Part shown: positions 1 to 52,522 of the stretch, piece after piece | Layout of the letters: each line of letters begins with the position of its first letter | Numbering within the stretch: position 1 is the stretch's first letter | Assembly: GCA_022824225.1 (NCBI GenBank) | Contig: JAJEAH010000036.1 | Location: 1-52,522, forward strand | Reading direction: 5' to 3' | DNA length: 52,522 bases | Origin: Chloroflexota bacterium | Lineage (GTDB): Bacteria; Chloroflexota; UBA11872; VXOZ01 | Program-made: the position numbers and the translations under genes | The notes under the pieces: model-generated | Told to the model about the DNA's origin: nothing | What the model saw: only the letters and a program-made list of their open reading frames with translations | The model's database searches: none

Positions 1-574
1 TGTCGGCTCGAATGGAGGGACCATTGATAGTTGCATTGTCCTTTGCCTCTTCACCCGCAAGATTCACTAGGTGACAGAATCCTATCCAATCAGCAAAGGA
101 CAGGCCGAATTTACTCTCAAATAAGGCCTCAGTTCTATTGAAGGAGCCTTCCAGGAAAATCTGTATACCGCCCGCAAGTCTATATCTACCCCACTTGCCC
201 TGTACGACGAACTGCTGCCTCGCATGCATCAAGAAAAACAGATCTAAATCGACTTCTTTACCTTGATTGAGGATATGCAAAGCGACCGGATCGTCGAAAC
301 CCTTATAGACATTCATAATCCTGTCAAAGGTTCTTGCTTTGAATTGGGCATGATGGCCTTGACGATGGAATGCGCAGTTGGCCTCCATTGAGTGAAGTAT
401 GAAATGGGGAGGATATCTGCGCCAGGTAGCTTGGTTTTCCAGTACTTGCCTAAGCTTCAATGCAGCAAATGGCAAATAGTCCCATGGATGGAGATTCTTT
501 AGTCGCCTCTCTAGATTCTCCGTGAACTCAGCAACTTTCCTTTCGGCAGCCTTTTTCGAAGGGTTGTCGGCCAT
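1..574 (-). CDS. Hypothetical protein, C-terminus cut off by window edge
   Basis: An open frame runs on the minus strand from ATG at 574 to the window edge without a stop, giving about 191 residues. The start is supported by AAGGAG eight bases upstream (583-588). The protein begins MADNPSKKAAERKVAEF, with a charged helical N-terminus, then an aromatic-rich stretch (HPWDYLPF) and a mixed hydrophobic body. No transmembrane segment, signal peptide or catalytic motif is visible, and I do not recognise the family. Codon use is AT-richer than most genes further right, which suggests accessory DNA. It is divergent from the nucleotidyltransferase at 914. Confidence 0.7.
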   Translation of the reverse strand, partial: MADNPSKKAAERKVAEFTENLERRLKNLHPWDYLPFAALKLRQVLENQATWRRYPPHFILHSMEANCAFHRQGHHAQFKARTFDRIMNVYKGFDDPVALHILNQGKEVDLDLFFLMHARQQFVVQGKWGRYRLAGGIQIFLEGSFNRTEALFESKFGLSFADWIGFCHLVNLAGEEAKDNATINGPSIRAD

Positions 575-913
575 TCTGGATACTCCTTTCGAGAGTGGCT
601 AGTCGTTGCAGCGCAAGTCATAACTCATCGCGCGCCCGCATAGTATAGTGTACGAAATTGCCCGAGTGACTAGCATGACGAAGTTTTTAGTGTTATGGCA
701 CATGCCGAAGACCTGTTCGCTCAGAGGTGTTGGAGGATGAACAGCAAGCGACTATCAGAGTGCTCGCAGAAATGCGCCGGGAAAACAAGAAAAGGTGGAT
801 TTGACACTAACCCTAAATCGGGCGTACTTTCCAACGATCTACTTTACCGGTGAATCAAGCAAGTTTAGAAGGGGGGCAAGCCCCGACAGTCTTGCTAAGA
901 CAAACATTGGGAT
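575..913. other. AT-rich intergenic region with possible gene remnant
   Basis: About 340 bases between two divergent genes. On the plus strand, 721-804 reads as an open frame with the look of a charged C-terminal tail (EDEQQATIRVLAEMRRENKK then a stop at 802-804), but there is no start codon or upstream body for it. It may be what is left of a deleted gene. I see no clear promoter or terminator. Confidence 0.35.
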
Positions 914-1219
914 ATGGCATTGCGAGAAGATTCGACAACCTTGATTGCAGAAATCAGGGATTTAGTTCTCCCTGTACTACTGCGGCACGGTGTAAAGCGC
1001 GCGGGCATCTTCGGGTCGGTCGCCCGTGGGGAGGCGACGCCGGAGAGCGACGTAGACATTCTCATCGAGCTCGACAAGCGGACCGGCCTGCTTGATTTTA
1101 TCGGCATCAAGCTGGAACTTGAGGACGTGTTGGGTCGGCGTGTTGATCTTGGAGAGTATGCGGCGATTAAGCCACTCCTGCGGGATCGCATTCTTGGTGA
1201 AGAAATTCCGCTCCTATAG
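914..1219 (+). CDS. MNT-type minimal nucleotidyltransferase (orphan antitoxin-like)
   Basis: A 101-residue protein of the minimal nucleotidyltransferase family. The signature GSVARGEATPESDVD spans about residues 34-48: GS plus the paired metal-binding aspartates D46 and D48. A third acidic position is likely in RVDLGEY near residue 77. Members of this family usually pair with a HEPN RNase directly downstream and act as antitoxins by AMPylating it. Here the next gene, 58 bases away, is an ABC permease and no HEPN gene is visible on either side. It is therefore an orphan or has lost its toxin. The ribosome-binding site is weak. Confidence 0.8.
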   Translation: MALREDSTTLIAEIRDLVLPVLLRHGVKRAGIFGSVARGEATPESDVDILIELDKRTGLLDFIGIKLELEDVLGRRVDLGEYAAIKPLLRDRILGEEIPLL

Positions 1220-1277
1220 TGAAGTGTTGAAGTTTTTTTGGATTCCTAGATAGAGAGTTGATGGAAGTTTAGACTCA

Positions 1278-2045
1278 ATGCTCGCTCCGCGCGCTCGCAT
1301 TACGCCGCCGTTCTTAGCCGCCGCCGTTGTGGCTTTGGTGGCGGTGTGGGCGTTGGCGGCAGTGTTGCTGGGCAATCCCATCTTGCCGGCGCCGTGGGCG
1401 GTGGCGCAGGCGTTCGCGCGGGAGTGGTCCGGCGGCAATCTGTGGGAGCACGTGCTCTACAGCGCCTATCGGGTGGTGTTGAGCATCATCATTGCCGTCA
1501 TCCTGGCCGCGCCCGCGGGCATGGCCGTGGGCCAGGCGCCCCTCATCGACCGCATTGCCAGCCCGCTCATCTACCTCGTCTATCCGGTGCCCAAGATCGT
1601 GCTGCTGCCCGTCATCATGCTCTTCCTGGGTGTGGGCGAAGCCTCGAAGATCTTCATCATCAGCCTGATTCTCTACTTTCAGATCCTCGTGCTCACCCGC
1701 GACGCCGCCTACGCCGTGCGGCCGGAACTCATCCTCTCGGTGCGTTCGCTGGGCGCGCGCCGCCGCCACCTGCTGCGCCACGTTTACTTTCCCGCCGTGC
1801 TGCCGTCCATCCTCAGCGCGCTGCGCATCACCAGCGGCACGGCCATCGCCGTTCTCTTCTTTACCGAGACTTTTGCCACCCACAACGGCCTGGGCTACTT
1901 CATCATCGTGCAGTCGTGGAGCCTGGTGGACTACCCTGCCATGTACGCCGGCATCGTCGCCATGGCCGCGCTGGGTCTGGCCCTGTACGCCTTCATCGAA
2001 CTGCTCGACCGCCGCTTCTGCGCCTGGGTACAAGCCGGGATGTAA
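1278..2045 (+). CDS. ABC transporter permease, NitT/TauT (SsuC/TauC-like) family
   Basis: A 255-residue integral membrane protein of the BPD_transp_1 family. Hydrophobic segments lie near residues 10-32, 60-85, 95-145 and 180-240. The EAA-type cytoplasmic loop that contacts the ATPase is readable as SVRSLGARRRHLLRHVYFPA at about residues 155-174. The family forms the membrane channel of importers for nitrate, sulfonates, taurine or thiamin precursors; the substrate cannot be read from this subunit. The start ATG has GGAAG upstream. Neither the ATPase nor the substrate-binding protein is adjacent: upstream DNA is the AT-rich accessory edge and downstream is a repeat and a convergent gene. The transporter operon looks broken or scattered. 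Confidence 0.85.
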   Translation: MLAPRARITPPFLAAAVVALVAVWALAAVLLGNPILPAPWAVAQAFAREWSGGNLWEHVLYSAYRVVLSIIIAVILAAPAGMAVGQAPLIDRIASPLIYLVYPVPKIVLLPVIMLFLGVGEASKIFIISLILYFQILVLTRDAAYAVRPELILSVRSLGARRRHLLRHVYFPAVLPSILSALRITSGTAIAVLFFTETFATHNGLGYFIIVQSWSLVDYPAMYAGIVAMAALGLALYAFIELLDRRFCAWVQAGM

Positions 2046-2080
2046 CGTGAGGTCGGACGTTCGATCCGACGAGTAATCCA

Positions 2081-2109
2081 ATCCGTCATTCCGGCGAAAG
2101 CCGGAATCC
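2081..2109. repeat. Dispersed inverted repeat (CATTCCGGC...GCCGGAATCC type)
   Basis: A short imperfect palindrome, CATTCCGGCGAAAGCCGGAAT, lies just after the permease stop codon. The arms ATTCCGGC and GCCGGAAT can form a hairpin with a small loop. It is a common dispersed intergenic motif in metagenomic genomes and might also act as a weak terminator, but no T-tract follows. Confidence 0.5.
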
Positions 2110-2202
2110 AGGCTCGTGAGCAGAGAAGCCTGCCCCCGTTAGCGTCACCGCACAACCAGTGAAGATTCGCATTGAATCGCAGGAATCGATAGTCGAAGAC
2201 GG

Positions 2203-2229
2203 CGCAGGTTACAAACCTGCGCTACCAGA
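2203..2229. repeat. Dispersed palindrome 'GCAGGTT-AACCTGC'
   Basis: GCGCAGGTTACAAACCTGCGCTACC is one of at least five copies in the window of a palindromic repeat centred on GCAGGTT/AACCTGC followed or preceded by GCTACCGG. The others are at 28654-28680, 28771-28800, 31452-31480 and 31662-31690. All lie between genes. Confidence 0.65.
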
Positions 2230-2256
2230 ATAGGCGCCCATCTAGTATGGGGGGGG

Positions 2257-3432
2257 TCACTCGCCGCCGACTATTTCGCCACCGCGCACGGTGAGCACCG
2301 GCTCCCACACGCCGCCGGCGCGTTCATTGCCGGCGCCGTCGCGCAGCGTTTGCGGCTCATCCTGCCAGCGGAGAACGGCCAGGTCGGCGCACATGCCGGG
2401 CGATAGCGCTCCGATCTCGCGCTCCAGACCCAAGAGCGCGGCGGGACGCGATGTCACGCGCGGCCAGATGTCGGCCTCGTCCATGCCGGCGGCGCGGATT
2501 TTCGACATAACCAGCGGCATGTGGTGGCGGGGTGAGGCGCCCACGTGCCGGACGTACACGTCGCTCGAAATCGTATCGGGCAAGAAGCCTTCCCCAATCG
2601 CGGTCGCCGCAACCTCGTAGCTGAATGAGTCAAAGCCGTGACCCAGGTCGAACAGCACCCCGCGCTCGCGGGCGGCCCACACGCAGTCCCGCACCCGCCC
2701 GTCGGCAACCGGATTGCCGCCCCGCCTGTGGAAGCAATACGTTACCACGTCGCCGGGCCGCAGCAGGTCGAATTGCTCCGCCAACGACCAGTCGTCGTGG
2801 CGACGCTGCCCGATGAGCAGGGGCTTGCCGGTACGCTCGGCGGCGGCCAAGCCGCGGGACATGATCTCGCGGGGATCGTTCTCACCGCAGTTGGTGGGCC
2901 CGACGTTCATGGCGATGCCCCAGATGGCTTCGGGGTCCTGCATGACCGTGTCCACGCAGGCGTCAACGTCTGCGTCGGCCAGATTGGCAAAGCAGCCCGC
3001 TTCGTTGGACTCACCGGAGGCGGAGAGGTTGAGCGCCATGAGTATGCGGGTGCGGCTGCCGCCTATGGTCTCCGCTTTGTAACGCGCCCAGTTGTGCGCG
3101 CCGGCGTCGCCTTGGGAGAGCAACGTGGTGGAGCCATAGGGCAGCACGTGCGTATCGGGGTCAATGCCGTACTTGGAGCCCGACAGCGCCGGATGCGCGT
3201 GCAGGTCCACCAGACCGGGCAGCAGAATGCAGTCGGGCAGGGATAAGGTCTGCCGGGCGGCTCCCAGTTCGGGCGCGGCATGCGCCGGGGCAGACGCCGC
3301 AGGCGCCGTCACCGCCGCGATGCGGTCGCCGCGCACGCCCACTGCGCCGGGCCCGTCCCGTCCCGTAGCGGGACACAGCACGCGGCCGGCATGTATTACC
3401 AGATCGAACGGACGTTCGGACTGTGTGCTCAT
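2257..3432 (-). CDS. Amidohydrolase / deacetylase-family metallohydrolase
   Basis: A 391-residue amidohydrolase-superfamily protein. The entry strand motif DLHAH places metal-binding histidines at residues 78 and 80, preceded by the classic PDCILLPGLVDLHAHP strand. Further metal-site candidates are the histidine in YCFHRRGG and the aspartate in TISSDVY. The C-terminal GALSPGMCADLAVLRW is the usual closing beta-sandwich element. The family (dihydroorotase and deacetylase-like enzymes) hydrolyses C-N bonds in cyclic or acylated amides; the substrate here is unknown. It is convergent with the permease and followed upstream by a long repeat-rich spacer. Confidence 0.85.
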   Translation of the reverse strand: MSTQSERPFDLVIHAGRVLCPATGRDGPGAVGVRGDRIAAVTAPAASAPAHAAPELGAARQTLSLPDCILLPGLVDLHAHPALSGSKYGIDPDTHVLPYGSTTLLSQGDAGAHNWARYKAETIGGSRTRILMALNLSASGESNEAGCFANLADADVDACVDTVMQDPEAIWGIAMNVGPTNCGENDPREIMSRGLAAAERTGKPLLIGQRRHDDWSLAEQFDLLRPGDVVTYCFHRRGGNPVADGRVRDCVWAARERGVLFDLGHGFDSFSYEVAATAIGEGFLPDTISSDVYVRHVGASPRHHMPLVMSKIRAAGMDEADIWPRVTSRPAALLGLEREIGALSPGMCADLAVLRWQDEPQTLRDGAGNERAGGVWEPVLTVRGGEIVGGE

Positions 3433-4312
3433 GAATCTTCCTCGGCAGGTGTGGGTGGATTCTCCTCCGCCGCAACCGTGCCATCACGGCGGCCGGTTGC
3501 GCGCGTACGGTCTCTCTCTCTAGTCTATATAAATCGCGGGCGGACGCGGCCCTTGGCTTACGGCATGCGCCAGGCGCTTGTGGCAACGCATGGCGCCCCT
3601 TGACGTGGGCGCGCCAGGGCGGGAGCACGTCAAGAGGGAGCCCACGCAAGCGAGGGAGCCCACGCAAGCGAGGGAGCCTACACGAGCGTGGGAATTCTCC
3701 CGGGGAATACGTAGCACCAGACTTGATGGTTTCGCGATTCTACATGCATGTCATTCCGAGTGCAGCGAGGAATCTAAGAAACCCCGAATGCGAGATTCCT
3801 CGTCGCGGAGTGTACCCTGAGCCCGTCGAAGGAGAAGATGACAGGGCGAAAAGTCAATCTGGGTGTGGCTCGTGCGACTAGCCGCATTTCTCCACAGGAT
3901 TGGCCCAAGTCTACTCATTCCCTTCTCCCGGCGCTCCTGAGAGCGCGATTTGCCCCAGCGGAGCGAAACCCGCCGCCCGTCGCCGCAAATGGCCGCAGCC
4001 GCTGACCAATCTTAAGCTATAGTGAGCGCAAGCGATGGCGTGACGCTTGGGTCGCGACGGCTGACGCCCCCGGCGGGGACGGCAATGCTCGGCATACCGG
4101 CTGTCCTTGAGACCCTGCGTGACGTGCCCAGGCTCACCCGCGTGGAACAATGGGTGACACAGCACGAATTTGGCCCTGCGTGACATGCCCAGGCTCACCT
4201 CTGTCATTCCTAGCGGAGGTCAATGTCATTCCGAGCGCAGCGAGGAATCTCCAGGGCCCTGCGTCGTAACCCCCAGATTCACCCCTCATTCCCGTACAGG
4301 AGAAGTAGACCC
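3433..4312. repeat. Repeat-rich spacer without a gene
   Basis: About 880 bases between divergent genes. It holds an 18-bp tandem repeat (GGGAGCCCACGCAAGCGA, three copies at 3636-3689), two copies of the dispersed CATTCCGAG-CGAGGAATCT element (3749-3776 and 4223-4250) and one CTGAGCCCGTCGAAGG element near 3818. Short open frames here are encoded by the repeats and show no conserved protein features. The promoters of both flanking genes must lie in this stretch. Confidence 0.75.
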
Positions 4313-5455
4313 ATGCAGATCACGTCAGTCCAGACTTTCGCCGCGCCCATCGTATCCCGCGACGTGTTGATCGTGAAGATCGATACCTCTGAAGGCATCA
4401 GCGGCATCGGCGAAGCCTATCCGGTGGGACCGAACGCGGCGGTGGCCGCCGCCATCGACGACTTCGCCGACTGGATCGTGGGCAAAGACCCCTGCGACAT
4501 CAACGCCATCTGGTACCACATGTACGTCCACTCGCGCTTTCCCGGCGGTTCGGTCATCAACGCCGCCATCAGCGGCATCGACCACGCTCTCTGGGACATC
4601 AGCGGCAAGGCGGCGGGACAGCCCGTGTACCGCATGCTCGGCGGCAAGTGCCGCGACCGCATTCGCGTCTACCAGAGCTGCGGCGGCGCCACGCCGGAAG
4701 ATTGCGCGGCAAGCGCGAAAGCCCTCGTGGCGAAATACGGCTACACCGCCCTGAAGATGTCGCCGCATCCGCCTAATTCCAGCCAGATGTCGTGGAATGC
4801 GGTCGTTGCGGCGGCGGGTGAGCGCATCGCGGCGGTGCGTGAGGCCGTGGGCCCGGACGTGGACATCGGCCTCGATCCCCACGCGCGCATCTTCGAGCCG
4901 GCCCGCGCCCTGGAGATGGCGGCCGCGGTCGCGCCCTCCCAGCCGTTCTTCTTCGAGGAACCCCTGCGCCCGGAGAACATCGACGCCTTGGCCTGGTTCG
5001 CCCGCAAATCCCCGGTTCCCGTCGCCACCGGCGAAATGCTCTACACGTCGTTCGGCTTTCGCGAACTGCTGGAGAAGCAGGCGGCGACCATCATCCAGCC
5101 CGACATCTGCGTCTGCGGCGGCCTGACCGAGATGCGCAAGATCGCCGCGCTGGCCGAAGCCCACTACGTCAAGGTCGCGCCGCACAATCCGCTCGGGCCG
5201 GTCGCCACAGCCGTCAACGTCCACTTCGCCGCGGCCACCCACAACTTCATCATCCTGGAGTACCACGCCGACGACGCGCCGCCCCGCACGGACATCCTGC
5301 AGGAGCCGGTGAAGCTCGTGGACGGCTACCTGGAAATACCGGAAAAGCCCGGCTGGGGGATCGAATTGAACGAGGACTACGTGCGCGGCCAGCCGATCCG
5401 TTCGTGGCACCGGCCGTTCGACGTAGGACCCGACGGCGCGGCGGCGTTTATCTAG
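4313..5455 (+). CDS. Enolase-superfamily dehydratase, D-galactonate dehydratase-like (MR/MLE family)
   Basis: A 380-residue mandelate racemase/muconate lactonizing enzyme. Metal ligands are readable at D188, E215 and E241. Catalytic histidines are H190 (LDPHAR) and H291 (APHNPLGP). This D-x-H, E, E, H arrangement matches the layout I know for E. coli galactonate dehydratase (D183, H185, E209, E235, H285), so dehydration of a sugar acid such as galactonate is the best guess; the exact substrate is open. I set the start at 4313 because AGGAGAAG precedes it. The frame is open back to 4223, but that extension (MSFRAQRGISR...) is translated from a dispersed repeat and should not be annotated. Confidence 0.88.
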   Translation: MQITSVQTFAAPIVSRDVLIVKIDTSEGISGIGEAYPVGPNAAVAAAIDDFADWIVGKDPCDINAIWYHMYVHSRFPGGSVINAAISGIDHALWDISGKAAGQPVYRMLGGKCRDRIRVYQSCGGATPEDCAASAKALVAKYGYTALKMSPHPPNSSQMSWNAVVAAAGERIAAVREAVGPDVDIGLDPHARIFEPARALEMAAAVAPSQPFFFEEPLRPENIDALAWFARKSPVPVATGEMLYTSFGFRELLEKQAATIIQPDICVCGGLTEMRKIAALAEAHYVKVAPHNPLGPVATAVNVHFAAATHNFIILEYHADDAPPRTDILQEPVKLVDGYLEIPEKPGWGIELNEDYVRGQPIRSWHRPFDVGPDGAAAFI

Positions 5456-5577
5456 ACGGGGATGCGCAAACGAAACCACGCCGGCGCCTTGCGCGCCCAG
5501 CGGGAGGGAAGCGCCTTGGAGCCTGTCTACGATCATCGGAGAGGGAGTCCTCAAAACTGATGGGAGCCGTTGGTGAT

Positions 5578-5610
5578 GAACACTTCGACCCTTCGACGAA
5601 GCTCAGGGCG
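5578..5610. repeat. Dispersed CTTCGACGAAGCTCAGG element
   Basis: One copy of the family related to CTGAGCTTGTCGAAG, here in inverted form (CTTCGACGAAGCTCAGGGCG), in the gap between the dehydratase and a small minus-strand gene. The same family forms the large array at 15.6-16.7 kb. Confidence 0.55.
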
Positions 5611-5649
5611 AACGTCTCTCGTCTAGGCGAAATGATCGCAAAAGGACCC

Positions 5650-5940
5650 TTAGCTGGAAACTGACGTGTGGGCGCGTGTGCGTGGATGTTCTGCAAGCCC
5701 CTCGCGGAGGGCGGCCCGTACTTCATCCTCCGCTAGCGCATCGTCACCGCACAGGGAAACGAGATTACACGCTCGTGCCCACAGTCTGGCAGCATAGGAA
5801 TGGCTCGCGCCATGGCGCGAGCCATCGGCAAAGTACGCAGTCTTCGCCAATAGCCACGCAGAGAGCGCCTGCAAAGTAAGCGCCTCGTCGAGATACGCCT
5901 GCACTCTATCGCAAACTGCTTCGGCTGGCCCTGCTCCCAT
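5650..5940 (-). CDS. Small helical hypothetical protein
   Basis: A 96-residue open frame whose core (RVQAYLDEALTLQALSAWLLA near residues 12-32, then a C-terminal AEDEVRAALREGL helix) resembles small Chloroflexota-type hypothetical proteins with a repeated 'xYLDGELTLxELxxWL' pattern. That family resemblance is from memory and not proven. There are no membrane segments or catalytic motifs. The ATG at 5940 has AGAAGG too close upstream, so the true start may be slightly different. It is convergent with the dehydratase and separated from it by a repeat. Confidence 0.5.
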   Translation of the reverse strand: MGAGPAEAVCDRVQAYLDEALTLQALSAWLLAKTAYFADGSRHGASHSYAARLWARACNLVSLCGDDALAEDEVRAALREGLAEHPRTRAHTSVSS

Positions 5941-6044
5941 GCCTTCTACTCGCTTGGATGAACCGGACTACTACGTGTCAAAAGCGCAATTCCGACTTCA
6001 CTTTTGTTTAAATGCGTTTGCATTAGAAGTCCGCAACTGGTGAG

Positions 6045-6281
6045 TTGGTCGCTGTAGTGCGAGATGAGTACGTTGCTCCAAGAGCCGCGCGTCAGCCCGC
6101 TGGCACCTTATCTCAAATCGTAATCTACTATGAAAAGCAATTGGATGGACTACTGCTTCCTCTTGCCCTTGTCCATCAGTATTTGCGACCGGATGGAAAA
6201 ATCGGGGGTAGTGGGCGACCGGATCCAAAGTGGCTTCGACTTCCCGATAACGCAATCATCGCGGCAAGAGAGATTTCGTGA
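6045..6281 (+). CDS. Small hypothetical protein or gene remnant
   Basis: A 78-codon frame opening at TTG (no ATG in frame). The part from about residue 24 on (IVIYYEKQLDG then WLRLPDNAII, with LVHQYLRPDGKIGGSGRPDP between) looks like real protein and recalls a short conserved hypothetical family. The first 20 residues do not look conserved, and there is no convincing ribosome-binding site. I read it as either a small gene with a TTG start or the surviving 3' part of a decayed gene. Confidence 0.4.
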   Translation: MVAVVRDEYVAPRAARQPAGTLSQIVIYYEKQLDGLLLPLALVHQYLRPDGKIGGSGRPDPKWLRLPDNAIIAAREIS

Positions 6282-6465
6282 GGTGCTCGCATTCTCGCAA
6301 AGGTGAGTAGCGTGGGACCGTGTGACCCGCCCGTGCAAACCTGAACTTGCCGCATTCGCTCGCTCCCGTATCGAGCACGGGGCAAGCTCCAAGCCTGCCT
6401 GTCCTGAGCTGGCCGAAGGGTCGCAGGGCACTTCGACACGAAGCGATGTCTGGTTGCGGCAAACC
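6282..6465. repeat. Gene-free gap with one dispersed GTCGAAG-type repeat
   Basis: A short spacer between the small 6045 frame and the convergent SDR gene. Near 6400-6425 it contains CCTGAGCTGGCCGAAGGG, a diverged member of the CTGAGCxxGTCGAAGG family. Nothing else is apparent. Confidence 0.5.
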
Positions 6466-7215
6466 CTAGTACGTTGCCCGGCCGCCGCTGATGTCGAACA
6501 CCGCGCCGGTGCTGAACGAGCACTCAGCCGACGCCAGCCACGCCACCAGTGCCGCTACTTCCTCAATCTCGCCGCTGCGCCGCATGGGGATGCGGGCTAG
6601 CAGCATATCCATCTGCGCTTGCGTGGTCTGCTCCCAAATGGGGGTACGGACAACCGCGGGCGTGAGGCAGTTCACGCGGATGCCGGTCTCCGCCAGTTCT
6701 TTGCCCAGAGTCTTCGTCAGGCCGATGACGGCGGCCTTGGTGGCGGAATACGGCGTCATGTTCGGGTTGCCCTCTTTGCCCGCGATTGACGCCATATTCA
6801 CGATGCGGCCGTAGTCGCGGGCGAGCATGTGGGGAACGGCCTTTTGGCAGAAGAGGTACGTGCCGCGCAGGTTCACCGCGTAGACGCGGTCGAGTTCGCT
6901 CACCGGCAGTTCCCACAGCGGCGCGGTGTTGCCGATGATGCCGGTGTTGTTAACCAAAACATCGAGACGCCCCCAGGTGTCCATGGCCTGCGCCGCGGCG
7001 CAGGCCGCCGTTGCTTCCTCCGCCGTGTCGCCTGCCACGGCCAGCGCGTCTACGCCCTGTTTCGCCAGTGCGACCGCGGCATGGTCGGCAACGGCTCCGT
7101 CAATATCGGTGATGAGCACCCGCGCGCCCTCGCTGCCAAGCCGCTCCGCGATGCCGAGGCCAATGCCGCTGCCCGCGCCGGTAACGATGGCTACCTGGTC
7201 TTCAAACCGCCGCAC
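6466..7215 (-). CDS. Short-chain dehydrogenase/reductase (SDR)
   Basis: A 249-residue classical SDR. The cofactor motif GAGSGIG (TGxxxGxG) is at about residues 13-19, NNTGIIG in the NNAG position, the catalytic serine in NMASIAG, and the Y-x-x-x-K pair in PYSATKAA. The C-terminus SFSTGAVFDISGG is typical of the FabG/2-hydroxy-type branch. The family carries out NAD(P)-dependent oxidation or reduction of alcohols and ketones; the substrate is unknown. I place the start at GTG 7215, eight bases after GGGAGG. The frame extends to 7257, but that extension lacks SDR sequence. It follows the acyl-CoA synthetase on the same strand after a 226-base repeat-containing gap. Confidence 0.88.
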   Translation of the reverse strand: MRRFEDQVAIVTGAGSGIGLGIAERLGSEGARVLITDIDGAVADHAAVALAKQGVDALAVAGDTAEEATAACAAAQAMDTWGRLDVLVNNTGIIGNTAPLWELPVSELDRVYAVNLRGTYLFCQKAVPHMLARDYGRIVNMASIAGKEGNPNMTPYSATKAAVIGLTKTLGKELAETGIRVNCLTPAVVRTPIWEQTTQAQMDMLLARIPMRRSGEIEEVAALVAWLASAECSFSTGAVFDISGGRATY

Positions 7216-7259
7216 GGGACATACCTCCCAAACTCGTGTCTGCGGGTCCGTTCGCACAG

Positions 7260-7441
7260 ATCACTTCCACAGGCGCAGTACAGGCTTGTCGCAGCCTACC
7301 CTAGCCAACATATCCGTTCGCGCTGAGCGCTGCGACAGGCTCAGTACCGGCTCACCGAAGCGCCCCAGCCTAGCCCTGAATACCGTGCGCACAGAACATT
7401 GCGACAAGCTCAGTACAGGCCCGCCGCAGCGCACCCGCAGC
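7260..7441. repeat. Cluster of CTGAGC/GTCGCAG-type dispersed repeats
   Basis: Between the SDR and the acyl-CoA synthetase are three to four diverged copies of 'CCGTTCGCxCtGAGC...GCGACAGGCTCAGTACAGG', for example at 7318-7352 and 7388-7417. They belong to the same family as the 15.6-16.7 kb array. There is no gene. Confidence 0.65.
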
Positions 7442-8968
7442 CTACCCCTCGCCCGCATCCGCCAGCAGGTCGTCGCGTAGTTCCCGCTTCAGCACCTTGC
7501 CCATGGTGTTGCGGGGGAGTTCGTCGGCAAAATACACGTCGCTGGGCACCTGGTAGTCCACGGCGCGTTCGCGGCAGAAGTCGCGGATGCTGCGGGGCGT
7601 GGCGTCTGTGTCGGCGTCGGGGTCTTTCACCACCACGGCCACCACTTTTTCGCCGCGCAGGTCGTCGGGCAGGCCGAACACGGCGGACTCTTTCACACCG
7701 GGACAGTCGTTGAGCACGCGCTCGACCATGGGCGGATAGACGTTGAAGCCCTTGGTGATGATGAGATCGACTTTGCGCCCGATAAGAGTCAGGTACCCCT
7801 GCGGGTCCACGAAACCGAGGTCGCCGGTGGCAAAGAAGCCCTGGTGGGCGAACGCCTCGGCGGTGGCTTCCGGCCGGTTCAGGTAGTGGTCGAAGATCAC
7901 CGGGCCTTTCACCAGCACCTCGCCCACGGCATGCCCCTCCTTGGTGGTGGAGCCGTCCGCGAGCATCTTCATCTCGATGCCGTCCAGCGGCAGCCCCACG
8001 GAGCCCTGCACGCTCGGCGTGTCTATGGGCAAGCTGGCGATCACGTGGCTTTCGGTCATGCCGTACCGGTTGATGAGCGGATTCCTTAAAATACCCTCCA
8101 ACTCTGGTAAGACCTCTGGACGAATTGGCGCGGAACCGCACGTGAAGAGCCGCACGTGCGACCACTGCTCAGCCCGCTCCCGAAACTCAGGCCGCCCCAG
8201 AAACTGGTAGTACATGGGCGGGATGGCCATGAAGACCGTAGCGCTGTCGATGAGGTCTAAGGTGCGGATGGGATGGAACTGGTCCGCCATGAGCATGTGC
8301 GCGCCGGTGAGGAAGTTCACGTGGCTGGCGAAAGACAAACCGTGGATGTGGAAGAACGGCAGCACGTTCACGAGCACGTCGTCCGGCGTAAACGCCCAGC
8401 AGTCCGCCAGCGAACGCACCGCCGCGCCGAGATTGGCGTGGGTGTGCACCACGCCCTTGGGCTGGCCGGTGGTGCCGGACGAATAGAGCAGCAGCGCCCA
8501 GTCCTCGGCGGTGGTATCCGGCAGAGAGGCCGTGGGCTGCGGCTCTAACGTCAGGAATTCGTCGGCGTGCAGCACGCCCCGCAGCGGTATCTCTTCATCC
8601 TCAACCAAGCCCTGCAGCACCGGCAGTTCTGCGTCGCCGCCTACCGCCAGCGCCGCGCCGCTATCCTGGGCGTAGAACTGCATTTCGCGGGGCGTAAACT
8701 TGGAGTTCAGCGGCAATGAGACCCCGCCGGCCCGTATCGCGCCCAGATGCGCCAGCAGCAGCGCGGGCTTGTCCGCCGTATACAGGATCACGCGCTCACC
8801 GGCCCGCAAGCCCTGTGCCCGCAAATGCGCCGCCGCCGCCCGCGTGCGGGCATCCAACTCGGCATACGTCCAGGTCGCGCCCCGATACGTCAGCGCCGGC
8901 CGCTGGGCGAATTCCACAAACGCCGCTTCAAGCTGTGTTCGGAAAGACTGGATTCCCATCTCCGCCAA
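7442..8968 (-). CDS. AMP-forming acyl-CoA synthetase, MatB-like
   Basis: A 508-residue ANL-superfamily ligase. The phosphate loop YSSGTTGQPKGVVHTH lies near residue 165, LPFFHIHGL is the A4-type motif, YGMTES is the A5 motif, TGDLGFVDPQGY is the A7 aspartate motif, GRKVDLIITKGFNVYP is the hinge, and the C-terminal PRNTMGKVLKREL holds the catalytic lysine. The layout and the 'FFHIHGL...' and 'KGPVIFDHYLNRPEAT' stretches resemble malonyl-CoA synthetase (MatB) and related short-acid ligases, but substrate choice cannot be settled by eye. It activates a carboxylate via acyl-AMP and transfers it to CoA. It probably shares transcription with the downstream SDR. Confidence 0.88.
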   Translation of the reverse strand: MAEMGIQSFRTQLEAAFVEFAQRPALTYRGATWTYAELDARTRAAAAHLRAQGLRAGERVILYTADKPALLLAHLGAIRAGGVSLPLNSKFTPREMQFYAQDSGAALAVGGDAELPVLQGLVEDEEIPLRGVLHADEFLTLEPQPTASLPDTTAEDWALLLYSSGTTGQPKGVVHTHANLGAAVRSLADCWAFTPDDVLVNVLPFFHIHGLSFASHVNFLTGAHMLMADQFHPIRTLDLIDSATVFMAIPPMYYQFLGRPEFRERAEQWSHVRLFTCGSAPIRPEVLPELEGILRNPLINRYGMTESHVIASLPIDTPSVQGSVGLPLDGIEMKMLADGSTTKEGHAVGEVLVKGPVIFDHYLNRPEATAEAFAHQGFFATGDLGFVDPQGYLTLIGRKVDLIITKGFNVYPPMVERVLNDCPGVKESAVFGLPDDLRGEKVVAVVVKDPDADTDATPRSIRDFCRERAVDYQVPSDVYFADELPRNTMGKVLKRELRDDLLADAGEG

Positions 8969-9249
8969 TCTTCCGTAAGGCTTTGAAAACTGGAGAACTC
9001 ACACGAGACACGCGATTGCTATACTCTCTCAGTGATGATAGAGTGCACTGTAATATGATAAACTACTAAAGAGTAATATGTGCTCACTTAGGTAGGTCAG
9101 CGTGAAGGCGAACACGAGAAGGGTTACACCATGCGCTTCACCTCCCATGGTGGCGTATTCTTCTTGCCCATCTCTTAGTGCTTCCTTTGATCGCTTGCCC
9201 TAATCGCCTGTCTCAAATTAGTGCACCTTTGCACTTGAATATAGTGATG
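8969..9249. other. AT-rich spacer at left flank of the tRNA/R-M island
   Basis: A gene-free stretch. Base composition changes visibly here from GC-rich to near balanced (for example 9030-9080). It must hold the promoter of the minus-strand acyl-CoA synthetase. I see no direct repeat of the tRNA 3' ends that would mark an attachment site. Confidence 0.45.
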
Positions 9250-9335
9250 CGGAGGGGCGGGGAATTGAACCCACTCGCAGTGTACACGAGTTGCGGGCGT
9301 CTAAGGCCCGTTGCTCACCTGAGCGGCACCCCTCC
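9250..9335 (-). tRNA. Unusual tRNA, anticodon UAG, fits 9/3 allo-tRNA fold
   Basis: Read on the minus strand, the gene gives a 5-bp anticodon stem CGGGC/GCCCG with loop CTTAGAC (anticodon UAG, DNA 9301-9303). A 7/5 acceptor/T-stem leaves the T-stem unpaired at two positions. A 9/3 reading pairs completely: acceptor GGAGGGGTG with CGCCCCTCC (one T-G wobble) and T-stem GGG/CCC around TTCAATT. The D-arm is GCTC-AGGT-GAGC with a four-base loop, as in tRNA-Sec. The variable arm is long (stem ACTCG/CGAGT) and the discriminator is G, both serine-type features. CCA is not encoded. By anticodon it reads Leu CUA; by body it looks SerRS-charged. This matches the 8/4 and 9/3 'allo-tRNAs' known from metagenomes. 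Confidence 0.82.
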
Positions 9336-9408
9336 GATATGGTACCCCAGAAGAACCTAAAATCCGACTTGGCTAAGGCGGTTTTCAGGCACACCTTCTT
9401 GGGCACGG

Positions 9409-9482
9409 TGGGCCGTGGGAGACTTGAACTCCTAACCAAGGGGGTGAGAACCCCCTGCTCTGTCCCTTTGAGCTAACGGCCC
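9409..9482 (-). tRNA. tRNA with CUC (Glu) anticodon on a lysine-like body
   Basis: A 74-base canonical cloverleaf on the minus strand: acceptor GGGCCGT/ACGGCCC, D-arm GCTC/GAGC, anticodon stem GGGGG/CCCCT with loop TTCTCAC (anticodon CTC), five-base variable loop TGGTT, T-stem AGGAG/CTCCC with an A-C mismatch at the base, discriminator A. CCA is not encoded. The 5' GGGCCGTTAGCTCA, the TTGGT variable loop and the acceptor pair are what bacterial tRNA-Lys looks like, whereas typical tRNA-Glu has a different D-arm and a shorter variable loop. It is therefore either a divergent tRNA-Glu or a tRNA-Lys with a changed third anticodon base. It lies 73 bases upstream (in transcription sense) of the UAG tRNA. 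Confidence 0.85.
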
Positions 9483-9555
9483 ATCAACTAGGCGGGCAGC
9501 TAGGTGAAGCGGCAACTTCCCTGGCTGCCCGTTGATTTAAGGTGGTCGGTTGTAG

Positions 9556-10053
9556 CTAGAATGGTAAGTCATCGGGATCAACGGTTCCTTCGCCTCCGTT
9601 GGGCGCAATAACCACTTCCACAATCCACCGCCATGTACGAGGCCCAACGCGTTCAACGGGTTCACCCCGCCGCATGAGTTGATGCGCGGCCGCGTCAACA
9701 GTGGCAACTGGGTTTTCCGCCTTCATCCGAACGCGCATTTTGCGGATACGAAGTGCGATTTCTTGAGAACTAATAGGCGCGCCTTGCGCCTGCCTCAAGA
9801 CTTCACGAATTGCGTCCCGGATCGTCATCTGCTCACTCTCGTCAGCATCAAACAGGGGCGCGTCTGGCACTTCCTCTTCCGGGACTCCTTTGGTAATGAA
9901 ATTCAGCCAGGATTCGAGGCCTTGAATAAGCGCAGCCAATGCCTCACGTTCTTCATCAACGTGTCGCATTCGGTCGTATGCCCAAGATAGCTGACTCCGT
10001 GTAGCATCCACATCCATGTCTAAGTCCACTGGCAACCTCCACTCAGTTTGCAT
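9556..10053 (-). CDS. Hypothetical protein with C-terminal winged-helix-like domain
   Basis: A 165-residue protein. Residues 1-55 are charged and helical and may form a coiled coil. Residues about 75-145 (MTIRDAIREVLRQAQGAPIS... then VDAAAHQLMRRGEPVERVG and RTWRWI) have the helix-turn-helix-wing rhythm of HARE-HTH/winged-helix domains, which occur in chromatin and restriction-modification proteins. I infer DNA binding; no enzyme motif is present. It lies upstream of, and on the same strand as, the two unusual tRNA genes (74-base gap) and may be co-transcribed with them. It is divergent from the methyltransferase. Confidence 0.65.
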   Translation of the reverse strand: MQTEWRLPVDLDMDVDATRSQLSWAYDRMRHVDEEREALAALIQGLESWLNFITKGVPEEEVPDAPLFDADESEQMTIRDAIREVLRQAQGAPISSQEIALRIRKMRVRMKAENPVATVDAAAHQLMRRGEPVERVGPRTWRWIVEVVIAPNGGEGTVDPDDLPF

Positions 10054-10424
10054 AAATCAATGGCGGTGGGAAAAGCGGGCCACTTAGCGCCTATGAGACT
10101 GTTGCTTTCAGATTAGGCTGGAGAGAACGGCCACGGTTTCCTTACTGTACCATTAAAAAGTCCATCCTGTCCATAGATAAACAAGCAGGCTATTTTCATG
10201 CCCCGTCTTGACTAACGCCAATGCTAATTGGATACGCAAGCAGGCGTTAGCTTCATGTTAGGAAACTATATGGATGGTGTCAAGCGACTGGCGGTTGTGG
10301 CTTATTCCTACTTCCTATTTTCTTAAACCGATCAAGACAATGGCTGATCCACTTGACGGAATGACCGCTCGCAACATAGGATGATTTCCAGCGATCTCAT
10401 CCGTTGACTTGAGGGGGTGAGTGT
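10054..10424. promoter_or_regulatory. AT-rich divergent promoter region with inverted repeat
   Basis: A 371-base gene-free region between the divergent winged-helix gene and the methyltransferase. It contains a perfect 8-bp inverted repeat, CTAACGCC at 10212-10219 and GGCGTTAG at 10243-10250, separated by 23 bases. This could be an operator controlling the restriction-modification genes or a hairpin. The methyltransferase start is preceded by GAGGGGGTGA. No clear -10/-35 pair stands out. Confidence 0.4.
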
Positions 10425-11465
10425 ATGCCTCTCACAGCGATTAGCTTATTTGCCGGCGCCGGTGGCATGGATATCGGTGTTGACGACGCTGGCTTCAATA
10501 CGGTGTGCGCCATAGAGAGCGATCTCCATTGCGCCGCAACTCTGCGGCGTAATGGCCGAAGGAAACTCGTTTGCCAAACGGACATACGCGTTGTTGACCC
10601 TACTCGTTTGCTAGATGTCCTCGGGTTAGAGAAGGGATCAGTCGCGCTTCTTCACGCTGGACCGCCATGCCAGCCCTTTAGCCAAATAGGAAAAAAGGGG
10701 GGGTTGCGTGATCCGCGTGGCGCGTTGATCTTCGAGGTAGTTAGATTTGCCGAGGCTATTCGACCAACAACGATACTTATCGAGCAAGTTCCTACTTTTC
10801 TGCGAGCGAAAACGGCAGTTGGCCAGGGGTTGGTAGAGGATTTGCGAACTGAGTTTCGGCGCTTGAATTACGACTTGTACGTTAGTGTACTGGACGCAAG
10901 CGAATACGGCGTCCCTCAACGCAGACGCCGCGTGGCCATGGTCTGCGTGCCTGCCGGACAACCGTTCAGTTTTCCCGTCTTGGCAAAACGCACTCTTTCT
11001 ACGGTCGGGGAAGCACTCAAGGGACTTCCCCCGCCATCCACAAACGGAGAAGAACCTCTAATCCCAAATCATATTGACGTTACCCCTGCTCGTGACCAGG
11101 AACGAATCGCTTACGTGCCAGAGGGATTGTGGCTTTCCAAAGTACCCAACGTCCCCCCCGACATACTTCAAAAACTGACGCGCAAAGATACCACCAAGTT
11201 CCGACGCCTGAGCAGAGCAGACCTCGCGCCAACTCTTCGCTGTGGCGAAGCCCCGTACCATCCTGTCGAAAACAGATACATCACTCCTCGAGAAGCCGCG
11301 CGCCTGCAAGGTTTTCCTGATAAGCATGTATTCGAGGGCCCCATACGGCGTCGAACGGGTAGTGTGCAGGACCTTGACCAGCACCGCCAAGTTGCTAATG
11401 CAGTGCCACCTCCCATGGCGCGTTCCGTAGCTGCGGACCTGCGGAGCAAACTGTGCCTTACGTAG
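10425..11465 (+). CDS. DNA (cytosine-5) methyltransferase
   Basis: A 346-residue C5 methyltransferase with the motifs in canonical order: I, LFAGAGGMD (residues 8-16, SAM binding); IV, GPPCQPFS with catalytic C82; VI, IEQVP (the usual ENV appears as E120-Q-V, a tolerated variant); VIII, QRRRRV (165-170); IX, RLQGFPD (293-299); X, QVANAVPPP. The target-recognition region lies between about 175 and 285. It methylates carbon 5 of a cytosine in the site also cut by its partner enzyme. Its stop codon overlaps the GTG start of the NotI-like gene by 13 bases, so the two are translationally linked. Codon use is less GC-rich than flanking genes; Leu63 uses CTA, the codon matched by the nearby UAG tRNA. 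Confidence 0.95.
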   Translation: MPLTAISLFAGAGGMDIGVDDAGFNTVCAIESDLHCAATLRRNGRRKLVCQTDIRVVDPTRLLDVLGLEKGSVALLHAGPPCQPFSQIGKKGGLRDPRGALIFEVVRFAEAIRPTTILIEQVPTFLRAKTAVGQGLVEDLRTEFRRLNYDLYVSVLDASEYGVPQRRRRVAMVCVPAGQPFSFPVLAKRTLSTVGEALKGLPPPSTNGEEPLIPNHIDVTPARDQERIAYVPEGLWLSKVPNVPPDILQKLTRKDTTKFRRLSRADLAPTLRCGEAPYHPVENRYITPREAARLQGFPDKHVFEGPIRRRTGSVQDLDQHRQVANAVPPPMARSVAADLRSKLCLT

Positions 11466-12415
11466 AAGAGTTGTATGGTCAACGCCTTGCAGAAGATATG
11501 GATGGGGCATCGTGCAGACGCGCTTGGTGCCCATTCATGGATGCTATATGCGATGGCGGCGGCAATCGCGATATGGCTCGAGTGGACGCTTCCGATCCGG
11601 CCCTTGGCCCCTATTTCCACAAAGAGGTTGGGCAGGCGACTAACGGCTATATTCCATGTGGCGTTTGTTCAATTCGGCTACCGAAGGAAAGCACTGTGTG
11701 GGCGATTTGCCCCCGTCGTCTTCTGTCATTCAGAGGCAGCGGCGTCGCTGAACAGCAAGCTGACCTGGCCAATCGCATTTTCGCTTTAGCTGGATATCAA
11801 CCGAATCAGGAGGTTTCCGTCTGGTCTGAGGTCTCACTTAGCGAAACTGGAGCGGGCGGCGCGAGATTCAAATACCGCCTAGATTATGTGCTGCGAAGCA
11901 CTGAGGAGAAGTCTGCGCCTGTAATTGTTGAAGTCATGACTTGCTCAACGTCAGGGGGCAACCGATCAAGAGGGACAGACATACAAGGTGCGTTTAGGCG
12001 AGCAGTTCTGTTCGCGCACAGGGTTTCCAGTGATCCCGTTGAATCTCCTGGTGTAAATCTCAGGCAAGTTTGGGCAAGGATGGCATCGCAAATGATTGCA
12101 AAGTCTGAGGCAGCCAACAGTTGGGGCGGGCGAACAATCTGGGTTGTTCAAGATCACTTGGTGAATTACATACGCGCAAACACCGCTCTGCCGCTTGATG
12201 ATCTCCACTCACCAGAGTGGGAACCAGGTGAGGTGAACCTTCTTGTGTCAGACTTGAGGCGCGCTATAGACCTTTACTCTGGGCCCATCAGGCCGTCCAA
12301 TTCATCAAAAGCATGCTGGATGGAGTTGCTAGGCGCTCCCCACATTCCTACACTTGACAGCATCATGCAAAAGCTCGAAGCGACCAAACCGATCGCTACA
12401 TTTCGCATTGCGTAA
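11453..12415 (+). CDS. NotI-family type II restriction endonuclease
   Basis: A 320-residue protein starting at GTG 11453. The N-terminus carries the cysteine pattern of NotI-type enzymes: ELYGQ, then WCPFMDAIC (C26, C33), CGVCSI (C69, C72) and AICPRR (C86). In NotI such cysteines bind iron. The likely nuclease core is YRLDYVL (D144) followed by VIVEVMT (E160); the lysine of a textbook PD-(D/E)xK site is not obvious. Its place directly after a C5 methyltransferase and before vsr supports restriction function. The recognition site is unknown. GCGGCCGC occurs at least five times in the window, so that site is not avoided, which is compatible with protection by methylation or with a different specificity. 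A later start at ATG 11498 would lose the ELYG motif. Confidence 0.82.
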   Translation: MPYVEELYGQRLAEDMDGASCRRAWCPFMDAICDGGGNRDMARVDASDPALGPYFHKEVGQATNGYIPCGVCSIRLPKESTVWAICPRRLLSFRGSGVAEQQADLANRIFALAGYQPNQEVSVWSEVSLSETGAGGARFKYRLDYVLRSTEEKSAPVIVEVMTCSTSGGNRSRGTDIQGAFRRAVLFAHRVSSDPVESPGVNLRQVWARMASQMIAKSEAANSWGGRTIWVVQDHLVNYIRANTALPLDDLHSPEWEPGEVNLLVSDLRRAIDLYSGPIRPSNSSKACWMELLGAPHIPTLDSIMQKLEATKPIATFRIA

Positions 12416-12479
12416 TTGCTTGCTAAATGGCTCATATAAGTTGACACCCAAAGCGTTCCCCTTTTAGTGTGAGCGGATC

Positions 12480-12887
12480 ATGGCCGACACCGTATCGCCT
12501 GAAGTGCGGAGTAGGGTGATGGCGCGGGTCAAATCCAAAGACATGAAGCCAGAAATTAAAGTTCGTCGACTGCTTCATGCTCTTGGGTACAGATATCGCC
12601 TCCACAGGGCCGACTTGCCTGGTCGTCCTGATCTTGTTTTTCCTTCAAGGCGCAAGATCGTGTTTGTGAACGGATGTTTTTGGCACAGTCATTCGAATTG
12701 CGTTCAGGTGCGCATTCCCGCCACCAATAGAGAATACTGGCTTTCTAAACTGGCGGGAAACAAAGCTAGAGACGAGCGCAACATAGTCTTGTTGAGAGAA
12801 AACGGTTGGGCGGTAATGACGGTTTGGGAATGCCAACTAGGAGATTTGGCAACGGTCACTGAACGACTTACTGCATTCCTTGATTAA
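12480..12887 (+). CDS. vsr: Very short patch repair endonuclease Vsr
   Basis: A 135-residue Vsr nuclease. The catalytic aspartate is D51 in LPGRPDLVFP. The zinc-binding segment FVNGCFWHSHSNC supplies C66, H69, H71 and C74. The start region SRVMARVKSKDMKPE is the conserved N-terminal recognition segment. Vsr nicks 5' of the T in T-G mismatches created by deamination of 5-methylcytosine, so it guards against mutation by the C5 methyltransferase two genes upstream. Methyltransferase, endonuclease and vsr together make a complete restriction-modification-repair cassette. The gene ends 14 bases from the convergent lipoprotein gene. Confidence 0.95.
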   Translation: MADTVSPEVRSRVMARVKSKDMKPEIKVRRLLHALGYRYRLHRADLPGRPDLVFPSRRKIVFVNGCFWHSHSNCVQVRIPATNREYWLSKLAGNKARDERNIVLLRENGWAVMTVWECQLGDLATVTERLTAFLD

Positions 12888-12901
12888 CGACCTCTCTGTT
12901 G

Positions 12902-13483
12902 TCAATGGTCAAGTTGTGCTATTACCTTATTCGGGTCAGTTGGCGGTCTCTGCTGTGGCGGCGCATCATAGCGTTCTACTTGATACCAACCCGAGGCGAA
13001 GATCAGGCCGTCATGCTTGATTACCCAGGCGTGCTTCGTTTCCAGGAACCCGCCTCTGGCCGGATTCTCAAAGACGTAGCTCACCCAGCGCCCCTCCTCG
13101 GTGGCAGCCAGCATGTCCGCGCCGAAATCGTAGCCGTTGGCGTCTACGCCCAAGGGTTTCTTGACAAACAAGCCGACGTTTTCCGGTATGGCGGCGTGCG
13201 CCAGCACCTCGGCGTCCTCACCGATGATGAAGATGTACCACTCGCCGTCCACGCTCTCCGGGGAGTTGTAGAAGGCGAGGGCGGCGTCGCGGCCTTCCGC
13301 GTCGTAACGACTGATCGCCGCGGCCACGAACGCCTTAGTATAGAGACCTGGTTCCGCCTCTCGGGAAACGGCATCCAAGCCTGGCAGCGCCGACGGCTGC
13401 GGGGGCTGGGGCACAGTCTGGCACGCCGCGAGCGCCACCACCCCAATGATGCACACCACAGCGGCAGCTATCCGACCGAACAT
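12902..13483 (-). CDS. Cache-domain lipoprotein
   Basis: A 193-residue exported protein. A hydrophobic signal segment (residues 6-20) ends in the lipobox LAAC, so C21 is the predicted lipidated residue. The body (residues 45-175) matches single Cache domains in pattern: AFVAAAISRYDAEGRDAALAF, then GEWYIFIIGEDAEVLAHA, YDFGADML and AWVIKHDGLIFASGWY. Cache domains bind small ligands outside the cell, usually as sensor modules. Here there is no kinase or chemotaxis output domain, so it may be a stand-alone binding lipoprotein. Composition returns to the GC-rich background, which marks the right edge of the island. Confidence 0.8.
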   Translation of the reverse strand: MFGRIAAAVVCIIGVVALAACQTVPQPPQPSALPGLDAVSREAEPGLYTKAFVAAAISRYDAEGRDAALAFYNSPESVDGEWYIFIIGEDAEVLAHAAIPENVGLFVKKPLGVDANGYDFGADMLAATEEGRWVSYVFENPARGGFLETKHAWVIKHDGLIFASGWYQVERYDAPPQQRPPTDPNKVIAQLDH

Positions 13484-13559
13484 GCGGCGACTCCTTGGTC
13501 TCGTTGGCGGCTGAAACGCGCGTTCCCGCGCTCATCTATTCCAGTATAGCACCGGCAAG

Positions 13560-13665
13560 CGCCCGTTCCATGCGGCGCGGGGCGGCGCGGGGCGGCGCGG
13601 CGGCGACATCTGGTGCGGCTGCGACATGCAGGGCCCGCTCCATGCGGCGCGGGGCGGCGCGCCTC
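13560..13665. repeat. GC-rich direct repeat (CCATGCGGCGCGGGGCGGCGCG)
   Basis: The string TCCATGCGGCGCGGGGCGG occurs twice, near 13567 and 13640, separated by a GC-rich spacer. It lies between the divergent-promoter side of the lipoprotein gene and the end of the dioxygenase gene. I see no coding content. Confidence 0.5.
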
Positions 13666-13717
13666 ACGCTTTGCCTGAGGCCCAGCCGTCGCAGCGCGCG
13701 CTCCGCGCCGACCGGGG

Positions 13718-13773
13718 GGCGTAGCCTACTACGGCATACCGTAGCCTGCTACGGCATACCGTAGCCTGCTACG
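13718..13773. repeat. Tandem hairpin repeat, 20-bp unit, three copies
   Basis: Three copies of CGTAGCCTGCTACGGCATAC (last copy truncated). Each unit is itself an inverted repeat CGTAG-CCTG-CTACG, so each could fold into a small hairpin. The last copy overlaps the stop codon of the dioxygenase gene (stop at 13769-13771). It may act in transcription termination or mRNA protection, although there is no T-tract. Confidence 0.6.
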
Positions 13774-14518
13774 GGACGTCGAGAACGAAGGTGAACTGGG
13801 CCGCTGTGCCGCCGGGCGCGTCTTGCAGCGACACGAGCAGCGCGGGATTGAAAATGCCGTCGCCCTGGTTGCCGGATTCGCCGGGGAAGTAGAGCTGGGT
13901 GGTGAGGATGGGTTGGCCCGGCGCCTGCACGCGCACGTGGATGTGGCGGGTGCGGCCGGGGTAGATGCCGGGCACGATGGTCTCCAACGTGAAGCGCCCT
14001 TCGTCGTCGGCAAACTGGTGGCCGCGAAAGGTGTAGCCCTCGTTGTCGTAATTGCCCGCGTTGTCGGTATGCCAGAAGTCCAGCAGCGCCCCCGCCACGG
14101 GCGCGCACTGGGTTGAGAGCACGTGACCCGTGAGCAGCAGCCGCGTGCCGCCGAGGCCCGGCGCCAACAGGGACGTGCGCAGGGGCGTGTCCGGCGTGTA
14201 GAACGGACCCGCGGTCTGCGGCGGCGTGGGGTCGTCACCGTCGTCGCAGGCCGGGGTGGGCGGCAGTTGCCCGGCGTCCCCTGACTGAGCCGGCGCCGGC
14301 TGCGCGGTGGCGGGTGCCGGCTGCCGCGTGGCCGGCGCGGCGGGCTGTGCCGCGTCAGACGTCTGCGCGCCAGGACCGGTCTGGGCGGTCGGCGCTGCCG
14401 ATTGCCGGTTGTTGCGGGTCAGGCCGCCGCAGGCCGCCACGGCCGCGGTCACGGCCACCACCACGGCCTTGCGCCACAGTACGCGGCGCGATAGGCTCCA
14501 GAGCATTCGTGTATCCAT
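13769..14518 (-). CDS. Exported intradiol ring-cleavage dioxygenase-like protein
   Basis: A 249-residue protein. The N-terminus has a signal segment ending AVAAC, a probable lipobox. A low-complexity Ala/Pro/Gln linker follows to about residue 90. The rest is an intradiol dioxygenase fold: QTAGPFYTPD, PVAGALLDFWHTDNAGNYDN, RGHQFADDEGRFTLETIVPGIYPG and RTRHIHVRV. The non-heme Fe(III) ligands expected are the tyrosines of NYDN and GIYPG and the two histidines of RHIHV. The family opens catechol-type rings; exported lipoprotein members are known, and their substrates are poorly defined. I chose ATG 14518 because AGGAAGG lies eight bases upstream; the open frame extends to 14572 without further domain. 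Confidence 0.85.
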   Translation of the reverse strand: MDTRMLWSLSRRVLWRKAVVVAVTAAVAACGGLTRNNRQSAAPTAQTGPGAQTSDAAQPAAPATRQPAPATAQPAPAQSGDAGQLPPTPACDDGDDPTPPQTAGPFYTPDTPLRTSLLAPGLGGTRLLLTGHVLSTQCAPVAGALLDFWHTDNAGNYDNEGYTFRGHQFADDEGRFTLETIVPGIYPGRTRHIHVRVQAPGQPILTTQLYFPGESGNQGDGIFNPALLVSLQDAPGGTAAQFTFVLDVP

Positions 14519-14892
14519 GTATCTGCCCTTCCTGGCGCGTAAACGCGTTGCCTCAGCGGCGCCGGGCCGCACGGTGTGTCCGCAGTTCGGGCTGCCGGGG
14601 CGCGTGCCGCCGTATCCGCCCTGTGCGCTTGCCGAATCCCTTTGTTTTTATTCTACTGCGGTTTTGGGCCGCGTGCCGGTTACGCTTGACAAAAACCCAC
14701 TACGCGGCACTGCGCTTGGCCCGCTGCGGCGCGTGGCCTGCCACGGCGCGTGGCCTGCCACGGCGAGGCTGCCGCCTTGACGTGGGTTTGATTCCGCCCG
14801 CGCGCTCCCGCTACGCTAGAGTTGCGCCTGGGGAACGGGCGCGCAAAACCGCAGGCAAGCACCGCCGCGAGCAGCGGCTGAGACGGAGCAAT
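14519..14892. other. GC-rich divergent intergenic region
   Basis: Separates the divergent dioxygenase and aroQ genes. It contains two tandem copies of the inverted repeat GCGTGGCCTGCCACGGC near 14730-14764. The aroQ frame stays open through this region back to 14314, but no protein similarity is visible upstream of 14893 and the extension overlaps the dioxygenase antisense. Confidence 0.5.
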
Positions 14893-15366
14893 ATGATGAC
14901 CGAACAACGACCCCCGCAACGCATTCTGGTGGTTGGCGGCCCGAATCTCAACCTATTCGGCCGCCGCCAGCCGGAGATCTACGGCACGGTGACGCTGAAT
15001 CAGATCCACGAACAGGTGACGAAAGAGGGCGCCAAGCTGGGCTACGAGGTGGCCTGCTTTCAATCCAACCACGAAGGCGCGGTGCTCGACTTCCTGCACG
15101 AGAACATCGATAGCGCCCAGGGCGCGCTGCTGAATCCTGCCGGCCTCACCCAGTACAGCCCGTCGCTCTTCGATGCGTTGAAGGCAATGCCGTTTCCCGT
15201 CATCGAGGTGCATCTTTCCAACCTGCACGCGCGGGAAGCCTGGCGGGGCCACTCCATCATCTCCGCGGCGGCCCGGGGCGTGGTGCAAGGCTTCGGCTGG
15301 TACGGCTACATCGTGGCCCTCTACGGCCTGGTGGGACTGATCAACGAGGTCCGGCCCGACGCGTAG
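14893..15366 (+). CDS. aroQ: Type II 3-dehydroquinate dehydratase
   Basis: A 157-residue AroQ-type enzyme of the shikimate pathway (3-dehydroquinate to 3-dehydroshikimate). GGPNLNLFGRRQPEIYG (residues 15-31) holds the active-site arginine and tyrosine loop. FQSNHEG and VIEVHLSN (H107, the catalytic histidine) are present, as is the C-terminal R-x-HS motif. One departure: the substrate-contact motif NPGAYTHTS of the family reads NPAGLTQYS here, with Gln87 where a second active-site histidine is expected. The enzyme may be altered in activity or belong to a divergent branch. Start ATG 14893 follows GGAG. No other aromatic-pathway gene is nearby. Confidence 0.88.
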   Translation: MMTEQRPPQRILVVGGPNLNLFGRRQPEIYGTVTLNQIHEQVTKEGAKLGYEVACFQSNHEGAVLDFLHENIDSAQGALLNPAGLTQYSPSLFDALKAMPFPVIEVHLSNLHAREAWRGHSIISAAARGVVQGFGWYGYIVALYGLVGLINEVRPDA

Positions 15367-15370
15367 CGCT

Positions 15371-15496
15371 ACCGCCAAGGCCGCTGGTGCTGCCGCCGAG
15401 ACCGCTGGCGTTGCCGCCGAGACCGCTGGCGCTGCCGCCGAGACTGCTGGCGCTGCCGCCGAGACCGCTGGCGCTGCCGCCGAGACCGCTGGCGTT
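15371..15496. repeat. 21-bp tandem repeat, six copies
   Basis: Six head-to-tail copies of GCCGCCGAGACCGCTGGCG plus GT or CT (21 bp), starting four bases after the aroQ stop codon. Copy one is the most diverged. The period is a multiple of three, so all frames stay open and spurious heptapeptide ORFs arise on both strands. There is no ribosome-binding site or gene. Confidence 0.85.
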
Positions 15497-15614
15497 GCCG
15501 CTGTGCGATTGTCCAACGCGTGGTTTCGACAGGTACCGGTCAAGCCCGCCACGCAGCAGACCGTAGACCGGGCTTGGCCCCGACGCGATAGGGCTGCCGG
15601 TGCACGGGCTCATC

Positions 15615-15960
15615 GACTGTACCGGCGGCGAGTCCCGTTCGCGCTGAGCCTGTCGCAGCGCCGCCGCAAGCCCACACCTATGCCGTTCGCACTGAGCCCG
15701 TCGAAGTGCCGCCCCCGGTCCGCACCCATCCCGTTCGCACTGAGCTTGTCGAAGTGCCGCCCCCGGTCCGCACCCATCCCGTTCGCACTGAGCTTGTCGA
15801 AGTGCCGCCCCCAGCCCGCACACCCACCGTTCGCACTGAGCACTTGGATCCTTCGAAAAGCTCAGGACAGACAAGCTCAGTTCAGGCTTGTCGAAGCGCT
15901 GGCCCAAGCCCACACTTATCCCGTTCGCACTGAGCCCGTCGAAGTGCCGCCCCCCGGCCC
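15615..15960. repeat. 48-bp tandem array of CCGTTCGC-CTGAGC-GTCGAAGTG repeats
   Basis: An array of a dispersed repeat, core CCGTTCGCACTGAGCTTGTC followed by GAAGTGCCGCCCCC and a GC-rich tail. Copies at 15731 and 15779 are exactly 48 bp apart and almost identical; others are diverged. Open frames such as 'MPFALSPSKCRPRSAPIPF' come from the repeat itself. The spacers are also repeated, so this is not a CRISPR array. Confidence 0.85.
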
Positions 15961-16180
15961 CAATAGTGTCGCATTAAAGTCGCAAGCCAGGATCAGATTG
16001 CCGCTACCCGGACTGTCAACTACGGCAGGGGCACGACAATTCGTACGCACTGGTGTTGGGGCACGACTTGTCGTGCCCCTACACCATTGCGACAACGTTG
16101 CCATTGCGTAAGCAAGGCAGTTTCGCCCCACTTGACTCAGTGTCTGAGCTTAATGCGACAACATTGCCCCCGGCCCGCAC
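15961..16180. repeat. Spacer with short inverted and direct repeats inside the array
   Basis: Less repetitive DNA between two arrays. It contains GGGGCACGACAATTCGT and a related GGGGCACGACTTGTCGTGCC (near 16026-16078), a palindrome of the 'GGGGCACGAC-GTCGTGCCCC' type, plus two copies of GCGACAAC(A/G)TTG (16088 and 16156). No gene is seen. Confidence 0.5.
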
Positions 16181-16700
16181 CCACCGTTCGCGCTGAGCAC
16201 TTCGACGGGCTCAGTGCAGGCTTGTCGAAGCGCCTTAACCGGCCCCTACCCCCACCGTTCGCGCTGAGCCTGTCGAAGCGCTGGCCCAAGCCCAGACCTA
16301 TCCCGTTCGCGCTGAGCACTTCGACTGGCTCAGTACAGGCTTGTCAAAGCGCTGGCCCTAAAGCCCCGTGCGCGTCTCTTGTCTTATGAGCACGCGGAAT
16401 AAGAGCACTGCGCTGGGGGTGGCCGCTCTTGTCCTGCACCCTAGATTCCTCGCTGCTCTCGGAATGACAGTATCCGTTCGCACTGAGCTTGTCGAAGTGC
16501 CAGCCCCCAGCCCGCACACCCACCGTTCGCACTGAGCTTGTCGAAGTGCCGCCCCCAGCCCGCACACGCACCGTTCGCACTGAGCTTGTCGAAGTGCCGC
16601 CCCCAGCCCGCACCCATCCCGTTCGCGCTGAGCTTGTCGCAGTGCCGCCGCAAGCCCGCACCCATCCCGTTCGCACTGAGCTTGTCGAAGTGCATACCGC
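16180..16700. repeat. Second CTGAGC-GTCGAAG repeat array
   Basis: Further copies of the same family in mixed orientation (16188-16345), one inverted CATTCCGAG-type element (ATTCCTCGCTGCTCTCGGAA at 16444-16468), then about five near-regular copies between 16470 and 16697. The array ends just before the stop codon of the MBL-cupin gene. No gene is visible. Confidence 0.85.
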
Positions 16701-16717
16701 CCGCCGCAAGCAACCGG

Positions 16718-17782
16718 TCAAGACTCCCGGTCCCAATAGTCCACCGCATCCTCATTGCGAAAGATCCGGCGCACGCGGCGCATATTCACCTTGTCGGAAT
16801 TGGGATACTCGCTCACGTCCCCGTTGGCAATATCGCTCAGGAGCAGCAGCGTGCACGGCGCCGCGCCCTCATTGACATACTGGTGGTCGCCGTTCGGGCC
16901 CGGCGGATATGCGATGAAGTCCCCGGCCCGCAGCCCAAAGTCGCCCCGCGAAGTCCGCAGCGTGCACGTGCCTGCCAGCACCACGCCGAGTTCTTCCTCA
17001 TAGTGATGGAAGTGGAGCGGAAAGCCCTGCTTGCCCGGGTCCAGGCGCACAACCTGGTAGCCCAGGCGCCGCGCGCCGATGAGGGGGTCGATGTCTTTGA
17101 AAACGTAGCCGAAGTCGCCGGGCGCTTCCCGCGTCTGCCACGCCATTTCGTCCAGGTTGATGCGGTTGCTGTAGATGTCGGTGCGCGCCTCCAACATGGC
17201 CAGCAGCGCGTCGCGGGCGCCGCGGCAGACCGAGTGGCCGTCGCCCAGCAGCAGCGCGTCGAGCCGCGGCAGCGCCAGCAGCTTGCGCACCTGCAGCGCG
17301 GCCCGGGCCGGGTCGGCCAGCGCATGCTCCGCGCCCAGCGTCAGCGCTCCCACGGGATGGCCCCAAATGAAGTCCCCGATGAAGGCCGCGCGTCCGCCGC
17401 GCCACAGCAGCGCGATCTCGCCCGGACTCTTGCCGTGCTCCAGGTGCAGCGCCCGCAAGTCGGGCACGATCTCCTCGCCGTCGGCTACCGTGCGGTCGAC
17501 GGCCAGCGAGAAGAGCGGCGCGTCCGCCGCGTGGGCTGCGATGCGCGCGCCGGTGCGTTCTTGTAGAGCCGCCGCGTCCCGCTCATGGTCGCGATTGGTC
17601 AGCACGATGAGGGCCGCGCCGCCCAGAGCGTCGAGTTGCGCCGCGTCACCGGCGCTCATGGGCACCGGATCGATGAGGATGTTCCCCTCCGCCCGCACCC
17701 ACAGGAAACCGTTGAAGTCGAATTGCTTTTCTTCATCGAAGACCGACCAAGTGTAGAGATCGTCGAACAGCGCCTGCTTCAC
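16718..17782 (-). CDS. Metallo-beta-lactamase-like/cupin fusion protein
   Basis: A 354-residue two-domain protein. Residues 1-210 resemble a degenerate metallo-beta-lactamase fold: NGFLWVRAEGNILIDP (strand pair), LTNRDHERDAAAL in place of the HxHxDH loop, FIGDFIWGHPVG, and LLLGDGHSV. Metal ligands are only partly kept. Residues 225-330 are a cupin: FPLHFHHYEEELGVVLAGTC carries the HxH(x)nE metal motif, followed by GDFIAYPPGPNGDHQYVN, which supplies the final histidine. MBL-like proteins with the TNRDHxRDA motif are a known but uncharacterised branch. Whether the MBL half is catalytic is doubtful; the cupin half looks intact. The upstream ATG at 17782 follows GGAAAGGAG. Confidence 0.78.
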   Translation of the reverse strand: MKQALFDDLYTWSVFDEEKQFDFNGFLWVRAEGNILIDPVPMSAGDAAQLDALGGAALIVLTNRDHERDAAALQERTGARIAAHAADAPLFSLAVDRTVADGEEIVPDLRALHLEHGKSPGEIALLWRGGRAAFIGDFIWGHPVGALTLGAEHALADPARAALQVRKLLALPRLDALLLGDGHSVCRGARDALLAMLEARTDIYSNRINLDEMAWQTREAPGDFGYVFKDIDPLIGARRLGYQVVRLDPGKQGFPLHFHHYEEELGVVLAGTCTLRTSRGDFGLRAGDFIAYPPGPNGDHQYVNEGAAPCTLLLLSDIANGDVSEYPNSDKVNMRRVRRIFRNEDAVDYWDRES

Positions 17783-18160
17783 CGCGTTGGCTCCTTTCCC
17801 CGGACTCTAGAGTGAGACTTGGCAGAATCGTGTGAAACTTCTCGCTTGTGGGCGCGTTGTGCCGCCGCGCGCCGCGTGAACTATGCGCGGAGCTCGCGCC
17901 GGGCGGCTTGCGGCCGGGGCGAAACCGTGCCTTGCCAACGGGGTTTCTTGCGGGATGTGGGTCGCACAAAACAGCGCAGTCGGTCTGGGAGCGGAGCTAG
18001 GCCGGCTTGCCTGCCGCCCGTGCGGCGGGTAACGCTGTGCGTGGTCATGCCGGTCGCGGCGGCTTCGGAGACCCAACGAGCGCAAGCGCAAAGCCCGTCC
18101 AGCCGCTCAGGAACGAGTGTGCGTAGGGGAACTGCATTGTCCCGCAGGCCGGGACCGACA
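17783..18160. other. Intergenic region, nothing recognisable
   Basis: A 378-base GC-rich gap between two minus-strand genes. Open frames on either strand lack start signals and conserved sequence. There is no repeat family member here beyond short GC-rich runs. It must contain the promoter for the MBL-cupin gene. Confidence 0.4.
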
Positions 18161-18955
18161 CTATTGCCACACGGGGCCTTTCTCGAACATGCCCGGCTGT
18201 TGCTGGGCGCCGTCCACCGCGATGTTCGTGCCGTTGATCCAACTGCCGGCGGGCGAAGCGACGAACACCACCGCCCGCGCCACCTCCTCGGCCGTGCCCA
18301 GGCGGCCCAGGGGATATTCCTCCACGGCGAACTTGCCGAAACCCGCCGGGTCCTCGTGCTGCCGCCGCGCCCAGCCGCCGCCGGGAAAGAGGATCGACCC
18401 GGGGCTGACGGTGTTTACGCGGATGTTGTCCGGCCCGAGTTCCATGGCCAGCGCGCCGCTCACGAAGACTTCCGCCGCCTTGGCCGCGCCGTACTGGCTG
18501 CCGGGCGCGGGTTTCAGTCCCGAAATCGACGAGATGATGACGATGGCGCCGCTGCGCCGCCGGCGCATGTGGGGCACCGCCGCCCGCGAGGTGCGCACGG
18601 CATGGAAGAGATTGAGATCGAACGTTTCAACCCATTCCTCGTCCGTCGAGCCCATCAACCCTTTGCCCACGGAGCCGCCAACGTTGTTGACCAGCACGTC
18701 GATGCCGCCCAGGGCGTCGGCGCTGCCGTCGATGAACGCTTCCACCTCGTCGCGCTTGGTCACGTCCACAGCCATGCCGTGGGCGTCCACGCCCAGGGCG
18801 CGGATTTCCGCCAGGGTGGCTTCCAGGGTCTCGCTGCCGCGCGCGCAGATAGCCACGGCGGCGCCTTCCGCGGCGAACGTGAGGGCGGTCGCCCGCCCGA
18901 TACCCCGGCTGCCACCGGTGACGACGGCTACTTTGCCGGCTAGTCCTAAATCCAT
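18161..18955 (-). CDS. Short-chain dehydrogenase/reductase (SDR)
   Basis: A 264-residue classical SDR. GGSRGIG (residues 14-20) is the cofactor loop, NNVGG the NNAG motif, IISSISG holds the catalytic serine, and QYGAAKAA holds the Tyr-Lys pair. SPGSILFPGGGW is the substrate-loop region and WINGTNIAVDGAQQ the C-terminus. It catalyses an NAD(P)-dependent alcohol/ketone interconversion on an unknown substrate. Sequence and loops differ clearly from the SDR at 6466, so it is not a recent duplicate. It stands alone: both neighbours are separated by several hundred bases. Confidence 0.88.
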   Translation of the reverse strand: MDLGLAGKVAVVTGGSRGIGRATALTFAAEGAAVAICARGSETLEATLAEIRALGVDAHGMAVDVTKRDEVEAFIDGSADALGGIDVLVNNVGGSVGKGLMGSTDEEWVETFDLNLFHAVRTSRAAVPHMRRRRSGAIVIISSISGLKPAPGSQYGAAKAAEVFVSGALAMELGPDNIRVNTVSPGSILFPGGGWARRQHEDPAGFGKFAVEEYPLGRLGTAEEVARAVVFVASPAGSWINGTNIAVDGAQQQPGMFEKGPVWQ

Positions 18956-19243
18956 GGGATTGCCATCCTTTCCGTACGTGAAGAGGGGATGAGGGCCGCC
19001 TGGATCGTATCCGCCGGACTATGCGCTCCCTGTCCGGCCCCCTGGACTCCGGCCTGCGCCGGAGTGACGGTATTTGCGCCTAGCGGCGCCGGCGTGACCG
19101 TGCTTGCGCTTACTCACGCCGGGGTCACGGACACGCCGCCTGCTTTCGTCACAGTGACGGATTGGCCGGACTCTACCGTCGTCGTGAATGCCTTACCGCC
19201 GGCCTCTGTCCCAGCGCACGCCGCGCTGCGCGCGCGGAATGTC
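18956..19243. repeat. Spacer with CCGGCCTGCGCCGG-type palindromes
   Basis: About 290 bases between the SDR and leuB. It contains GGACTCCGGCCTGCGCCGGAG (19040-19062) and related 'GCGCCGGCGTGACCG' and 'CACGCCGGGGTCACGG' units, a family of short inverted repeats usual between genes. It has no coding content. Confidence 0.5.
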
Positions 19244-20323
19244 TTAGCCTATCCGTTCCAGCACGGCCTCGCCCATCTCCTGGGTGCCTACCGCGCGTTC
19301 GCCGGGGCCGCCGCGGGTCAGGTCCGGGGTGCGGTAGCCCGCTGCCAGCGTCCCTGCCACCGCGTCTTCCACGGCGGCCGCCTCCGCTTCCAGGCCCAAG
19401 GAGTGGCGCAACAGCATGGACACGGAGAGGATTGCCCCCAGGGGGTTCGCCTTATCCTGGCCGACGATGTCGGGGGCCGTGCCGTGCACCGGCTCGTAGA
19501 GCCCGCGCCGCCCTCGCCCCAGGCTCGCGCTGGGCAGCATGCCCAGGCTGCCCGCCAGCACCGAGGCTTCGTCCGACAATATGTCCCCAAACATGTTCTC
19601 CGTCACCATCACGTCGAAGCGCCCGGGATCGTTGATCAGGTGCATGGCGCAGGCGTCCACCAATATATGCTCCACGGTAACGTCGGGATAGTCCTGGGCC
19701 ACCTGCTCAGCGATCTCCCGCCACAGGCCGCTGCTGGCCAGCACGTTCGCCTTGTCCACCGAGGCCAGTTGCTTGCGGCGCTGCCGGGCCAGGTCGAAGC
19801 CCAGCCGGATGATGCGTTCCATCTCGCCGCTGGTGTAGGTCAGCGTGTCCTTGACGCGAATGCCCTGCTTGTTGGTGGAGCGTCCGCGCGGGCGGCCGAA
19901 GTAGAGCCCGCCGGTGAGTTCCCGCAGCACCAGCAGGTCCGTGCCTTCCACGATTTCGCGCTTCAGCGGCGAGGAGTCCACCAACGCCGCGAAGAGCTTC
20001 ACCGGGCGGAGGTTGGCGTAGAGGCGCAGTTCCTTGCGCAGGCGCAGCAGGCCGAATTCCGGCCGCGCTTCCGGCGGGCCCACGTCCCACTTGGGGCCGC
20101 CCACCGCGCCCAGGAGGATAGCGTCGGCCTGCTTGCACAACGCCAAGGTCGTGTCCGGCAGGGGTGTGCCGCTGCTATCGATGGCGTTGCCGCCAATGTT
20201 TCCGGACGCTGTCGTAAACGTGTGCCCGCGAGCAGTTGCGACGTGCTGTAGCACGCGCTCCCCCCAGGCGACTACTTCCACTCCGATCCCGTCTCCGGGC
20301 AAAACCGCAATCTGCGCCTTCAT
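19244..20323 (-). CDS. leuB: 3-isopropylmalate dehydrogenase
   Basis: A 359-residue enzyme of leucine synthesis that oxidatively decarboxylates 3-isopropylmalate with NAD. The N-terminus [10 protein letters not shown] is the family opening. [11 protein letters not shown], the substrate arginines in [42 protein letters not shown] (catalytic lysine) and [15 protein letters not shown] (Mg-binding aspartates) are all present, as is the NAD motif [10 protein letters not shown]. The start is ATG 20323, preceded by GGAG; a GTG five codons earlier lacks a proper spacing. It lies 81 bases downstream of the acetyltransferase gene, probably in one transcript. Confidence 0.95.
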
Positions 20324-20404
20324 GTACGTCTCCAACACTGCACGTGTCTTTGCATGAGTTTCCCGCCCTGCCAGCCGCGATCTGCACCGGCAGACGGGTT
20401 CATC

Positions 20405-20911
20405 TCACGGGTCAGTTCTTGGGCGTTCCGCCGCCGCGAGGGGCTTTACCAGCGCGCCACGTTTCTCATAGTACCCAGCGCGGTGGAAGAACGCTAGGGC
20501 GGCGTGGTTGTCGTCCACCACGATAGTCGTGAGCGCCGCCATCCGGTTGCGCCGTGCCCAGCGTTCCGCCGCTTGGAGCAAGCGCGCGCCAACGCCCCGG
20601 CGGCGATGGTTGGCGGCAACAGCCAGGGCCCGGATGCGCGCCTGCCGCGGTCCGTCTTCTCGCGTCGTGCCAGCGGTGAGGGCAATCATGCCGATAGCGC
20701 GCTCTTGCACCTGCCCCGTCCCGGCCGTCACCGCCACCAGACGCAGCGCGTCGGCAACCGTGGCGCCGCCCGCGCCGCCGGGACTGGCGGCAAACAGGCG
20801 CCGCGCCAGCGGCAGCGACGCCGCGACGACCTCGCGCTCCAACATGCGGACCTCCGCCGCGTCTCCGGCGCGGGCCGCTCGGATCGTTATCTCCGCCATA
20901 GCTATGCCCAT
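20405..20911 (-). CDS. GNAT-family N-acetyltransferase
   Basis: A 168-residue GNAT protein. Acetyl-CoA binding is shown by IRALAVAANHRRRGVGARLLQAA (motif A, R/Q-x-x-G-x-G/A), followed by MAALTTIVVDDNHAALAFFHRAGYYEKRG (motif B), which is the usual C-terminal signature. The substrate is unknown. The start is uncertain: ATG at 20911 and at 20899 are both possible, neither has a strong ribosome-binding site, and the open frame continues to 21136 without further domain. It reads toward leuB and is divergent from the RNase J gene. Confidence 0.82.
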   Translation of the reverse strand: MGIAMAEITIRAARAGDAAEVRMLEREVVAASLPLARRLFAASPGGAGGATVADALRLVAVTAGTGQVQERAIGMIALTAGTTREDGPRQARIRALAVAANHRRRGVGARLLQAAERWARRNRMAALTTIVVDDNHAALAFFHRAGYYEKRGALVKPLAAAERPRTDP

Positions 20912-21159
20912 GCTGTTGCCGGCGCCGGTCGGTTGCCGGCCGGGAACGCCGGTTGCTTCTCTTGCGGCGAGGCGCGCGACGCTTCCGTCCCCCTCCACCA
21001 ATGATAGAGCAACGGGGGATTCGGGCCCGGCGGCCCGCCTTCCTTGACGCCCCGCCCGTGGGCGTCCATGATGGATATAGCTATTCCGCAGCGTTGCTGC
21101 GGCCGTTCGTCGATATACTGTCCGCCCAATCGCCAACTGGATATATACCTTAATACCCT

Positions 21160-22818
21160 ATGTCACCTGACAAGAACCTCCGCATCATCCCGCTGGGCGG
21201 TCTGGGTGAAATCGCCAAGAACTGCATGGTGCTGGAGTACGGCGACGATATCATCCTCATCGACGCCGGCGTGATGTTTCCCGAAGACGAGATGTTGGGC
21301 ATCGACTTGGTCATCCCCGACATCTCCTATCTGGAAGACAAGCGAGACCGCATCCGGGCCATTATCATCACCCACGGGCACGAAGACCACACCGGCTCAC
21401 TGCCCTACTTCCTGCGCACCATCAACGCGCCCATCTACGGCACCCGGCTCACGCTGGGCTTGCTGGAGGTCAAGCTCAAGGAGCATGGCCTGTTAGAGCA
21501 GGTTCAGATGCGGGAGATCGCCCCCGGCGACCAGATTGAGTTGGGCCCGTTCCGCTTCGAGTTCTTCCACATGTGCCACAGTATCCCCGACGGCGTGGGT
21601 ATGGCAATCTATACACCCGTCGGCCTGGTGGTGCACTCCGGCGACTTCAAGTTCGACTATACGCCGGTGGATGGCGAGCTTTCCGACATCTGGCGGCTGG
21701 CGAAGTACGCCCAGGAGGGCGTGCGGTTGCTGCTCTCCGACAGCACCCGCGCCGACCGGCCCGGCTACACGCCCTCGGAGCGCGTCATCTACGATTGCTT
21801 TGCGGAGGTCTTTGCGGAAGCGCGGGGCCGCATCATCGTTACCACGTTCGCGTCGTTGATTTCCCGCGTGCAGCAGGTGGTGGATATTGCCGACGAGTTC
21901 GACCGCAGCATCTGCGTAACCGGGCGCAACATGGTGCAAAACGTGAATATGGCCATGCAGCTTGGGTACCTGGACGTGCCGGCCAACATGCTCGTGCGCC
22001 CGGACCGCCTCCACGAATTCGACACGCGTGAGGTGGTCGTCATCACCACGGGCAGCCAAGGGGAGCCGACCTCCGCCTTGGGCCGCATCGCCAACCGCGA
22101 CCATCACCACGTCAACATCGAGGCGGACGATACGGTCATCATCTCCGCCAGTCCCATTCCGGGCAACGAGGCGTTGGTGGCCAAGACCATCGACAAGCTC
22201 TTCCGCCAGGGCGCCGACGTGCTCTACGACCGCGTGGCCAACGTGCACGTCTCCGGCCACGGCGCGCAGGAAGAGCTCAAGACCCTCATCAGCATCTTGC
22301 GGCCGGAAGCGTTCATACCCATTCACGGGGGCTATCAGCACCTGATGCACCACGCGCGCCTGGCGGGGGAGTTGGGCGTGGCCAGCGAAAACATCATCGT
22401 GGCCGAGGACGGCGACATCATCGAGTTGAGCGCCGACGAGATTCGCAAGGTGGACCGGGTGCAGGCCGGCTACGTGTTCGTGGACGGCCTCGGCGTGGGC
22501 GACGTGAGCCAGAGCGTCCTGCGCGACCGCCAGCACCTCTCTCAAGACGGCATTTTCATCATCGCCGTGACCATAGACCGGGAAACCGGGCACGTGCTCT
22601 CGGGCCCGGACATCATCTCGCGCGGGTTCATGCAGGTGGGCCTGGAGATGATGATTGAAAAAGCCCGGCAGCGTCTGTATAATAGCTTGGAAGACGACCT
22701 TGGCCCCCGGGTCGAGGTGCGCCAAGTGCAGGACCGCATCCGTGACGTGGTTTCCAAGTTCGTCTACGCTGAGACCCGCCGCAGACCGATGATACTCCCC
22801 GTTGTGACCGAAGTCTGA
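21160..22818 (+). CDS. rnj: Ribonuclease J
   Basis: A 552-residue RNase J, which has both endo- and 5'-3' exonuclease activity on RNA and is central to mRNA decay and rRNA maturation in bacteria lacking RNase E. The metallo-beta-lactamase motif THGHEDHTG places zinc ligands at H72, H74, D76 and H77. The beta-CASP domain follows (LLSDSTRADRPGYTPSE, TTGSQGEPTSALGRIA, HVSGHGAQEELKTL, PIHGGYQHL). The C-terminal domain (residues 450-552) is complete. The length is as expected for the family. A short spacer of 173 bases separates it from ftsK, a common neighbour in several phyla. Confidence 0.96.
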   Translation: MSPDKNLRIIPLGGLGEIAKNCMVLEYGDDIILIDAGVMFPEDEMLGIDLVIPDISYLEDKRDRIRAIIITHGHEDHTGSLPYFLRTINAPIYGTRLTLGLLEVKLKEHGLLEQVQMREIAPGDQIELGPFRFEFFHMCHSIPDGVGMAIYTPVGLVVHSGDFKFDYTPVDGELSDIWRLAKYAQEGVRLLLSDSTRADRPGYTPSERVIYDCFAEVFAEARGRIIVTTFASLISRVQQVVDIADEFDRSICVTGRNMVQNVNMAMQLGYLDVPANMLVRPDRLHEFDTREVVVITTGSQGEPTSALGRIANRDHHHVNIEADDTVIISASPIPGNEALVAKTIDKLFRQGADVLYDRVANVHVSGHGAQEELKTLISILRPEAFIPIHGGYQHLMHHARLAGELGVASENIIVAEDGDIIELSADEIRKVDRVQAGYVFVDGLGVGDVSQSVLRDRQHLSQDGIFIIAVTIDRETGHVLSGPDIISRGFMQVGLEMMIEKARQRLYNSLEDDLGPRVEVRQVQDRIRDVVSKFVYAETRRRPMILPVVTEV

Positions 22819-22991
22819 TTCGCGCCGCTCCGGACCAATTTCGCGCCCGCCGTTTGCTTCGCCCCTGCGGCGCACTTCCACTTCCGCCGCTCTGCCGCAT
22901 TGCACGTGCATCCACATCCGTAGTGCGTATTGGCTGCCGCTTCCCGCCGGTGTGCACCATTGATCCCGCGCCGTGAGGAGTCTTTCCCCCT

Positions 22992-25352
22992 ATGGCATCC
23001 CGTCGTAGCACCACACAGGCCAAGAAGACCAAAGCTTCATCCGGTTCGTCGCTGCTGTCCGTGGCCGTGGTTGCGGCGCTCCGGCGCGAAGTATTCGGCG
23101 TACTCAGTATCGTCATCGGCGTGTTGTCGGCCATCGCCCTCATTTCGCCCAGCGGCACGGTGAGCGGCTGGTGGAACGACCTGCTGGCGGGCCTGTTTGG
23201 CTGGATGGCGCCCTTGCCCGCCTTGGCCTGCATCGCCCTCGGCGTGCAACTCATCCGCGACGGTTTCACCCAGCAACGCTACGTGCGCTGGGAGACTCTC
23301 ACGGCGCTGACGGTGCTCGTGCTCGTCGCCACGGCGTTCGGTCAAGCGGTGGCGGGTCCGCCGGAAATGGCGGAACTCTATCCGGTGGGCGGCGCAATCG
23401 GGCTGCAAATCCTCTTGCCGCTCACCAACGCTCTGGGCTTTGTGGGCGCGGTGGTGCTGCTCTTCGCGCTGCTGTTGGTCACGATCATTATCACGTTTTC
23501 CATCTCGGTGGCGCGCCTGCGCAGCCTGGCGGGAGGCATCTGGTACCTGGCGCGCCTGGCGGGTAAAGGCGTAGTCGCGCTCTTTGGCGCCGCCGCCGGC
23601 GCGGCCCGCTACGTCGGCGAACGCGCGGCAGAGAGCAAACCGGAACCCGCTCCGCCGGCAGAAACCCCGCGCACCCGCCCGCTGGCCGTGCGCGTGGCCT
23701 CGAACGTCCAGCAGACCAACGGCAGCGCCGCGCCGGCCGCCACGCACGTGAACGGCGCTGCGCCGCCCGCAGCCGCCGCCCGGAGCCCGGACGCGGTGGA
23801 CGACGACGAGGACACCGAACCGGCGGCGAACGCTGAGGACACGGCAGCCGCCCCGCGCTGGCAACTTCCGCCGGCCGATTTGCTCACGCCCGCTCCGGCG
23901 GCCGACGACGAGGCGGAAGCAACCCAGGAAATCGAGCAGCGGGCGCTCATCATCGAGGAAGCCCTGCGCAGCTTCAAGGTGGTAGCAGAAGTCGCCGAAG
24001 CTATTCGCGGCCCGGCCGTTACCCAATACCGCCTGACCCTGGGCCAGGGCGTTAAGGTGAGCCGGGTGGTGAACCTGGCCAACGACCTGGCCCTCGCCCT
24101 CGCCGCCACCAGCGTGCGCATCGAAGCGCCGGTGCCCGGTTTCCCCTTCGTCGGCATCGAGATACCCAACCAGCGCACGACCATCGTGACCATGCGGGAG
24201 TTCATGACCGATCCCGGCTTTGCCGAGCACGAGGGCATGCTGCCGCTGGCCTTGGGCCGCGACGTGGCCAACGACGTCCGTGTCACGGACCTGGCCACCA
24301 TGCCGCACCTGCTCATCGCGGGGTCCACCGGCTCGGGCAAGTCGGCGTGCGTGAACGCCATCATCTGCTCGCTGCTCATGCAGCACACGCCGGAGACGCT
24401 GCGCTTCCTGGTGGTCGACCCCAAGATGGTGGAGATGATCGGCTACAGCGACATTCCCCACCTGCTGCGCCCGGTCATTACCGATCTGGACGAGGTGGTG
24501 CCCACCCTCATGTGGGCCGCCGACGAGATGACGCGCCGCTACAAAGTCCTGGCCCAGGAGGGGCACCGCAACATCCAGAGCTACAACACCGCCAAGCGCG
24601 CGGCGGGCGAAGAGCCCATGTACTTCCTCGTCATCCTCATCGACGAACTCGCCGACCTCATGATGACGGCGGCCGGCGACGTGGAAAGATACCTCTGCCG
24701 CCTGGCGCAGATGGCGCGGGCCGTGGGCATCCACCTGGTGGTCTCGACGCAGCGCCCCTCAGTGGACGTGCTGACGGGGCTCATCAAGGCAAACTTCCCG
24801 TGCCGCATCGCCTTTGCCGTGAGTTCGCAAGCGGATTCCCGCACGATTCTCGACGGCGGCGGCGCGGAAAAACTCATCGGCCAGGGCGACATGCTCTTTG
24901 CCCCAAAAGAGGCCACCCGCCTCACCCGCATCCAGGGCACGTATCTGGCCGACGACGAAATTGCCCGCATCGTCCAGTTCTGGCGCGAGCAAGGCCCGCC
25001 GGAGTACATCCCGGAGCAGTCGTTCGAGGAAGCGGCGGCCAACCACCAGGACAACAAGGACGACGACATGGTGCGCCAAGCTATCCGCTTGGTCTGCCAG
25101 TACGACAACGCCTCTGCCTCCTTCCTGCAACGCCAGCTCGGCATCGGCGCCACGAAGGCGAACCGCATCCTGGATACGCTGGAGGAACGCGGCATCGTGA
25201 CCGCGCCGGAAGGCGTGGGCCGCGTGCGCCACGTGCTGGTCACCGCCGGCGACCTGATGGACGACGACGACGCAGACCCTCCCTTCGACCCGGATAATCC
25301 CGCCACCGCCGCCGACGAGGAAGACGAGGAGTTCTCCCGGTTTCCGGTGTAG
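22992..25352 (+). CDS. ftsK: DNA translocase FtsK/SpoIIIE
   Basis: A 786-residue septal DNA pump. The N-terminal quarter holds four to five hydrophobic segments between about residues 25 and 185, then an Ala/Pro/acidic linker to about 300. The motor follows: Walker A AGSTGSGKSACVNAI near residue 440, Walker B region YFLVILIDELADLMM, and STQRPSVDVLTGLIKAN. The C-terminal gamma domain (DDMVRQAIRLVCQYDNASAS, FLQRQLGIGATKANRILDTL) is a winged helix that reads chromosome polarity sequences. The start ATG 22992 is preceded by GAGGAG. It anchors the window as chromosomal. The acidic tail (EEDEEFSRF) is unremarkable. Confidence 0.96.
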   Translation: MASRRSTTQAKKTKASSGSSLLSVAVVAALRREVFGVLSIVIGVLSAIALISPSGTVSGWWNDLLAGLFGWMAPLPALACIALGVQLIRDGFTQQRYVRWETLTALTVLVLVATAFGQAVAGPPEMAELYPVGGAIGLQILLPLTNALGFVGAVVLLFALLLVTIIITFSISVARLRSLAGGIWYLARLAGKGVVALFGAAAGAARYVGERAAESKPEPAPPAETPRTRPLAVRVASNVQQTNGSAAPAATHVNGAAPPAAAARSPDAVDDDEDTEPAANAEDTAAAPRWQLPPADLLTPAPAADDEAEATQEIEQRALIIEEALRSFKVVAEVAEAIRGPAVTQYRLTLGQGVKVSRVVNLANDLALALAATSVRIEAPVPGFPFVGIEIPNQRTTIVTMREFMTDPGFAEHEGMLPLALGRDVANDVRVTDLATMPHLLIAGSTGSGKSACVNAIICSLLMQHTPETLRFLVVDPKMVEMIGYSDIPHLLRPVITDLDEVVPTLMWAADEMTRRYKVLAQEGHRNIQSYNTAKRAAGEEPMYFLVILIDELADLMMTAAGDVERYLCRLAQMARAVGIHLVVSTQRPSVDVLTGLIKANFPCRIAFAVSSQADSRTILDGGGAEKLIGQGDMLFAPKEATRLTRIQGTYLADDEIARIVQFWREQGPPEYIPEQSFEEAAANHQDNKDDDMVRQAIRLVCQYDNASASFLQRQLGIGATKANRILDTLEERGIVTAPEGVGRVRHVLVTAGDLMDDDDADPPFDPDNPATAADEEDEEFSRFPV

Positions 25353-25641
25353 GCTCCATAGCCGCACGGACATTGCGCTGGCGAGTGTAAATTAGGTAGC
25401 ATTCAAAGAGCTAGTGGTTCAACTATTTTGCAGTGATGAGGAGAGACAACGGTAGCGTAGAGCCTGTGCCGGCGCAGGCCCGTATTTGCAACCCGCGCTC
25501 TCTCCAGCGATGGCGAGTAATTGCGCAATACAGACAGCCCGTCAAGATATAAAGCTGTTCGACCACTAGTTCTTCTCTATTGTCGTCACGCTTTGAATAG
25601 TCGCTGCCCAGAACGTTTGGCAATTCTCGACAGCGAAACTC
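25353..25641. other. Intergenic region after ftsK
   Basis: About 290 bases of lower GC than its surroundings. Near 25450-25500 there is a diverged 'GGTAGCG...GCGCAGGCCCGTATTTGCAACC' sequence related to the GCAGGTT palindrome family. No gene or clear terminator is seen. Confidence 0.45.
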
Positions 25642-26913
25642 ATGAGTGAGAATTCGACAAGATACTCCCGCATTGCGGTGACAGGCATCGGCGCGGTGAC
25701 CCCGCTGGGGACAAGCGTGGCGGAGTCGTGGGGGAATCTCTGCGCGGGCGTTTCCGGCGCCGGACGCACTGAGACCTACGATCCCACCGGCTTCCCGGTG
25801 CAGATTTCCTGTGAGATTGACGGCTTTGATCCAAACGTAGTCTTTAAGGGCTTGCCGCGCCGCATCTACAACGACGCGCGCCGGCAGGACCGCACGCATC
25901 AATACGCACTGGCCGCTTCCCTGGAAGCTCTGGGCCAGTCTGGATTTCCGCTGCCGCTGCCTGAGGAGTTGCAGTTCCGCTGCGGCGTGGTTTCCGGCAA
26001 TTGCCTCGGCGGCGCTCGCGCCGTGGAGCAGGCTTCGCAGCGTACGGGCCGTCGCGAGTTTGCATCGTTTCTGCCCAGCGAAGTGCTGCGCATCATGCCC
26101 AATGCCGCCACCGCGCTGATTGCGGCGGCGTTTCGCGCGCGCGGCCCCAACTACACGCCTTCCGTCGCCTGCGCCACCGGCACCATTGCCGTGGGCGAAG
26201 CCATGTGGATGCTGCACACGGGACGCGCCGACGTAATGGTGGCCTGCGGTTCCGACGGGGTGGTTGTGCCCACTATTACGGCGGTTTTTGCGGCACGCGG
26301 CGGGCCCATGAGCCGCCGCAACGATGATCCCGAGCACGCCAGCCGCCCGGCCGACGTGGACCGCGACGGTTTCGTGATTGGCGAAGGGGGCGCCGCCATG
26401 ATTCTGGAGCGTGAAGCCGACGCCAAGGCCCGGGGCGCGCCGATTCTGGCCTACCTGGTAGGCTACGGCTGCACCAACGGCACCGGCGGCCGCACCGAAC
26501 CCGACGGCGACGCGCAGGTGCAGACCATGAAGATTGCGCTGGAAATGGCCGGCATCACCGCCGCCGACGTGGACGCCATCAATCCCCACATGACGTCTAC
26601 GGTGGTCGGCGACCGCGTGGAAGCCGCGGCGCTGCGCGAAATGTTCGGCGATAGGCCGTTCGTCTCGGCTACCAAGTCGAGCACCGGCCACATGCTGGCG
26701 GCCGCCGGCTCGTTCGAGGCCGCGGCGTGCGTGAAGATGCTGGTGGAGCAGCGGGTGCCCGCGACTATCAACACCGAGACCATCGGCGACGACTGCGCCG
26801 GCATCAACTACGTGCTGGGCGAGACCATCAGCGCCCCCCAGGAATTCGTCCTCTCCAACTCCTTCGGCTTCGGCGACCACAACGCCACGCTCGTCTTCCA
26901 ACGCGCGGATTGA
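25642..26913 (+). CDS. Beta-ketoacyl-ACP synthase, FabF-like
   Basis: A 423-residue thiolase-fold condensing enzyme. The active-site cysteine is C177 (SVACATGT), with H316 (INPHMTST, a variant of NAHGTST) and H350 (KSSTGHMLAAAG), the full Cys-His-His triad. The N-terminal RIAVTGIGAVTPLG is typical of FabF/KAS II. It elongates acyl chains on acyl carrier protein using malonyl-ACP. No ACP, acyltransferase or ketoreductase gene adjoins it, so it could serve fatty-acid synthesis or a specialised lipid. The replacement of Gly by Met after the histidine (NPHM) is unusual for KAS II. Confidence 0.88.
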   Translation: MSENSTRYSRIAVTGIGAVTPLGTSVAESWGNLCAGVSGAGRTETYDPTGFPVQISCEIDGFDPNVVFKGLPRRIYNDARRQDRTHQYALAASLEALGQSGFPLPLPEELQFRCGVVSGNCLGGARAVEQASQRTGRREFASFLPSEVLRIMPNAATALIAAAFRARGPNYTPSVACATGTIAVGEAMWMLHTGRADVMVACGSDGVVVPTITAVFAARGGPMSRRNDDPEHASRPADVDRDGFVIGEGGAAMILEREADAKARGAPILAYLVGYGCTNGTGGRTEPDGDAQVQTMKIALEMAGITAADVDAINPHMTSTVVGDRVEAAALREMFGDRPFVSATKSSTGHMLAAAGSFEAAACVKMLVEQRVPATINTETIGDDCAGINYVLGETISAPQEFVLSNSFGFGDHNATLVFQRAD

Positions 26914-27287
26914 GGCGCATCTAAGGTTTGCCTGCCATTCCGATTGCTCGTCAGTCCGATTGCCCGTCATTCCGAGCGGAGCGAGGAATCTAGCGTGCGT
27001 CGTCTTGCTATCCACAGGGCCATGCACTCTCACCGGACAACCAGCGCGCGGACAAAGGCGCCTCTAAGGTTTACCCGTCATTCCGAGTGGAGCGAGGAAT
27101 CTAGTGTGCTTCGTCGTGCCACCCACAGTGCCTTGGTTTTCAAGTTGATAGATCAAGTAGTGCAACTCCACCCCACTGCTGACGTGCCAACCCCGCCAAA
27201 TGGCCCCGGAACCCATGTTCCCAAGCAGGACGCCTCTTCCCTCCGGCGAATACCTGCCACGTTCGGCAACCACCCCCGCCAGACGCC
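26914..27287. repeat. Repeat spacer with two CATTCCGAG-CGAGGAATCT elements
   Basis: A gene-free stretch holding two copies of the CATTCCGAGxGGAGCGAGGAATCTAG element (26966-26991 and 27077-27102), each followed by a similar GTGCxTCGTC(T/G)TGC flank, so a longer unit of about 110 bp is duplicated. Confidence 0.65.
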
Positions 27288-28358
27288 ATGAAAGTCGTCC
27301 AAGTCTCGCCGGCGTTCTTTGGGGCGGACGGCGTGGTGGGCGGGGGCGAGCGCTACCCGCTGGAGTTGGCCAAGGCGCTGGCGGCGCTGACGCCGACGAC
27401 CCTGGTCTCGTTCGCCCGGCGGCCCCGGCGCTTTCGCGACGGCGACCTGGATGTGCAGCTCTACCGTCCCTGGCGCTACGTGCGCGGCAAGCAGACCAAT
27501 CCCCTGAGCCTCGCGTGGCTGCCCGCCGTGCTGGGGGCGCAGGTGGTGCACGCGCACCAGTACCGGACCGCCGCGGCGAATCTCGCCATCGGCGCGGGCC
27601 GCCTGCTCGGCAAGCGCGTCTACGTCACCGATGAAGGCGGCGGCGGGCATCACTGGGGCAACCGTCTGCGCCTGGGCGGCTGGGTGGACGCCCACCTGGC
27701 AATCTCGGCGTTCGCGGCCACAACACTGCCCGAGGTGGGCAGGGAGAAGAGAGTCATCTACGGCGGCGTGGACATCGACCGCTACGTGCCCGCCGCCGCC
27801 ACCGTGAAGAATCGGGTTCTTGCGGTGGGCCGCATTCTGCCGCACAAAGGCTTCGACGTGCTCCTGCGCGCCGCGCAGCCGCATTGGGATGTGCACATCG
27901 TCGGCACGGTCTACCACACCGGCTACTTCACTCACCTGCAGCGGCTTGCGGACGAACGCGGCCTCACGGTTACGTTCCACACGAGCGCCGATGACAACGC
28001 CCTGCTGGCGCTCTACCAGAGCGCAGCGGTAGCGGCGACGCCGTCGGTGTACACGGACATGTACGGCAAGGAACAGCCCTACACCGAGCTGCTCGGACTC
28101 ACGACGTTGGAGGCCATGGCCTGCGCCGTGCCGGTTGTTGCGTCCCACGCCGGCAGCCTGCCGGAAATCGTTACGCCGGGCGAAAACGGCGACGTGGCGC
28201 CTTCCGGCGACCCGGAGGCGCTGCGGCAGGCCGTCGACCGCCTGCTGGCGGACGACACGGCGCGCAAGCGGCTGGGCGCAAACGCCCGCGCCATCGTGGC
28301 AGAACGCTTTACCTGGCACAAGACCGCTCTGCGTTGTCTGGCAGCCTATAGCGCCTAG
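27288..28358 (+). CDS. Glycosyltransferase, GT4 family (GT-B fold)
   Basis: A 356-residue GT-B glycosyltransferase. The N-terminal domain opens with VVQVSPAFFGADGVVGGGER, the glycine-rich loop that faces the donor nucleotide. The C-terminal domain has VLAVGRILPHKGFDVLLRA and ELLGLTTLEAMACAVPVVASHAGSLPEI, whose spaced glutamates form the EX7E motif. It transfers a sugar from a nucleotide donor to an acceptor in cell-surface polysaccharide, glycolipid or a small molecule; donor and acceptor cannot be told. It stands alone, with repeats on both sides. Confidence 0.88.
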   Translation: MKVVQVSPAFFGADGVVGGGERYPLELAKALAALTPTTLVSFARRPRRFRDGDLDVQLYRPWRYVRGKQTNPLSLAWLPAVLGAQVVHAHQYRTAAANLAIGAGRLLGKRVYVTDEGGGGHHWGNRLRLGGWVDAHLAISAFAATTLPEVGREKRVIYGGVDIDRYVPAAATVKNRVLAVGRILPHKGFDVLLRAAQPHWDVHIVGTVYHTGYFTHLQRLADERGLTVTFHTSADDNALLALYQSAAVAATPSVYTDMYGKEQPYTELLGLTTLEAMACAVPVVASHAGSLPEIVTPGENGDVAPSGDPEALRQAVDRLLADDTARKRLGANARAIVAERFTWHKTALRCLAAYSA

Positions 28359-28880
28359 CCGCGCCGCCGGACGCAGCATTCTCCCATGGCCTATTGAGAG
28401 TCCCAGAATGGGGGAAAGGCAGGTCGGGCGCGCGCAACTACGGCCCCAGGCGGCGGATAGACGTGGTGAGCGCCGCCACCGGTGGCGGCCCCGCCCAAGC
28501 GGCGACCGCGCGCAAGCGGCGACTACGCGCACGCGGCGATCACGCGCAAGGTGATGACGACGCCCCGGCTGCCGAGCCCACTGCCGCAAAACCGCGCGCG
28601 GCCTTGCCCGCACGTGCGGCCCCTGCCCGGACGCCCGCGCACGTGGGTTCCTGTCCGGTAGCGCAGGTTTGCAACCTGCATCCCGCGCCCCCGCACGCAA
28701 GAGGTGTGGGTACTTGGCCCTGCCGTGAAAGCACAGTCGGGTAGATCGCGCCCGTGTGCATGGGTTCCTTTCCGGTAGCGCAGGTTTGTAACCTGCGTCC
28801 CGAGCGCCCGCGCACGTGGTGCGCAAGAAACGGCGCAACAACCTGCTATGCCCGGCGCCTTCGGCTGGCGCCGCGCAAGG
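28359..28880. repeat. Repeat spacer between glycosyltransferase and moaE
   Basis: Over 500 gene-free bases. At 28490-28560 a degenerate 16-18 bp tandem (CGCGCAAGCGGCGAC...) occurs three to four times. Two copies of the CCGGTAGCGCAGGTTTG palindrome family follow at 28654-28680 and 28771-28800, the second set in a longer duplicated context (GGTTCCTxTCCGGTAGCGCAGG). Confidence 0.65.
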
Positions 28881-29354
28881 TCACGCGGAGCCAGCGCTCG
28901 CGCCTTCGGCGGAGGGTGCAACGCCTTCCACCCACACCTCGCCGTCGTCGTAGGCCTCTTTCTTCCAGATCGGCACGGTTTCCTTCAGCCGGTTTATGGC
29001 GAACTCGCAGGCCTCGAACGACTCCTTGCGGTGCGGGGTCGCCACGGCTATGGCCACCGAGACCTCGCCGATGTCCAGCTTGCCGATGCGGTGGAGCATG
29101 GCAACGCGGCAGTCCGGCCACTGGGCGTAGACTTCCGCCGCAATCTTGCGCATCTCGGCCTCCGCCATTTCCGGGTAGGCCTCGTAGGCCAGGCCGGTCA
29201 CGTGCTTGCCTCGCGCATGGTTGCGCACCGTGCCGGAAAACGTCGCCACGGCGCCGTAGGCGTCCGTGAGCACATGGGGAATTAGCTCATCGGCCGTAAT
29301 CGGGCGTTCGAGAATCCGAAAGACGCCCGCTGCGATTATGTCTGCTGTGGTCAT
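28881..29354 (-). CDS. moaE: Molybdopterin synthase catalytic subunit MoaE
   Basis: A 157-residue MoaE, which converts cyclic pyranopterin monophosphate to molybdopterin using sulfur carried by MoaD. Signature segments are GAVATFSGTVRNHARGKHV (residues 34-52), HRIGKLDIGEVSVAIAVATPHR and FEACEFAINRLKETVPIWKKE, which holds the catalytic lysines. The start ATG 29354 has AGGAG ten bases upstream; an in-frame extension to 29393 lies over the MoaD end and lacks similarity. The C-terminal 15 residues are low complexity. It is directly downstream of moaD (35-base gap), and the two form an operon. Confidence 0.95.
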   Translation of the reverse strand: MTTADIIAAGVFRILERPITADELIPHVLTDAYGAVATFSGTVRNHARGKHVTGLAYEAYPEMAEAEMRKIAAEVYAQWPDCRVAMLHRIGKLDIGEVSVAIAVATPHRKESFEACEFAINRLKETVPIWKKEAYDDGEVWVEGVAPSAEGASAGSA

Positions 29355-29389
29355 GGGCTCACTGCTCCTGGGGGGAAGACGACCGCCGC

Positions 29390-29686
29390 TCACCGGCGGG
29401 ATGACATCTGCCGCTCACCGTGAGAAAGCTGTCCCCCGCTCACCGGCGGTATGAATGCCACTTCGTCACCGGCCTGGAGGACCGTTTCCGCCGACGCGTA
29501 CACACGGTTTACCGAGAATGAGACGGCCTTTTCCGCGCCGTCCAGCCCCGGATGTTCGGCGATAAGCTGGGCCAGCAGGCCGCCTACCGTGGTGCCGGGC
29601 GCGACCTCGCGGGTGAGCGCGCTCGCGCCCAGCGCTTCGCGAAAGACCGCGAAGAGCCGCACCGTAACGGAAAAAGTCTCGGCCAT
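29390..29686 (-). CDS. moaD: Molybdopterin synthase sulfur carrier MoaD, with C-terminal extension
   Basis: A 98-residue ubiquitin-fold sulfur carrier. The body TVRLFAVFREALGASALTREVAPGTTVGGLL and the end GDEVAFIPPVSGG are standard. MoaD normally stops at the double glycine, which is adenylated by MoeB and thiocarboxylated. Here 13 more residues (QLSHGERQMSSRR) follow GG before the stop. They are encoded by GTGAGCGG-type short repeats around 29395-29450, so the extension may come from repeat insertion or stop-codon loss. Unless a protease trims it or the sequence is wrong, the carrier cannot be charged. The start ATG 29686 follows GGAGGAAAG. Confidence 0.9.
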   Translation of the reverse strand: MAETFSVTVRLFAVFREALGASALTREVAPGTTVGGLLAQLIAEHPGLDGAEKAVSFSVNRVYASAETVLQAGDEVAFIPPVSGGQLSHGERQMSSRR

Positions 29687-30089
29687 AGCGTGCTTTCCTC
29701 CAGCGCGTGTTGTTCTTCTACAGTATACCAAAGGCCTGTACCCTCCCTGCGCGGTGAGCGGCATCTTGCCGGCCGCCGGCAGCGCGCCCGGGAAGCGGCG
29801 TCGAGCCAGGCAACCTGGAGGCTAGTCTCGGCCCGAAATAGTACCGGTGTAGCGCGCACCGCGGTTCAGTGAGCGCTGCCGGCAGCCCGCCGCGCCCGGC
29901 CGCCAAGTTGCGCCCGCAGGCAAGACCGGGCAGCCGCTCGGCGGCGGCGTCCGGCCCGCCGCGCAGGCGGCGCCGCACTGGAATTGGTACCATGCCAATG
30001 ACGACTCAGGAAATTGGCGCACGAGACTGCCGCGGGCGCGGCGGGGGCGCTACCGCACGCGCGCCGCGGCCACGAAAGGGTGTGAGGCA
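29687..30089. other. Divergent intergenic region, GC-rich
   Basis: About 400 bases between moaD (minus) and the alcohol dehydrogenase (plus). Promoters for both must be here. No recognisable molybdenum-cofactor riboswitch structure or repeat-family member could be made out by eye. Confidence 0.4.
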
Positions 30090-31367
30090 ATGCAACAGGA
30101 CATCGCCTTCGAGATGGCGGCTTCCAGCATCCGGTTCGGTTGGGGAGTCACCCGCGAAGTGGGCATGGATGTGGCAGACCGCGGCGCGCGGCGCGTCATG
30201 GTGGTTACGGACCCGGCGCTGCGGGAGTTGCCGCCGGTGGCAACCGTGCTCAACGCCCTATCAGACGCCGGCGTGCCCCACGTGCTCTTCGACCGTGTGC
30301 AAATCGAACCCACCGACGCCTCGTTTCAGGAGGCAATCGCGTTCGCGGTGGCGGAAGAGGTGGATGCGTTCGTGGCCGTGGGCGGCGGCTCCACCATCGA
30401 CACGGCTAAGGCTGCCAACCTCTACGCCACGTACCCGGCCGACTTCCTCGATTACGTCAATGCGCCCATCGGCAAGGGCCTGCCTGTGCCCGGCCCGCTC
30501 AAGCCCCTCATCGCCATACCGACCACGGCCGGCACCGGCAGTGAGACCACCGGCACGGCGATCTTCGACCTCGTCGCCATGCACACCAAGACCGGCATCG
30601 CTCACCGTAACCTGAAACCCACGCTGGGCATTCTGGACCCGGAAAACACCGCCACGCTCTCACCGACGGCGGTGGCCTCAACCGGCTGCGACGTGTTGAG
30701 CCACGCGCTGGAATCCTATACCGCCATAGCCTACACCTTGCGGCCCTATCCGGAGCGGCCCCTGCTGCGGCCGGCGTACCAGGGGGCGAACCCGGTGAGC
30801 GACCTGTGGGCGCGGGAAACGCTGGCCATGGTGGCGGAATTTCTGCCGCGCGCCGTAGCGGACCCCCTTGATAGGGAAGCGCGTGAGAAGATGCTGCTGG
30901 CGGCGTCCTTTGCCGGTATCGGCTTCGGCAACGCGGGTGTGCACCTGCCCCACGGCATGTCGTATCCCGTGGCGGGCATGGTGCGTGAGTTCAGGCCGGA
31001 CGGCTACCCGGGCGACCAGCCCATCGTGCCCCACGGCATGGCGGTGATTCTCAACGCGCCCGCGGTCTTTCGCTTTACGGCTGCGGCGGGGCCGACGCGG
31101 CATACCCAAGCGGCGGGCCTGCTGGGCGCGGACATCAGCCGGGCCAAGCCCGCCGATGCCGGTACGATCCTCGCCGACCGTCTCATCGAACTCATGCACG
31201 AGTTGCGCATTCCCAACGGCCTGAGCGCCGTGGGCTACACCACGGCGGACATTCCGGCCCTGGTGGAGGGCACGTTGCCCCAACACCGCGTCACCAAGCT
31301 CGCGCCCCGGCAGGCAACAGCCGACGACCTGGCGCGCCTGTTCGAAGACGCCATGCGCTACTGGTAG
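30090..31367 (+). CDS. Iron-containing alcohol dehydrogenase, hydroxyacid-oxoacid transhydrogenase-like
   Basis: A 425-residue group III (Fe-dependent) alcohol dehydrogenase. The nucleotide motif VGGGSTIDTAKA lies near residue 95, followed by IPTTAGTGSETTGTAIF. Metal ligands are expected in STGCDVLSHALESY (Asp, His), HLPHGMSYPV and VPHGMAVIL (His). The insertion RPYPERPLLRPAYQGANPVSDLWA is, as I know the family, a mark of hydroxyacid-oxoacid transhydrogenase (ADHFE1/HOT), which couples 4-hydroxybutyrate oxidation to 2-oxoglutarate reduction without free NAD. The specific activity is inferred. The start has GGGTGTGAGGC upstream. It is a single gene with a repeat region downstream. Confidence 0.87.
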   Translation: MQQDIAFEMAASSIRFGWGVTREVGMDVADRGARRVMVVTDPALRELPPVATVLNALSDAGVPHVLFDRVQIEPTDASFQEAIAFAVAEEVDAFVAVGGGSTIDTAKAANLYATYPADFLDYVNAPIGKGLPVPGPLKPLIAIPTTAGTGSETTGTAIFDLVAMHTKTGIAHRNLKPTLGILDPENTATLSPTAVASTGCDVLSHALESYTAIAYTLRPYPERPLLRPAYQGANPVSDLWARETLAMVAEFLPRAVADPLDREAREKMLLAASFAGIGFGNAGVHLPHGMSYPVAGMVREFRPDGYPGDQPIVPHGMAVILNAPAVFRFTAAAGPTRHTQAAGLLGADISRAKPADAGTILADRLIELMHELRIPNGLSAVGYTTADIPALVEGTLPQHRVTKLAPRQATADDLARLFEDAMRYW

Positions 31368-31973
31368 CGCCTCCGGCGAGTGCGGGCCAAGAGCACAGCC
31401 AGACGGTCTGCCCGTTCGTTGACAAGGCGCCCCCGGGCTTGAGCGGGCGAAGACGCAGGTTGCAAACCTGCGCTACCGGATGGGCGGCCGGCGCATTGTA
31501 GGGGCAGCCCTTGTGGCTGCCCTCCTCAGGCCATCTCTGCGCGAGCGCAGCACGAACACCGTTCACCCTGAGCCTGTCGAAGGGCGGCATCGCGGAGAGC
31601 CACCAGCACCGCTCACCCTGAGCCCGTCGAAGGGCGGCGTCGCGGCACGCGAAGAACGAGAAGACGCAGGCCGCCAACCTGCGCTACCGGACAGGTCTCG
31701 GCGCGGCGTGAGCTTGGTGACGCGGTGTTGAGAACGGAGCGGTCGGCATCCGCCACACCCCGGACCGGCGCGAACGCGGACCGCCAGCGGCTCCGGCAGT
31801 TGCCCTCAACATTCGGCATAAGACTGCCAAACAACCCCAATTCTCCCTTGACAGCAGTATATCTTGTGTTCTAGACTCACGCCTACACAATATATTGAAT
31901 GCGGTGATTGTCGTGCAGGGAGTGTCCGGCTACGGCATAATGGGATAGGATACCCGCGTATGCCCTCGCCTTT
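31368..31973. repeat. Mixed dispersed-repeat region before tRNA-Arg
   Basis: A 600-base gene-free region with members of three repeat families. GCAGGTT/AACCTGC palindromes are at 31452-31480 and 31662-31690. A GTAGGGGCAGCCCTTGTGGC element is at 31498-31522. CACCCTGAGCCTGTCGAAGGGCGGC copies are at 31562-31587 and 31613-31638. A short AT-rich segment at 31840-31900 (TTGACAGCAGTATATCTTG...) precedes tRNA-Arg; TTGACA at 31849-31854 could be a -35 element. Confidence 0.65.
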
Positions 31974-32047
31974 CTCCCTGTAGCTCAGATGGATAGAGCA
32001 GCAGTTTCCTAAACTGCGTGTCGGGCGTTCGAGTCGCCCCAGGGAGG
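31974..32047 (+). tRNA. tRNA-Arg(CCT)
   Basis: A 74-base cloverleaf: acceptor CTCCCTG/CAGGGAG, D-arm GCTC/GAGC with loop AGATGGATA, anticodon stem GCAGT/ACTGC with loop TTCCTAA (anticodon CCT), five-base variable loop, T-arm GGGCG-TTCGAGT-CGCCC, discriminator G. CCA is not encoded. It reads the AGG codon for arginine. Confidence 0.93.
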
Positions 32048-32326
32048 CCGGCAAGGCCCGGACCAGCGCCGCGCCGTCGGTCCGCGCCCGCCCCATAGCG
32101 TACGTATTCGCCTAGCGGGTTGCTGCCTGCCAGGGTGCGCCTCTGGCCCGATAGCGCACCCCCGTGGTGTCGTGCGCCCTGCGTGGGCATGCGGCTCCCT
32201 CACGGCGGCGGCGTCCGCGCGCGAGGCCGGTTCTCCCAGGCGGCAAGACTCGTGCCCGCCGGCTGCTCTTCCCCAGGCTGGGACAGCGCCGCTGTACTGC
32301 ACCTCCCACTGGAAGGAAGACAGGCT
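32048..32326. other. Gap between tRNA-Arg and ABC importer
   Basis: A GC-rich stretch without a recognisable gene. I looked for a cobalamin riboswitch because the next gene is a BtuF/FecB-type protein, and did not find the B12 box (GCCACTG) or the other conserved blocks in a convincing order. Confidence 0.4.
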
Positions 32327-33316
32327 ATGGATTCACGCATGCGCACACGACGCTCGTTGCTCACCTTCGTACTGGCCTTGGCGACGCTCCTTGGGGGCTG
32401 CGCCGTGCAGCCGGCCGCCGCGCCGGAGGCAACCGCGCCGCCCGCCGCTACCGAGGCGCCCGCCGCCACGGCGGCATTCCCCCGGACCATCATCGACGGC
32501 CTGGGCAACGAAATTACCATTGCGGAGCGGCCGGAACGCATCGTCTCGCTTACCTTGGCAACGGATGAGGTTTTGCTCTCCCTCGTCGACACGTCCCGCG
32601 TGCGCGCCGTTACGTACTTGGCCGGGGACTCGCTCTGGACGAACGTGAGCGAGATGGCCCAACAGGTAGAGCACACCGTGGAGTCCGATCCGGAGCAGAT
32701 CATCGCTCTGGAACCCGACCTCGTCCTGGCGGCGACATACAATAACCCCGACCACGTCAAGCTGCTGCAAGACGCCGGTATCACGGTGGTAGTGGTGTCG
32801 CTGTTCGATACGGTGGGCCGGATTGCGGAGAACATCCGCTTCGTGGCGCAGGTTACCGGTGACGAGGCACGGGCGGAGGAGATCATCGCCGCCATGGAGG
32901 CGCGGCTGGCGGCAATCGAGGCGCAGGTGGCGCAGGCGGAGTCAAAGCCCCGCGTCCTCTTCTACTCGTCCTTTGGCAGTTCCGCCGGTAAGGGCTCGAC
33001 CTTTAGCGACATCGTGCAGCGGGCGGGCGGCGTCAACCTGGGCGATGAGGCGTTGGCCGGCCCCTTTGGGGAGATATCGCTGGAAAAGATCGTGGAACTC
33101 GACCCCGATGTCATCATCACCGACGAGTATGCCCCGGCCGACGATGCCAAGTGGCAGGAGAATTTCGCGAACCATCCGGCGCTGGCCAATGTGAGCGCAA
33201 AGCGGAACGGCCGCATCCACACCGTGCCCGCGCGTCATCTCTCTTCGGTGTCGCACTACATCGTCGAGGGCGTCTATGCTGTGGCGAAACTGCTACACCC
33301 CGATCTCGTTGAGTGA
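32327..33316 (+). CDS. ABC transporter substrate-binding lipoprotein, metal-chelate/cobalamin (BtuF/FecB) type
   Basis: A 329-residue class III periplasmic-binding protein. The signal segment RRSLLTFVLALATLLGGC ends in a lipobox with the lipidated cysteine at about residue 25, followed by an Ala/Pro/Thr linker. The fold signature is TIIDGLGNEITIAERPERIVSL (residues 53-74), then VVSLFDTVGRIAENIRFVAQVTG and the C-terminal NGRIHTVPARHLSSVSHYIVEG. The family delivers iron chelates, heme or cobalamin to FecCD-type permeases, and both other subunits follow downstream. The start ATG 32327 has GGAAGGAAG upstream; the open frame back to 32120 is upstream noise. Confidence 0.9.
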   Translation: MDSRMRTRRSLLTFVLALATLLGGCAVQPAAAPEATAPPAATEAPAATAAFPRTIIDGLGNEITIAERPERIVSLTLATDEVLLSLVDTSRVRAVTYLAGDSLWTNVSEMAQQVEHTVESDPEQIIALEPDLVLAATYNNPDHVKLLQDAGITVVVVSLFDTVGRIAENIRFVAQVTGDEARAEEIIAAMEARLAAIEAQVAQAESKPRVLFYSSFGSSAGKGSTFSDIVQRAGGVNLGDEALAGPFGEISLEKIVELDPDVIITDEYAPADDAKWQENFANHPALANVSAKRNGRIHTVPARHLSSVSHYIVEGVYAVAKLLHPDLVE

Positions 33317-33663
33317 AGTCAGGCGCCGGGCAACGACACCATGGTGTAGGGGCAACCCTTGTGGTTGCCCGCGCCGGAGGACGAGAAGGGCAGCCGTGGG
33401 GTTTGCGCATAGGATAGGAATGGATAGCAACCCGTGTGGTTGCCCACATGGCGGGCAAAGAGGGCAGCCACAAGGGCTGCCCCTACGCGGGATGGGCGCG
33501 GGCGTAGGGGCGGTTCGCGAACCGCCCCTACGTGGTGAATGCCCCTACACGGCATGGGCGCCGGGCCAAAAAACCTGCGGTATCGGCGGGAGGCAGCGCT
33601 TGACTGCTCGCGCAGGTCCCGATGCGGCGGCCCTAATGCGCCTGCGTCGGCTACACTGTCCCA
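33317..33663. repeat. Repeat insertion inside the ABC importer operon
   Basis: The 347 bases between the binding protein and the permease are made largely of dispersed repeats: GTAGGGGCAACCCTTGTGGT at 33346-33371, CAACCCGTGTGGTTGCCC near 33428-33445, GGGCAGCCACAAGGGCTGCC at 33462-33482, and a perfect 30-bp palindrome at 33503-33532 whose arms read CGTAGGGGCGGTTCG and CGAACCGCCCCTACG. These hairpins may uncouple the binding-protein gene from the two genes downstream. Confidence 0.75.
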
Positions 33664-34833
33664 ATGGACACGCGTAGCAACGGCAAGGGAACCCAACCCA
33701 GGGAGGTTCGCGTTTACGTGCAAATCACGTCGAAGATGCTGGCTCTTTCCAGAACTCTGGCTCTGTCGAAGTTATTGCGACGGACTTTGGACGTAGAGGC
33801 CCCCCTCGCGTTGCGGCTGGCCCTGGCCTTGGGCCTTTTGGCGGCGCTGCTCCTGCTCTCGTTCGTCGTGACCATGGCTATCGGCGCGGTGGACGTGCCG
33901 CTGGGCGTCACCGCGTCCATCGTCATGCAGCAATTGGGCATACCCGTGGGCGCGGCGGCCACCGACGTGCAGTGGAGCATCATCAGCCACGTGCGCTTGC
34001 CGCGCGTACTCACCGCGGCGTTGGTGGGCGGGGCCCTCGCCTTGGCGGGCGCCACCATGCAGGGCATCTTCCGCAATCCGTTGGCCGACCCCGGCATCAT
34101 CGGCGTTTCCGCCGGCGGCGCGCTGGGCGCGGTGGTCGCCATACACTTCGGCCTCCGCAGCATTCACTATCTCGTCACGCCGGCCTTCGCCTTCGCAGGG
34201 GCGCTGGCCGCGGTCATGCTGGTCTACGCGCTCGCCGCCACGCGCGGCGTGGACCCCTTGACGACCATGATTCTCGCCGGGGTGGCGGTGCAGGCCTTCA
34301 TCGGCGCCCTCATTTCGGCGGTGCTCACGCTCACGGCCAATGTCAACGCCATGCGCGAGATCGTCTTCTGGCTCACCGGCAGCCTGAGCGCGCGGAGCTG
34401 GACCCACGTGCAACTCATCCTGCCCTTCATCGTGGTGGGCAGCATTCTCCTGCTCTTCTTTGCCCGCGACGTCAACCTGATGGCGTTGGGAGAAGACTCA
34501 GCGCGCAGCATGGGGGTGGACGTGCGGCGGGTGCGGTTGATCATGCTGACGCTGGCGGCCCTGATCACGGCCGTTGCCGTGGCGGTGAGCGGCATCATCG
34601 GTTTTGTGGGGCTGGTCGTCCCGCACATGGTGCGCCTGGTGGTGGGCCCCGACCACCGGATCGTATTGCCCACCAGCCTGCTCACGGGGGCCGTGCTGTT
34701 GACGTGGGCGGACTTCGGCTCGCGGCTGCTGCTCCGGCCCCAGGAATTGCGGGTGGGCCTTATCACGGCCTTCTTCGGCGCGCCGTTCTTCATCTACCTC
34801 CTGTACCGCCGCCGGCAGGGCACGTCATTGTGA
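33664..34833 (+). CDS. ABC transporter permease, FecCD/BtuC family
   Basis: A 389-residue membrane protein of the FecCD family with about nine to ten hydrophobic segments. Signature stretches are RLPRVLTAALVGGALALAGA followed by TMQGIFRNPLADPGIIGVSAGGALGA (residues 113-160), GVDVRRVRLIMLTLAALITA and SGIIGFVGLVVPHMVRLVVG. It forms the channel of the iron-chelate/cobalamin importer with the binding protein at 32327 and the ATPase at 34830. The N-terminal 40 residues before the first helix are longer than usual, and a later start is possible. Its TGA overlaps the GTG of the ATPase gene (GTGA), so these two are translationally coupled. Confidence 0.92.
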   Translation: MDTRSNGKGTQPREVRVYVQITSKMLALSRTLALSKLLRRTLDVEAPLALRLALALGLLAALLLLSFVVTMAIGAVDVPLGVTASIVMQQLGIPVGAAATDVQWSIISHVRLPRVLTAALVGGALALAGATMQGIFRNPLADPGIIGVSAGGALGAVVAIHFGLRSIHYLVTPAFAFAGALAAVMLVYALAATRGVDPLTTMILAGVAVQAFIGALISAVLTLTANVNAMREIVFWLTGSLSARSWTHVQLILPFIVVGSILLLFFARDVNLMALGEDSARSMGVDVRRVRLIMLTLAALITAVAVAVSGIIGFVGLVVPHMVRLVVGPDHRIVLPTSLLTGAVLLTWADFGSRLLLRPQELRVGLITAFFGAPFFIYLLYRRRQGTSL

Positions 34834-35699
34834 GCGCACTCCCGGCACCAGACCGCATCGCGGGCGCCGCGCTCGCGGTTGACGGCGTCTCCTACGCCGT
34901 GGGCGCGGCCAAATTGCTCCAGGCGGTTTCCCTGGAGGTACGGCGCGGGTCCTTACTCGGTCTCATCGGCCCCAACGGCGCCGGCAAGTCCACCTTGCTG
35001 CGTTGCATCAGCCAACTGCTGTCGCCCACCGCCGGTCAGGTGCATCTGGACGGCGGGGACCTGCGCGGACGTTCGCCCCGGGAAGTTGCGCGCCGGATCG
35101 CGCTCCTGCCCCAGAGCACCACCGTGAACTTTGCCTTTACGTGCCTGGAAGTCGTCCTCATGGGCCGCAACCCCCACCTGGGGCGGTTTCAGGCCGAAGG
35201 CGCCGGAGACCGCGCCCTGGCGCGGCAACACCTGGCGGACACCGGCGCGGCGGAATTCGTCACGCGCCTCATCACGGAAGTTTCAGCGGGTGAACGCCAG
35301 CGGGTGCTGCTGGCCAGAGCGCTCACCCAGCAACCCCGCCTGCTCTTGCTGGACGAACCGACCGCGGGCTTGGACGTCCAGCACCAGTTGCAGGTGTTCG
35401 GGCTCATCCGCGGCCTCGTGAGCCAGGGCCTCACGGCTGTGGCCGTGGTCCACGACCTCAATCTCGCCGCGCGCTACTGCGAACGACTCGTGCTGCTGCA
35501 CCGCGGCCGGGTGGCGGCGCGGGGCACCGTGGCGGAGGTGCTCACGCCCCCCAATCTGGCGCGGGTCTTCAACGTAGAGGCCAGGGTGGAGCACGATCCG
35601 GCGCTGAACGCGCCGCGTGTAACGGTCATTGCTCCTCTCGCTGGCCGGCAGGGCCGCGGTGCGGCCGCGTCTGATCCTGAGGGTGAGCAAAGCAAGTGA
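34830..35699 (+). CDS. ABC transporter ATP-binding protein, FecE/BtuD/HmuV type
   Basis: A 289-residue ABC ATPase. Walker A GPNGAGKST lies near residue 50. The Q-loop is in LLPQSTTVNFAFTCLEVVLMGRNPH, the signature reads VSAGERQRVLLARAL (ABC motif LSGGE changed to VSAGE), Walker B is LLLLDEPTAGLD, and the H-loop is VVHDLNLA. It powers the importer whose other subunits lie upstream. Start GTG 34830 overlaps the permease stop. The open frame extends back to 33972, but that part is the out-of-frame shadow of the permease. The last 20 residues are low complexity. Confidence 0.93.
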   Translation: MSALPAPDRIAGAALAVDGVSYAVGAAKLLQAVSLEVRRGSLLGLIGPNGAGKSTLLRCISQLLSPTAGQVHLDGGDLRGRSPREVARRIALLPQSTTVNFAFTCLEVVLMGRNPHLGRFQAEGAGDRALARQHLADTGAAEFVTRLITEVSAGERQRVLLARALTQQPRLLLLDEPTAGLDVQHQLQVFGLIRGLVSQGLTAVAVVHDLNLAARYCERLVLLHRGRVAARGTVAEVLTPPNLARVFNVEARVEHDPALNAPRVTVIAPLAGRQGRGAAASDPEGEQSK

Positions 35700-35841
35700 T
35701 ACCCTTGCCGCGTCCGAGCGCGCGCAAACGGGCAAACCCGGAAGTGGCGCTGCCCGCGTTCGCGCGGCGTTTGTGCGCGGCGTTTGCGCGCGGCGTTTGC
35801 GCGCGGCGTTGCCGGGCGCCTCACCCGCGGTCTTTGCGCAA
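35700..35841. repeat. 13-bp tandem repeat after the ABC operon
   Basis: GCGCGGCGTTTGT/C is repeated about four times in tandem at 35762-35813 (starts at 35762, 35775, 35788 and 35801). It lies between the ATPase gene and the candidate PHO-box array. No gene is seen. Confidence 0.65.
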
Positions 35842-35880
35842 GTTAATGCCATGTTCACGCGTGGATAACGTGCCCCTAAC
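35842..35880 (+). promoter_or_regulatory. Candidate PHO box, four 11-bp direct repeats
   Basis: Hexamers GTTAAT (35842), GTTCAC (35853), GATAAC (35864) and CCTAAC (35875) recur at exactly 11-bp steps, with unrelated five-base spacers. This is the geometry of PhoB/PhoP-type response-regulator sites (direct repeats about one helical turn apart; GTTCACC in Streptomyces, TTAACA in Bacillus). It sits about 300 bases upstream of the PhoB-like gene, and a second array of the same kind precedes the next genes (38852). The function is inferred; the spacing is seen directly. Confidence 0.6.
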
Positions 35881-36176
35881 ATGGTAGGCGTACTATCGGA
35901 ATTGCCACCTGAGGCCCACTGTTTTGTGGCCTTGCCCCTCGCCATAGGGTGGTATTCAAGACCGCCCTATGGCGAACCCCCCCTCCATCGAACGCGCAGC
36001 CACATCCCTAGCGGCGGCCTGCTGCAACGCCTGCGCCGCTAACGCGGACCCACCACGCCAGACGGCTGACCTCCAACATGCGCTCGGGCCCAGGCCGCCC
36101 TGCTCAGCGCGGCAAGCGTGTGACATAATAGAGCCGGAGCGGCCGCGGGAAAGACGAGGTCGGCCCAACCCGCCGA
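35881..36176. other. Leader region of the phoBR unit
   Basis: About 300 bases between the candidate PHO box and the response-regulator gene. It is presumably the promoter and leader. GGTGGTATTC-AAGACCGCCCTATGG near 35949-35970 echoes CCATAGGGTGGTATT as a loose inverted repeat. No gene is seen. Confidence 0.35.
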
Positions 36177-36905
36177 ATGCCATACATGTCTGAGGAGCAG
36201 CCATTGCCACGCGAAAAAGTGCTCATCATCGAGGACGACGACAATCTGCAAGAGGCGCTGCGGTATCGCCTCGAGCAGGACGGCTATGAAGTGCACAGCG
36301 CGATGGATGGTGAACAGGGGCTGGACCTGGCGCGGGAGGCGCAACCGGACCTCATCGTGCTCGACATTATGATGCCGGTGCTGGACGGCTTCGAGGTCTG
36401 CCGCATTCTGCGCCAGGAGACTGCCGTGCCCATCATCATACTCACGGCAAAAGGCGAAGAGGTCGACCGCGTCGTCGGCCTGGAGTTGGGTGCGGACGAT
36501 TACGTGGTCAAGCCGTTCCACACCCGCGAGTTGCTGGCCCGCATCCGCGCGGTGCGCCGCCGCTCGCGTCCCGGCGACAACGCGCTCCCCATCGGAGAGG
36601 CGGTAGACGTACTGAACGCCGGCGACCTGCAGCTCAATCTTACCCGTCACTCCGCCACCTTAGGCGAGTGCGCGCTGGCGCTGAAACCCAAGGAATTCAG
36701 TTTGCTGGCGCTGCTGATGTCCGGCCGCAACCGGGTATTTACCCGCGACCAGATTCTCGAGCGTATTTGGGGCTTTGACTGGGTGGGTGACAATCGTACT
36801 GTAGACGTGCACGTGCGGCGGCTGCGCGAGAAGATCGAGGCAGACCCCAGCGAACCAACTCGCATCGTAACCGTGCGTGGCGTTGGCTACCGGTTTGAGG
36901 GATGA
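36177..36905 (+). CDS. phoB: Response regulator, OmpR/PhoB family
   Basis: A 242-residue two-domain regulator. The receiver domain (residues 13-130) has the acidic pair in IIEDDD, phosphoacceptor D63 in LIVLDIMMP, T/S switch region IIILTAKGE and the lysine in VVKPF. The C-terminal winged helix (150-242) has LALKPKEFSLLALLMSGRNRVFTRDQILERIW and VDVHVRRLREKIE, typical of PhoB/OmpR. It pairs with the kinase that overlaps it by four bases (ATGA). PhoB identity rests on phoU and polyphosphate genes nearby. The start is uncertain: ATG 36177, ATG 36186, or TTG 36204, which has the best spacing to GAGGAG. Confidence 0.92.
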   Translation: MPYMSEEQPLPREKVLIIEDDDNLQEALRYRLEQDGYEVHSAMDGEQGLDLAREAQPDLIVLDIMMPVLDGFEVCRILRQETAVPIIILTAKGEEVDRVVGLELGADDYVVKPFHTRELLARIRAVRRRSRPGDNALPIGEAVDVLNAGDLQLNLTRHSATLGECALALKPKEFSLLALLMSGRNRVFTRDQILERIWGFDWVGDNRTVDVHVRRLREKIEADPSEPTRIVTVRGVGYRFEG

Positions 36906-38680
36906 GGCTACCCAAGTCGCTGCATTGGCGCATCACGCTGGCCTACACCGCGTTGATCATACTCACGCTGGGTGTCGCCAGCTTCTATCTCGTCACGTTC
37001 GTCCGTAGCACGTACCTGACGAATCTCGAAACGCGTCTGGAGCAAGAAGCGCGCCTGGTGGCCGAAGCGACCGCCCGCTACTTTCCCGCGCAAACGGACG
37101 CCGCTGCCCTGCAGGCCGCCAGCGAGCGCATGAGCGCCACCATCTCCGCCCGGGTTACCCTCATCGCGCCGGACGGCGCGGTGCTCGCCGATAGCTGGGA
37201 GGACCCGGCAAGCTTGGCGAACCAGGCGCAGCAGCCGGAGGTGCGGCGCGCACTGGCCGCCGCAGTGGGCAGCCATACTCGCAGCGACGCCGCGGACGAG
37301 GACCTGATCCACGTCGCGGTGCCCATAGTGGTGGACGAGCGCGTGCTGGGCGTCGCGCGGGTCGCGGAACCGGTGGCCCAGGTGCAAGAGATTGTGAACC
37401 GCAATATCGCCGTGGTCGGCCTGATCGGCATCGCCGGCGGCGTGCTGGCGGTGCTGATTGGCTTCGTCGTGGCCTCGCGCACGTCCCGGTCCATCGGCGC
37501 GCTCACCGAGGGCGCCCGCCAACTGGCCGCCGGGGAGCTGGACTACCGCGTGCCGGTTCCCGCGCGCGGCAGCCACGAGACCCAGGAGCTTGCCCAGGCG
37601 TTCAATCGCATGGCCGCTTCGCTGCGCGACCACGTGCGCGATCTTTCCGTGGAGCAGGGCAAACTGGCGGCGCTGCTCAACACTCTGGCGGACGGCGTGG
37701 TCGTCATCGACGGCAGCGGCCAAGTCGTGCTCCTAAACCGCGCCGCGGCACAGATTCTCACTATCGACGGCGACAGCGTCTTGGGCCGCCGCTTCGCGGA
37801 AGTCGTCCGCGACTACAGCCTCCAACAGCTCGTGACGCGCTGCGCTGAGCAGCGCGAGGTGCAGCACGGCGAGGTGGAAATACCCCAGTGGCGGCGGTAC
37901 CTGAGCGCTATAGCAACCCCCCTGGCCGACCAAGATGAGTCGAGCGTGTTGCTCACCATGCATGACTTGACCCGCATCCGCCAGGTGGAGACGACGAGAA
38001 AAGAGTTCGTGAGCAATGTATCGCACGAATTGCGCGGCCCGCTGGCGGCGGTAAAAGTGCTCGTCGAATCCCTGGCCAGCGGCGCGCTGAAAGAGAAGAA
38101 GCGTTCCAAGGACTTCCTGAAACGCATCGACGGCGAGGTGGACCGCATGACGGCCATGGTGAACGAGTTGATGCGGCTGTCGCGCCTGGAAAGCGACCAG
38201 GCCGGCCTGCAACTCGAACCGCTGGACCTGGGTCCGTTCCTGGCCGCGTTACAAGAGGAACACCAGGCGCGCACGGCCAAGCGCGGCATCGCCCTCGACC
38301 TGGACGTGCCGGACCGCCTGGCCCGGGTACGCGGCGATGAGGACAAGCTGCGGCAGGTTTTCGATAACCTCTTGAGCAATGCCGTCAAGTTCACGCCCGC
38401 CGACGGCCGCATCGCCCTCTCGGCCCAACAGGAAAACGGTGTGGTCCGCCTGCGCGTGGCGGATTCCGGCGTCGGCATCCCGCGCAAGCACCTGCCCCAC
38501 ATCTTCGAACGCTTCTATAAGGTCGATCGGTCGCGCCACAGCGAGGGTTTCGGCCTGGGCCTGGCCATCGTCAAGCACATCGTGCAAGCCCACGGCGGCC
38601 GCATTCACGCGGAAAGCGTTGAAGGCCAGGGCACGACGTTCACGGTCTCCCTCCCGGTTGAGACCGACGAAAGTGGCTAG
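36902..38680 (+). CDS. phoR: Sensor histidine kinase, PhoR-like
   Basis: A 592-residue kinase. A transmembrane segment at residues 12-33 and another at 169-190 enclose an extracytoplasmic sensor of about 135 residues. A HAMP domain follows (192-245), then a PAS-like domain (250-345) and the dimerisation domain with phosphoacceptor H375 in SNVSHELRGPL. The ATPase domain has DNLLSNAVKFTPADGR (N box), VADSGVGIPRKHLPHIFERFY (G1/F) and GFGLGLAIVKHIVQAHGG (G2). It is overlapped with and co-translated after the response regulator. A PAS between HAMP and HisKA is the PhoR-type arrangement. Confidence 0.94.
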   Translation: MRLPKSLHWRITLAYTALIILTLGVASFYLVTFVRSTYLTNLETRLEQEARLVAEATARYFPAQTDAAALQAASERMSATISARVTLIAPDGAVLADSWEDPASLANQAQQPEVRRALAAAVGSHTRSDAADEDLIHVAVPIVVDERVLGVARVAEPVAQVQEIVNRNIAVVGLIGIAGGVLAVLIGFVVASRTSRSIGALTEGARQLAAGELDYRVPVPARGSHETQELAQAFNRMAASLRDHVRDLSVEQGKLAALLNTLADGVVVIDGSGQVVLLNRAAAQILTIDGDSVLGRRFAEVVRDYSLQQLVTRCAEQREVQHGEVEIPQWRRYLSAIATPLADQDESSVLLTMHDLTRIRQVETTRKEFVSNVSHELRGPLAAVKVLVESLASGALKEKKRSKDFLKRIDGEVDRMTAMVNELMRLSRLESDQAGLQLEPLDLGPFLAALQEEHQARTAKRGIALDLDVPDRLARVRGDEDKLRQVFDNLLSNAVKFTPADGRIALSAQQENGVVRLRVADSGVGIPRKHLPHIFERFYKVDRSRHSEGFGLGLAIVKHIVQAHGGRIHAESVEGQGTTFTVSLPVETDESG

Positions 38681-38851
38681 AGCCGCAGAGGTCGGCTGAA
38701 GGCCGGAGCCCCGGGCGACTGACCGGCCAACCGGCGCCGCGCTCGGTCCAGGCTTTGGCCGGGGTTCGCGCCGCCGGCCGGTGCGCCTTCCCCTCGCCCA
38801 CTGCCCTCTTCCCCTTCTTGCGCCCGCATTCTTATGACCGCGCCGCCGCGC

Positions 38852-38879
38852 GTTTACCAAATGTTCACCGTGCGCTAAC
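38852..38879 (+). promoter_or_regulatory. Second candidate PHO box, three 11-bp direct repeats
   Basis: GTTTAC (38852), GTTCAC (38863) and GCTAAC (38874) are spaced by exactly 11 bp, the same geometry and closely similar hexamers as the array at 35842. It lies about 90 bases upstream of the zinc-ribbon gene and 0.8 kb upstream of phoU. It would place these genes under the adjacent PhoB-like regulator. Confidence 0.6.
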
Positions 38880-38966
38880 GCGCTCGACAAGCCGCCCGGC
38901 TATGCTCAACAGTGAAGCAGTGAACTAACGTGAGGCGTGCGCGGGTGGCGCACGGTGAGGAAGGCG

Positions 38967-39251
38967 GTGGCTGACGAGACAATGGCCAAAGCGACGGTAG
39001 CGGCGCCCAGGGAGAGCGCCAAAGCGCGCACGCGGCAAGCGCCGGACGCCGGGAGGCGCAGATGGCTGTGCCCCTACTGCGCGCTGGACGTGTACCTTAT
39101 CCAGGACCGGGTGCGAGACTGCATCGTTCGACATCCCAAGATCATCGTGCGCGAAACCCAGTACTGGCGCTGCCCGGTGTGCCATGCGGTAGCCGATTGC
39201 GAGTTCGTGGACCACGCGGAACACATCGAGTACATTGCAAGCGACGGGTAG
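38967..39251 (+). CDS. Small zinc-ribbon-like protein in the pho cluster
   Basis: A 94-residue protein if started at GTG 38967, which has GAGGAAGG just upstream; ATG 38982 and an upstream GTG 38937 are alternatives. The C-terminal half has two CxxC knuckles, CPYC and CPVC about 40 residues apart, and a further isolated Cys and His-rich end, which together would bind one zinc. The N-terminus is basic and probably disordered. I do not recognise the family. Its place between phoR and phoU, behind a candidate PHO box, suggests a role in phosphate response, but that is inference. Confidence 0.7.
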   Translation: MADETMAKATVAAPRESAKARTRQAPDAGRRRWLCPYCALDVYLIQDRVRDCIVRHPKIIVRETQYWRCPVCHAVADCEFVDHAEHIEYIASDG

Positions 39252-39686
39252 GCGACCCCGGCTCGGCCTTTGCAAGCCGGACACTGCAAGCTGATCGAGC
39301 GCGCTTGGCCCATCGAGCGGTTGCATTGTGGCTTGCCCCCGGCCTTGCGCAGGAAAGTGTGCGGCCCGGGCCGGCAACGCGCGCAGCAGGCCGGTGGACC
39401 GCTTTCAACGCGCCGCGCTGGCGCCAGACCCGCAAGTCCAGGTAGGCAAAGGCGCGTCAATAGTGCAAAATGAGTAGATGTGCGACGCGATGGCCCGGGC
39501 AAGCGCGGCCAAGGACCGTTGACGTTCCACGCCCGACAGCCGGTGGCCGCCGTGGGCCCGGCGCGTGACAGCGGCTCCGCTTGCGCCGGGTATCGTTTGC
39601 CGGCGCAACCGCTCGTTTGCCGCAGCAACCGCTCCGTCGCGTTCGTCGACCGCGCGACCGGGCAGCACGGGAAAAGAGGCACTGCC
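39252..39686. other. Gene-free gap before phoU
   Basis: A 435-base GC-rich stretch. The phoU frame is open through part of it (to 39480), but the translated extension has no PhoU similarity. No repeat-family member or hairpin terminator is evident. Confidence 0.45.
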
Positions 39687-40349
39687 ATGATACGCACCAA
39701 CCTCGAGCAACAACTGGAAGAAGTCCAGGACTCTGTCCTCGCGCTGGCCAGTATGGTGGAAAAAGCCATTACCCACGCGGTGGAAGCCTTGCGGGACCGC
39801 GACTTGGAGGCTTCCCGGGCGGTCGTCGCATTCGACGACGTGATCGACAGGGGTCGCTTCGACATCGAGGAGCGGTGCGTAGACCTGCTCGCCACGCAGC
39901 AGCCGGCTGCCGTGGACCTGCGCTGGGTGATTGCCCTGCTGCACATCGCGGTTGAGCTGGAGCGCATGGGCGATTACGCCGAGGGGATCGGCAAGATCAG
40001 TCTCATGATGGGTGACGCGCCGCCTCTCAAGCCCCTCATCGACATTCCCCGCATGGCGGAGATGTCCATCGCCATGCTGCGCGAGAGCATAGACGCCCTG
40101 GTGACGCGGGACGTAGACCTGGCCCGGCGGGTCTGCGCAGCCGACGATGAGGTGGACGCCCTCCACGAGCAGACCTACCACGAGTTGCTCTTCTACATGA
40201 TCAAGGACCCGAGAAGCATCCAGCGGGCGACCTACTTGCTGTGGGTCACCCACGACCTGGAACGCACCGCCGACCGCGCCACCAACATTGCCGAGCGGGT
40301 AATCTACCTGGTCACAGGCGAGATGCTGGACCTGAACCTATCGAAATAG
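39687..40349 (+). CDS. phoU: Phosphate signalling protein PhoU
   Basis: A 220-residue all-helical protein made of two PhoU repeats. The first has the metal-site pattern ALRDRDLEASRAVVAFDDVIDRGRFDIEERCVDLL and the partner helix DLRWVIALLHIAVELERMGDYAEGI; the second has DLARRVCAADDEVDALHEQTYHELL and YLLWVTHDLERTADRATNIAERVIYL. PhoU links phosphate transport status to PhoR kinase control. The start ATG 39687 follows AAAGAGG. The Pst transporter genes with which phoU usually travels are absent from the window. Confidence 0.95.
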   Translation: MIRTNLEQQLEEVQDSVLALASMVEKAITHAVEALRDRDLEASRAVVAFDDVIDRGRFDIEERCVDLLATQQPAAVDLRWVIALLHIAVELERMGDYAEGIGKISLMMGDAPPLKPLIDIPRMAEMSIAMLRESIDALVTRDVDLARRVCAADDEVDALHEQTYHELLFYMIKDPRSIQRATYLLWVTHDLERTADRATNIAERVIYLVTGEMLDLNLSK

Positions 40350-40442
40350 CATCGTTGCCGGCTGCCAGCAGAGCGCGGCCAACGCGCCAACCGGCGTGCT
40401 TCACCCCGCGGCGGCGCGCTACACGCGAGAAAGATGAATAAC

Positions 40443-40841
40443 ATGGCACGAGTGCTGTTCGTTTGCGTGCACAATGCCGGCCGCAGCCAGATGGCGGAGG
40501 CGTTTTGCCAACACCTAGCCGACGGCCGCGCGGAAGCGCGTTCGGCCGGCACGGTTCCCGGCGAACGCGTGAATCCGGTGGCTGCGCAGGCCATGGCCGA
40601 GCGCGGCATCAGCTTGGACGGCCACCGGCCCAAGCTGCTCACGCCGGAACTCGCCGCGTGGGCGGACCGCGTCATCACCATGGGGTGCGGTATCGACGAG
40701 TCGTGCCCGGGGCTCACCGGCCCGGTGGAGGATTGGGGTCTGCCCGATCCCAGCGGACAGCCGCTGGGTTTCGTGCGGGGTGTCCGCGACCGGATCGAGG
40801 CTCAGGTCAACCTTCTTCTACGCGAACTGGACGGCCGGTAG
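40443..40841 (+). CDS. arsC: Arsenate reductase, low-molecular-weight phosphatase (thioredoxin-coupled) type
   Basis: A 132-residue LMW-PTP-fold protein. The P-loop is C8-VHNAGRS, the classic CX5R with R14. C82 and C88 in MGCGIDESCPG are the two further redox cysteines of the thioredoxin-linked arsenate reductases (compare C10, C82 and C89 of S. aureus ArsC). D104-P in LPDPSG is the general acid. It reduces arsenate, a phosphate mimic, to arsenite, which fits its place after phoU. I chose ATG 40443 for spacing to GAGAAAG; ATG 40434 is three codons earlier. The 3' end overlaps the convergent kinase-like gene by 35 bases. Confidence 0.92.
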   Translation: MARVLFVCVHNAGRSQMAEAFCQHLADGRAEARSAGTVPGERVNPVAAQAMAERGISLDGHRPKLLTPELAAWADRVITMGCGIDESCPGLTGPVEDWGLPDPSGQPLGFVRGVRDRIEAQVNLLLRELDGR

Positions 40842-41598
40842 CGACGGGGCTCAGGGCCGCGGTTTCTCGTTGCGCGCGTGACGGCTGCTGCACGATCCGC
40901 TCCAAGTAGCCGGAAACCAGCGCGCTAATCTCCCTGTGAATTACCTTCGGCTTGGGCGTGGCATCGACCATCGTAAAGCCGTATTCCTCGGCGAGGCGGT
41001 GAAAGTGCCCGCGCAGCGATTTCTGGTATTTCAGGAAACTCTCGTGCATGCTGTTCCCCGTGGCTAAGTCCATGCCGGATTCCCAGTAGTTGAGCTCCCC
41101 GTACTTTGCGAGCGTGCGGTAGAAGAGCACTTCCGGGTCCGCGTCCAGGAAGACGATGAGGTCCGGTTCCAGCGCGATGCCGAAGAGGCTCTTGAGCCAT
41201 TTCAAGTCCGCTCCCCGTGCCAGGTCCCTGGCCATGAGGGTATAGATGTACCGGTCCGCCAGCACCACGAAGCCCGCCTGCATGGCCGGCACGATGCGGT
41301 TTTCCAATTGGTCGGCGAGGTCCGTGGCGTAGAGCAGGCTCAGCGTCGTCTTGCCGAGCAGGTTACCCTGCTTCGCTGAAGAAATGGCCTTGGCCAGCAG
41401 GTTCGACCGGCGGATGCCCATCTCCATCACGGCGTGCCCCGCAGCTTCCAGCGACTCCTTGAGCATCTGCGTCTGTGTGGAGCGGCCGGAGCAGTCCGAT
41501 CCCTCGATGACGATCAACGGTCCGGTGAGATCCAGGTCGTGGAGGTAAGGCAGGCCGCACCCATAGAAGCGTGCGCGCGCCGGTAGTGTCGTTGAAAT
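40807..41598 (-). CDS. Thymidylate-kinase-like P-loop protein, copy 1
   Basis: A TMK-fold protein of about 263 residues. The P-loop is EGSDCSGRSTQ (lysine of GKST replaced by Arg), followed by LADRYIYTLMARDLARG, the DRY motif region, and LIVFLDADPEVLFYR. The first standard start is TTG 41517, but the reading frame upstream encodes FYGCGLPYLHDLDLTGP, which looks like authentic family N-terminus. The only fitting initiation site is ATT at 41598, eight bases after AAGGGAG. It is paired with a second TMK-like gene directly upstream. Whether it makes dTDP is doubtful; two divergent copies beside polyphosphate genes suggest another nucleotide or polyP-linked role. Confidence 0.82.
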   Translation of the reverse strand: MSTTLPARARFYGCGLPYLHDLDLTGPLIVIEGSDCSGRSTQTQMLKESLEAAGHAVMEMGIRRSNLLAKAISSAKQGNLLGKTTLSLLYATDLADQLENRIVPAMQAGFVVLADRYIYTLMARDLARGADLKWLKSLFGIALEPDLIVFLDADPEVLFYRTLAKYGELNYWESGMDLATGNSMHESFLKYQKSLRGHFHRLAEEYGFTMVDATPKPKVIHREISALVSGYLERIVQQPSRAQRETAALSPVATGRPVRVEEG

Positions 41599-41665
41599 TT
41601 GCTCATCTCCCTTGTCTTCGTTCGTCCTGCGGCAGGTCTGGCAGAGGGTTGCAGCGCGCTAGCCT

Positions 41666-42370
41666 CTATGCCTGGGAATTTTGGGTGGCGGGCGGCTCAT
41701 AGTCGGCCAGCTTTGCTTGCACCACCTTGCGCACCTCACTCCACGTCTCGTGTATCGAGCGGGTGGCGTCGATTACCTCGAACTTCTCGCGGCGCGCCAT
41801 CCTGTCGTATTCGTCCTTGATGCGGCCCTGGAAGAGCTTGAAACTCTCCACCGGGTCTAGTGACAGGCCGATATCCATGCCGGCTTCGTAGTACTTCAGG
41901 GACGGACGCCCGAAGAGAATGCGCGAGATGGAGACTTCCAACGGGGCGTGGAAGTAGAACGCAATCGTCGGCTTCACGGCAAAGCTGTACGTGTTGCGCA
42001 CCCAGCGCAAGTCGCACCCGCGGGCCACGTCTCTGGCGTAGGCCGTATAGACGTAGCGGTCGGCCAGCACAATGCAGCCGGCGTGGAGCGGGGGCAGAAT
42101 CATCTTCTCGTAGCGGTCGGCAAAATCGCACGCGTGGATCATGCTAAACGTGGTGGGCGTCAGCAGTTCTTTGCGCTTTGCCCGCCGTGTCGCCCGCTTC
42201 ACGATGGCGGATGAGTTCCACTCCGTATAGACCACCGGAAAGCCCTGCGACTGCAACCACACCCGCAACAGGTGCACCTGGGTGCTCTTGCCGGAGCCGT
42301 CGCAGCCCTCCACCACGATCAAGCGCCCAGGATACTTCTTATTCGCGCCCAGGCCGCGAATTCTCTTCAT
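41666..42370 (-). CDS. Thymidylate-kinase-like P-loop protein, copy 2
   Basis: A 234-residue TMK-fold protein. The P-loop is EGCDGSGKSTQ (complete, with lysine), then MIHACDFADRYEKMILPPLHAGCIVLADRYVYTAYARDVARG and a C-terminal helix-rich part. It is roughly a third identical by eye to the neighbouring copy, with the same order of motifs, so the pair comes from an old duplication. The start ATG 42370 (MKRIRGLG) is chosen because the family sequence begins there; the frame extends to 42439. It lies between copy 1 and the Ppx/GppA gene on one strand, probably in one operon. Confidence 0.85.
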   Translation of the reverse strand: MKRIRGLGANKKYPGRLIVVEGCDGSGKSTQVHLLRVWLQSQGFPVVYTEWNSSAIVKRATRRAKRKELLTPTTFSMIHACDFADRYEKMILPPLHAGCIVLADRYVYTAYARDVARGCDLRWVRNTYSFAVKPTIAFYFHAPLEVSISRILFGRPSLKYYEAGMDIGLSLDPVESFKLFQGRIKDEYDRMARREKFEVIDATRSIHETWSEVRKVVQAKLADYEPPATQNSQA

Positions 42371-42556
42371 AGCCACTGTGGTTCTCCCTATCTTGGTCGG
42401 ACGTCTGGTGAACATCCTCCACCGCGTAGACACATGCACGTCCGCCGGCGCTGCGGCAGGTCACAAGGCTTCGTGTGGTAGCTGCCGTTGGTCTGCGCGT
42501 AGCGCGCAGTCGGGGCCCGGCAGCGCCCGCGCCGCCAAGACGTGCTGGGCTAGCCG

Positions 42557-44155
42557 CTATACCAATGCGCCGGCATTCGGCCGCTCTAGGCGGCCGTTTG
42601 TGTCGTCAAGTCTAAATGGTACTCCAAATGCGTCTGTAATGTCAGTGAGCATAGCCTCGATTTCGCGAATCTCGCAGACCGCGTCCGGGTCGGCGGACAA
42701 ACTGAGGTCTACGGTACGTCCGTCAGCCGCCACCGCGCACCGTACAGCCTCCACCAGGCACGACTCGCTGCGGTCCAGGGCCTCGCAGAGCTGCAGGATT
42801 GCGCCGAGCTTAATCATGGTAGCCACGTCGCGCTTTGACAGAAGGGCCCGAAATTCCGACCGCCGCTTCGTCAGACTGCCGTTGCCATTGTGCGCAGCCA
42901 CCAAGCTGGCAACTATGAGCAACTCCCGGTGGTTCAGGCCGTCTATGCCCGTGCGGGTGAGCAGATAGAAGCCGTGTTCGTCATGGTTGTAGTAGTTCAC
43001 CGCGATGCCCACGTCGTGCAGGAGCGCCGCGATGTGCAGCAGACGACTTTCCTCCGGTCCCAGCCCATGGATCGGGGCGAGTTGCGTGAAGAGCGACTGG
43101 GCCAGTTCTGCCACGTGAGCGCCGTGGGTTTCGTCCACGTTGTAGTAGCGCATGAGGTTCGTGGCGGCAAAGAGCGCCGGGTCCGGCACGCGGGGTTCCA
43201 CCATTTCACCGCCGAGCACGTGGTTCAGGAACAAGCCTTCGCGCAACCCCCGTCCGCTGACGCTCAGCGCCGCCGCGCCGATGGTGTCGGCCAAGCCGCA
43301 AACCACCGCAGCGCCGGCCACGATGATGTCTGCCCGCTTGGTGGACAGTCCCGGCACTTTGCGCCGCTGGTCGAGGCTCATCTTGCTGAGCATGGCGTAG
43401 ATCTCTTTCACGGCGTCAATCGGCAACACCATACCGTGCAGCAGGCCCAATGGATAGTCCGTCTGCCGCCGGTAGATCTTGGCAAGGTTGCGCACGGTGC
43501 CGCCGATGCCGACCAACGTAGGCACGCCTGTGGTGTCGCCTGCCCCATCCCACTTGCAGTCGCCCAGCCAGGCAAGCGACTGCAAATTGGCCGCGATGTG
43601 TTCTTCCAGCGTGTGCAATTGCTTGTTGGAGGGCTTGTCTCGGTCTAGGAAGGCGCCGGTGAGGGTGATTGCGCCCAGCGGCAGGCTCGTCTTGTGGGTG
43701 GCGGCGCGCTCGCGGGCGCGCACGATTTGCGCGCTGCCGCCGCCGACGTCTACCACCACGCCATCGGACACGGCGACACTGTTCACCGCCGCCACGTAGT
43801 CGAAGTAGGCCTCCTCAGCGCCGGATATGATGTTGACGCGCAGGCCGGTCTCGGCCCTGATGCGGTCTACCACCTCCGGCCCGTTCAGGGCGCGCCGCAG
43901 GGCGCTGGTGGCAACGCCGATGACGTGGGTGACGCGATGCGCCCGGCAGAAGCGCGCCAGCACGCGGGCGATGGCCAGCGTCCGCTGGACCGAATCTCCC
44001 GCCAAACAGCCGTCTGCCCCAAGCTGCTCGCCCAGCCGCAGCGTCTCTCGAAACTCGTCAACCAGCTTGAACGCGCGGTCTTCATAGACCTCCAGCAGCG
44101 CCAGCCGCGCCGAATTGGAGCCGAGGTCTATGACGGCCACCCGCTCTCCGGTCAT
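42557..44155 (-). CDS. ppx: Ppx/GppA exopolyphosphatase-family protein with C-terminal HD domain
   Basis: A 532-residue protein. Residues 1-310 are the ASKHA-fold phosphatase: VIDLGSNSARLALLEV (phosphate 1 loop), VATSALRRALNG, IISGAEEAYFDYVA, VVVDVGGGSAQIV and LVGIGGTVRNLAKIY. Residues 330-510 are an HD-type helical domain with LLHIAALLHDVGIAV. The family removes terminal phosphates from polyphosphate or converts pppGpp to ppGpp. Between the TMK-like pair and a CHAD protein, polyphosphate turnover is the more likely role. The 42-base gap to the CHAD gene supports one operon. Confidence 0.93.
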   Translation of the reverse strand: MTGERVAVIDLGSNSARLALLEVYEDRAFKLVDEFRETLRLGEQLGADGCLAGDSVQRTLAIARVLARFCRAHRVTHVIGVATSALRRALNGPEVVDRIRAETGLRVNIISGAEEAYFDYVAAVNSVAVSDGVVVDVGGGSAQIVRARERAATHKTSLPLGAITLTGAFLDRDKPSNKQLHTLEEHIAANLQSLAWLGDCKWDGAGDTTGVPTLVGIGGTVRNLAKIYRRQTDYPLGLLHGMVLPIDAVKEIYAMLSKMSLDQRRKVPGLSTKRADIIVAGAAVVCGLADTIGAAALSVSGRGLREGLFLNHVLGGEMVEPRVPDPALFAATNLMRYYNVDETHGAHVAELAQSLFTQLAPIHGLGPEESRLLHIAALLHDVGIAVNYYNHDEHGFYLLTRTGIDGLNHRELLIVASLVAAHNGNGSLTKRRSEFRALLSKRDVATMIKLGAILQLCEALDRSESCLVEAVRCAVAADGRTVDLSLSADPDAVCEIREIEAMLTDITDAFGVPFRLDDTNGRLERPNAGALV

Positions 44156-44197
44156 GAATACTCCCTATCGCGTGTTTCCGCGGCTGTGCAACGTGAC

Positions 44198-45238
44198 CTA
44201 GGCCGGCGCCGTGATGTCCTGCAGGCGCTGGCGAAACTCATAGCCGGTGAGCCGTTCCCACATCACGGGAAAGGTATGGGCTTTCGTCCGCACGCAGTCG
44301 TCGCAATACGCCAGGTAGACCGCCAGCGCATTCCGCGATGCCGCAGAATTCCGGCTATCGTCCTTGGCGCGCCGCCACTGCTTGACGAGTTGGCGCAACA
44401 CGCCTCCGGCCACGTAGGCGTCATTGATTTCGCCCAGGTGGTCTTGGGCTTGCGTTACGTCTTCGATGGCCTCGGCGGCTTGCGCCGGCAAGACCTCGCG
44501 CAGAAACTCCAGGGCATAGCGCAGGCGCTTGCAGTCGATGCGCAGCGCGTGCAGCGTCTCGATGGACGCGCTGTGCAGCGAAGGGCCATAGGCCAGCAGC
44601 CGGTCGTAGCGGTTGGCAATGAGCGCCGGGACCACTGCGGAAATCAGCGGGTCCTGCGGTACCGCCGCGCGGCCGTCGGCGGTATCCGCGGCTACCTCGG
44701 GCGGGCGCGGCGCCTCCAAGTACTCGCCCATGCGTCGTTTCAGCCGGCGGTAGCGCTTGCTCTCCAGGTACTCGATCATGGCTTTGCGCGCCCGCTTGCG
44801 TTGTTTTCGCCACCGCCGCACGAGGGGCGCGAGCGCGTCCTCCGCGGTTGCCGGGGCTGCCGCGCGGTACGCGTCCAGATTGGCGAGCATCACGTCGTAG
44901 TCCCGCGCCGGGCCCAGCGCGCGCCCAAGGCGGCGCAGGTCTTTGCGCAGGCGGGCAACCTGCTTTTTGGGCAGGTACGGGCGAAACAACTGCACTGCGG
45001 CGCGCAGCCGCCGCACGGCGACGCGCATGTCGTGGAGATCTTCGCTATCGCGCCCATCGATAGCGCCTGCTTCGTACTTGAGCATACGGCGGAAGTGAAA
45101 GCGCATGGCCTTGCGCGCGGCGTCGGCCGCGGAATCCTGCCCGGTTATGCCCAGACGCTTGGACGATGGCTTGGGGGCGGCTAGCGTGGTAACGGTGTTC
45201 TCCGATGGTGGGTAACGAATGGTGGCGCGCCGCGCCAT
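44198..45238 (-). CDS. CHAD-domain protein
   Basis: A 346-residue protein dominated by a CHAD domain (residues 35-340), an all-helical, strongly basic fold with conserved histidines and arginines. Signature stretches are DLHDMRVAVRRLRAAVQLF, LRRLGRALGPARDYDVMLANL, LHALRIDCKRLRYALEFL and AQDHLGEINDAYVA. CHAD proteins bind polyphosphate and localise to polyP granules in the cases studied. It is first in the minus-strand unit CHAD, Ppx/GppA, TMK-like 2, TMK-like 1. The N-terminal 30 residues are likely disordered. Confidence 0.93.
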   Translation of the reverse strand: MARRATIRYPPSENTVTTLAAPKPSSKRLGITGQDSAADAARKAMRFHFRRMLKYEAGAIDGRDSEDLHDMRVAVRRLRAAVQLFRPYLPKKQVARLRKDLRRLGRALGPARDYDVMLANLDAYRAAAPATAEDALAPLVRRWRKQRKRARKAMIEYLESKRYRRLKRRMGEYLEAPRPPEVAADTADGRAAVPQDPLISAVVPALIANRYDRLLAYGPSLHSASIETLHALRIDCKRLRYALEFLREVLPAQAAEAIEDVTQAQDHLGEINDAYVAGGVLRQLVKQWRRAKDDSRNSAASRNALAVYLAYCDDCVRTKAHTFPVMWERLTGYEFRQRLQDITAPA

Positions 45239-45697
45239 GCGCGCGAGCGGGAGGGATCAGCGGCCGCTCGCTTCCGACGAACGCGGAGTACTTGCTCACA
45301 CGGCGGCGCGCTCAATGGGCGGCAATTCCACACCAGGGCGCAGCAATCTCGCCTCTTGGGGCGGCCTCTTAGCCGAGCAGGCGGCTCTTCCGCCCGATGG
45401 GCCGGGGGCTTGGCCGTGCCGACGGCGCCAGCGACCGACCGGAAACACCCTTCCTGCGCTGTCAACTGCCCTGCGCGCGTAACTTTGGCACAACAATAAC
45501 GTACCAATGTTAGCAGGAGATTGCCAGCGCGTTGTGGCGGCTTTGCCGCCGGGCCGGGCAGTGGTGGCCGGTGGATCAGGCGCTCTCCCGCGTAGCCGGC
45601 GCACTTCGCTTCTGTGGAGGCTGCAGGCCGGCGCGCAACCGGGGAACGGTGTCGTTGGGGCCGGTCTCAGTTCCCGCCGGCGCCGGTTGCCTACCGG
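45239..45697. other. Gene-free gap
   Basis: About 460 bases upstream of the CHAD gene. It must hold the promoter of the polyP unit. I looked for an 11-bp GTTCAC-type repeat like the two near phoBR and did not find one. Short open frames on both strands lack start signals. Confidence 0.4.
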
Positions 45698-46828
45698 CTA
45701 GGCTTCCACGGCGGCGCACGCCGCCGCCAGCGCCGCTTCACAGTCGGCCACGTCCGCTTCCGTATTGTAGAAGTGAGGCGAGATGCGCACCCGGCCCTCC
45801 TTGTACCAGACGTGAACGTTGGCGGCGGCGAGCGCGTCGCCGATGCGTTGGTAGTGGGGAGTTTCGAACGACACGATGCCGGCTCGCTGGCTGGAGTCGG
45901 CGGGCGTGAGCGGCGTGATTCCCAAGCGCGCCAGCCCAGCGCGCACGCGCCCCGACAGTTTCAGCACGCGCGCCGCGATGTAGTCCATGCCCACGCCGCC
46001 CAGGAAGCCCAAGGCCGCGTGCAGCGTGTAGACTGCCGTATAGTCCAGCAAGCCGGTCTCGAAGCGCCGGGCATCGTCGTGTAGGGCGTAGTCGAGGGTA
46101 TCGACAACTGCCGGCGGGTCCACCGTGCCCCGCCAACCGGCGTAGATGGGCTGCACCGCGTCCAAGCGGTCCCGGCGGCAGTAGAGCACGGCCAGCCCAT
46201 GGGTGGCGAGCAGCCACTTGCGGGTGCAGGCGGCGATGAAGTCAACCGCGCCCACCGCAAGCGGCGCCGCGCCCACCGATTGGGAGGCGTCCACCAGCAC
46301 CAGCGCGCCGTGGGCGTGGGCGCAGTCCGCCGCGGCCTCCAGGTTCGCCCGATAGCCGGACCGGTAGCTGACGTGGCTGAGGACGACCAGCCGGGTGCGG
46401 TCGTCGACGTGGGCGGAGAGCGCGTCCGGCGTTACCACGCCGCCCTCATGCCGCACCAGCCGCACGTCCACACCAAAGCGCCGGCCAAGATGCAGGCACG
46501 CGATGATGGAACTGGGAAACTCCAGGTCCGTGACCACAATGTTGTCGCCCGCCGTCCAGGGCAGGCCGAATAAGACGGCGTTTACGCACTCGGTGGTGCT
46601 GGAAAGCAGGGCGATTTCCGAGGCGCTGCAGCCGATGAAGCCGGCCATGCGCCGGCGGCAGTCGGCTTCCACCGCCTGCATCTCGGTAGGTGTGATCGCT
46701 CCCTGCAGTTTCTCCTCAGTGTAGCGCTGCAACGCCCCCGCCACCGTGCGCCCCAGGCACGATCCCGCCGCCGTATTGAGATACGCCCGGCCCCGCAAGC
46801 CGGGGAATTCATCGCGCCAGTCAGTCAT
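45698..46828 (-). CDS. Class V aminotransferase-fold PLP enzyme
   Basis: A 376-residue fold-type I PLP protein of the class V group (cysteine desulfurase/isopenicillin N epimerase-like). Evidence: AYLNTAAGSCLGRTV at the N-terminus, SSTTECVNAVLFGL (phosphate-site loop), LSHVSYRSGYRANLEA, LVDASQSVGAAPL with the cofactor-binding aspartate, and FIAACTRKWLLATHG with the PLP lysine. There is no conserved catalytic cysteine loop of true desulfurases, so lyase, epimerase or aminotransferase activity on an unknown amino acid is likely. The start ATG 46828 has AAGGAG nine bases upstream; ATG 46837 would leave no spacing. Confidence 0.87.
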   Translation of the reverse strand: MTDWRDEFPGLRGRAYLNTAAGSCLGRTVAGALQRYTEEKLQGAITPTEMQAVEADCRRRMAGFIGCSASEIALLSSTTECVNAVLFGLPWTAGDNIVVTDLEFPSSIIACLHLGRRFGVDVRLVRHEGGVVTPDALSAHVDDRTRLVVLSHVSYRSGYRANLEAAADCAHAHGALVLVDASQSVGAAPLAVGAVDFIAACTRKWLLATHGLAVLYCRRDRLDAVQPIYAGWRGTVDPPAVVDTLDYALHDDARRFETGLLDYTAVYTLHAALGFLGGVGMDYIAARVLKLSGRVRAGLARLGITPLTPADSSQRAGIVSFETPHYQRIGDALAAANVHVWYKEGRVRISPHFYNTEADVADCEAALAAACAAVEA

Positions 46829-47240
46829 AGTGTGCATCTCCTTGGCCGCTCTGCTTTATATGTAGCGCTCGCAAGACTCAAGCGCCAACGAAATTCAATT
46901 GACGTGAACGTACAGCTCACGAGCCTCGCATCCCGTGATCGGGTCTATACCAAGCCTGCGGTCCATTTGTCTGCTACCATAGTGCTGCATTCCACCTTTG
47001 ACGCTACTCAATCTCTCTCGACCCGGAGACTGTCGAGTGTGCGACCGTGTGCCGCCCTCCCTGCCTACGTCTTTCAAGCTAAGCTTGTGTACCTAGCATA
47101 GCAGTCCGCCAAACGAGAACCATGCTGTCTGTCACTGCAAGAACTGGCCGGCCGATGCCGACTGCTGCGGGCCTGTGTGACTGGCCCTTGGGTCCCGTGC
47201 AGTGGCGCGACCAGTGCGATCCAGCTTAGGAGCAAAACGC
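46829..47240. other. Divergent promoter region
   Basis: About 410 bases of somewhat lower GC between the aminotransferase and the MFS exporter. GTGCGACCGTGTGCC and similar strings suggest nothing specific. No repeat family member is present, in contrast to most other gaps here. Confidence 0.35.
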
Positions 47241-49181
47241 TTGACCCGTGAGCAGCGGCTGAGTTCAATTGGCATCAGTCTGGCGCTTTTCTTGGGGGCG
47301 CTCGATCAGACCATTGTCACCACGGCCCTGCCGCGCATTGCCGAAGAACTGGGCGGCCTGAACTACTACGCCTGGGTAGTCACGGCCTATCTGCTGGCCT
47401 CGGTGTTGGGCTTGCCGCTCTTTGGGCGTTTGGTCGAGCTCTTCCCCGCCAAGTGGGTGCTGCTGGGCGCCGTAAGCGTCTTCCTGGCGGGCTCGGTGCT
47501 CTCCGGTCTGGCCCCGGGCATCGAGGCGCTCATCGCGTTTCGCGCTCTGCAGGGCATTGGCGGCGGCGGCATCTTCGCCCTGGCGTTTACGCTGATCGGC
47601 CTGCTCTTTTCCCCGCGTGATCGGGGCAAGATGCAGGGCATGTTAGGCGGCGTGTTCGGAATCTCCAGCGTTGCCGGCCCGTGGCTCGGCGGCTTGCTGA
47701 CCGACTTGCTCTCCTGGCGCTGGATCTTCTACATCAACGTGCCGTTGGGCATCATCGCCGTCATCTTCCTGGTGGGCTTCATGCCCCGGTTCGCCGACGA
47801 GGAAAAGGGACGTTTCGACCTGCTCGGCGTCGTCATGCTGGCGTTCTGGGTGGTGCCGCTGGTGCTGGCGCTATCGTTAGGCGGCTCGACCTACCCGTGG
47901 CTCTCCGCTCAGGTTCTCGGCCTTGCCGTCTTTGCCCTGGTTGGCCTGGCAGTGTTCGTGTGGTGGCAGCGGCGCAGCGTGGACCCCCTCATCGACTTGA
48001 CGCTCTTCCAGAGCAAGGTCTTCCGCTGGTCCATGGTGGGCGGCTTCTTCTTTGGCGGCGCGTTTCTCGGCTCCGTCGTCTTCCTGCCGCTGTACTTGGT
48101 GCACGTGAAGGGCTTTTCGGCCACGAATTCAGGCCTCTCCATCACGCCTCTCATCTTGGGCGTGGTGGTGGGCAGCACGGCGGGCGGCCAGTTGGCCAGC
48201 CGCATAGGCCGCTTCAAGCGGCCGCTCATATTCTCCCAGTGCATTGGCTGCGTCGCTTTTGCCGCTTTTGCCTTCAACCTGCGAATCGACACACCGCTCT
48301 GGCAGGTAATCCCGCTCATGGTAGTGATCGGCCTCAGCCTGGGGCCGTCGCTGCCGCTCTTCACGCTGGCCGTGCAGAATGCCGTGCCCCGCAACCGCCT
48401 GGGCACCGCGACCAGCGCCTTGCAGTTCGTGCGGCAGGTGGGTTCCACGGCCACCGTCGCCCTGATGGGCACGGTGCTCGCGGCGACCATCACCGCCACT
48501 GCCGCGGACCAGGTGCCTCCGGCAATGCGAGCGCAGATGGGTGACCTGAGTTTCAGCGAGGGAAACAGCAGCGTGAGCGGCCTGACCGCGGCCGTCCAGG
48601 CACGATTTGCCGCTCTGGAGCAGAAATTTGCTGCCGCCATGGACGGCGATGAGCGCGCCCGGCGCGCGCTGCTCGCCAATCCGGGCCTGCCGCCGGAGCT
48701 TGCGTCACGGCTACAAGCCGGCGACGCGCGGAGCGAACTGGCGGACGCGCTGGCGCAGATCGAGGCGGCGCTGGCCGGTGACGCCGCCGCCCGCGACGCG
48801 GCTTTGCGGAATCCGTTCATTCCCACGGACGTTAAAGCCGCGTTGGCGGACCTGCCGGCCACTGAGGCGGCGCGCCGGGCGTACTTCCGCACCGTCACCC
48901 AACGTTTCCAAACCCAGGAAGCGGAGCTCGTCAGCCAAGGGCTGGCGCAGGTGGCGGCCGAAATCCAGGCGCTGCTGCGCGCGCGGTCGGCAGAAGCCGT
49001 CCGGACGCTCACCGTTGCTCTCCACGCCGGCATTACGGCGGCTGTGCAACGGGTCTACACGTTTGCCACCGCCCTGATCTTCTTCAGTCTCATCGCGGTC
49101 CTGCTGCTGCCCGACGTGGAATTGGCCGCCGGGCCTCAGCCAGTGAGGGATGCGGAATCCCTGCCTGCCGAAGCGCCGTAA
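47241..49181 (+). CDS. MFS drug exporter, DHA2 (EmrB/QacA) family, with large loop insertion
   Basis: A 646-residue protein with 14 expected membrane helices. LGALDQTIVTTALPRIAEEL (TM1, the DHA2 motif D1), GRLVELFPAKWV (motif A) and GGVFGISSVAGPWLGGLLTD (motif C) mark it as a proton-driven exporter of the EmrB/QacA type. Between the penultimate and last helices lies an unusual insertion of about 150 residues, helical and Ala/Arg-rich, containing two similar blocks ARRALLANPGLPPELASRL and ARDAALRNPFIPTDVKAAL. I chose TTG 47241 because AGGAG lies eight bases upstream; GTG 47202 is the alternative. The substrate is unknown. Confidence 0.88.
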   Translation: MTREQRLSSIGISLALFLGALDQTIVTTALPRIAEELGGLNYYAWVVTAYLLASVLGLPLFGRLVELFPAKWVLLGAVSVFLAGSVLSGLAPGIEALIAFRALQGIGGGGIFALAFTLIGLLFSPRDRGKMQGMLGGVFGISSVAGPWLGGLLTDLLSWRWIFYINVPLGIIAVIFLVGFMPRFADEEKGRFDLLGVVMLAFWVVPLVLALSLGGSTYPWLSAQVLGLAVFALVGLAVFVWWQRRSVDPLIDLTLFQSKVFRWSMVGGFFFGGAFLGSVVFLPLYLVHVKGFSATNSGLSITPLILGVVVGSTAGGQLASRIGRFKRPLIFSQCIGCVAFAAFAFNLRIDTPLWQVIPLMVVIGLSLGPSLPLFTLAVQNAVPRNRLGTATSALQFVRQVGSTATVALMGTVLAATITATAADQVPPAMRAQMGDLSFSEGNSSVSGLTAAVQARFAALEQKFAAAMDGDERARRALLANPGLPPELASRLQAGDARSELADALAQIEAALAGDAAARDAALRNPFIPTDVKAALADLPATEAARRAYFRTVTQRFQTQEAELVSQGLAQVAAEIQALLRARSAEAVRTLTVALHAGITAAVQRVYTFATALIFFSLIAVLLLPDVELAAGPQPVRDAESLPAEAP

Positions 49182-49434
49182 GCGATGGCCCGTCCTGCTC
49201 TTGCCCACGCCCGCCGCGGCCCGCGAATGGGCCGGAACCGCCTGCTGGGGAGGCCCGGCGGCTTGCTGCAACGAGGGCGCTTGCGCCGTTGCCGCTCGGC
49301 CGTTCGCTGCCACGGGCGGGAGCAACCCGCGCAGCGGAACGCGATGTGGGCGCAGCGCGCGGGCTTAGGCGCACGGCGGCCAATACGCGCCGAATCTCTA
49401 CCGGCGTATGCTACAATTGGGGAGGAAGTTTCCG

Positions 49435-49506
49435 GCCGACGTAGCTCAGTGGTAGAGCAATGGTTTCGTAAACCATAGGCCGCCGGTTCAAATCCGGCCG
49501 TCGGCT
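49435..49506 (+). tRNA. tRNA-Thr(CGT)
   Basis: A 72-base cloverleaf: acceptor GCCGACG/CGTCGGC, D-arm GCTC/GAGC, anticodon stem ATGGT/ACCAT with loop TTCGTAA (anticodon CGT), T-arm GCCGG-TTCAAAT-CCGGC, discriminator T. CCA is not encoded. It reads ACG. Confidence 0.94.
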
Positions 49507-49854
49507 CCGCACCTGTCCGCCTACCGCCTGTGCCGGACGGAACCGGCGTCAGGACGCCGCCCGGCACATTGGCAACCCCGGCCACGTTCTTTCTGCCCAA
49601 GCCCGCGCACGTCCGGCTCCGCTTCTCCCACGGGGAGAGTGAACTGGCGGCATTTGTGCCCGTGCCGAAGCCCAGCGCCGCCGCACGGCATGGGCAACGC
49701 GCGTGCCGCAATGGCAGGACGCCGCGCCGCGCGAACATCCCAGAGCACCAGCACCGAACTAGAAAGCGCCATGGCGTAACGCGTGGACCCCACCTTGTAT
49801 GTGCGGCGGGAAACGGCTCGTTCCCGCCTGCTGCCGGCCGGCTAAGCCGCCGCA
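49507..49854. other. Gap between tRNA-Thr and EamA transporter
   Basis: About 350 bases. A short plus-strand frame is open across it but carries no recognisable domain. GCACATTGGCAACCCCGGCCACG and nearby sequence give no promoter or repeat that I can name. Confidence 0.35.
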
Positions 49855-50754
49855 ATGGCAGCGACTCCGGCAGCCGCCCGCAATCCCGATGCCAGAATCT
49901 TTGCGCTCGTTGTGTTCCTGGCGTTGCTGTGGGGCGGCAACTCCGTCGCCATCAAGATCGGTCTGGAGGACATGCCGCCGCTGGCGCTGGCCGGCGTTCG
50001 CTTCATCATCGGCCTGGCGGCGGTGACGGGCTGGGCGTGGTGGCAGCGTGTGCCCATCAAGCTGAAACCCGGCGAAGCGGCGCCCCTCGTCTCGCTTTCG
50101 CTCCTCTTCCTGCTGCAAATCATCGCCCTGAACGTCGGCACCCACTACACCACCGCTTCGCGCTCCATCGTGCTCAATAGCACGTATCCGCTCTTCACCA
50201 CGCTCTTCGCCCACTTTCTCATCGCGGGCGACCGGCTGACGGTCTGGAAGTCGCTGGGGATCCTGCTGGCCTTTGCCGGCGTGGCCGTCACCTTTGCCGA
50301 GAGCCTGAATCTGGAATCCGGCGCGTACCTGCTCGGCGACGCCGTCGTGTTGGCCAGCGGCGCGCTGCTGGGGCTGCGCGTCACCGCCACCCAGCGCATG
50401 GTGCAGAACATCCATCCTTACCGCCTCCTAATCTGGTCCATGCTCTTCAGCCTGCCGTTCTTCTTCATCCTGAGCGCAATCTTCGAGCGGGGCTGGGAAT
50501 ACCAGGTGTCCGTTGCCGGTGTGCTGGCAATCCTCTACCAGGGCCTGGTGGTGGCGGGTTTCTGCTTCGTGGCGTGGACCTCGGTGCTGCGGCACTACCG
50601 GGCGAGCCGGCTGGTGGTGCTCTTCTTCGCCACACCCCTCTTCGGCGTGGTGTTGAGTTACCTGCTCTTGGCCGAACCCCTGGGCTGGGAGTTGGTCGCG
50701 GGGGCCGGGTTGGTGGCCGCGGGGATCTATCTCGTCAATCGCGTCAAGGACTGA
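49855..50754 (+). CDS. EamA-family (DMT) transporter
   Basis: A 299-residue membrane protein with ten hydrophobic segments arranged as two EamA repeats. The first repeat shows LLWGGNSVAIKIGLEDMPPLALAGVRF; the second shows GLRVTATQRMVQNIHPYRLLIWSML and ends with TPLFGVVLSYLLLAEPLGWELVAGAGLVAAGIYLVNR. The family moves metabolites, often amino acids or their derivatives, out of the cell. The substrate is unknown and no operon partner is present. Confidence 0.9.
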   Translation: MAATPAAARNPDARIFALVVFLALLWGGNSVAIKIGLEDMPPLALAGVRFIIGLAAVTGWAWWQRVPIKLKPGEAAPLVSLSLLFLLQIIALNVGTHYTTASRSIVLNSTYPLFTTLFAHFLIAGDRLTVWKSLGILLAFAGVAVTFAESLNLESGAYLLGDAVVLASGALLGLRVTATQRMVQNIHPYRLLIWSMLFSLPFFFILSAIFERGWEYQVSVAGVLAILYQGLVVAGFCFVAWTSVLRHYRASRLVVLFFATPLFGVVLSYLLLAEPLGWELVAGAGLVAAGIYLVNRVKD

Positions 50755-51162
50755 GCGCGGGAGCGGCCCGTCCGGCGCCCCGCTGCCCCTCCCACTTCCG
50801 CTCCGCTCCCACAGGCCGCGCCACGTGGCTATAGCCGACCACGAGGGGCGGGCAGGGCGCTTGCGCGGCCCGCGGCGGGACGGCGGGAGGAGTATTGGCG
50901 GTAACGCGCGGCAGGTTGCCCCAAGCGCGTCGCGCTCATCCGGCAGCCGTGCGGCCTGGGGGTGGGCTAGTGGGCGCGACACGGGCCGGAACCGTCCGCC
51001 CGGGCCGCGCGCCGTGATCCCGCGCGGACTGACGCCCACTATGGGATGGGCGGCGCGCCCGCAATCAGGGCGGCAAATGCATGGCTGCGGTGGTGACAAA
51101 GAGTGCGCGCGCTGCTATACTTAATTCCGTAGGAGCGTATACCTGCTTGCTGCCTGATTTAT
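50755..51162. other. Gap before the tRNA-Tyr/tRNA-Asp pair
   Basis: About 400 bases of very GC-rich sequence, then an AT-richer segment at 51095-51150 (GCGCTGCTATACTTAATTCC) that could hold the tRNA promoter; TATACT at 51115-51120 is a plausible -10 element. No gene is seen. Confidence 0.4.
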
Positions 51163-51246
51163 GGGTCGGTGGGCGAGCGGTCAAAACCACCAGACTGTAA
51201 ATCTGGCGCCGTAACGGCTACGGAGGTTCGAATCCTCCCCGGCCCA
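51163..51246 (+). tRNA. tRNA-Tyr(GTA)
   Basis: An 84-base class II tRNA: acceptor GGGTCGG/CCGGCCC, anticodon loop CTGTAAA (anticodon GTA), long variable arm (GCCGTAACGGC), T-arm GGAGG-TTCGAAT-CCTCC, discriminator A. CCA is not encoded. Confidence 0.95.
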
Positions 51247-51280
51247 CCGCGATTGTTCTCCGCGCTAAAGAGAACACCCT

Positions 51281-51355
51281 GGTCCCGTGGTGTAGTTGGC
51301 CTAACACACGGCCCTGTCAAGGCTGAGATCGCCGGTTCGAATCCGGTCGGGACCG
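51281..51355 (+). tRNA. tRNA-Asp(GTC)
   Basis: A 75-base cloverleaf: acceptor GGTCCCG/CGGGACC, D-arm GTGT/ACAC, anticodon loop CTGTCAA (anticodon GTC), T-arm GCCGG-TTCGAAT-CCGGT, discriminator G. It lies 34 bases after tRNA-Tyr, likely on the same transcript. Confidence 0.95.
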
Positions 51356-51405
51356 CCCCCTTCAGAAGCTGCCCGGGCAACCGGTCTTTCTGACGAGATA
51401 CGCGA

Positions 51406-51439
51406 GAGGATCGTGCATGCGCGGTCCTCCTCTTTTTTT
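51406..51439 (+). terminator. Intrinsic terminator after the tRNA-Tyr/Asp pair
   Basis: Stem GAGGATC (51406-51412) pairs with GGTCCTC (51423-51429), with one T-G wobble and a 10-base loop. It is followed by CTC and a run of seven T (51433-51439). This is the clearest rho-independent terminator in the window. Confidence 0.75.
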
Positions 51440-51623
51440 CCTGACGGCCCAAAGACCGAGGGCGCGCAAGCCAGTCTGAACCCTCTCTCCGCCGCCCAAT
51501 CGATAGGCGTCCGGCCTATTCGTTCCGTAATGCGCGCAGAGGTTACTTTGGTTGAGCGCTGCGGCATGCCGGCTACGGCGGCAGACGGGCTTCCCCACCG
51601 CAAGTCACCGCCACCATCGAGCT

Positions 51624-52391
51624 ATGGACATCACCCCGTACGCAGACGTAAACGACCTGTTGCATGCCTTGCGCACCCAGATGCAGCGCTGCCTCGGTGA
51701 AAACCTGAGCGGCCTGTATCTCTACGGGTCACTGGTGACCGGGGACTATACGCCCGGCATCAGCGATGTCGATCTCCTGGCAGCTACCGCAAACGACCTC
51801 ACTGCAGCGGAATTCGCCGCCCTGCGCCGCATGCACACGGACCTGCCCCGCGCGCGGCCGGAGTGGCGCGACCGTATCGACGTGGCGTACGCCTCCGTTG
51901 CCGCACTGCGTTCATTCCGCACCGGGCGGCATCGCTTCGCGATCGTCAGTCCGGGCGAGCCGTTCCATAGGAAGACCATGGATAGCGGCTACCTGATGGA
52001 CTGGTACATTGTCCGCGAGCGAGGCGCAGCGCTCATGGGGCCGCCGCCGGAAGCGGTCATCCCGCCCATCGCAAAGGCAGAATTCACGCGGACCGTCAAG
52101 AGCTATGTCTCGTGGCTGGCCGAGCGGCTGCCGGAGGCGACCGGCCCGCGGTACCGGTCCTACGCCGTCCTGTCGGCGTGCCGGGCGCTCTTTCTGCACC
52201 GGACGGGCGAACTCGCCGCAAAGGAACAAGCCGCGGTCTGGGCGCGGGAAGAGTTGTCGGAGTGGGCGGGACTAGTGGCGAGCGCCCTGGCCGCGCGCCG
52301 GACGTCGCGGGATGAGCGGGCCGAACACGTCGTCAACCACACCGACGCGGTCCGTTTCCTTGCTGTCGTGAAAGCGATCGTCCACGCCTGA
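51624..52391 (+). CDS. Nucleotidyltransferase, aminoglycoside adenylyltransferase (AadA)-like
   Basis: A 255-residue protein. The nucleotidyltransferase motif LYLYGSLVTGDYTPGISDVDLL (residues 31-52) supplies GS and the paired aspartates of the active site; DVAY near residue 95 gives the third acidic residue. The C-terminal half, with FTRTVKSYVSWLAERL and YAVLSACRALFLHRTGELAAKEQAAVWA, matches the helical domain of ANT(3'')/AadA-type enzymes (DUF4111). It may adenylylate an aminoglycoside or a related substrate; many chromosomal members have no proven resistance role. The start ATG 51624 is chosen because family sequence begins there; the frame extends to 51552. Confidence 0.85.
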   Translation: MDITPYADVNDLLHALRTQMQRCLGENLSGLYLYGSLVTGDYTPGISDVDLLAATANDLTAAEFAALRRMHTDLPRARPEWRDRIDVAYASVAALRSFRTGRHRFAIVSPGEPFHRKTMDSGYLMDWYIVRERGAALMGPPPEAVIPPIAKAEFTRTVKSYVSWLAERLPEATGPRYRSYAVLSACRALFLHRTGELAAKEQAAVWAREELSEWAGLVASALAARRTSRDERAEHVVNHTDAVRFLAVVKAIVHA

Positions 52392-52454
52392 CGCGCCGGC
52401 CGGACCATGGCCCGCCGGTCGTGCCGCGCCAAGAGGCTTGAAAGCAGAGAAGCG

Positions 52455-52522
52455 GGGCGCCCAGTGGGGGGGGGCGGGTGGATTTTGTCGTTCGGGGGGG
52501 GGTGCGGCGGTGGGGGGGGGGG
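52455..52522. other. Poly-G-rich contig end, probable artefact
   Basis: The last 60-70 bases are broken by runs of 8 to 10 G (from about 52466, around 52495 and at the very end) with little other sequence. This is unlike anything else in the window and looks like dark-cycle poly-G read ends carried into the assembly. It should not be annotated as biology. Confidence 0.7.

Follow-up and report, generated by a model that had tools for sequence, protein, structure and literature searches.

The closest described counterparts of the gene considered here are the 9/3 allo-tRNAs, reportedly described by Mukai et al. in 2017, which combine a 12-bp branch split 9/3, a long variable arm and a serine acceptor with G73 with a non-serine anticodon. 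In E. coli, G73, the acceptor and the variable arm direct a type II tRNA to SerRS and not to LeuRS. SerRS does not read the anticodon, and allo-tRNAs with leucine anticodons, 9/3 forms of which are already on record, insert serine efficiently in E. coli (PMC7609411). The source of the 9/3 allo-tRNAs was raw short-read metagenome data (PMC7590224), in which neighbouring genes are mostly lacking, and those described have a long D-stem (PMC7590224). A preliminary description of the present locus placed such RNAs mainly in Acidobacteria, but they are also found in Clostridia and Proteobacteria (PMC7609411). Our analyses of a window of 52,522 nucleotides from a Chloroflexota bacterium (contig JAJEAH010000036.1) concern a tRNA gene that, judged from its sequence, is probably a serine-type allo-tRNA of the 8/4–9/3 kind with a leucine anticodon and a build near that of phage tRNA-Ser. 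Unlike the described 9/3 allo-tRNAs, this gene has a D-stem of 4 bp and is found in an assembled genome, on a restriction-modification (R-M) island with a second irregular tRNA adjoining it.

Fold and class of the tRNA with anticodon UAG

The gene is 86 nt long, runs from 9335 down to 9250 on the minus strand and is composed, in 5' to 3' order, of GGAGGGGTG, CC, the D-arm, AA, the anticodon arm, CA, the variable arm, the T-arm, CGCCCCTCC and G (Table 1). ARAGORN labels it tRNA-Leu(tag). Folded without constraints, the RNA adopts the 9/3 cloverleaf, to which a C(-1):G73 pair is added, at -43.7 kcal/mol, as compared with -32.4 +/- 3.6 kcal/mol for shuffled versions (z -3.2); upon energy evaluation, the 9/3 form has -40.5 kcal/mol and a form with a 7-bp acceptor and two open positions -37.0 kcal/mol, a gap of 3.5 kcal/mol. 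The 9/3 fold of the preliminary description is borne out as the lowest-energy fold at exact coordinates, and a 7/5 fold does leave two T-stem positions unpaired, viz. 49:65 and 50:64. The accompanying statement that the acceptor and T-stem pair fully is correct only when a wobble is counted, as acceptor pairs 1–7 are GC GC AU GC GC GC GC, 8:65 is U.G, 9:64 is G-C and the T-stem consists of three G-C pairs.

Table 1. Coordinates of the tRNA genes, their structural elements and the surrounding island (positions in the window)
Feature	Position	Strand	Remarks
Horizontally acquired insertion	8936..12917		GC ~50-58% vs ~65% around; missing from five same-genus genomes
9/3 tRNA gene	9250..9335	-	Anticodon UAG; serine-type acceptor; G73; CCA unencoded (CAT comes next)
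9-bp acceptor, 3' strand CGCCCCTCC	9251..9259	-	G73 at 9250
T-arm GGG-TTCAATT-CCC	9260..9272	-	3 bp
Long variable arm ACTCG-TGTACACTG-CGAGT	9273..9291	-
Anticodon arm CGGGC-CTTAGAC-GCCCG	9294..9310	-	Anticodon TAG 9303-9301; A37
D-arm GCTC-AGGT-GAGC	9313..9324	-	4 bp; 4-nt loop retaining GG
9-bp acceptor, 5' strand GGAGGGGTG	9327..9335	-
Irregular tRNA, anticodon CUC	9409..9482	-	UAGCUC D-arm; A49:C65 mismatch; CCG after A73
165-aa protein	9556..10053	-	HARE-HTH match weak, under Pfam cut-off; upstream of both tRNAs, same strand
C5-cytosine DNA methyltransferase, type II R-M system	10425..11465	+
Candidate type II restriction endonuclease	11453..12415	+	Weak PADLOC match
Vsr mismatch endonuclease	12480..12887	+

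Positions 49:65 and 50:64 are both unpaired in this gene alone among the 50 tRNA genes of the genome, and two other genes have a single mismatch. An 8/4 arrangement is impossible because 50:64 is U-C. The pairing of positions 8 and 9 is in itself weak evidence for a 9/3 branch, because 8:65 and 9:64 could likewise pair in many of the phylum's ordinary 7/5 tRNA-Ser, whose T-stem is intact; the case rests mainly on the disrupted T-stem in combination with a D-loop of 4 nt and a D-arm linker whose 2 nt are a normal length only if the acceptor has 9 bp. The four-base loop of the D-arm is Sec-like, as previously stated; the short stem, flanked by two C.A mismatches, is not of the long Sec-like type. 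U8 pairs with G65 in this fold and is consequently not free for a U8-A14 contact. At least CC follows the discriminator in 48 of the 49 other tRNAs of the genome (the tRNA-Sec row of this comparison is shifted by one base owing to its longer acceptor), whereas the UAG gene does not encode CCA. The modelled C(-1):G73 pair might interfere with the processing of the ends or with recognition by SerRS.

In the Rfam scan, the canonical tRNA family RF00005 is not listed for the gene at the gathering threshold, and the site shows only tRNA-Sec (RF01852), the best match of its clan and the best Rfam match overall, at 38.5 bits and under the family cut-off of 47. Bacterial tRNA-Sec shares with the gene a 4-nt D-loop (NGGT), a long variable arm and G73, but has a 13-bp rather than a 12-bp branch, a 6-bp rather than a 4-bp D-stem and the anticodon UCA instead of UAG; on these grounds and on its score a tRNA-Sec identity was rejected, and the genome owns a true tRNA-Sec that scores over the cut-off. 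Two features of tRNA-Leu, viz. A73 and the U8-A14 contact, are absent. Three features of the 9/3 allo-tRNAs are present, namely the 9-bp acceptor with a 3-bp T-stem (one U.G wobble included), the long variable arm, and SerRS identity elements combined with a non-serine anticodon; since the long Sec-like D-stem is missing, we have filed the gene as a variant of this class.

Serine identity elements and the reading of CUA

The long variable arm and discriminator G of the preliminary description are confirmed, and the acceptor is of serine type: pairs 1–7 together with G73 are identical to those of two tRNA-Ser belonging to the genome itself, tRNA-Ser(UGA) and tRNA-Ser(GCU). All five ordinary tRNA-Leu of the genome have A73 where this gene has G73, and position 37 is G in those that read CUN codons and A here. 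The genome set includes an ordinary tRNA-Leu(UAG) (L042), four more tRNA-Leu, and tRNA-Ser with the anticodons UGA, GCU, CGA and GGA. In view of this ordinary tRNA-Leu(UAG), the full serine set and the real tRNA-Sec, the gene at 9250-9335 is an extra one; it is not the sole CUA-decoding tRNA of the genome, the circumstance in which a normal leucine function had been thought more likely. The assignment of the contig to the bin is backed by its carrying the bin's sole copies of tRNA-Tyr, tRNA-Asp and tRNA-Thr(CGU).

Serine at leucine CUA codons, the outcome previously suggested, has left no sign in the codons compared. Opposite CTA codons, 21 orthologue alignments have Leu 15 times, Val twice, Phe twice and Ser never; this comparison covers 19 sites only and relies on crude ORF calls. 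CTA makes up 4.3% of leucine codons here and 4.5% in a sister genome (G001) without this tRNA. Seven CTA codons are located on the island, including Vsr codon 120, for the L of WECQL, and codon 63 of the methyltransferase, which had been pointed out before. These comparisons indicate that CUA still means leucine and that serine insertion, if any, would be a minority event.

Relatives among phage tRNA-Ser genes

A pattern search of IMG/VR for a serine-type acceptor and a compact D-arm yielded phage tRNA-Ser genes, several of them within tRNA arrays. With a model built from the UAG gene alone, the best non-self scores are those of the phage tRNA-Ser L145 (47.0 bits) and L144 (38.6 bits), and ordinary tRNA-Ser reach at most 37.4 bits among those seen. 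Across the UAG gene and the phage tRNA-Ser, pair 7:66 occurs as GC/UA/AU and pair 8:65 as UG/GC/AU, and 49:65 is broken in the UAG gene and in four of the five phage genes (L145, L144, L073, L142, and L139). The changes at 7:66 and 8:65 are compensatory changes in an extended acceptor, the kind of evidence by which the preliminary description had proposed to judge the fold. There is little such support for the ninth pair, 9:64, which is formed in the UAG gene and L145, is G.U in L144 and is absent in L073, L142 and L139, and for this reason the "9" of the branch is less secure than the "8". The likeness to the phage 8/4 tRNA-Ser extends to the acceptor end, to the compact D-arm in L145 and to the T-loop TTCAATT in L144 and L145; the phage genes differ in having serine anticodons and mostly 8/4 branches.

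Wider searches returned no second member. BLAST of the UAG tRNA against 100 relatives, phages and plasmids found no real homologue, and the covariance model R1 gave only the self-match in the class (41 genomes), the phylum (400) and an Acidobacteria-centred set (396), where strict filters left few candidates scored in the large sets and the absence is accordingly soft. In the phylum, R2 recovered ordinary tRNA-Ser and tRNA-Sec as a positive control and, in the loci that were read, no other gene of 9/3 type; the 396 genomes of the set centred on an Acidobacteria bin, a set without a positive control, gave no match to the UAG gene.

Two other pattern searches gave candidates that were rejected. 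The matches to a D-arm and T-arm pattern in 85,000 species genomes were tRNA-Sec, chance joins with canonical tRNAs and one UAU tRNA, and those to a first viral pattern were mostly 7/5-like phage tRNA-Ile(UAU) sharing the 4-nt D-loop, along with chance matches. In many phage tRNA-Ile(UAU) (L063, L065, L067, L069, L073, L079, L084, and others), the D-arm is of the form GCTC-NGGT-GAGC, its loop being of 4 nt, and the variable arm is long, both as in tRNA-Sec. The phage tRNA-Ser of L139, L142, L144, L145 and L073 have 8/4 acceptor branches, and ARAGORN calls no tRNA at that of L144.

The island and the interpretation of its tRNAs

The preliminary description left out both the second irregular tRNA nearby and the horizontally acquired R-M island on which the two genes are located. 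The drop in GC spans ~8,970-13,000, and matches to same-genus genomes end at 8935 and restart near 12918. In five same-genus genomes the flanking acyl-CoA ligase and cache-domain lipoprotein genes are adjacent, with 0.4-2.6 kb of other DNA between them, and neither island tRNA was found in that interval. The insertion is foreign, is low in GC and constitutes a type II R-M island, and as other genomes hold different cargo between the ligase and lipoprotein genes, this site is an insertion hotspot. The setting of an allo-tRNA on an R-M island seems to be new. The CUC tRNA, 70 bp from the UAG gene, has a body unlike that of the genome's own tRNA-Glu; its best matches are the genome's own tRNA-Met and tRNA-Ala and, among phage tRNAs, tRNA-Lys and tRNA-Arg. 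Another, ordinary tRNA-Glu(CUC) is present in the genome, where GAG is frequent, at about 30 per 1000 codons.

The reading that we prefer, with a probability of about 0.5, is that the gene encodes an allo-tRNA which accepts serine, reads CUA and has a 9/3 acceptor branch, and that it was brought in as cargo by a small type II R-M island. Its transcript would fold into the 9/3 cloverleaf, receive its CCA end from a CCA-adding enzyme and be charged by the host SerRS via the acceptor end, G73 and the variable arm irrespective of the anticodon; weak competition with the normal tRNA-Leu(UAG) may then place a rare serine at CUA codons. The 4-bp D-stem, the poorly supported ninth pair, the C(-1):G73 pair, the unencoded CCA, the lack of serine at CUA positions and the failure of the searches to find a close homologue all speak against it. 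An alternative is a decaying gene: a serine tRNA from a phage-like array would have become stranded on the island along with the CUC tRNA, its T-stem and anticodon would be drifting, and its 9/3 form would be partly luck. The two broken T-stem positions, the U.G at 8:65, the unencoded CCA, the T-stem mismatch and incomplete CCA of the CUC tRNA, the frequency of chance pairing at positions 8 and 9 in ordinary tRNA-Ser and the absence of the gene from all five sister genomes are consistent with decay, which we nevertheless hold to be somewhat unlikely: the other stems, including the 5-bp anticodon stem and the variable arm, are perfectly paired, the GG of the D-loop and the T-loop are intact, and it is precisely the two broken positions that complete a 9-bp acceptor, which the compact D-arm suits.

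A non-translational tRNA-like RNA tied to the island, e.g. an anticodon-nuclease sponge or a regulator of the R-M genes, is unlikely, as it retains the serine identity elements, U33 and the T/D-loop contacts of working tRNAs and as no nuclease target or RNA-binding partner was found on the island. Such a role would agree with the location on a defence-type island behind a same-strand HTH-like gene, with the cost that the CUC neighbour, misreading the common GAG, would impose if well expressed and mischarged, and with published irregular allo-tRNA-like transcripts that E. coli synthetases could not charge (PMC7609411). It is improbable that the island carries a deliberate missense tRNA pair (CUA to serine, GAG to another residue), or decoys, as a defence or stress module beside the R-M system. 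The least credible proposal is an ordinary extra tRNA-Leu(UAG), charged with leucine and of harmlessly odd shape; the anticodon, the long variable arm and the continued use of CUA for leucine would fit it, but G73, the serine acceptor, A37, the engaged U8, the 4-nt D-loop and the failure of the Rfam tRNA model at its cut-off do not. The assembled genome, the absence of the island from five sisters and the normal tRNA-Leu(UAG) counterpart make serine at CUA, decay and a decoy role separable by experiment.

The candidate restriction enzyme, which lies beside Vsr and the cytosine methyltransferase, has little similarity to named families; a homologue was found in one other genome of the phylum, with no tRNA nearby. 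The sister cargos at the insertion site (L127, L129 and L130), as judged by eye, consist of an endonuclease III-like gene, an HTH-nuclease with a methyltransferase, and a gene pair of no assigned kind.

Follow-up and report, generated by a model that had tools for sequence, protein, structure and literature searches.

The four hexamers GTTAAT, GTTCAC, GATAAC and CCTAAC at positions 35842-35880 of the window (the whole stretch of 52,522 nucleotides that was analysed) most likely form a four-unit PHO box, here called P1. It would belong to a distal promoter at which a PhoB-type regulator is predicted to bind and to activate its own genes, phoBR. The autoregulatory part of this reading is reasonable, although less certain than the PHO box itself. 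The features of the phoBR region, in window coordinates, are as follows.

35842..35880, forward strand: PHO box P1, four units (GTTAAT, GTTCAC, GATAAC, CCTAAC) with an 11-bp period, 5' of phoB
35891..35896, forward strand: TACTAT, the putative -10 hexamer of the distal phoB promoter, exactly 10 bp past unit 4
35897..35985, forward strand: conserved, presumably transcribed element 3' of P1, in the three genus genomes that have the phoB array
35939..35975, forward strand: hairpin with a 15-18 bp stem, two compensatory pairs among three sequences and no U-tract
36118..36133, forward strand: proximal promoter-like block GTGTGACATAATAGAG, resembling an extended -10 promoter, ahead of phoB in 5/5 genus genomes with phoB
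36204..36905, forward strand: phoB, an OmpR/PhoB-family response regulator, with a GAGGAG ribosome-binding site and a TTG start
36902..38680, forward strand: phoR-like histidine kinase (sCache-like, HAMP, PAS, HisKA and HATPase domains)

As the preliminary description had claimed, the hexamers can be read in the sequence at 35842-35847, 35853-35858, 35864-35869 and 35875-35880, with an exact 11-bp period; the complete string occurs only once in the genome. P1 thus has the make-up of a PHO box, i.e., at least two direct repeats of 7 conserved and 4 less conserved bp. Scored as four GTTAAC-like units spaced 11 bp apart, P1 yields 19 of 24 matches, the best value in the 52.5-kb window, and no equal array was found in 60 dinucleotide shuffles. 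With a matrix derived from other sites only, P1 scores 25.6 vs a maximum of 18.0 in 40 window-sized simulations, and none of 3000 simulated versions of the local intergenic region reached the score that such an outside-derived matrix gives P1. By raw period-11 self-similarity of any hexamer, P1 is ordinary, with approx. 40 window positions equalling it; it is thus the unit sequences, rather than the period alone, that make it significant, and the case for P1 rests on unit identity and on where else such units occur. P1 can also be folded through a CCATGTT/AACATGG stem. This stem is not kept in the congeners G002 and G004, and DNA binding is thus the better explanation for the conservation of P1 there. 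An open reading frame starting at ATG 35881 was rejected as a gene, as it overlaps the -10 element and, judged by eye, is frame-shifted in G002. Directly 5' of P1, a 13-bp unit (CGCGGCGTTTGCG) is present in tandem copies (35763-35802).

Similar arrays are found at phoU and pstS, together with the following features.

38852..38890, forward strand: second PHO box (GTTTAC, GTTCAC, GCTAAC, CGACAA; 11-bp period), 5' of the zinc-ribbon ORF and phoU, in 6/6 genus genomes
38901..38906, forward strand: TATGCT, the putative -10 hexamer of the phoU promoter, exactly 10 bp past unit 4
38982..39251, forward strand: small zinc-ribbon protein of 89 aa with CPYC and CPVC motifs, between the PHO box and phoU
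39687..40349, forward strand: phoU, which passes TIGR02135
L134:2657-2695 (G000:C22, about 46656-46694), on the strand opposite to pstS: pstS array, with congener loci L135-L139

The second array was located by the scan of the same window, with units at 38852, 38863 and 38874, between phoR and the small ORF that precedes phoU. The phoU array of the five congeners typically reads GTTCAC-5-GTTCAC-5-GCTAAC-5-GTACAT. Upstream of pstS, a four-unit array with an 11-bp period is present in all six genus genomes, on the strand opposite to pstS; its consensus in most of them is GTTCAT-5-GTTCAC-5-GnnnAC-5-GTTCAT, and in the own genome it lies approx. 367-405 bp before the start of pstS. A pair, TTTATC-5-GTTAAC, is conserved between this array and pstS, again in 6/6 genomes. 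Throughout the 15 arrays, position 5 of the unit is A in 60/60 units, and information is concentrated at positions 1-6 and 11; it is low (0.1-0.3 bit) at positions 7-10.

The pattern GTTHAY-N5-GTTCAY-N5-GNNHAC has nine exact matches in the six genus genomes, all of them upstream of phoB, phoU or pstS; the own genome has three in all, a single one per gene. If one mismatch is allowed, there are 16 matches in the six genomes (12 at phoB, phoU or pstS) vs 4 for a reversed-pattern control, and a scan with three mismatches was too permissive (17 matches vs 16 in controls). Because the sites were already known when this pattern was drawn up, what it contributes is the lack of matches elsewhere, and the independent test is provided by matrix ranking. 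The unit matrix was built from the phoU units of the congeners and the pst pair, excluding the phoB arrays and the own phoU site, and was applied to both strands of 409 kb of the own genome. The top two four-unit arrays were the pstS array and, in second place, P1, and the best two three-unit arrays were the phoU array and P1. Near-top scores away from phosphate genes were obtained at L165:4733 (C9, at a ccdA-like gene) and L173:17002 (C18, inside a gene). In a scan of periods from 7 to 16, the phosphate-gene sites were recovered at 11 only. A motif scan near phosphate genes had been set beforehand as the check on which the PHO-box candidate could fail; enrichment was found at phoB, phoU and pstS, both in the nine of nine exact matches and in the matrix ranks. 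The candidate is thus supported by the phoU and pstS arrays (6/6 each), by the exact matches and by promoter geometry. As a separate observation, the array at L165:4733-4760 (minus strand, G000:C9) is a good one of three units, ATTAAC-5-GTTTAC-5-GCTATT; it is flanked by genes for a ccdA-like membrane protein and a molybdopterin oxidoreductase-like protein, with no phosphate gene near.

E. coli pho boxes lie approx. 10 bp upstream of the -10 element. In the genus studied here, unit 4 is followed at exactly 10 bp by a TA(n)3T hexamer in 3/3 phoB arrays and in 6/6 phoU arrays, so that the spacing to the putative -10 element is constant in 9/9 cases. At phoB, the hexamer is TACTAT in the own genome and TAGTAT or TACCAT in G002 and G004, respectively; at phoU, it is TATGCT or TACGCT. 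Unlike at phoB and phoU, no such hexamer was seen after the opposite-strand pstS arrays. Strict spacing between the pho box and the core promoter has been reported for PhoB-activated promoters (PMC10294691). The fixed 10-bp link from unit 4 to the -10 hexamer indicates that P1 faces phoB and is part of a promoter of the activator type.

The following mechanism may be proposed. Upon phosphate limitation, the phosphorylated regulator (encoded from 36204) would bind the four direct repeats head to tail, substitute for a -35 element and recruit RNA polymerase to TACTAT (35891-35896). Transcription would start near 35903, and the transcript would pass the conserved hairpin into phoBR, so that positive autoregulation from the distal promoter would be added to basal expression from the proximal promoter (36118-36133). 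Moreover, the phoB product would activate the twin promoter at 38852, and with it the zinc-ribbon gene and phoU, as well as pstS elsewhere in the genome.

P1 is found at phoB in 3/5 genomes (the own genome, G002 and G004) and is absent in G001 and G003; the distal promoter is therefore not essential in the genus. In the two congeners, P1 and its -10 hexamer persist with substitutions, and the first two units of P1 in G002 drift to TTAAAC and ATTCAT. P1, the -10 hexamer and the hairpin element are whole in the same three genomes and are present or absent as one unit: the unit is absent from G001, G003 and 35 other searched genomes of the class, and was not detected in G005 (69% complete). As it occurs as a single copy in the genome, a multicopy repeat was rejected as its identity. 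Across the genus, phoB probably has a basal proximal promoter, to which some species would add a distal one with a PHO box. The preliminary description had suggested autoregulation of phoBR, and this suggestion is reasonable with some qualifications: the array does face phoB, but it is distal, with 323 bp separating the end of P1 from the phoB start (TTG 36204) and a distance that varies among species, a strong, conserved hairpin and the more widely kept proximal block (5/5) intervene, and P1 is missing from 2/5 genomes. For these reasons, autoregulation is held with less certainty.

The same data bear on another reading, according to which P1 is a true PHO box whose promoter yields a short phosphate-regulated RNA of approx. 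75-80 nt ending at the hairpin, phoBR being transcribed from the proximal promoter. Sequence conservation runs from P1 past the -10 hexamer through the hairpin and then stops, and the hairpin contains two compensatory pairs. Furthermore, the element is all-or-none, its distance to phoB is variable (133, about 200 or about 400 bp from its end to the proximal block among species), and the separate promoter-like block stands beside phoB in 5/5 genomes. However, the sequence lacks the U-tract that would follow the hairpin in a canonical intrinsic terminator, conservation of the 5' stem is not clear, and no credible Rfam match was obtained; a hit to the sRNA family cold-seep-1 (E 0.3, 20 vs 125.8 bits) was dismissed as chance. 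In addition, the comparison comprises three sequences only, and the element always adjoins phoB. This reading is considered possible but doubtful. A related proposal, equally tentative, is that the segment from 35903 to approx. 35976 is a genus-specific phosphate-regulated RNA element, either a small RNA or an attenuator that would tune phosphate-induced transcription into phoBR.

The start of phoB was placed at TTG 36204 on the basis of a GAGGAG and a reading frame conserved in five genomes, and ATG 36177, the start of the longest ORF, is probably wrong. The encoded regulator scores 238 bits against TIGR02154 (NCBIfam PhoB), below the cut-off of 296.2; it is therefore named PhoB-type by its neighbourhood and the binding-site evidence, and not as a member of TIGR02154. 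The MtrA and WalR/YycF models score slightly above the PhoB model, also below their own cut-offs. The closest solved structure is RegX3, which is listed among phosphate systems (PMC4415409). The linkage to phoR, phoU and pst that is expected of PhoB is observed: the phoR-like kinase and phoU are adjacent here, and the best matches of the regulator in sister families adjoin pstS and phoU (e.g., G034:C1 93275, 96218, 100345). A sister family and two genomes from farther away in the phylum also carry TTAAC-like repeats directly 5' of the phoB homologue; in more distant relatives, GTTTAC-ATTAAC-ATTAAC lies directly upstream, at -67.

It might be argued that P1 is bound by another OmpR-family regulator with PHO-like units, or that PhoB binds it as a repressor. 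The near-equal scores of the MtrA and WalR/YycF models would allow for the former, and regulators of the OmpR/PhoB family generally bind direct repeats (PMC4832192). Nevertheless, such arrays stand at phoU and pstS across the genus and, at exact match, nowhere else except at phoB, and the 10-bp spacing to the -10 hexamer fits activation, so that both variants appear unlikely. Far less probable still is that AT-rich hexamers in a GC-rich genome came to form P1 by chance: its ordinary self-similarity and its absence from two of five genomes at phoB would be compatible with chance, but the 0/3000 local simulations, the top ranks with the independent matrix, the phoU twin with its identical -10 geometry and the conservation in two congeners speak against it.

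PhoP boxes of Bacillus subtilis consist of TTAACA-like repeats with units approx. 11 bp apart. P1 resembles them in its TTAAC-like units, as do the ATTAAC units of the more distant relatives; it differs in lineage and promoter layout, and the genus consensus is GTTCAY. The PHO box of Streptomyces coelicolor PhoP is composed of 11-nt direct repeat units with the unit GTTCACC, and the arrays described here share with it the 11-nt units, the GTTCAC core, the presence of several units per operator and the location at pst and pho genes (PMC4415409). In contrast to the S. coelicolor box, the last unit base is less fixed here (C or T, then variable), the units at phoB drift to nnTAAC, the phylum is different, and a fixed 10-bp link to the -10 element was measured. 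In E. coli, the pho box contains CTGTCAT units, and the autoregulated phoB promoter has a second, repressing site (PMC4415409, PMC10294691, PMC6194859). Both systems have tandem 7+4 bp units that precede a -10 element in front of the gene for the regulator itself, whereas the unit sequence differs and the box is here distal (323 bp), with the hairpin and an additional proximal promoter-like block before phoB. PhoP of M. tuberculosis binds in tandem with a strict 4-bp spacer, and more tightly to three or four units (PMC4832192).

PHO boxes of 7+4 bp units and autoregulation of phoB are already well known (PMC4415409, PMC10294691, PMC6194859), but the switch seems to be undescribed in this lineage, which its relatives suggest to be Chloroflexota, since no description of a PHO box in Chloroflexi was found in the literature searched. 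Two features are unusual: the hairpin element, and a zinc-ribbon gene that is restricted to the genus and lies between the second PHO box and phoU. The genus consensus, (T/C)GTTCA(C/T) with an 11-bp period and its end 10 bp short of the -10 element, is concrete and testable, and it would allow the phosphate regulon to be read from metagenome-assembled genomes of uncultured members.

The zinc-ribbon gene, with a conserved start, is present in all six genus genomes and in 0/55 other relatives, and its product matches no Pfam or NCBIfam family above the cut-off. Its linkage to the PHO box makes this uncharacterised gene a likely member of the phosphate regulon. Two minor observations concern other loci. 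A second PhoU, 54% identical, is encoded at G000:C86:6039-6692, and G002 likewise has a second match. Finally, a perfect palindrome, TAGGGGCGGTTCGCGAACCGCCCCTA, is located at 33505-33530 and recurs intergenically in the genus (L132, L133, L134), resembling a REP-type element.
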